A DNA stretch of 32,516 nt, from NCBI GenBank assembly GCA_025935035.1, contig JAICWB010000004.1, positions 1-32,516 of the forward strand, written 5' to 3'. Positions 1 through 32,516 of this stretch are shown piece by piece; position 1 is the stretch's first letter, and every line of letters begins with the position of its first letter. The translations under genes were made by a program, and so were the position numbers. This DNA is from Terriglobales bacterium (GTDB taxonomy: Bacteria > Acidobacteriota > Terriglobia > Terriglobales > Acidobacteriaceae). Below the pieces are notes generated by a model. That model saw only the letters and a program-made list of their open reading frames with translations, did no database searches and had not been told where the DNA came from.

Positions 1-435
1 CCGATACAAACTTTCTTTCTCTTGGTTGTCATCATCGGTGCCATCGGCTGGGCTCGTCCGGCTCGCCTCGTTCGTGGCATAGTGCTGAGCGGAAAAGAAA
101 GAAACTTCGTGCTTGCGGCGAAGAACCTTGGTGCCTCAAACACCTACATCCTGCGCCGCCACATCTGGCCGCAGGTGTACGGTGTGGTTCTTGCGCAAGC
201 GGCCTTACTGGTGCCGCAATATGTTCTGGCTGAGATCACGTTGTCATTCCTCGGACTTGGAGTCAGTGAACCTGCGGCTAGTCTGGGAAACCTTCTCGGC
301 GAATTGCAGCAATACCACGTCATCTCTTCCTATTGGTGGATGTTCCTTCCCGGTATCGCTTTGGTACCGATCTTCTTTTCATACTTTGTGATAGCAAATG
401 CGTTGCAGCGCAGACTAAAATTCATCGCAATATAA
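1..435 (+). CDS. Peptide/oligopeptide ABC transporter permease (DppC/OppC-like), 5'-truncated by window edge
   Basis: Reading frame is open from base 1 to the stop at 435. Contains a BPD_transp_1/EAA-like segment (RNFVLAAKNLGASNTYILRRHIWPQ) and a hydrophobic C-terminus. Confidence 0.85.
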   Translation, partial: PIQTFFLLVVIIGAIGWARPARLVRGIVLSGKERNFVLAAKNLGASNTYILRRHIWPQVYGVVLAQAALLVPQYVLAEITLSFLGLGVSEPAASLGNLLGELQQYHVISSYWWMFLPGIALVPIFFSYFVIANALQRRLKFIAI

Positions 436-446
436 AAGGTGCGAAC

Positions 447-2195
447 ATGTTTTCGATTTCAGAGCTGCGAACCGTCTTGATCTTTGCTGCCCTTGCAGCA
501 CAGTCAGTCTGGGCAGCCGATTCTCCGCAACCCGTACGCCCCGGAGAGGATATAGCCATCTCTACCGCCGAAGCCGGCAAATTCGGCGGCCGTCTCAGTA
601 TCGCGCTGCGTTCAGAACCGAAGACGTTTAATCCAGTCACGCTTGTTGACGGCAGTTCACGGGAGATCACGGGACGTTTGCACGCCGACCTGCTGCATAT
701 CAATCGCGCAAGCCAGCAAACAGAGCCCGCTCTGGCCAAATCATGGAAGGTATCCAAAGACGGTCTTACGTACACCTTAGCGCTCAGACACGGTGTCCGT
801 TTTTCTGATGGCGCTCCGTTTGACGCCGACGATGTCGTCTTCTCTTTCCAAGTCTACCTCGATGAAAAAGTTCATTCACCGCAGCGGGACCTTCTGGTCG
901 TAAATGACAAGCCCATAGCCGTGAAGAAGATTGATGGCTACACCGTGTCGTTCCAACTTGCGCAGCCATATGCAGCTGCCGAGCGTCTGTTCGACAACGT
1001 CGCTATTCTTCCTAAACACCTTCTGGCAAAAGCCTACGCACAAGGAAAGATCAGTGAAACCTGGAACATCTCTGCGGCACCCGCGGAAATGGCCGGCCTC
1101 GGCCCATTTCGTCTCAAAGAATATGTTCCGGGGCAGCGTGTCACATTGGAACGCAATCCTTATTATTGGAAGGCTAACAAGGAAAAGAAGCGTCTACCCT
1201 ATCTTGATGAGATGACCTTCCTCTTCGTTCCCAGCGAAGACGCGCAGGTCATCCGCTTCGAATCCGGTGATACAGACGTCATTAGCCGTATCAGCGCAGA
1301 CAATTTTTCACTGCTTGAAAAAGATCAGCAGTCGCGCGGCTTTCACATGGTGGACCTCGGCCCTGGCCTGGAATTCAATTTCCTTTTCTTCAATCTGAAT
1401 TCCGTGTTGCCCAAGAACGCCATCCTCGCCGCGAAGCAACAGGTATTTCGCCAAGTAGCATTCCGGCAAGCCGTTTCTGCGGCCATCGACCGTGATGCCA
1501 TCATCAAACTCGTCTACCGCGGACGTGGCACCCCACTCATCACCCAGGTCACGCCGGCCAATAAACTATGGCGCAATGACAAGATCGTCTTGCAGAAGCG
1601 CTCGACCGATAGAGCGAAACAACTTCTCAGCAGTGCAGGCTTTTCGTGGAAGCCAGATGGCCAACTTCTGTCTCCCTCCGGCTCTCCAGTAGAGTTCACT
1701 ATTCTTAGCAGCGCGTCGAATGCGCAACGCACGCAGATGGCGACCATCATCCAGCAGGATTTGAAAGATATCGGCATAACCGTTCAGGTGGCGCCAATGG
1801 AATTCCGCGCCATGCTTGACCGTATCTTTCAGTCCCACGATTACGAAGCTGCCGTGTTAGCACTAGGTGGCGGAGATGTGGACCCCAACCCACAAATGAA
1901 CGTATGGGTGGAGGACGGCAGTAATCACATGTGGGACCTCGGCGAGACTAAACCCGCCACTCCGTGGGAGGCTGAAATTGACCAGCTTATGAAAAAGCAG
2001 CTTTCCACGCTTAAGGTGTCTGATCGGAAAAAGCTATATGATCGCGTCCAACAACTGGTCGCGGACAACATGCCTCTCATCTGCCTGGCCAGTCCTAACA
2101 TCCTGGTGGGAGCCAAGAATAAAGTTGGCAATTTCAACCCGTCTATCCTTGACCCCTACGTGCTCTGGAATTCTGATGAGCTATTCATTCGATAG
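447..2195 (+). CDS. Peptide ABC transporter substrate-binding protein (SBP family 5)
   Basis: ATG at 447 is preferred over the upstream ORF start. Has an N-terminal signal-like segment and SBP_bac_5 hallmarks (GLTYTLALRHGVRFSDGAPFDADDVVFSF, RQAVSAAIDRDAIIKLVYRGRGTP). Confidence 0.9.
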   Translation: MFSISELRTVLIFAALAAQSVWAADSPQPVRPGEDIAISTAEAGKFGGRLSIALRSEPKTFNPVTLVDGSSREITGRLHADLLHINRASQQTEPALAKSWKVSKDGLTYTLALRHGVRFSDGAPFDADDVVFSFQVYLDEKVHSPQRDLLVVNDKPIAVKKIDGYTVSFQLAQPYAAAERLFDNVAILPKHLLAKAYAQGKISETWNISAAPAEMAGLGPFRLKEYVPGQRVTLERNPYYWKANKEKKRLPYLDEMTFLFVPSEDAQVIRFESGDTDVISRISADNFSLLEKDQQSRGFHMVDLGPGLEFNFLFFNLNSVLPKNAILAAKQQVFRQVAFRQAVSAAIDRDAIIKLVYRGRGTPLITQVTPANKLWRNDKIVLQKRSTDRAKQLLSSAGFSWKPDGQLLSPSGSPVEFTILSSASNAQRTQMATIIQQDLKDIGITVQVAPMEFRAMLDRIFQSHDYEAAVLALGGGDVDPNPQMNVWVEDGSNHMWDLGETKPATPWEAEIDQLMKKQLSTLKVSDRKKLYDRVQQLVADNMPLICLASPNILVGAKNKVGNFNPSILDPYVLWNSDELFIR

Positions 2196-2207
2196 GGGAG
2201 CCTGAAA

Positions 2208-2235
2208 AGGTCACTTTTCATGACAAAAGTAACCT
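2208..2235. repeat. Imperfect inverted repeat upstream of the sigma factor gene (AGGTCACTTTT-catgac-AAAAGTAACCT)
   Basis: The arms pair at 10 of 11 positions across a 6-nt spacer, in the 78-bp gap before the sigma gene. Confidence 0.55.
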
Positions 2236-2273
2236 AAGACGCCCGAAGCAGATGGGGTAAGCTTCTGGTATCC

Positions 2274-2891
2274 ATGCCCAAGCTTCAGCGTCGCCCGGAT
2301 CAGCAGACAGCTGCCGTCCTGGAAAAGCCCGCCACGCCGCACTGGACCGACGAGAAGTTGGTGCGAGATTGCGTCGCAGGGAAAGAAGAAGCCTGGAACG
2401 CGCTACTCGAGAAATACAAGAACCTCATCTTTTCCATCCCCCTCAAAAATGGGCTTTCTCGGGAAGACGCCGCGGAGATCTTCCAAGCCGTTTGTGCAGA
2501 ATTGCTCTCTGAATTGCCAAAGCTGCGTGACCCCCAAGCCCTCTCCGGATGGCTTATCAAGGTAACGTCACACAAATGTTTTCATATGCACCGGCAAGCG
2601 CAGCGCTTTGATTGCTCAGAGGCAACTGAAGAAGCGGCCACCGAAACGCTAGCTGAAGATCTTCTTATTGAAGTGGAACAAGAGCAGAAGCTGCGCAATG
2701 CTATCTCAAATCTTTCGCCACGCTGTCGCGAGTTGATCCACATCCTTTTTTATGAAGAACCGCCGCGGCCCTATAAAGAGGTGGCTGAGAGCCTGGGCGT
2801 CGCGGTTGGATCGGTAGGTTTTATCCGCGGCCAGTGTCTGGAAAAGCTCCGCACCAGCCTGGAAGATTCGGAATTCAAGCAGCCCGCATGA
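2274..2891 (+). CDS. RNA polymerase sigma factor, ECF/sigma-70-like (region 2 and region 4)
   Basis: 205 aa. Sigma region 2-like segment (VAGKEEAWNALLEKYKNLIFSIPLKNGLSREDAAEIFQAVCAELL) and region 4-like HTH (LSPRCRELIHILFYEEPPRPYKEVAESLGVAVGSVGFIRGQCLEKLR). Confidence 0.88.
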   Translation: MPKLQRRPDQQTAAVLEKPATPHWTDEKLVRDCVAGKEEAWNALLEKYKNLIFSIPLKNGLSREDAAEIFQAVCAELLSELPKLRDPQALSGWLIKVTSHKCFHMHRQAQRFDCSEATEEAATETLAEDLLIEVEQEQKLRNAISNLSPRCRELIHILFYEEPPRPYKEVAESLGVAVGSVGFIRGQCLEKLRTSLEDSEFKQPA

Positions 2892-5752
2892 AACTTGACG
2901 ACAAAGAATCCGAACGCGATGCACTCCTTCCTGCGCTGGCTCATCTTGAGTCCGCGGCGGAGCGCAGCAAGTTTCTGGACTCACATATCGAGCTGATCCG
3001 TGCGGATGTCGTGGAATGGCTGACGGAAGTCGTTCGTCACCAGGCGCGTGTGGATGTTAAGGCCACCCTCACCATTGCTGATTTCACGGTTGAACTTGCC
3101 ACTCGCCTTGCATCGCCGAGCGCTCTCGCGCAGAGTCTCCGTGCAAAAGCCAACGCTGTTTATATGGCCGGCAAATATCGCGAATCGCTGGAGCATATTA
3201 AGAAGGCCGTTGACATCTTTCGCGAGCAGTCGCAAAACACTGAACTTGCACGTACCCTCAATTCATCGATTCAACCACATATATTGTTAGGTGAGTATGA
3301 GCAAGCGCAGCAGGCAGCCGAAGAGGCGCGGCAGATATTCCTGGCCGAAGGCAATCATTGGCGACTTGCGCGCGTGGAGCTGAACGCCGGAAATATCTTT
3401 CATCGTCAAGACCGCTGGCAAGAAGCCTTCGACCGCTATGAGCAGTCATATCGTTACTTTCTTCCCAACAAAGATCAGGACCCCGAAGGCATCGCTGTAG
3501 CCCTGCACAACATGGCCGTCTGCCTGATCAGCCTCAATGACTTCCGTCGCGCCATGTCCATCCATGAAGAGGCGCGCGTTTTCGCTCAGCAACACAAGAT
3601 GCCGTTGCTGGCCAGCCAGGCGGACTACAACATTGCCTGGCTCTACTACTTGCGCGGCGATTACAGCATCGCCATAGACCGGCTGCGTTTCACCCGCGAA
3701 GTCTGCCGCAAGAGTGGAGACAACTATCATTTCGCGCTCTGCCACCTTGATCTTTCTGAGATCTATCTCGAACTCAATATGGCTGAAGAGGCGGCGGAGA
3801 CCGCGCAAGCAGGCATCACGCTCTTTGAAAAACAGGGCATGGGTTATGAAAAGGCGAAATGCATGGCGAACTTGGCCATTGCGTACAGCCAGCAAGGCAA
3901 AGCCGTCCATGCGATTGAAATGTTCCTGCGCGCGCGGGAGACATTCGTCGCAGAGAAGAACTATGTCTGGCCGTCACTCATTGACTTGTATCAAGCGCTC
4001 GTGCTCTTCAACGAAAGCCGTTACTTTGAGGCGCGAAGGCTCTGCCAGCAAGCCCTCGAGTTCTTTGAGAAGTCTTCGCACACCGGCAAGGCAGTACTAT
4101 CAAAACTCCTTATGGCGCGGCTTCATGTCAGCGTCTCAGAATTGCCGGCGGCAGAAGCCCAATGCCTAGGCGCAAAAGAGCTGTTGGGCCGCATCGAATC
4201 GCCCAACTTGAGTTACCAGGTACACGTGTTGCTCGGCCACATATACATGCAGCGCCACCAGCCGGACAACGCCTTTTCCGCACTGCAGGAAGCGCGCACA
4301 GCCCTCGAACGCCTGCGCAGCAGCTTGCAAGGTGAAGAGCTAAAGATGGCGTTCATGAAGAACAGGCTTGAAGTGTACGAAGGCCTGGTGGAGATATGCC
4401 TCATGAACCCGACCCCAGACCGTATGGAAGAAGCATTTCAATACATGGAACAGGCCAAGTCACGCAGCCTGGTGGACATCATGTCGCGCATGGGCGCGCG
4501 CATGGCCAGCCCGCAAGAAAGTCAAAGCGATCTGGTGCAGCAGATCGGCAAGCTACGCGAAGAATTGAATTGGTACTACCACCGCATTGAGAATGAACAA
4601 CTGCAGGGCTCAGACGCGCCGTCCGGCCGAGTCGAAGAACTGCAAGCGCAGGCGCGCCGGCGTGAGACGGAATTTGTTCGCGTGCTCAGTGAGTTGCCAG
4701 TCAATGAAGCCGAGTCGATCGGCGCTCCAGCAATGGCTTCCACATTGCCTGGGATCCGCGAACAGCTTCCTGCCGACGCGCTGCTCTTGGAGTACTACCG
4801 CGTCAAAGATCAAATCCTTGTTGCGGTCCTATCCAAAGAAGATTTGCAGATCATCCCCGTCAGCCTCACATCGCGGGTGCAGAAAGCTATGCGCCTGCTG
4901 CAATTCCAGCTCGCAAAGTTTCGCTTCGGTCGCGAGTACGTCAAGAATTTCGAGCATCAACTCCTCGAAGCCACACAGGACCACTTGCGTGATCTGTATC
5001 AAGAACTGATCGCCCCTATCCGCCCCATGCTGCAATCAGCAAAGCATTTGGTGATCGTCCCGCATGAGTTTCTGCACTTCACGCCCTTTCAAGCATTGCT
5101 CAATGGCGATGAATACCTGCTAGACGCATTTAGCGTCTCTTATGCGCCCAGCGCTACCGTGTTCGCCAAATGCCAGGCGCGAACCTTTGATAGCCAGCAC
5201 GGAACGCTAGTGATGGGGGTGCCGGACACCGCGGCTCCTCTCATCGGTCAGGAAGCCGCATCCATCGCGCACTCTATGCCGGACTCAACCCTGCTACTCG
5301 GCGCAGATGCAACTGCTGAAAAATTGCGCACGCTCGGCGCAACCAGCCGCGTAATCCACATCGCCACTCACGGCTTCTTTCGTCAAGACAACCCACTTTT
5401 CTCCGGCATTAGACTCGGGGATTCTGTACTTAGCCTTTACGATCTCTATCAATATCGTCTGCCCGCTGAACTCATCACGTTGAGCGGCTGTGCCACCGGC
5501 CTAAATGTAGTCTCCGGCGGTGACGAACTCCTCGGCCTAGTCCGTGGGCTATTCGCTGCCGGCGCGGGTACGCTGCTGCTTTCTCTCTGGGACGTGGACG
5601 ACGAGAGCACCGCTGAATTCATGACTACCTTCTACAAAAGCCGGCAGGAGGGCAAGAGCAACGCAGCCGCGCTCCAAGGAATCAACGAGTTACGCAAGAA
5701 ACGCCCTCATCCATACTATTGGGCGGCCTTTAAGCTGACCGGCAAGATGTAG
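2888..5752 (+). CDS. TPR-repeat CHAT-domain (caspase-like) protease
   Basis: ATG at 2888 overlaps the sigma factor stop (ATGA). Long N-terminal helical TPR region. C-terminal CHAT domain with His (VIHIATHGFFR) and Cys (LITLSGCATG) catalytic motifs, then GDELLGLVRGLFAAGAGTLLLSLWDVDDEST. Confidence 0.92.
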   Translation: MKLDDKESERDALLPALAHLESAAERSKFLDSHIELIRADVVEWLTEVVRHQARVDVKATLTIADFTVELATRLASPSALAQSLRAKANAVYMAGKYRESLEHIKKAVDIFREQSQNTELARTLNSSIQPHILLGEYEQAQQAAEEARQIFLAEGNHWRLARVELNAGNIFHRQDRWQEAFDRYEQSYRYFLPNKDQDPEGIAVALHNMAVCLISLNDFRRAMSIHEEARVFAQQHKMPLLASQADYNIAWLYYLRGDYSIAIDRLRFTREVCRKSGDNYHFALCHLDLSEIYLELNMAEEAAETAQAGITLFEKQGMGYEKAKCMANLAIAYSQQGKAVHAIEMFLRARETFVAEKNYVWPSLIDLYQALVLFNESRYFEARRLCQQALEFFEKSSHTGKAVLSKLLMARLHVSVSELPAAEAQCLGAKELLGRIESPNLSYQVHVLLGHIYMQRHQPDNAFSALQEARTALERLRSSLQGEELKMAFMKNRLEVYEGLVEICLMNPTPDRMEEAFQYMEQAKSRSLVDIMSRMGARMASPQESQSDLVQQIGKLREELNWYYHRIENEQLQGSDAPSGRVEELQAQARRRETEFVRVLSELPVNEAESIGAPAMASTLPGIREQLPADALLLEYYRVKDQILVAVLSKEDLQIIPVSLTSRVQKAMRLLQFQLAKFRFGREYVKNFEHQLLEATQDHLRDLYQELIAPIRPMLQSAKHLVIVPHEFLHFTPFQALLNGDEYLLDAFSVSYAPSATVFAKCQARTFDSQHGTLVMGVPDTAAPLIGQEAASIAHSMPDSTLLLGADATAEKLRTLGATSRVIHIATHGFFRQDNPLFSGIRLGDSVLSLYDLYQYRLPAELITLSGCATGLNVVSGGDELLGLVRGLFAAGAGTLLLSLWDVDDESTAEFMTTFYKSRQEGKSNAAALQGINELRKKRPHPYYWAAFKLTGKM

Positions 5753-5845
5753 AAAATAAATCTTCCCCACCCTATATTTTTTGACTCCGTTCCTACTCCT
5801 TATTCCCAGAATCACCAAATCCCGCACCCCAGCGGAGGACGAAAG

Positions 5846-6448
5846 ATGAAGCATTTCACTTCGGAAGACTGGATCGATTACGTTCGGGACGTTCAATCAC
5901 CTGCCATGACTGCGCAGATGAAAGAGCACCTCGCGCAATGCGACGAATGCCAGAAGAGTTTCCGACTGTGGGCAGCCGTGAACAAAGCTGCCACGAAAGA
6001 CCTTGAGTACGTTCCTCCGAGTGATGCCGTACGGATCGCCAAGTCTCTGTTCGAGCCCACCAAGCCGCAGTCGTTTGGCAATTTGGTGGCAAAGCTGATC
6101 TTCGATTCCGCCCAGCAGCCGGTCACCGTCGGCGTCCGCGGATCAGTAAGCATCTGCCGTCAACTTCTGTACCAATATGGACAGCGCTTCATCGACCTTC
6201 GCGTTGAAGGTCATCCCTCCAGCAAAGAGGTCAGCCTGACCGGGCAGATACAGCAGTCCTTTGGTCAGCCGGAGAGCATTCCGGTGACGTTGTGCAGGGA
6301 AGAAGGGCCCATCCAGCAGACCGAAACCAACCCCCGAGGTGAGTTCCACATGGTCTTTGTACCCGAGGAAGGCCTTCATCTTGAGATAGATATGAACGAA
6401 AAGAAGATCCGGGTACGCGTACCCGAGATCTCAGGCCCAGGCAATTGA
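5846..6448 (+). CDS. Zinc-finger (ZAS/zf-HC2-like) cytosolic protein, putative anti-sigma or sensor
   Basis: 200 aa with an N-terminal Hx3Cx2C motif (HLAQCDEC). No evident TM segment; beta-rich C-terminal half (GQIQQSFGQPESIPVTLCREEGPIQQTETNPRGEFHMVFVPEEG). Confidence 0.65.
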   Translation: MKHFTSEDWIDYVRDVQSPAMTAQMKEHLAQCDECQKSFRLWAAVNKAATKDLEYVPPSDAVRIAKSLFEPTKPQSFGNLVAKLIFDSAQQPVTVGVRGSVSICRQLLYQYGQRFIDLRVEGHPSSKEVSLTGQIQQSFGQPESIPVTLCREEGPIQQTETNPRGEFHMVFVPEEGLHLEIDMNEKKIRVRVPEISGPGN

Positions 6449-6468
6449 TTACAGAAGTTACTTATGGG

Positions 6469-6480
6469 TTACCGCGGTAA
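6469..6480. repeat. Perfect 12-bp palindrome TTACCGCGGTAA upstream of the S8 peptidase gene
   Basis: Read directly in the intergenic region 6449-6554. Confidence 0.5.
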
Positions 6481-6554
6481 GTTGAGTGAGGACTTTAGAA
6501 ATGTTCCACTTACGGACCACGACAGCCCGCTTGAAAAAGATTCAGGAGAGCAAC

Positions 6555-7922
6555 ATGAAACGCATTAAAAGCATTTTCGCAGTGGTCTTGATGATGGGCC
6601 TTCTTAGCACCGCTAGCCCCGCTGCCACTGCTCCGACCCGGTTGATCGTGCGCGATACACTTGGCCTGGCCCACTTAAATCTGCAGTGCCTTCTCTTGGG
6701 TTGCCAGGTTCAGTATGGTCTCGGCGACCCCAATAATCAGCTGTTCCTCGTCACCTCAAGCTTGTTGAATCCTATCGCCGCTCTCCTGCCGAAGGGTCTT
6801 AATCTCAACCTCGGCATTGTTGACGTTGAGTTAGATCAGCAAGTCGCGGCCACGCATCCGGCTTCGATTCCCGGCGTGCCCTCGGCTCTCTATGCCAGTG
6901 CTCCAGTGAATTACTACGGCACCACTGTGCGCGATGGCTACGTGAATCAGCCGGCCACGCAACTCATCCAGCTGGCTCGCACGCAGTCCACTTACAAGGT
7001 CACGGGCGCGGGCATTGTCGCCATTATTGACACCGGGGTCGACACGACTCAACCGGTACTGCAAGCCGTCCTAGTCCCGGGATACGATTTCGTGCATAAC
7101 CACGCCGGCGCGGACGAAAAGGGTGACATCACTCAGTCCACCGCCTCCGTGCTTGACCAATCGACTGCTTCAGTACTTGATCAATCCACCGCATCAGTGC
7201 TCGACGGCTCAGGCTTCCTCTTGTTGGATCAGTCCACCGCCTCGGTACTCGATCAATCTACCGCCTCTGTTCTTGATGGTAGTGGCTACGCTGATTTCGG
7301 TCACGGCACTATGGTCGCCGGAGTTGTTCACTTGGTTGCGCCCACTGCCAAGATCATGCCATTGAAAGCCTTCAATCCGAATGGCAGCGGCTACGTCTCT
7401 GATGTCGTGCGTTCGCTTTACTATGCGCAGAAGAACGGCGCGAAAGTCGTGAACATGAGTTTTGACTTCTCGGCGTCTTCCGCGGAATTGTTGACGGCCG
7501 TGAACTATTTAGCCAGCAAGAACATGATCATGGTCGCCTCTGCTGGCAATGATGGCCAGAACATTCTGGTTTACCCGGCAGCGTACTCCAATGTCATCGG
7601 CGTGGCTTCCACCAACGACAGTAACTATCGTTCCACGTTCTCAAACTATGGCACAGGCACGGTTTGGATCGCGGCGCCCGGCGAAGGCGTTGTGACTACT
7701 TATCCCTTCGGCCACTACGCTGCGGCCTCGGGCACTTCATTCAGCGCGCCCTTAGCGGCAGGAACGGCGGCATTGTTAGTCCAAGTGTCGTCAGCCGCCA
7801 ATGAGTCCAAGGCCGCTACCTCGCTTTCACACGCGGACTGGATCTCGAGCGACTTGAATTACGGTCTGCTCGACACTTACACCGCTGTCTCATCGTGGCG
7901 CACAACGTTGGGTATCCGCTAG
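6555..7922 (+). CDS. Secreted S8 family (subtilisin-like) serine peptidase with octapeptide-repeat insert
   Basis: ATG at 6555 is preceded by AGGAG and starts a Sec-like signal (MKRIKSIFAVVLMMGLLSTASPAATA). Catalytic motifs are Asp (AIIDTGVD), His (GHGTMVAGVVH) and Ser (ASGTSFSAPLAAGTAALL). Confidence 0.93.
   Translation: MKRIKSIFAVVLMMGLLSTASPAATAPTRLIVRDTLGLAHLNLQCLLLGCQVQYGLGDPNNQLFLVTSSLLNPIAALLPKGLNLNLGIVDVELDQQVAATHPASIPGVPSALYASAPVNYYGTTVRDGYVNQPATQLIQLARTQSTYKVTGAGIVAIIDTGVDTTQPVLQAVLVPGYDFVHNHAGADEKGDITQSTASVLDQSTASVLDQSTASVLDGSGFLLLDQSTASVLDQSTASVLDGSGYADFGHGTMVAGVVHLVAPTAKIMPLKAFNPNGSGYVSDVVRSLYYAQKNGAKVVNMSFDFSASSAELLTAVNYLASKNMIMVASAGNDGQNILVYPAAYSNVIGVASTNDSNYRSTFSNYGTGTVWIAAPGEGVVTTYPFGHYAAASGTSFSAPLAAGTAALLVQVSSAANESKAATSLSHADWISSDLNYGLLDTYTAVSSWRTTLGIR
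7134..7277 (+). repeat. Six 24-bp units encoding QSTASVLD x3, GSGFLLLD, QSTASVLD x2
   Basis: Exact 24-nt periodicity within the S8 peptidase gene. The five QSTASVLD units are identical in protein but differ at many synonymous positions. Confidence 0.95.
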
Positions 7923-7926
7923 GTCA

Positions 7927-8616
7927 ATGATCAGCACTTTCCCAACTTCGGTCTTGCCGGTGGAAGCACGAGCCAGCATGAGAGTGAAGATGCTTGAAGA
8001 GCAACTGTCAAGCAACTTGAGCTCAATGATCTGCGGCTTCCACCAGCTGCTCGACTTGAAAGATCTCAACACCGGTGTCCACAGCACCCGTCTTGCAGAA
8101 TGGGCGATGCGCGTAGGCCAGGAGTTGGGAATACCGGAAGAGAGCCTGCAAGAGCTGGAGATGGCCGCCGTAGTTCATGACATCGGCAAGATCGGCGTGC
8201 CAGACGCCATCCTTAATAAGGCGGGTAAGCTTACTGACGATGAACGCGCTGTAATGAACAAACATCCTGAGTTCGGTTGGGGAGTGCTTCGGCTGTTTCC
8301 CGCACTCACCCAGACCAGTCTTATCACTCTCCACCATCACGAAAGTTTTGACGGCCGCGGCTATCCTGGTAACCTTCGCGGAAGCGAGATACCTCTTGGC
8401 GCGCGCATCGTCACCGTCATCGATTCATTCGACGCGATGGTCTCGGATCGTCCTTATCGCAAAGGCTTGCCCAGCGAGGAAGCCAAGCGGCGGTTGGTCG
8501 AGTCGTCGGGAACACAGTTTGACCCCGCCGTAGTGACGTGCTTCCTCAAGATAGTTGATACGGAATTGCCGGCGGTTCGAGCTGCAATGGGCACAGGATC
8601 TAGTTTGGTCTTCTAG
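7927..8616 (+). CDS. HD-GYP domain protein (putative cyclic-di-GMP phosphodiesterase-like)
   Basis: HDIGKIGVPD, HHHESFDGRGYPGNLRGSEIPLGARIVTVIDSFDAM. Begins 4 nt after the S8 peptidase stop. Confidence 0.93.
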   Translation: MISTFPTSVLPVEARASMRVKMLEEQLSSNLSSMICGFHQLLDLKDLNTGVHSTRLAEWAMRVGQELGIPEESLQELEMAAVVHDIGKIGVPDAILNKAGKLTDDERAVMNKHPEFGWGVLRLFPALTQTSLITLHHHESFDGRGYPGNLRGSEIPLGARIVTVIDSFDAMVSDRPYRKGLPSEEAKRRLVESSGTQFDPAVVTCFLKIVDTELPAVRAAMGTGSSLVF

Positions 8617-8622
8617 ACCAAA
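8604..8622 (+). other. Perfect 8-bp stem with 3-nt loop spanning the HD-GYP stop codon
   Basis: TTTGGTCT-tct-AGACCAAA. No U-tract follows, so it is not called an intrinsic terminator. Confidence 0.35.
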
Positions 8623-8751
8623 TCAGGATCTCGGCCATAATTCTAGTCTGGACAGAATCGGCACTGTGTAATTTCGTTCGATTCCGTCTCTGGCCACCAT
8701 TGTCCCTCTCAGCGTCTCCTAGACGCCGCGTTACTACGTCAATCGACGCGC

Positions 8752-8780
8752 TTGACGATTGTCCTGTGTCTCACTACTAT
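8752..8780 (+). promoter_or_regulatory. Sigma70-type promoter for the his leader/operon
   Basis: TTGACG (8752-8757), 17-nt spacer, TACTAT (8775-8780), just upstream of the leader peptide. Confidence 0.7.
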
Positions 8781-8790
8781 ATCTTTCTAC

Positions 8791-8862
8791 GTGAACCTCT
8801 TGTTCCATCTGCACCACCATCATCACCATGCGAACAGCGTGTCGGTGGAGGAGTGCGGATAG
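8791..8862 (+). CDS. hisL: Histidine operon leader peptide (attenuator), MNLLFHLHHHHHHANSVSVEECG
   Basis: GTG AAC CTC TTG TTC CAT CTG CAC CAC CAT CAT CAC CAT GCG AAC AGC GTG TCG GTG GAG GAG TGC GGA TAG. Seven His in eight codons, followed by an intrinsic terminator and then hisI. Too short for the supplied ORF track. Confidence 0.88.
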   Translation: MNLLFHLHHHHHHANSVSVEECG

Positions 8863-8891
8863 AGACTTAGTCACATCTAGCAATCATCCCG

Positions 8892-8926
8892 GCCCGCTGA
8901 CCAAAGATCAGCGGGCTTTTTCTTTT
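8892..8926 (+). terminator. Intrinsic terminator of the his attenuator
   Basis: GCCCGCTGA-ccaaaga-TCAGCGGGC followed by TTTTTCTTTT: perfect 9-bp stem plus U-tract, 29 nt before the hisI start. Confidence 0.9.
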
Positions 8927-8955
8927 GCTCACAAATTCAACCAAAGAGGAATGTT

Positions 8956-9315
8956 ATGAAGCTGAATATAGATTTTGAAAAAATGAGTGGTCTGGTTCCA
9001 GCCATCGTGCAGGACGCAGACAATGGCGAGGTCCTGATGCTGGGATTCATGAACGCCGAATCTTACGGTCTCACGGAGGAGTCTGGCTTTGTGACTTTTT
9101 ACAGCCGCACGCGCAACAAGATTTGGATGAAAGGCGAGAGTAGCGGCAACCGCCTGGAGGTGGTTTCCGCGTCTACGGACTGTGACGTGGATACCCTACT
9201 ATTCCGTGTCCGCGTGCAAGGTGACGGTCTTGTTTGCCACGAAGGCACGCGTTCGTGTTTCACCAAGTCAATTTCTCTAAGTCCGACGGCGCAAGCGGCT
9301 GGGGTATCACGATGA
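8956..9315 (+). CDS. hisI: Phosphoribosyl-AMP cyclohydrolase (HisI only, no HisE domain)
   Basis: [57 protein letters not shown]-like AGAGGA upstream. Confidence 0.96.
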
Positions 9316-10196
9316 CAGTTGCCGGCAATAAGCTTCGCCTGGGTATCCCTAAAGGCAGTTTGCAAGACGCGACCATCGCCCTCTTCGCGAGCGCTGGTTT
9401 TAATATCTACGCCAACGGGCGTTCGTATTTTCCCACCGTGGACGATCCTGAGATCGAGTGCATGCTCATCCGCGCGCAGGAGATGGCGCGGTATGTGGAG
9501 CATGGCGCGTTAGACGCCGGATTGACGGGCAGTGACTGGGTAGCTGACAGCGGCCTGGACGTGCAGACAGTCACCGACCTGGTGTATGCAAAGCAAAGCC
9601 GTTCCAAGGTGCGGTGGGTGCTGGCTGTGCCTCAGGATTCACCGTACCAAAAAGCAGAAGACCTCAAAGACTGCATCATCGCGACCGAGTTGGTGAATAC
9701 CACGAAGAGCTATTTCAATGGCAAGAACGTGCCTGTGAAAGTGGAATTCAGCTGGGGCGCCACAGAAGTAAAACCCCCGATCCTGGCGGATGCGATCGTC
9801 GAAGTTACAGAGACGGGAAGTTCGCTGCGGGCGAACCGGCTGCGCATCATTGATACGGTCATTGAATCCGCCACCCAACTCATAGCCAACAAGAAGTCCT
9901 GGCAGAACGATTGGAAGCGCAAGAAGATTGAGAACCTGGCACTGATGTTGCGTGGTGCGATTGACGCTCAGGGCCGCGTCGGCTTGATGCTAAACGTGCG
10001 CAAGGCGCAGCTCGAGCATGTCTTGGCAGTCCTGCCCGCCTTGAATTCACCCACAGTCTCCTCATTGAGCGATGCTCAGTGGGTCGCGGTCAATACCATC
10101 CTTGAAGAATCTGTGGTCCGGGACGTGCTTCCTCGCTTGAAAGAAGTGGGAGCCACCGGCATCGTGGAATATCCGCTGAACAAGGTGGTGATGTAG
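9312..10196 (+). CDS. hisG: ATP phosphoribosyltransferase, long form
   Basis: ATG at 9312 overlaps the hisI stop. [45 protein letters not shown]. About 294 aa with the C-terminal domain typical of HisG-long. Confidence 0.96.
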
Positions 10197-11455
10197 TGCG
10201 GATAGTGAAGAGCGACATGGCAGCCGGGCGCAAAGCGATTCACGGCTTGGTGAACCGCGGAAAAACAGCAAGTTCGCGAGTAGAAGCTGCGGCACGCAAG
10301 ATCCTACGCGATGTTGAACGCAACGGGGACGCTGCTCTCCGGAGATTGGCCGTTCAGTTCGATGGCTTAGGTGCGCGACAGTCCATGATGGTGCAACGAA
10401 GCGAATTGTCGCGAGCGCTGAAAAACATGCGTAAAGCCGACCCGCAATTTCTGAACGCACTGGAAGCTGCGACGGACAACATTCGCAAATTCGCGGAATG
10501 GCAGAAGCCGCGCGAGTGGTCGCGAAAGATCCAACCGGGCGTGATCGTCGGGCAAGTCTTACGTCCGCTGGAAAGCGTCGGCTGTTATGTGCCCGGCGGC
10601 CGTTATCCGCTGCCTTCCACCTTGCTGATGACGGTGGTCCCTGCGCAAGTAGCCGGAGTGCCTCGGATCGTTGTCGTCTCTCCTCGTCCCGCGACACACA
10701 CACTGGCCGCTGCGGCGTTCCTCGGTGTCACAGAGTTCTATCGCGTAGGAGGCGCGCAAGCGATTGCTGCACTCGCCTATGGAACAAAAACCATCAGCCG
10801 GGTGCAGAAGATCGTAGGCCCGGGGAACTCTTACGTTACTGCCGCCAAGGAGCTTTGCGGTTGCCCCATCGATATGCTCGCAGGGCCCACTGAGGCGCTC
10901 ATTGTGAGTCACACCGGAAATCCACGATTTATTGCGGCTGACCTGGTCGCGCAGGCCGAGCATGACGTAGAAACCAGCGTGTGCTTTGTCACCTCCTCCT
11001 CTTCTCTCGCGGAGGCTGTCGGCGGTGAAATACGCCGATTGTCTGCAGGCAATGCGGTGGCGAAAAGTGCTCTGAAGAACGGCTACGTCGTGGTCACGCG
11101 CTCCCGCGCGGAAGCGATGGATATCGCGAATGCCATAGCCAGCGAGCACCTCACGGTGGATGTCGCAGACGCAAAAAATGTGCGCAATGCGGGCTCACTT
11201 TTTATCGGCGACTACTCCACACAGGCGGCGGGTGACTACGCGTCCGGGCCGAATCACGTTCTTCCCACCGGAGCGCTGGCCCGCGCCCGGGGCGGCTTGA
11301 GCGTGAATGATTTCTTGAAAGTCATCACCTTCCAGCAGGTGTCACGAGCGGGCTTAACTAAACTTGGGCCCTCGATCGCAAAGTTGGCGGAAGCAGAAGG
11401 CTTGAGGGCACACGCCGAGGCCGTACAGGTGCGCATGGGAGGCGGGCGTGCTTAA
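10196..11455 (+). CDS. hisD: Histidinol dehydrogenase
   Basis: GTG start overlapping the hisG stop (TAGTG). VGCYVPGGRYPLPSTLLMTVVPAQVAGV, VGPGNSYVTAAKELCG, DMLAGPTEALI, DYASGPNHVLPTGALARARGGLSVNDFLK. Confidence 0.97.
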   Translation: MRIVKSDMAAGRKAIHGLVNRGKTASSRVEAAARKILRDVERNGDAALRRLAVQFDGLGARQSMMVQRSELSRALKNMRKADPQFLNALEAATDNIRKFAEWQKPREWSRKIQPGVIVGQVLRPLESVGCYVPGGRYPLPSTLLMTVVPAQVAGVPRIVVVSPRPATHTLAAAAFLGVTEFYRVGGAQAIAALAYGTKTISRVQKIVGPGNSYVTAAKELCGCPIDMLAGPTEALIVSHTGNPRFIAADLVAQAEHDVETSVCFVTSSSSLAEAVGGEIRRLSAGNAVAKSALKNGYVVVTRSRAEAMDIANAIASEHLTVDVADAKNVRNAGSLFIGDYSTQAAGDYASGPNHVLPTGALARARGGLSVNDFLKVITFQQVSRAGLTKLGPSIAKLAEAEGLRAHAEAVQVRMGGGRA

Positions 11456-12539
11456 AGCGAGAGATGCCGTGATCGCGATGAAGGAGTACCATCCACCGCT
11501 CGCCGGCCGACAAGGACTGCGGCTCGATTTCAATGAGAACACCAGCGGGTGTTCACCGAAGGGTTTGGCTCGTTTGCGGAACATCAACGCCGATGACCTC
11601 GCGCGTTATCCCGAACGCGCGCCGGTTGAAGCTATGGTCGCGGCAAAGCTCGGACTCACGCCGGAACAAGTCTTGCTAACGAACGGGGTTGATGAAGCTA
11701 TCCACCTTCTTTCTGAAACATATCTGGAACCAGATGACGAAGCCATTGTGGTGGTTCCGACGTTCGGCATGTACGAGGTTTTCGTGCAGCAGACCGGCTC
11801 AAGGGTCATATTTGTGCAGGCAAATGCAGGCGACTTCAGTTTTCCTATTGCCGCGGTTCTGGCAGCGATAACGCCAAGTACTAAATTCATTGCTTTCGCC
11901 AGCCCGAATAATCCTACAGGCGGAGTGATCAAGCTGGATGACTTGCTCGCCATCCTTGTTGCCGCGCCGCAAGCAGCCGTCTTGCTTGACGAAGCCTACT
12001 TTGATTTTCACGGAGAAACGTTCTTGCCCGAGATCGAACAAAACGCAAACTTGTTTATCGCGCGGACTTTCTCAAAAGCATATGGACTGGCGGCTTTCCG
12101 CACAGGCTTTCTCGCGGCGGACGCAACGACGTTGAAGATGGTGCGCAAAGTTGCTTCGCCTTACAACGTGAACGGTGTTTCGCTCGCCTGCCTGGAAAGC
12201 GCCCTAGATGATAAAGACTACGTCGCCGATTACGTCCAACAGATTCTCGGCGGACGGGCGCTGCTTGAAAAGGAATTCGAATCACTTGGGATCCCGTTCT
12301 GGCCGAGTTGCGCGAACTTCGTACTGTGTCGCATCGGAGAGGCGCACAAGGAATTTGTGACCGCGATGCGCGAACGCGGTGTTCTGGTACGCGACCGCGA
12401 TTCCGATCCTGGGTGCAGTGGCTGCGTGCGCATCACGATAGGCACCACCGAGCAAATGGAAACGCTTCTATCCGCGTTTCGCGACGTCTGCTCTACGTTG
12501 CAGATATCCGGCCCGCTTCGCGCTGGGGCATCGCGATGA
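11448..12539 (+). CDS. hisC: Histidinol-phosphate aminotransferase
   Basis: GTG start overlapping his[50 protein letters not shown]. Confidence 0.95.
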
Positions 12540-13123
12540 GAAAAGCCACGATCAGGCGCAAGACCAATGAGACTGAGATCATGCTGAATCTCACCATTGA
12601 GGGCAAAGGCGTTTATAAAGTTTCCACAGGCATTCGTTTTCTTGATCACATGCTGGAGCTTTTCGCGCGTCATGGCGCTTTTAATCTCACGCTAAAGTGC
12701 AAAGGTGACCTCGACGTAGATCAGCACCACACCGTCGAGGACGTCGGCATAGCGCTCGGGGAAGCATTGAGCCGCTCTCTTGGAGACAAGCGCGGGATCT
12801 TGCGGGCGGGCTATTTCCTGATGCCCATGGATGAGACGCTGGGCATGGCAGCTATCGATTTAAGCGGACGCGCGCAGGCCGTCATTGAGACAAAGGTAAA
12901 AGCGCATTACGTCGGCGACCTGCAATCGGAGCTCGTAGTTGATTTCTTCGAAGGCTTCGCTCGCGGTGCGCGCGCCAATGTCCACATCAAGACGCTCTAT
13001 GGCCGTTCCAACCATCACAAGATCGAGGCGTTATTCAAAGCGTTTGCGCGCGCGTTGCGCGTGGCGTGCTCGAAAGATAAACGTCTCGCCAAAATGCTTC
13101 CCAGTACGAAAGGGCTGCTGTGA
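12536..13123 (+). CDS. hisB: Imidazoleglycerol-phosphate dehydratase (monofunctional)
   Basis: ATG at 12536 overlaps the hisC stop. [74 protein letters not shown]. Confidence 0.97.
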
Positions 13124-13716
13124 TCGCAATAATCGATTACCGTGCCGGGAATCTGGCCTCAGTAAAAAAAGCCTTCGATCATCTGGGAGCGGAATGTCTC
13201 GTCACATCTGGTCCTGCGGAAGCGCGGTCCGCTAACAAGCTGGTTCTGCCCGGCGTCGGGCATTTTTCGGCAACGCAGGCCCTCGACGAACTGGGGCTTA
13301 GACCGGCGATCGAAGAAAGCATCTCAGCTGGGAAACCGTTCCTCGGGATATGTGTCGGGATGCAGTGGATGTTTGCCGGCAGCAGTGAAGCGCCGCAGGT
13401 GAGAGGCCTTGGTTTGTTTGCCGGCCAATGCTCCCGGTTTTCTTCCGCCGTGAAGTCGCCGCATGTCGGTTGGAATACGCTAAGCCCGCGCGGAAGATCG
13501 CGGTTGCTCGCCGGGCTTAGCGACCAAGTTTTCGCCTACTTCACTCATTCTTATCGCGCTCCTATTGGCGCAGATTGTGTCTCAACTACAACCTATGATG
13601 GAGACTTTGCTTCCATCGTGGAACGCGGCAACCTATTTGGGGTGCAGTTCCATCCGGAAAAGTCCGGGGATGCCGGCCTGCGCATTCTGCGCAATTTCGT
13701 GGAATTGCCATGTTGA
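13120..13716 (+). CDS. hisH: Imidazole glycerol phosphate synthase, glutamine amidotransferase subunit
   Basis: [57 protein letters not shown]. Confidence 0.97.
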
Positions 13717-14474
13717 CGAAACGAGTGATCGCTTGCCTGGATTGCCAGAACGGCCGCGTGGTCAAAGGCGTGCAATTTCTCGATTTGCGCGATGCCGGCG
13801 ATCCCGCCGAACTAGCCATCACGCATGCCGCCGCCGGCGCGGACGAGATCGTTTTGCTTGATATCACGGCTACGCATGAGGCCCGCAAGACATTACTCGA
13901 CACCGTGCGCCGGACAGCGCAGAATCTTTTTGTTCCACTGACCGTCGGCGGCGGGATTCAGACTGTTGACGATGCTGCGCGAGTGTTTGACTGCGGCGCT
14001 GACAAAATCAGTATTAACTCGGCTGCCGTGACTCGCCCGGATCTGATCGCGGAGATCGGCAGCCGTTTCGGTTCACAGGCGGTTATGGTCGCCATCGATG
14101 CCAAATGCAATGAGCAGGGCATAGACGAGGTCGTCACCGCCGGTGGGCGCAATGCGACCGGAAGGCGCGTCGTCGATTGGGCTCGCGAAGCGGAAACAAG
14201 AGGTGCCGGCGAAATACTTCTCACCTCGATGCGCAACGACGGCACTCAGGCAGGATTTGACTGCGCGCTGACCAGCGCGGTGGCTGAATCGGTCCAGGTC
14301 CCCGTTATCGCTTCCGGCGGCGCCGGGAACGAACGTCACTTCGTCGAGGTGTTTGAGAAAGGACGGGCTGACGCGGCCCTTGCGGCATCAATCCTCCACT
14401 TTGGCACCCACACTATCGCAAACATCAAGCTTGCCATGCGCAACGCAGGCATTCCAGTGAGGCTGCCATGCTGA
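13710..14474 (+). CDS. hisF: Imidazole glycerol phosphate synthase, cyclase subunit
   Basis: [86 protein letters not shown]. Confidence 0.97.
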
Positions 14475-15142
14475 TCCCGTGCATCGATGTCATGAAAGGA
14501 AAGGTAGTGCAACTGATTCGAGGCGAGAAGAAGGCCATTGAACTGGATGATCCTGAACCCTGGCTTTGCCGCTTTGAAAAATATCCATTGATCCACGTGG
14601 TCGACCTCGACGCCGCAATGGGCCATGGCTCGAACCGCGCGTTCATAGCGCGACTTCTAAACCGGTTGCCTTGTCAGGTAGGGGGAGGCGTCCGCAGCCT
14701 GGCAGACGCGAAAGATCTTCTCGCCATCGGCGCCAAGCGGGTAGTCGTTGGTTCTGCTCTCGTAGCCAATGGCGGCATAGACACGGACTTCGCTCAATCT
14801 CTCGCACTGGCGTTTGGCACCGAACGCCTGGCCTTTGCGGTCGATTCCAAGAACGGCGCTCTGGCGATTCGGGGATGGAAAGAAACCGTCAGCATCACCT
14901 CGCGTGAGGCTGTTCACAAGCTGGATAACTTTTGCTCCGCTTTCTTATATACGAATGTGAACAACGAAGGCTTGCTAAAAGGGTTCCCGATCGAAGAGGC
15001 TCAAACTCTCCGCGTTGCCACCAAGAAACAGCTCATCGTGGGCGGCGGCATCAACTCGGCGCATCAGATCGCACAGCTCGACGCGATGGGCGTGGACTCG
15101 ATCGCGGGCATGGCGATCTACACCAACGCGATCGCCTTTTGA
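14468..15142 (+). CDS. hisA: Phosphoribosylformimino-5-aminoimidazole carboxamide ribotide isomerase
   Basis: [91 protein letters not shown]. Confidence 0.93.
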
Positions 15143-15366
15143 CGATCGGTCAACTTCAGCCGGGTGTCGTGCCAAAGGTTTGGTAGAGACGACGACCGCT
15201 ACAGTATTACGGCTACAGCCCGCAGAATTAAGGTCAGAAAAGGAGGCGATTTGGCGAAGGCTTCCGGATCGCACTCGCGAGCAATCAGCAGCGTGAAATA
15301 TCTTTTGTATCTCCGAACCAGCGTGCGCAGGAAACAACTTTTTTGCGCTAGAAACGCCTGAAAACC

Positions 15367-15396
15367 TTGACCTTGGGGGGTGATTCGGGGCATACT
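15367..15396 (+). promoter_or_regulatory. Candidate sigma70-like promoter upstream of the large secreted protein gene
   Basis: TTGACC (15367-15372), 18-nt spacer, CATACT (15391-15396). Motif match only. Confidence 0.35.
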
Positions 15397-15464
15397 TCGC
15401 TAGCTCCTCCCCCTATCTCACTCCACGGCTAAGACCCCAACTTTCGCCGCACTAGGAAGTTCAT

Positions 15465-18400
15465 ATGCTGACGCTTCGCCTCTCCTGGCTAGTCGCCCTC
15501 GTTTTTGTTGCTACCACGGTTTTTTCTCAGACTCCCGGCCAGAACACCAACATGGTCTCCGGACGGGAGTGGCCAGGTGGTGACCCGTTCCTGCAGCGGC
15601 AGAACGAACCTTCCATAGCGATATCTACGCGTAATCCGCAGCATATCCTGGCGGGCGCGAACGATTATCGAACGGTGGATCTGCCTGCATCGGACACGGT
15701 GTCGGGTGGTGTTGAAGTCACGGGTGACGCCTGGCTGGGAGTTTTCAAGTCTTTTGACGGCGGCCAGACTTGGCGTAGCACTCTGATCCCTGGGTATCCG
15801 CAGGATAGCTCTCCGCAGGGGCTTTCTTCTCCGCTGAAGGGATTCAGCACGGCAGCGGACGCGGTGGTTCGCGCCGGCACGAACGGCTTGTTTTATTACA
15901 GCGGCATCGCTTTCAATCGCGGCACGAATTCGGGCGTCGTTTTCATTTCACGCTGGATGGACCTGAATAATAAGGAGAATGGCGACCCCACCAAGAACCA
16001 GGATTCAATCCGCTATGTCAGTGCGTCAATCATTGATAAAGGCAATGCCGGGCAGTTCCTGGATAAGCCGTGGTTGGCAGTGGATGTACCGCGCTCGAGC
16101 GCAACCTGCACCATGCAAGTGCCGCAGGCGAATGGGACCGTGGTGAGCCAGACAGTCCCCACAGGAAACGCTTATCTTGCCTACACGATTCTGGTGGGCA
16201 ACGACGTAAATATCCGAACCAAGCTTTACCTGACCCGCTCCACCGATTGCGGAGCTACATGGAGCACACCAACCAAACTTAGCGAAGGGCTGCCTGTCAA
16301 TCAGGGGGCCAATGTTGCCATCGATCCTTCTACCGGCTATGTCTATGTGGCTTGGCGCGGGTTCGCGGCGGCGAGTTCGCCGAACACCATTAATATAGTG
16401 CGTTCAACAGACGGTGGCGCCACCTTCACAAAGGCGCTGACGCTGAAGTCCCTGCCTTCTTACAATGCGAGCACCCCGACAGCGGAAAGCTTCTTCGATC
16501 AAGGCACGACCGCGACTTCCTTCCGCTCCAGCGCGTTTCCGACGATGGCCGTCGATGCCAGCGGCCGCGTGTATGTGGCATGGTCACAAAGGACGCCACC
16601 GAACGGCGATGCCCGAATCATGATGACGTCGTCAGCAGATTTTGTGAATTGGACCACGCCGGCTGCAGTCGATAACGCCAATCTGAGTGACGATGCTGGC
16701 GTGCTCTTCAGCCGAGGGCACCAATTCATGCCAAGCCTCACGTTCAGTGACGGCAGGCTCATGCTGATCTATTACGATGAGCGCTTCGACCACACCGTGG
16801 GTCTGTTCACGCCGAACTCACCCTTTTCGCCGGCACTCGATGGAAGGTTCTACACAGAGAAGCGGGACAAGCGTGGAGAGCTTGCTGTGGATCCCACGCA
16901 GGTGTTCACACCGTTCGTTTCCGATCTCAACTTGACGCAGATGCGCCACACTACGGAAACGAGAGTCGCCGAGGCACTGCCTGGCAGTAATCCGTCATTC
17001 ACATCGGCACGCGTTTCGCAATACAAGTTTGGTATGCGCGGCGACGAAAGCGGTACCGTCAACAACCTTCAGCAGCTTCAGATCAATCCGCCGAATTTGC
17101 CCTTGTTCGAGCAGGGCACGGTGCCGTTCATCGGCGACTACATTGATATTGCCGGCCTAAGCATGGTCAACACGCCTACTGGGTGGAAGTTCAACACTGC
17201 TTTGACCAAGGCGCCACGCTTCATCGCTTCCTACACCAGCAACCAGGACGTGCGTCCTCCGCTCGATGGCAACTGGCAAAATTACACCCCCGCGGGGCTC
17301 GGCGGTGGACAGAGCGTCTTGGATCCCACCAAGACTGTACCAGCTTGCCAGATCGGCCAGGAAGGCATGCGTGATCAGAACATTTACAGCAGCGTCATCA
17401 CGGAAGGCTTGGGAGTAGCTGCACTGCAAAATACCAAACCGTTGAGCGCCACGGTACCGCGCGAGTTTGTGCTCACGGTGCAGAACGCGACCAACTTCGA
17501 TAAGAGCTTCCGGATCACCATCGGCAACCAGCCGGCGGGTGGCATCGCCACGTTACTGCCGATATTAAACCCGGTGCCCAATCCACTTCCTGCGCCGTTG
17601 ACGACGCTTGACGTATCCATCGCAGCACATTCGGGCGTCGCACGCGGCATTTACGCCCTTTCACCTACGCCGACTGCTTCCATCAGCGTTAACGTCGCGG
17701 AGATAACCGCTCCTGGCGGAAGCTTGACGGCAGGCGGATTGACCAGCTTCGTGACATTGAATTCAGATCCAACGGTGAGTTCGCTTACCGACCCGGATGG
17801 CGGAGGAGACGTCGGGATCTCGACGGCGGAGATCTACAATCCGAACGTTTCGAATCCTAACGTGTCGAATCCCAACGTATCGAATCCAAACGTCTCGAAC
17901 CCGAACGTGTCGAATCCCAACGTATCGAACCCAAACGTTTCGAACCCGAACGTCTCCAATCCGAACGTTTCCAATCAGCCTTTAGCGAATGCAAACGTTT
18001 CGAACCCGAACGTGTCGAATCCTAACGTCTCGAACCCGAACGTTTCCAATCCCAATGTTTCGAACCCGAACGTGTCGAATCCGAACGTCTCGAACGCTCC
18101 GGTGTCCGACGCCACATACACCATCACCAATCATGGCAACACCAGCAGCTCTTATACCGTGAAGCTGGTAGGCGATGCTCCCAGCGCTCCATTGCAGGTC
18201 ATTATCAGCAAGCCGTATAGCAATCCAACATCGGTAAACTGCCAACTCGCCGATCAGCAGAACAACATCTTGTTGGACAACGTGAACAGTGCGGTTGTGT
18301 TGCCGCCAACGAATCTGAGTGACCCGCTGATCACAAACCCGAATATCAGCAATCCGACCGTGGCGCTTGCACCCGGCGAGAGCGCGTTGATCACGATCCG

Positions 18401-20072
18401 CGGCATCAATGTGACGTTGGAGCAGATGTCTCAGATCGTCGGGCAGATCGCTCCGGTAGTGGTGGCCCAGGCGCCGAATACCAACGATCCCACGAACACG
18501 CCTCCGGTAGCGGCGCCTTTCTTCATCACTACTTCCTCGTCGTTACCCACCGCGACTGCGGGACAACAATATTCAACACCTCTGTCAGTGGTCGGAGGCA
18601 CGGCACCGTATAGCTGGTCTATCGTCTCCGGCTTCATGCCGAAAGGATTCATCCTCACGCCGGGCCGAAGTTCTGCGACAGAGTTCATCGCTAATGCCGC
18701 TCCTGGTTCAAACGCTCCGGGGACCTATAACTTCACCGTGCAGGTTACTGACGCTTCAGCAGCAACCACCAGCAAGCAATTCACAGTGGTGATGAATAAC
18801 CTGGGCAACTTGTCTTTCGTGACTCAGCCTTCAGCAGCGACAGTTGGCCAAGCTATCTCGCCAGCCGTTCAGGTGCGTTTGCTTGACAACGCCGGCGCAG
18901 CAATTGCGTCGTTTCCTGTGAATCTCGCGTTGGGGAATGCAGGTTCTAACCCTGGAGGTGGTGTGTTATCCGGCACAGCTTCAGCACTGACGGACGCCAC
19001 AGGTATCGCCACGTTCCCTAACCTCGCGATCGATCAACCGGGAACTGGTTATACCCTTATTGCGAGTGGTCAAAACCTTACGCCGGCGACGTCTGCACCG
19101 TTTGATGAGACCATTGCCGTCACTCCCTTTGTGGGCCGCGCGACAGACCCCACAGGAGATAGCTCTGCAGCGGACCTGACCTCAGCAAGCGTCAATACGA
19201 CTCCCGACGGAAAGGTCTTGTTGTCTGTCCGCTATGCTCCCGGCACTTTCAGCGCGGCCACCACGGAAGCCGATTTCTTGCTGGATACCGACCAGAGGAC
19301 TGCAACGGGAAGTCCAGGTTCAGACGCCGGTTGTCAAAACGATGCCAGCGTGTTGGGGATCGATTATCTGGTCATTATGCAATCCAATTTTGGCAACAAC
19401 ACCGCGCACATCTACAAGGCGACTGGCGGTTGTAATCAATACCAGGAACTGGGCACCGCGCCGGTAACTCTGGCAAGAGATGGGATGGACGTTACGTTCC
19501 CTCTCTCAATGCTGACCAACACTGCCTCTGCAACCACTTCCGGACCTGCCGGCAGCGGCCCGTGGAACTTCAAGGTAACGACTGATAGCAGCATCGGAAA
19601 CGGAGCGTTTTCGGGATTGCAGGATGTGATGCCCGATGTTGGGTTTGTCGATTCCACGACCTCCGCCGTCATAACCGGAGTAGCGTTCAGCGGCACAGCT
19701 GCGAACCCAACAATCACTATCTCCGGAACAGGATTCGGGACTGCCCCAGCGGCAACGACCGTGGGTTTCCAAGGATTTACCGGCTCTGATTACGGCGATG
19801 CGCTTTATATCGAGGACTTTTCCAATAATCCGCAGGCCTTTAGCGCCGGGCGAGGTCTGCCGAATAATGCGCAACAGCGAGACTTCATCGGCCTTGTCAT
19901 AGTCAACTACACTGACACTTCGATCACTTACCAGCTAGGATCGGACTACTCACTCTCTTACTATCCAAGCAATACATACGCTTTGAATGCGGGTGACAGT
20001 TTCAACGTGATTGTGGCGGGCGGCGCGTCATTCAGTGGGACGGTGTCATACAACAATGTTGTGATTCCGTGA
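15465..20072 (+). CDS. Very large secreted protein: BNR/sialidase-like N-terminal region, (NPNVS)n tract, putative Ig-like and IPT-like C-terminal domains
   Basis: 1535 aa with signal peptide [25 protein letters not shown]/Asp-box-like motifs ([33 protein letters not shown]) and Ig-like segments ([54 protein letters not shown]). Confidence 0.85.
17838..18107 (+). repeat. 18 tandem 15-bp units encoding NPNVS pentapeptides (variants [15 protein letters not shown])
   Basis: Exact 15-nt periodicity. Fifteen units read NPNVS with variable third positions (e.g. AATCCGAACGTTTCG, AATCCTAACGTGTCG, AACCCGAACGTCTCC). Confidence 0.95.
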
Positions 20073-20118
20073 TCTGCCGTTAAAGAGAGCGCATTAGGCG
20101 GTCTGGGGCTTTGTTTTT

Positions 20119-23037
20119 CTAGGGAGTGGCGCGCTTGCGCGCATCCTGGATCATCGGATCGGGGTCGCCCTTTTCTTTTATCGCCAGAAAGGCTTTATAG
20201 GACTGCGCCGCGCTTGGGCTACCCAGCCCTTCTTGCGCGCGTCCCCGATAGTAGAGTACCGGTGGATAAAGATGGAAAGTCGGCGACTCGTCGAGGAATA
20301 AAGCTGTGACTTCGCCGCGGCGCTTGACGCAGGTCTCGAACTGCGAGTCAGCTTCGGTGTAGGCTTTGGCTTCTACGTAGGCGCGTCCCAGATCGAAGTG
20401 TCCGAGCCATGTGTCACTTATCTTTTGAGCATCTTGAAAGGCGCGAACCGCGTCCGGGATTTTGCCGGTCTTGAGCAAAATCTCACCTTCGATGATCTTG
20501 GCGTAAGCCTGCGGATCGGCTTCTAGCCTTACGGAAAGTGTTTTCGCGATCTTTCCGGCATCATCGATCTTTCCCGAAGCCACAAAAATCCGCGCCGCTG
20601 AGATGATCACAGCATCATCGCTGCTTAATGACATTGCCGCCTGAGCTTCGCTGGCTGCTTGCGGCGATTTTCCAAGCGAAAGCAGTGCATCGCCCATGGC
20701 TATGTGTTTCAATGCGGCGGCCCCTTTGTCCCCAGAGGAAATGTCTGTGGCTATCGCCGGCGTGAGTGTCGCGATTGCTTGGGTCGTGTGGCCTTGGTAT
20801 AGCGCTACATCCGCTAGTGCGAGGCGCGCGATCGAAGCGCTCCTGGCATCGAGCGCTGCCAATTTCTTGAATGTGTCCGCCGCCGCATCAGGCTGGTCCA
20901 ATGCGAGTTGAGACAGCCCCATACCCACAAAAGCGGTGGGATAGGTAGGATTCAGGTCCAACACCGCTTGCTGCTCGTGGATGGCGTCCTCGAACTGGCC
21001 CGCATACATGGCATAAAGCCCCACGTTGTTTCGCTGCGGAACATTCTTGGGAAAGATCTCGATCGCCTTACGGCCGTACTCGAGCGCAGCATTCATGTCA
21101 CGGCGGTAAAAGTACGCAAGTGCCAGGTTGGCGATGCCTACCGAGTCTGAGGGATACGCCTTGACGAGCGCGGTCATCTCTTCAAATGCCCGTTGCGGTT
21201 TGCGGGCAGTGAGGTAGTAACCGCCGCGCGTTCGATATTTTTCGCGGTCGGTCATGCGGTCCATGCGCTGCAACGCGAGCTTATAGTTTTCTTCGGCGAG
21301 GTCGCGCTTTCCCTCGTTCTGGTAGACAACGGCCAGGCCGGCGTACGCGCGCCCCATGCTGGGGTCGAGTTTGATGGCCTTCTGATAATGGTCAATGGCG
21401 TCATCGTACTTGCCCGATTGCTGCGCTGCGAGTTGCCCCTGCGCATATTCGTGTGCTGCTTCGAGCGATGACGCCGTATAGGTTTCCTTCTCCAAGGACC
21501 TATTTATGTGCTGATCGCCCAAGTCGGTACGCAGCTTGTTCGCGATGCCGGTTACGGCGGGCAGTACGCCGCCCTTGTCAGAGACCTGAGCAGTTTCGGT
21601 CGCGATCTCATGCCCGTCAGTCGCATCAACCGCCTTCACCTTCAACGTGTACTGGCCGCCGAAGGACTCGATCGATCCGCTAAGCACAAGATTGATGCCT
21701 TCGCGCGCGGCAATGAGTTGCCCTAATGATTCGTCGATGGTGCTGCTTCCGGGACGCAACTGTGCGCCGATCTTGTGCGCTTGCGTCCGGCTGTAGGAAG
21801 AGATGAATGAAGCGCCTTCCATGGCCACGCTCAACGCAGGTTCCAATGTGCCTTCGAAAACGGAATCGGAAGTCTGGTTGTTGAAGTCCGCGATCAAGAT
21901 AGTTATAGGTTTGACGGGTGCAACAGGAGCGGAGTGCTTCTTCCACATCCATCCCAAAGCGACGAGCACAGCGACCGCCAAAACACCGCCCGCGATCGCG
22001 GTCTTCCGCCGCGATGTTGGTTTAAGCGAAGCCGCCTTAAGGCGCGCTGCCGCACTGGACGGAAGTTGCACGGCAGTTGAAGCTCCGCCTCGCCAAGCTT
22101 CAAGATCGCGCACTATCTCTGACGCGCTTTGATAGCGGTCGGCCGGCAGAGGCTCGAGACACTTGCGAACAATATCGCTGAGCACCGGAGGAATGGTGGG
22201 ATCGACATCTATCGGGGGGATGGCACGCTGTTGGCTTCGCTTCACCAGACTGGCTACAGCGCTCTCTGCCTGGTAAGGAGCCTTATTGGTGAGCAACTCA
22301 TAAAAAATGATGCCCAATGTGAACAGGTCTGAACGAGGGTCCAGCTCTCTGCCATTCGCCTGTTCGGGAGACATGTACTGCAGCGTTCCTAGCAGCGTTC
22401 CCGCAACGGTGAGGCTCTCCGTCTCAGTCGAGTGCGCAAGACCAAAGTCCATGACCAGCACGCGTCCGTTGTTCTGCCGGATGATATTTTGCGGCTTCAA
22501 GTCGCGATGGACCACGCCTTCGCCGTGCGCCGCTTCCAAAGCCCTGCTCGTCTGCAGCATGATCTCAACAGCTTCATGAATGGGAAGCTTGCCGCAGCGC
22601 TTGACGTATTTGTTCAGGTCCTCACCTTCGATGTACTCCATGGTGATGAACCGTAGCCCGGCATCTTCACACAGGTCATAGATACGGATCACGTTCTTGT
22701 GAGTGACCTGTCGTGCAACAATGATCTCTTGCTTGAATCGCTGCAATACCAGAGGGTTATCGGCGAGATCAGTCCGAATGGTTTTGATCGCTACTGGACG
22801 ACCTAGTTCACGGTCTTGCGCCTTGTAGACCGCGCCCATGCCACCCTGCCCGAGAAGCTCAAGGATCTCGTAGCGGTTGGCTATCACGCGCCCTTTTTGT
22901 AATCGGGGAAAGTCGCTCGGAAAACCGGAGTCGCTGGCCATGCCCGACCTGGCTGGAGGAGCACCCGCGCCCGCACTTGTCCCGGTAGGGACGAACGTTT
23001 CTTGTTCGTGCGATGGGTCCTTAGGCTGGTCAGACAT
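20119..23037 (-). CDS. Serine/threonine protein kinase (Hanks/PknB-like) with TM segment and C-terminal TPR region
   Basis: YEILELLGQGGMGAVYKAQDRELGRPVAIKTI, VVHRDLKPQNII, VMDFGLAHS, MSPEQANGRELDPRSDLFTLGIIFYELL. TM segment GGVLAVAVLVALGWMW, then many TPR-like repeats. Confidence 0.95.
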   Translation of the reverse strand: MSDQPKDPSHEQETFVPTGTSAGAGAPPARSGMASDSGFPSDFPRLQKGRVIANRYEILELLGQGGMGAVYKAQDRELGRPVAIKTIRTDLADNPLVLQRFKQEIIVARQVTHKNVIRIYDLCEDAGLRFITMEYIEGEDLNKYVKRCGKLPIHEAVEIMLQTSRALEAAHGEGVVHRDLKPQNIIRQNNGRVLVMDFGLAHSTETESLTVAGTLLGTLQYMSPEQANGRELDPRSDLFTLGIIFYELLTNKAPYQAESAVASLVKRSQQRAIPPIDVDPTIPPVLSDIVRKCLEPLPADRYQSASEIVRDLEAWRGGASTAVQLPSSAAARLKAASLKPTSRRKTAIAGGVLAVAVLVALGWMWKKHSAPVAPVKPITILIADFNNQTSDSVFEGTLEPALSVAMEGASFISSYSRTQAHKIGAQLRPGSSTIDESLGQLIAAREGINLVLSGSIESFGGQYTLKVKAVDATDGHEIATETAQVSDKGGVLPAVTGIANKLRTDLGDQHINRSLEKETYTASSLEAAHEYAQGQLAAQQSGKYDDAIDHYQKAIKLDPSMGRAYAGLAVVYQNEGKRDLAEENYKLALQRMDRMTDREKYRTRGGYYLTARKPQRAFEEMTALVKAYPSDSVGIANLALAYFYRRDMNAALEYGRKAIEIFPKNVPQRNNVGLYAMYAGQFEDAIHEQQAVLDLNPTYPTAFVGMGLSQLALDQPDAAADTFKKLAALDARSASIARLALADVALYQGHTTQAIATLTPAIATDISSGDKGAAALKHIAMGDALLSLGKSPQAASEAQAAMSLSSDDAVIISAARIFVASGKIDDAGKIAKTLSVRLEADPQAYAKIIEGEILLKTGKIPDAVRAFQDAQKISDTWLGHFDLGRAYVEAKAYTEADSQFETCVKRRGEVTALFLDESPTFHLYPPVLYYRGRAQEGLGSPSAAQSYKAFLAIKEKGDPDPMIQDARKRATP

Positions 23038-23253
23038 ACTGGCTTCTGCGCAGTATATCTCTGTTCCTCAAGCAAATGTGAGTGACAAGGTGCGGACCCG
23101 AGGCGAATAAGTGATTTCTATTAGCTCAGGCGCAAGTGCGAGTTGGATTTAGCAGCCAGCTATCGTGCAAGATAATGCTGACACGAAGCATGGCATCAGA
23201 ATGCCGGTGTCGTTCCTCGGCCACCGGCAATCGTTCTCAAGGCGGTTTCGCTA

Positions 23254-23517
23254 CTAGACGGCTTTACGCTTATCGTCGCCGAGCATCTCTTCTTTCACGG
23301 CGCCCACCGCTGCTTCAGCGGCCTTACGTCCGATGTCCGCACCGATCTGTCCGGCCTTCTCTTGACTCATCTCAGCAAACTCCATGGCTTTTTTGCGCGG
23401 CAGATCTGATAGCTCATTGATTCCTTCAGCCAACCTACGCCGCATCTCACTGCCTTCGGCGGGCGCGAAAATGATTCCTAGTCCGATCCCTATCGACAAA
23501 CCTATTAAGAACTTCAT
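23254..23517 (-). CDS. YtxH-like small membrane-associated protein
   Basis: 87 aa: MKFLIGLSIGIGLGIIFAPAEGSEMRRRLAEG, i.e. glycine-rich TM plus FAP.GSE-type motif, then a charged helix. Confidence 0.7.
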   Translation of the reverse strand: MKFLIGLSIGIGLGIIFAPAEGSEMRRRLAEGINELSDLPRKKAMEFAEMSQEKAGQIGADIGRKAAEAAVGAVKEEMLGDDKRKAV

Positions 23518-23593
23518 GTGATTTTCTCCTCAGCCTATTAAAGCTAGATGCCGCCTTCACCTGACAATGTTTGCTGGAGCATCATATGGAAGC

Positions 23594-24646
23594 CTAAGCA
23601 GCCTTCAGCCGGGGGGCGCCGTCCGCTGCCTTTCGCTCGCGTGTGCCATGCCAAAGCGCGAGCGCCGTCCCGACAATGCCTACCGCAGCGGCTGCCAGCA
23701 CCGGCACGTGTGTCTCTGCCCAGAGTTCGCGGCTGGTGTAACTCGCTCGGTTATCAAACGCTCCGTGAGCGCCGTGGTCGCCCGGCAGAGGCTCCCAAAG
23801 ATTGTTAGGGCGGTTCGGATCTTCCGGGCCATCATGTTGTTGGGATTCGTATCCGTTGCGCGCCAGGTAATGGTCAGCGAATGACGGTACCAGCTTGTTC
23901 CCAAAAATTGCTTTCACCGCCGACCAGGCCGCGTAGTACTCGCGCCGCTTCGGATGGTGCGCGGCGTAGTAGATGGCGCGCGCAGCCACTTCAGGTTGGT
24001 AGATCGGCGGGACGGGTTGCGCCTTGTGCGGCAATCGGCTCTTTACCCATCCGAACTGTGGAGTATTCAGCGCCGGCATCTGCACCATTGTGGTGTGCAC
24101 TTTGCTGCCGTCGTGCAGTAGCTCACTCCGCAGCGAAGCGTGAAAACCTAAGATGGCATGCTTGGCGGCGCAGTATGCTGCTTGCAATGGGATGCTACGG
24201 TACGCGAGCGCGGAACCAACATGCACGATGGTGCCGTGATCGCGCGGAAGCATCCTTTTGAGCGCTGCGAGGCTTCCGTAAACGTAACCAAGATAAGTCA
24301 CGTCAGTCACGCGCTTGAATTCTTCTGCCGTCATCTCCTTGATCGGCGAGAAGACAGAAGCCATGGCGTTGTTCACCCAGATGTCTATGGGGCCGAACCG
24401 GGTCTCCACCATGGCAGCGGCGTTCTCAACTTGCTGCGCATCGGCCACGTCCACCACCAGCACGATAGCTTCGCCGCCGGCTTCTTCCACCTCGCGTTGC
24501 GCCGCTTCCAGTCCGTCTTTTCCCCTGGCTATCAGCCCGATGCGGGCGCCGCGTTTCGCAAACTCTCTAACTGTCGCCCGTCCCACGCCGGCCGACGCTC
24601 CGGTTATCATCACCACTTCTTTTTGTCTCTTGATCTGTTGCGTCAT
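23594..24646 (-). CDS. SDR family oxidoreductase with C-terminal hydrophobic segment
   Basis: VVMITGASAGVGRATVREFAKRGARIGLIARG (TGxxxGxG), NNAM, YCAAKHAILGFHASLRSEL (YxxxK). C-terminal hydrophobic VPVLAAAAVGIVGTALALW. Confidence 0.93.
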   Translation of the reverse strand: MTQQIKRQKEVVMITGASAGVGRATVREFAKRGARIGLIARGKDGLEAAQREVEEAGGEAIVLVVDVADAQQVENAAAMVETRFGPIDIWVNNAMASVFSPIKEMTAEEFKRVTDVTYLGYVYGSLAALKRMLPRDHGTIVHVGSALAYRSIPLQAAYCAAKHAILGFHASLRSELLHDGSKVHTTMVQMPALNTPQFGWVKSRLPHKAQPVPPIYQPEVAARAIYYAAHHPKRREYYAAWSAVKAIFGNKLVPSFADHYLARNGYESQQHDGPEDPNRPNNLWEPLPGDHGAHGAFDNRASYTSRELWAETHVPVLAAAAVGIVGTALALWHGTRERKAADGAPRLKAA

Positions 24647-24880
24647 TTTATTTGCCCTGACTGAATGGATGCGGGCAAGGGAAGCGCCGTTTTCTCATGA
24701 CGCTAAGGGCACGGCCGTTCTTAAGCTCCGGCCTATGGAATCACTCCGGGATAAGGAATTACATCTATCTGGTGCCTGATGACTTTGGTTTACTTTCGCG
24801 ATTCACCGCTTAGAATCAGCGCATAACGGTGCTAGACTTGTGCTTTCCCGATAAGATTCTGTGCTGAGGTTGGCGCAATC

Positions 24881-25903
24881 ATGAAGTTTTCATCACGTCT
24901 TTTGACGATCTTTTCTATTTTCCACTTTGTCGCGACCGCCGCGTCATGCCTCCTGGGATTCGGCATGCTGGTGCATGCCCAGACTCCAGTCACGCCGAAT
25001 GCCGCGGTACCGGCTCAATCCACCGCCAACCCTGCTTCTCAGGAGACTCAGCCGACGTCGCCGACCGCGTTAGAAGACAAGCGCTCCCTCAAGATTGGGG
25101 GTGGAGATCTTCTCGATGTGAAGGTTTATGGCGTGCCGGAGTTGACTGATTCCGTCCGCGTAAGTTCTCGCGGCGACGTATCTCTTCCTCTGGTCGGCAG
25201 TGTTCATCTTGAGGGTCTAACCAGTGAAGAAGGCGAGAAGTTGATCGAGCAGAAACTCAAAGACGGGGGCTTTCTTCGCGATCCACATGTCTCCATCTTC
25301 GTAAAGGAATATGTTACTCAAGGAATATCGGTGCTGGGCGAAGTCACCAGGCCGGGCATCTATCCTTTGCTTGGCACTCGCCGCCTATTTGACGCGATCT
25401 CTTACGCCGGCGGTACTACGCCCAAAGCCGGTAGGACGGTCACCATCACTCATCGCACCGACCCCGATCACCCGCAGATCATAACTATGTCGAATGACCC
25501 AATGCAGGCGGCCAAGAGCAACGTGGAAGTTCTGCCGGGCGACACGGTCATGGTTTCTAAAGCAGGTGTCGTATATGTTGCGGGAGAGGTGAATAAACCG
25601 GGCGGGTTCGTGATGGACAACAATGAGAGCTTGTCTGTGTTGCAGGCGATCGCATTGGCTGAAGGTTTGAGCCGGTCGTACTCATATAAAGGTGTGAAGA
25701 TCATCCGCAAAGCTGCGGATGGCAAGCTGCAAGACATCCCTGTGCCCCTAAAAGAAATGATGGAAGGCAAAGGGAATACCGATTTCGCTCTCCAGAACGA
25801 AGACATCCTGTTCATTCCTGGTAGCGCCGGCAAGAATGCAGCACGCCGGACTCTCGAAGCGATCGTACAGACGGCAACTGGACTGGCCGTCTATCGTCGC
25901 TAA
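24881..25903 (+). CDS. Polysaccharide biosynthesis/export protein (Wza/GfcE-like, SLBB domains)
   Basis: Signal peptide; IGGGDLLDVKVYGVPELTDSVRVSSRGDVSLPLVGSVHLEGLTSEEGEKLI; two SLBB-like segments (ISVLGEVTRPGIYPL, VYVAGEVNKPGGFVM). Confidence 0.92.
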   Translation: MKFSSRLLTIFSIFHFVATAASCLLGFGMLVHAQTPVTPNAAVPAQSTANPASQETQPTSPTALEDKRSLKIGGGDLLDVKVYGVPELTDSVRVSSRGDVSLPLVGSVHLEGLTSEEGEKLIEQKLKDGGFLRDPHVSIFVKEYVTQGISVLGEVTRPGIYPLLGTRRLFDAISYAGGTTPKAGRTVTITHRTDPDHPQIITMSNDPMQAAKSNVEVLPGDTVMVSKAGVVYVAGEVNKPGGFVMDNNESLSVLQAIALAEGLSRSYSYKGVKIIRKAADGKLQDIPVPLKEMMEGKGNTDFALQNEDILFIPGSAGKNAARRTLEAIVQTATGLAVYRR

Positions 25904-25914
25904 GCGAGACCCCA

Positions 25915-26139
25915 ATGGCGGACAACGAGAATTCGCTAATGGAGCAGGGAAGTAACGGCAATCCGGCGCCCGCGGGTCCAGGGCCCGACCGCCACCGCAG
26001 ACGCAAGCGGAAGGTCAAGCGCAGCAGCCGTGTAGCCCGCAAAGCCTGGTATGTCGTAGTTTTTGCAATCGCCGTAACCGTTCTTTTTGCCCTGTGGTAT
26101 TACCTGATTAACCGGCCCACAGTCGAACCACCCTCTTAA
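25915..26139 (+). CDS. Small single-TM hypothetical protein
   Basis: 74 aa: basic stretch RRRKRKVKRSSR followed by TM AWYVVVFAIAVTVLFALWYYL. 11 nt after the export gene. Confidence 0.6.
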   Translation: MADNENSLMEQGSNGNPAPAGPGPDRHRRRKRKVKRSSRVARKAWYVVVFAIAVTVLFALWYYLINRPTVEPPS

Positions 26140-26225
26140 ATCCCGTTTTGACGAGCAGCAGACCGGCAGTGTACCTGCATCTTATTTGACAGGAGCGTGG
26201 CACTACCCGCGCTCGAGGGCTTGTC

Positions 26226-27164
26226 TTGGAGAAGCTGCAAGGGATTCGTCGGGCAGTGACCGCCTTCGGTCGCGAGATGATGCAAGGGCACCGTCAGCCG
26301 GAAAAGCCCTTTGTTCGGCCCAAGATCGGCCTCGCGTTAGGCGGAGGATTCGCGCGCGGCGTGGCCCACGTAGGGGTCCTGCGCGTCCTTGAAGACGAGG
26401 GGATCCCCATCGACTTCATCGCCGGCACCAGCAGCGGCGCAGTCATTGGTGCCATGTATGCCAGCGGCATGTCCGGCAAAGACATTCACGAAGTCGCCTC
26501 ACTGTTAAAGTTCGGCAATTTTGCAAAATTCAGTTTCTCCCGTCTCGGTTTCTGGAACAGTTCCCCGATGGCGAGCTTCCTGAAGCGGGTACTTAAGGCA
26601 GAAACTTTCGAACAACTGCGAATGCCGTTGGCTGTATCCGCCACCGAATTTACTACCGGCGACCCCGTCATTTTCTCGTCAGGCCCGCTTATTGACGCAG
26701 TACGCGCCAGTTGCGCTTATCCAGGCATGTTTCATCCCGTCCAGATTGACGGCCGGCTTATGGTGGATGGTCTCCTCTCGCATCCTGTTCCAGCGGTCCC
26801 GCTGAAACAGATGGGCGCTGAGAAAGTCATTGCCGTTTATTTCAGTTCACACTGGGTGGGGAATACCGGCCCCAAACACTTCATGGATGTCATTGGACAA
26901 TGCTTTTCTATCGCCTCTTCGCGAATGTGTGCACAATGGCAATCCAGTTCGGACCTGGTGCTTGAACCGGACGTTTCCGCCTTCGCCTATGACGCGTTTT
27001 CCCACGTTAATGAACTCGTAAAGGTTGGTCAGGACGCGGCCCTCGCAGCTTTGCCACAGATTAAAGAATGGATAGCTGATCCATCAGCCGCCGAAGCCAC
27101 GCCGAAAGCAGCCGAACTCTCCCAGGCGCCATTGTCGCCAGCCACAGTGCCGCTGGCTAGCTAA
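26226..27164 (+). CDS. Patatin-like phospholipase family protein
   Basis: IGLALGGGFARGVAHVGVLRVLEDEGIPIDFIAGTSSGAVIGAMYASG (glycine-rich oxyanion loop plus GxSxG) and the Asp motif MVDGLL. Exact start codon uncertain (TTG at the ORF start). Confidence 0.93.
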   Translation: MEKLQGIRRAVTAFGREMMQGHRQPEKPFVRPKIGLALGGGFARGVAHVGVLRVLEDEGIPIDFIAGTSSGAVIGAMYASGMSGKDIHEVASLLKFGNFAKFSFSRLGFWNSSPMASFLKRVLKAETFEQLRMPLAVSATEFTTGDPVIFSSGPLIDAVRASCAYPGMFHPVQIDGRLMVDGLLSHPVPAVPLKQMGAEKVIAVYFSSHWVGNTGPKHFMDVIGQCFSIASSRMCAQWQSSSDLVLEPDVSAFAYDAFSHVNELVKVGQDAALAALPQIKEWIADPSAAEATPKAAELSQAPLSPATVPLAS

Positions 27165-27193
27165 AATCACGCAACAAGATTCAGACTCCTGCC

Positions 27194-29437
27194 TTGGTGG
27201 TAATCTGTTTGGGCTTTCTAAGCCTCTTCAGGAGCCGTCCTTTGCCATTCTTCCGCCCGTTGTTTGCGGTCTTGTTGTTTAGTTCGCTCTCGTTCTCGCA
27301 GCAGTCAGCGCCCGCGCAGTCTTCGAATGATTCATCCCCGCCGCCGTTCGGCTTTCGCGATTTCAGCAAACAAGCTGCCATCGACAAGCAATTCATCGCA
27401 GTGCCGGACCCGAAGCTTGCACGCGAACATTTACGGACTCTGACCTCCGCGCCGCACGTCGCCAGTTCTCCTGAAGACAAGAAGACTGCCGAATATGTCG
27501 CGGAAAAATTTCGTGCTGCCGGGCTGCAAACCCAGATCGTCGAATACAAAGTATGGATGGGCATGCCAAAGGAAATACACGTGGACGTAACCGCGCCTGC
27601 AGGCGTGGTCATGCACGGACCCTCGCGCGAAAGCGTAGGCAAGGGAAATGATCCGTATCAGGACGACCCGCGCGTGCTCATGCCTTTCAATGGCGACTCG
27701 CCCTCGGGCCAAGCCGAAGCTGACGTGATCTACGCCAACTATGGCACCAAAGAGGATTTTCAGAAGCTGAAAGACATGAAGGTGGATCTCAAAGGCAAGA
27801 TCCTCATTGTGCGATACGGCCAGAACTATCGCGGAGTGAAGTCCTATCTTGCCGAAGAGAATGGGGTCGCCGGCGTCCTCATCTACTCGGATCCCATCGA
27901 TGACGGCTACTTCAAGGGTGACAAATATCCGAAAGGCCCGTGGCGTCCCGATTATGGCGTGCAGCGCGGTAGCGTGCAGTATCTATCGATGTATCCTGGC
28001 GATCCCACCACGCCTGGTGTCGCGTCCGTCTCTAATCTTCCTGACAGCCAACGCCTGCCGCTCAACCAGGTGAAGAGCCTGAGCACGGTCCCCACAACGC
28101 CTATCTCGTACGCGGATGCCCAACCTATCCTCGCCAATCTCGGCGGGCCGGATTCGCCACGCGACTGGCAAGGAGCATTGCCGTTCACTTATCACATTGG
28201 TCCGGGTCCTGTGCGCGTGAAGATGAATCTCAAGCAAGACTTTCAATATCGCACCATCTGGGACGTGATCGGGATCGTTCCCGGTACTGAGCATCCTGAG
28301 GAGTGGGTCGTCGGTGGCAATCATCGCGACGCCTGGGTGTATGGCGCAGTGGATCCCAACAGCGGCACCGCTGCGATGCTGGAAACCGTTCATGGGATCG
28401 GCGAGTTGCTGAAGTCCGGATGGAAGCCGAAGCGCACTCTTGTTTTCGGTAGTTGGGACGCCGAAGAAGAAGGCCTCATCGGTTCCACCGAATGGGTGGA
28501 AGAGCACGGCAAGGAACTGGCGAACGCAGCGGCATATTTCAATATGGACGTTGGCGTCTCTGGCCCGAATTTCGGCGCATCATCTGTGCCGAGCCTTAAG
28601 CAATTCATCCGTGACGTGACCAAAGCTGTGCCCGCGGCAGCAGGTGAGCACACGGTCTATGACGTATGGAAGAAGCGCCGTCAGGATGAATCCGGCGATG
28701 CCGGTAATCTAGCTACGCTCGGTGGTTCGCAGACGCGTCCGCCCACTGTCTCCACCACGGACGTGCCTGTCGGAGATCTTGGCAGCGGCTCCGATTACAC
28801 TCCGTTCTTTCAGCACGCGGGCGTGCCCGCAACCGACATAGGTTCTTCCGGCGCTTACGGCGTCTATCATTCCGTCTTCGATAACTTCGCGTGGTTCACC
28901 CGCTTCGGCGACCCGGATTTTATCTATGAGCAGGAGATGGCCCGCGTCTTTGGCGTCGAGATGCTACACATGGCGCAGGCGGATTTCCTTCCGTATGATT
29001 ACTCGCTCTATTCGCATGAGGTGGAGGATTACGTCGCCAAAGCGAAAATGGCCGCGGCTCGCGCGCACGTCCAAGCTGACTTCACCGCTCTCACCGAATC
29101 GGCAAAGCATTTTGCTGCTGCCAGCGAAGCCATCTCCGCTTTTCAGCATGATGCACATCTGAGCGCGGAATCCACGGCTACACTCAACAAGGGGCTTCGC
29201 GAAGCCGAGCGCGCGCTGCTCATACCCGAGGGACTGCCCAAGCGGCCATGGTTTAAACATGCCATCTATGCCCCCGGCGAATACACGGGTTACGCGGCAG
29301 TTGTGATTCCCGGAGTCAACGAAGGTATAGATTCTCGCGATGAGCAACGCACAGAAGCCCAGATCGCTGCTTTGCGTGCCGCCCTGGACCGCGCGTCTCA
29401 GGTGTTAGATGAATGTGCCCGGAGCCTGAAGATGTGA
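27194..29437 (+). CDS. M28 family metallopeptidase (glutamate carboxypeptidase II-like, with PA and dimerization-like domains)
   Basis: PA-like region (KILIVRYGQNYRGVKSYLAEENGVAGVLIYSDP); catalytic motifs GNHRDAWVYGAVDPNSGTAAMLE and SWDAEEEGLIGSTEW. Start codon uncertain. Confidence 0.93.
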   Translation: MVVICLGFLSLFRSRPLPFFRPLFAVLLFSSLSFSQQSAPAQSSNDSSPPPFGFRDFSKQAAIDKQFIAVPDPKLAREHLRTLTSAPHVASSPEDKKTAEYVAEKFRAAGLQTQIVEYKVWMGMPKEIHVDVTAPAGVVMHGPSRESVGKGNDPYQDDPRVLMPFNGDSPSGQAEADVIYANYGTKEDFQKLKDMKVDLKGKILIVRYGQNYRGVKSYLAEENGVAGVLIYSDPIDDGYFKGDKYPKGPWRPDYGVQRGSVQYLSMYPGDPTTPGVASVSNLPDSQRLPLNQVKSLSTVPTTPISYADAQPILANLGGPDSPRDWQGALPFTYHIGPGPVRVKMNLKQDFQYRTIWDVIGIVPGTEHPEEWVVGGNHRDAWVYGAVDPNSGTAAMLETVHGIGELLKSGWKPKRTLVFGSWDAEEEGLIGSTEWVEEHGKELANAAAYFNMDVGVSGPNFGASSVPSLKQFIRDVTKAVPAAAGEHTVYDVWKKRRQDESGDAGNLATLGGSQTRPPTVSTTDVPVGDLGSGSDYTPFFQHAGVPATDIGSSGAYGVYHSVFDNFAWFTRFGDPDFIYEQEMARVFGVEMLHMAQADFLPYDYSLYSHEVEDYVAKAKMAAARAHVQADFTALTESAKHFAAASEAISAFQHDAHLSAESTATLNKGLREAERALLIPEGLPKRPWFKHAIYAPGEYTGYAAVVIPGVNEGIDSRDEQRTEAQIAALRAALDRASQVLDECARSLKM

Positions 29438-29470
29438 TACATTCCGCGCATCAACTCCACGGGATGAACT

Positions 29471-29689
29471 ATGAGTAACTATTGGCTTGAGCGTTTGGGC
29501 AGCATCGTCGCAGGTGGCGGGATCATTTACGCCACTTATCTGGCAACTAAAGATATCCCCATGGACAATCTATGGGCCACTGAAAGCGCTCATCGAGTGA
29601 TGTCTCAGACCGGCCCGCTCGAGGCCTGCGCCCTGGGCATCATCATCTGGATCTACGCGAAATGGCGTAAGACCGTAGTAGTACGCTAA
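29471..29689 (+). CDS. Small hypothetical protein with hydrophobic segments
   Basis: 72-aa ORF with ATG start, positioned after the M28 gene; hydrophobic stretches but no recognised family. Confidence 0.5.
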   Translation: MSNYWLERLGSIVAGGGIIYATYLATKDIPMDNLWATESAHRVMSQTGPLEACALGIIIWIYAKWRKTVVVR

Positions 29690-29769
29690 AACTTCTCTCA
29701 AAATCCTGCCATCTCAGGGCGATTTTTTGCGTCTAAATATATGCGCCCTCTCCAAACAGAAGGATTTCT

Positions 29770-31188
29770 ATGCCTTTCGCACGAATCATTGCGTCCAACC
29801 CTTCCGCTGCCCGGTATACGGCGCGCACTCTTCATGAAGCAGGTTATGAAGTAGAGATCGTTCCTCCTGGTACGGCAGGGAATCCCGCGGCTGAAGTTGT
29901 ATTTGATCTTGATGCTGACAAGATGCTGTCGATCAACGCCGAGGATTATGTTCCCGGTGAGCGAGAGTTCGTTCTCAAGCCGTTATGGCGAAAATTCACC
30001 GCCAAACGCAAGGCTGAAGAAGATATTGCCCGCGCCGTCCGGTCTTTTCCAACCAGAAGTGCATCTTCTGCGGGGCAGAAAGTATCCGCGAAGGAACCGC
30101 CCATTGCACAGGCTCCAATAACACCTAAGCCTGAGCGGGAGACCATCGCCGCTCGCGAGGCGGCGGAAGCAGCGCAGTTGGCGGAACGCCGGCGTATCGC
30201 TGCCGAAGAGCGGCGTCGGGCGGAAGAGGCAGAAAGTTTACGAGCAGCGGAAGTTGCGAGAGTGCGCGCCGAAGAAGCCGAGCGTCTGCGTTCAGAGCAG
30301 ATGCGCCTTCAGCGGGAGCAGGAAGCGGTTCGCCAACGCGATATTGAAGCGCAGCGTGCCGAGTTCCGTCGTCAACAGCAAGCGTGGGAGCTTGAGGCGG
30401 CGCGGCAGCGAGAGCGCGAAGAACGAGAGATGATCGTGCGTAAGCAAGAAGAAGAGCGCCTCCGGGCGGAAGCGCTTTTGCGTGAAGCCGAAGCCACAGC
30501 CGCTGCCGAAGCTGCCTATCAGCAAAAGTTGCAACAGCAGCGCGCGGAAGCTTTACGGCGCGAAGCAATACAGCGCCAGGCAGACGAGGCGCACCGTTCC
30601 GATGTTCTGCGCCAGCGGCAGGACGAGGAAGTGGTACGCAAAGCTGAAGCGCAGCGTCTTTTGCTCGAGGCCAATATGCGTCGCGAAGAGGCAGCGCGCG
30701 AGCGGGAAGCGGTTCCCGAAGTCGTTCTGGCGAAAAAAAACATAGAGGTTCCGACGCTCAGTCAGTACTTGGCGCTGCGTCTGCAAGAGCGCAGGGAAGC
30801 CCGCGTGGCCAAGTCGCGGTCCAAGGTGACGCGCATTGACCGCGGCAGTCGCTCGGCGTGGCGGCAAGCGTGGCCGGTGACTGCGGCCGTAGCTGCCGCG
30901 TGCCTGGTCGGATGGGGAATCGCTTCCTATCGCGATGCCAGCCCCGCAGCCACTTCACAAGACAAGCCGCCAATCCTCAGCCCCGGACAATACGCACCCT
31001 ATCCGGTAGCTACCCCGGCTTCGTCCCCGGCAGTCAAACAGCCCGCTAATAAAACGAAGCGAAGTGCCGTTCGGAGCCAGGAACGGGGAGAAGACGAAGT
31101 GGTAGTTCACCATTACTATCCATCGAAAACGGCGACCGCACAGAACCGCGTTCCCCAACACGGCAAGAAGATCACCGATCTGCAATAA
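29770..31188 (+). CDS. Hypothetical protein with long Ala/Glu/Arg-rich coiled coil and single TM segment
   Basis: Short globular N-terminus (MPFARIIASNPSAARYTARTLHEAGYEVEIVPP), roughly 200-aa ERA/Q-rich helix, TM WPVTAAVAAACLVGWGIASY, Pro-rich/basic tail. Confidence 0.8.
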   Translation: MPFARIIASNPSAARYTARTLHEAGYEVEIVPPGTAGNPAAEVVFDLDADKMLSINAEDYVPGEREFVLKPLWRKFTAKRKAEEDIARAVRSFPTRSASSAGQKVSAKEPPIAQAPITPKPERETIAAREAAEAAQLAERRRIAAEERRRAEEAESLRAAEVARVRAEEAERLRSEQMRLQREQEAVRQRDIEAQRAEFRRQQQAWELEAARQREREEREMIVRKQEEERLRAEALLREAEATAAAEAAYQQKLQQQRAEALRREAIQRQADEAHRSDVLRQRQDEEVVRKAEAQRLLLEANMRREEAAREREAVPEVVLAKKNIEVPTLSQYLALRLQERREARVAKSRSKVTRIDRGSRSAWRQAWPVTAAVAAACLVGWGIASYRDASPAATSQDKPPILSPGQYAPYPVATPASSPAVKQPANKTKRSAVRSQERGEDEVVVHHYYPSKTATAQNRVPQHGKKITDLQ

Positions 31189-31209
31189 TGCCCCGTAACT
31201 AACAAGAAA

Positions 31210-31240
31210 GCCGCTCTGATATCAGCGCGGCTTTTCCTTT
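31210..31240 (+). terminator. Intrinsic terminator between convergent genes
   Basis: GCCGC-t-CTGATATCAG-c-GCGGC followed by TTTTCCTTT; A-rich on the 5' side, possibly bidirectional. Confidence 0.7.
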
Positions 31241-31252
31241 TACTGCCAGAGG

Positions 31253-31849
31253 TTAGAACGTGAATCCCACTGAGACTCCCGCTCGGACGGCATGATTGCC
31301 GCTGAAGTCAAAGTTGTTTTTCATGAAGTAAACGCGCGCTTCAGGCCGTACAAAAAAGTTCTTTGTGGCATACAGCCTCAAGCCGGCGCCAATATCGCCC
31401 ATCAAATGTTTCTCACTATCAAAGTTCGTGCAGCCAGAGAAAGAGCAATTGACGTTGCCGGTGTAGAAGCGAACGTCTTCCTGGCCGATACCGCCCAATA
31501 ATTCGAGCGTCGCACGATTACCCAATTTAGGCGCATAGAGCGCATTGATGTCCCAGAAGATCGGACGGAAGGGCTGGAATCCATCATAAAAATTCTGTTT
31601 TGCGCGCCATGTGACTTCGCCCTCAATGCCGATGCGCTTTGCCGTCACAAAGCTTCCCGATACGACCGGCCATGTTCCCGTTCCCACTGATTGCGGAAAG
31701 AAGACGTTGCCGTTGCTGGTGATGAGGTTGGTGCTGTTGGCTGAAGGCGCCCACATGCCGCTGACACCGAATGCCGCGGAGATTTCCTGTGCCTCGCTGG
31801 CGATACAAAATGCGGAGAGTACTAAGAGTATTAAGGTTAGTTTCTTCAC
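31253..31849 (-). CDS. Outer-membrane beta-barrel protein
   Basis: Signal peptide MKKLTLILLVLSAFCIASEAQ, alternating aromatic/polar strands, C-terminal ...VRAGVSVGFTF ending in Phe. Confidence 0.8.
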   Translation of the reverse strand: MKKLTLILLVLSAFCIASEAQEISAAFGVSGMWAPSANSTNLITSNGNVFFPQSVGTGTWPVVSGSFVTAKRIGIEGEVTWRAKQNFYDGFQPFRPIFWDINALYAPKLGNRATLELLGGIGQEDVRFYTGNVNCSFSGCTNFDSEKHLMGDIGAGLRLYATKNFFVRPEARVYFMKNNFDFSGNHAVRAGVSVGFTF

Positions 31850-31955
31850 GTAAATGAAAGACCTCCTGCGGCGTTAGATGAAAAAGCAGGAAGTCTGTTT
31901 GTGAAGAAGCGTAAATCTCGGGTTGTGGCGCGTGCTTTTTGGGACGAGAAGCTGC

Positions 31956-32516
<561 letters not shown>

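Follow-up and report, generated by a model that had tools for sequence, protein, structure and literature searches.

A probable ribosome-mediated attenuator with an apparently leaderless His-rich leader ORF ahead of the hisIGDCBHFA operon in Acidobacteriota

Leader-peptide attenuation is documented in Proteobacteria, Actinobacteria and some Firmicutes. The enteric his leader (hisL of E. coli and Salmonella) comprises more segments than one 1:2 / 2:3 / 3:4 set. A trp-type attenuator whose transcript starts with the leader ORF, giving rise to a small leaderless mRNA, is known from trpL of Sinorhizobium meliloti (PMC7298713). Among Firmicutes, His-leader attenuators were predicted in the B. cereus group, Peptostreptococcaceae and Erysipelotrichales, and for hisS and hisZ of Bacillus, with three to five consecutive His codons and predicted terminators and antiterminators (PMC9413887, PMC2965389). 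Mycobacterial cys operons carry a Cys-codon-rich leader ORF ahead of sulfur assimilation genes, without a clear terminator hairpin (PMC1262725). As for Acidobacteria, almost none of the attenuators predicted in a 2010 survey had a known function (PMC2965389), and leaderless genes were estimated at 13% in three genomes (PMC3160421). Our literature search returned general mentions only of attenuation in Acidobacteria and no report of a His-leader attenuator for Acidobacteriota; subscription papers were outside its reach, and an earlier report may exist in Vitreschak 2004 or Lopatovskaya 2010.

Here we analysed the his locus in a stretch of 32,516 nucleotides (“the window”; contig JAICWB010000004.1 of GCA_025935035.1) from a Terriglobales genome assembled to 2.98 Mb in 354 contigs. 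As in the enteric his leader, a short ORF with consecutive His codons is followed by an intrinsic terminator and the first his gene, and ribosome stalling would choose between alternative hairpins. Unlike in that leader, the ORF has no Shine-Dalgarno sequence and its start codon lies 10 nt past the −10 box, the RNA is predicted to form a single 1:2 / 2:3 / 3:4 set with segment 2 within the ORF, and the first gene is hisI instead of hisG. Similarly to S. meliloti trpL, the leader ORF would, judging from spacing, stand at the very start of its transcript; it differs in coding for His instead of Trp, in the phylum and in its unrelated sequence. In contrast to the Firmicutes His leaders, predicted in few species, the element is nearly universal in the family, extends to other classes of the phylum and shows covariation. 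Neither the Rfam His_leader nor the T-box covariance model matched the window at the gathering score or at E ≤ 10; weak Rfam matches (Trp_leader, MIR5229, RybB, thermometer) were at chance level, with nothing at gathering. We consider it very probable that the element attenuates transcription of the hisIGDCBHFA operon by a ribosome-mediated mechanism. A sequence-only reading of the window had proposed his attenuation as known from enteric operons; comparison of about 150 loci supports attenuation, with the layout being a three-hairpin, apparently leaderless variant.

The his locus and conservation of its leader

Nearest named relatives by HisI were Acidobacteriaceae, namely Terriglobus roseus DSM 18391 (L199), Edaphobacter, Granulicella, Acidipila, Terracidiphilus and Acidicapsa. 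Both the phylum and the operon downstream of the leader had been anticipated from the letters alone; the former was borne out by comparison with about 150 loci and the latter by Pfam and NCBIfam, which gave the order hisI-G-D-C-B-H-F-A with the end at 15142. The features of the locus, all on the forward strand, are as follows.

8752–8780, forward: sigma-70-type promoter TTGACG-17-TACTAT, with TTGACG at 8752–8757 and TACTAT at 8775–8780 (sequence reading, relatives)
8791–8862, forward: hisL-like leader ORF MNLLFHLHHHHHHANSVSVEECG with GTG start, putatively leaderless (sequence, relatives)
8806–8829, forward: regulatory His codons CAT CTG CAC CAC CAT CAT CAC CAT (sequence, relatives)
8807–8860, forward: predicted 1:2 hairpin, AUCUGCAC (8807–8814) with GUGCGGAU (8853–8860), inner stems to 8844–8848 (folding)
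8841–8848, forward: segment 2, GUCGGUGG, antiterminator 5' strand inside the leader ORF, V-S-V-E codons (covariation, own-versus-swapped test)
8891–8926, forward: intrinsic terminator, 3:4 hairpin 8891–8917 and U tract 8917–8926 (sequence, folding, covariation)
8894–8901, forward: segment 3, CCGCUGAC, antiterminator 3' strand, of which 8894–8900 is also terminator 5' arm (covariation)
8945–8950, forward: AGAGGA, Shine-Dalgarno-like, for hisI (sequence reading)
8956–9315, forward: hisI, phosphoribosyl-AMP cyclohydrolase, with ATG at 8956 (Pfam/NCBIfam)
9312–15142, forward: hisG, hisD, hisC, hisB, hisH, hisF and hisA, adjoining or overlapping (Pfam/NCBIfam)

The leader ORF contains 7 His codons among 23, with CAT and CAC mixed, and in a near relative (L032) the codon matching the GTG of the window is ATG. 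An upstream TTG start inside the −35 box (36 aa) was rejected: it precedes the expected transcription start, and the ATG of relatives aligns with GTG 8791.

Operon starts were collected with HisI from 60 relatives and from a spread across the phylum. A leader was scored when a short ORF on the sense strand, no more than 350 nt upstream, had four or more His within eight residues, and the locus set consisted of loci with hisI followed by hisG. Across the phylum, 82 of the 86 hisI-first loci of the first set had a His-rich leader ORF, as did 69 of 72 additional distinct hisI-first loci from named genomes. All three misses of the second set were loci cut by a contig end 51–160 nt upstream. Among the misses of the first set, L005 carries MAATLTTNRHHRIHIPSGQWAPV, an ORF less rich in His, where the covariance model described below matched the element (G053:C28, E 2.9e-6); L007, L060 and L061 had no His-rich leader ORF. 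When a fixed threshold was applied per residue group to hisI-first loci, a His-rich short ORF was present in 145/155 on the sense and 0/155 on the antisense strand, and residues other than His were rare. No His-rich leader ORF was found in loci with hisI internal to the operon.

Positive loci outside the class of the window belonged to several families of the phylum (L101–L111, L113–L118). Leaders carried 4–11 His (median 7; 148 loci), and both the sequence and the length of the peptide drift among relatives while the His run is kept. Across Acidobacteriota, the leader element appears to be the rule where hisI leads the operon.

Upstream of the leader and on the same strand, the window has an HD-domain gene (7927–8616) without a homologue at the same place in 148 other loci; the upstream neighbourhood of the his operon is therefore variable. 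It should also be added that a genome of the same genus listed as 100% complete (G001) gave no match for PRA-CH (hisI); it is possibly a His auxotroph, or the enzyme may have diverged.

The promoter and the terminator were likewise compared. A TTGACA-like box, 15–19 nt and a TAnnnT-like box preceded the leader ORF in 139/148 relatives versus 46/148 shuffled sequences. In 134 of the 148, the start codon followed the −10 box by 5–13 nt (median 9); in the window, 10 nt separate the box from the GTG. Shine-Dalgarno-like GGAG or AGGA was missing before the leader ORF in most of the 148 loci, and none was consistent. From the −10-to-start spacing, the transcript would begin about 0–5 nt ahead of the start codon. 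These comparisons suggest that the leader ORF is apparently leaderless, a feature that the sequence-only reading had missed. GTG starts are used with lower efficiency than ATG on leaderless mRNA.

The terminator hairpin of the window (8891–8917) has 9 Watson-Crick pairs and one G-U, followed by TTTTTCTTTT. A simple scan detected a terminator past the leader ORF and ahead of the first structural gene in 58/82 loci, and additional ones were seen by eye. The sequence-only reading had pointed at the TTGACG-N17-TACTAT promoter, the GTG ORF with a His-rich peptide and a 9-bp GC-rich hairpin with a U tract before hisI, all of which are present, the hairpin having the G-U as an extra pair; alignment of the regions upstream of hisI, the check it had put forward, revealed that the His run and the terminator are conserved in relatives.

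Alternative pairings in the leader RNA

To assess covariation, 53 relatives belonging to the family were aligned with MAFFT, structure playing no part in the alignment. For the terminator 3:4 helix, 90.7% of cells were paired, with 43 compensatory cells. For the 2:3 helix, 90.2% of cells were paired, with double changes at 5 pairs and 27 compensatory cells; no shuffle out of 500 scored as high in cells paired, compensatory cells or covariation score, and slid controls gave 28–59% of cells paired. Counterparts of this antiterminator in relatives were GUGUCGGCGG:CCGCUGACGC, GUGUUGGCGG:CCGCUAACGC or UGCCGGCGG:CCGCCGGCA. Helices 2:3 and 3:4 both use segment 3, as is required of mutually exclusive structures. 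Moreover, alignment columns 19-91-105 and 21-89-107 changed jointly across all three segments, which is expected where a single segment has to be complementary to two others. Across 148 loci, own 2:3 helices scored 23.9 versus 20.2 (sd 0.21) when partners were exchanged between species.

Taken by itself, the window has a weak 2:3 helix of 6 Watson-Crick and 2 G-U pairs that is not significant against shuffles (p 0.25); outside the family the pairing is plausible, and significance was not reached there. A different antiterminator, CAGCG (8835–8839) with CGCTG (8895–8899), had been suggested in the sequence-only reading. It was rejected, having 57.5% of cells paired in the 53 relatives, zero compensatory change and a nearly equal slid control at +3.

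Folding for competing structures, also proposed in that reading, gave z-scores of −4.4 for the whole leader and −3.4 for the terminator alone. The leader ORF of the window, harbouring the predicted 1:2 hairpin, folded with an MFE of −26.9 kcal/mol (z −2.6), whereas across all relatives the mean z of the leader ORF was −1.2; among relatives the 1:2 hairpin is weakly supported.

A covariance model, R1, was made from segments 2–4 of the his leader element. In the own genome it returned one strong match, at the his leader (8827–8933, E 3.8e-16), and its best matches in relatives were immediately ahead of hisI. A second copy of the antiterminator/terminator module was observed at a non-his locus (L310, G009:C150:746-851), where the leader ORF is without a His run (MFSATISPTLSHPRPQPRLFALRVSGGADQE); it looks like a his leader that was duplicated and then decayed.

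Leaders ahead of cysteine, aromatic and other genes

Weaker full-length R1 matches were not all noise, as Cys-rich and aromatic-rich leaders were among them. Leaders were located ahead of DAHP synthase (L309, MIPTCISRFTYYWYYRTNGRDLP; L313, MYLYAAFRFWYFGTSGRGVS), CysD (L312, MSLNPLMPVSCRCRACACCQSAEGCDLG), Sat and CysH (L311, containing CCC) and sulfite/nitrite reductase (L322, VMCCACCCARAGLVSE). A direct scan found Cys-rich leaders in 22 of 30 sulfite/nitrite reductase loci, e.g. MSACAHTVCMCCCCPCC and MMSAFYTCCQCCCCCCMC, most of them followed by a hairpin and a T run, and aromatic-rich leaders in 8/30 DAHP synthase loci; the antisense count was 0 in either case. The acidobacterial Cys leaders resemble those of mycobacteria in their Cys codons and differ in that a terminator hairpin mostly follows.

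In Terriglobia, Cys-rich leaders were observed at L364–L393 (upstream of NIR_SIR genes), L311, L312, L320, L322 and L323, most with a terminator following; downstream genes were sulfite/nitrite reductase, CysD, Sat/CysH and a PAPS reductase gene. Leaders rich in Phe, Tyr and Trp, with terminators, were recorded ahead of DAHP synthase at L309, L313, L315–L317, L319, L321, L337, L338, L347, L348, L358 and L361. The upstream regions of ilvB and pheS in relatives had no enriched leader of the same kind, and trpE in relatives had no family-wide Trp leader. Just before trpE, the own genome (L220, G000:C13) and a member of the same genus (L229) have an ORF MRSLYICYLRSTWWASLPTQR with TGG TGG and a T run past the stop; three further genomes of that genus lack this ORF. 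The own genome also has an ORF ending in VCATTMAMCMCMCCPCERNGDLST and then a terminator ahead of a gene without Pfam match (L333, G000:C79:9300-10767), and a similar MAMCMHICTFRREELLT stands ahead of homoserine dehydrogenase at L327.

It seems likely that Acidobacteriota have phylum-wide leaderless ribosome-mediated attenuators for histidine, cysteine, aromatic amino acids and perhaps more, sharing one RNA layout without a database family. This reading covers hisIGDCBHFA; sulfite reductase, CysD and Sat/CysH; and DAHP synthase.

Proposed mechanism, competing explanations and significance

At the level of sequence comparison, the leader peptide, the terminator, the 2:3 antiterminator and the promoter-to-start spacing are established. 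From these we infer where transcription exactly starts, the ribosome stall and the response to histidine. Transcription would start beside the GTG at which the leader ORF opens, and the leader would consequently be translated as a leaderless mRNA. With sufficient His-tRNA, the ribosome would read through the His run, arrive at the stop codon and cover or pass segment 2 (8841–8848); segments 3 and 4 would then pair, and RNA polymerase would terminate at 8917–8926. When His-tRNA is scarce, the ribosome would stall on the His codons, leaving segment 2 free to pair with segment 3 (8894–8901), whereby the terminator would be blocked and the operon transcribed. The geometry of the window is compatible with this: a ribosome stalled in codons 6–13 (8806–8829) would not block segment 2, allowing helix 2:3 to arise ahead of the synthesis of segment 4, while a ribosome at the stop codon (8860–8862) would cover most of 8841–8848, so that 3:4 forms. 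In some genera with a longer peptide tail (SVLAAVSGVAK), segment 2 sits 20–32 nt before the stop codon, and a ribosome at the stop would therefore not cover the whole of it; in these genera the 1:2 hairpin or an early ribosome release would have to take over.

Terminators in leaders are common to many genes, and the terminator and short ORF could represent a constitutive attenuator or a filter at the 5' end, perhaps with Rho, that does not sense histidine and has the His run as a by-product. We judge this very unlikely, given that the run matches the residue the operon makes and is kept while other positions of the peptide drift, that the antiterminator covaries with the terminator and that the Cys and aromatic leaders stand ahead of matching pathways. 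Even less probable in our view is a functional His-rich small protein, e.g. metal-binding, co-transcribed with the his genes and perhaps having an extra role in trans. Such action is known for peTrpL of S. meliloti (PMC7298713), and part of the family has kept the C-terminal V-S-A-x-x-C-G of the leader peptide; however, these codons overlap antiterminator segment 2, in which paired bases change together, so RNA pairing explains their conservation, and the ORF occurs only ahead of operon-first hisI. The peptide may still act in trans as a supplement to attenuation. That the hairpin terminates the HD-domain gene, which does lie upstream on the same strand, and that the short ORF arose by chance can practically be dismissed, since this gene is present in 1 of 149 loci while leader, terminator and hisI occur together in relatives and thus travel as a unit of which the terminator, not belonging to that gene, is a part, and since the promoter sits between the gene and the hairpin.

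Attenuation of the his operon by a translating ribosome is well supported; it is a mechanism of an already known type, resembling in its presumed working the enteric his and trp attenuators, and the points of interest are the apparently leaderless start and the siblings for other amino acids. The element offers a concrete, testable attenuator for Acidobacteriota, near-universal wherever hisI leads the operon, and its covariance model has already led to the Cys and aromatic leaders. The start, conserved and apparently leaderless, raises the testable question of how a ribosome loading at the 5' end would keep pace with RNA polymerase during attenuation. Furthermore, a regulatory annotation is gained for major soil bacteria in which genetic tools are scarce.
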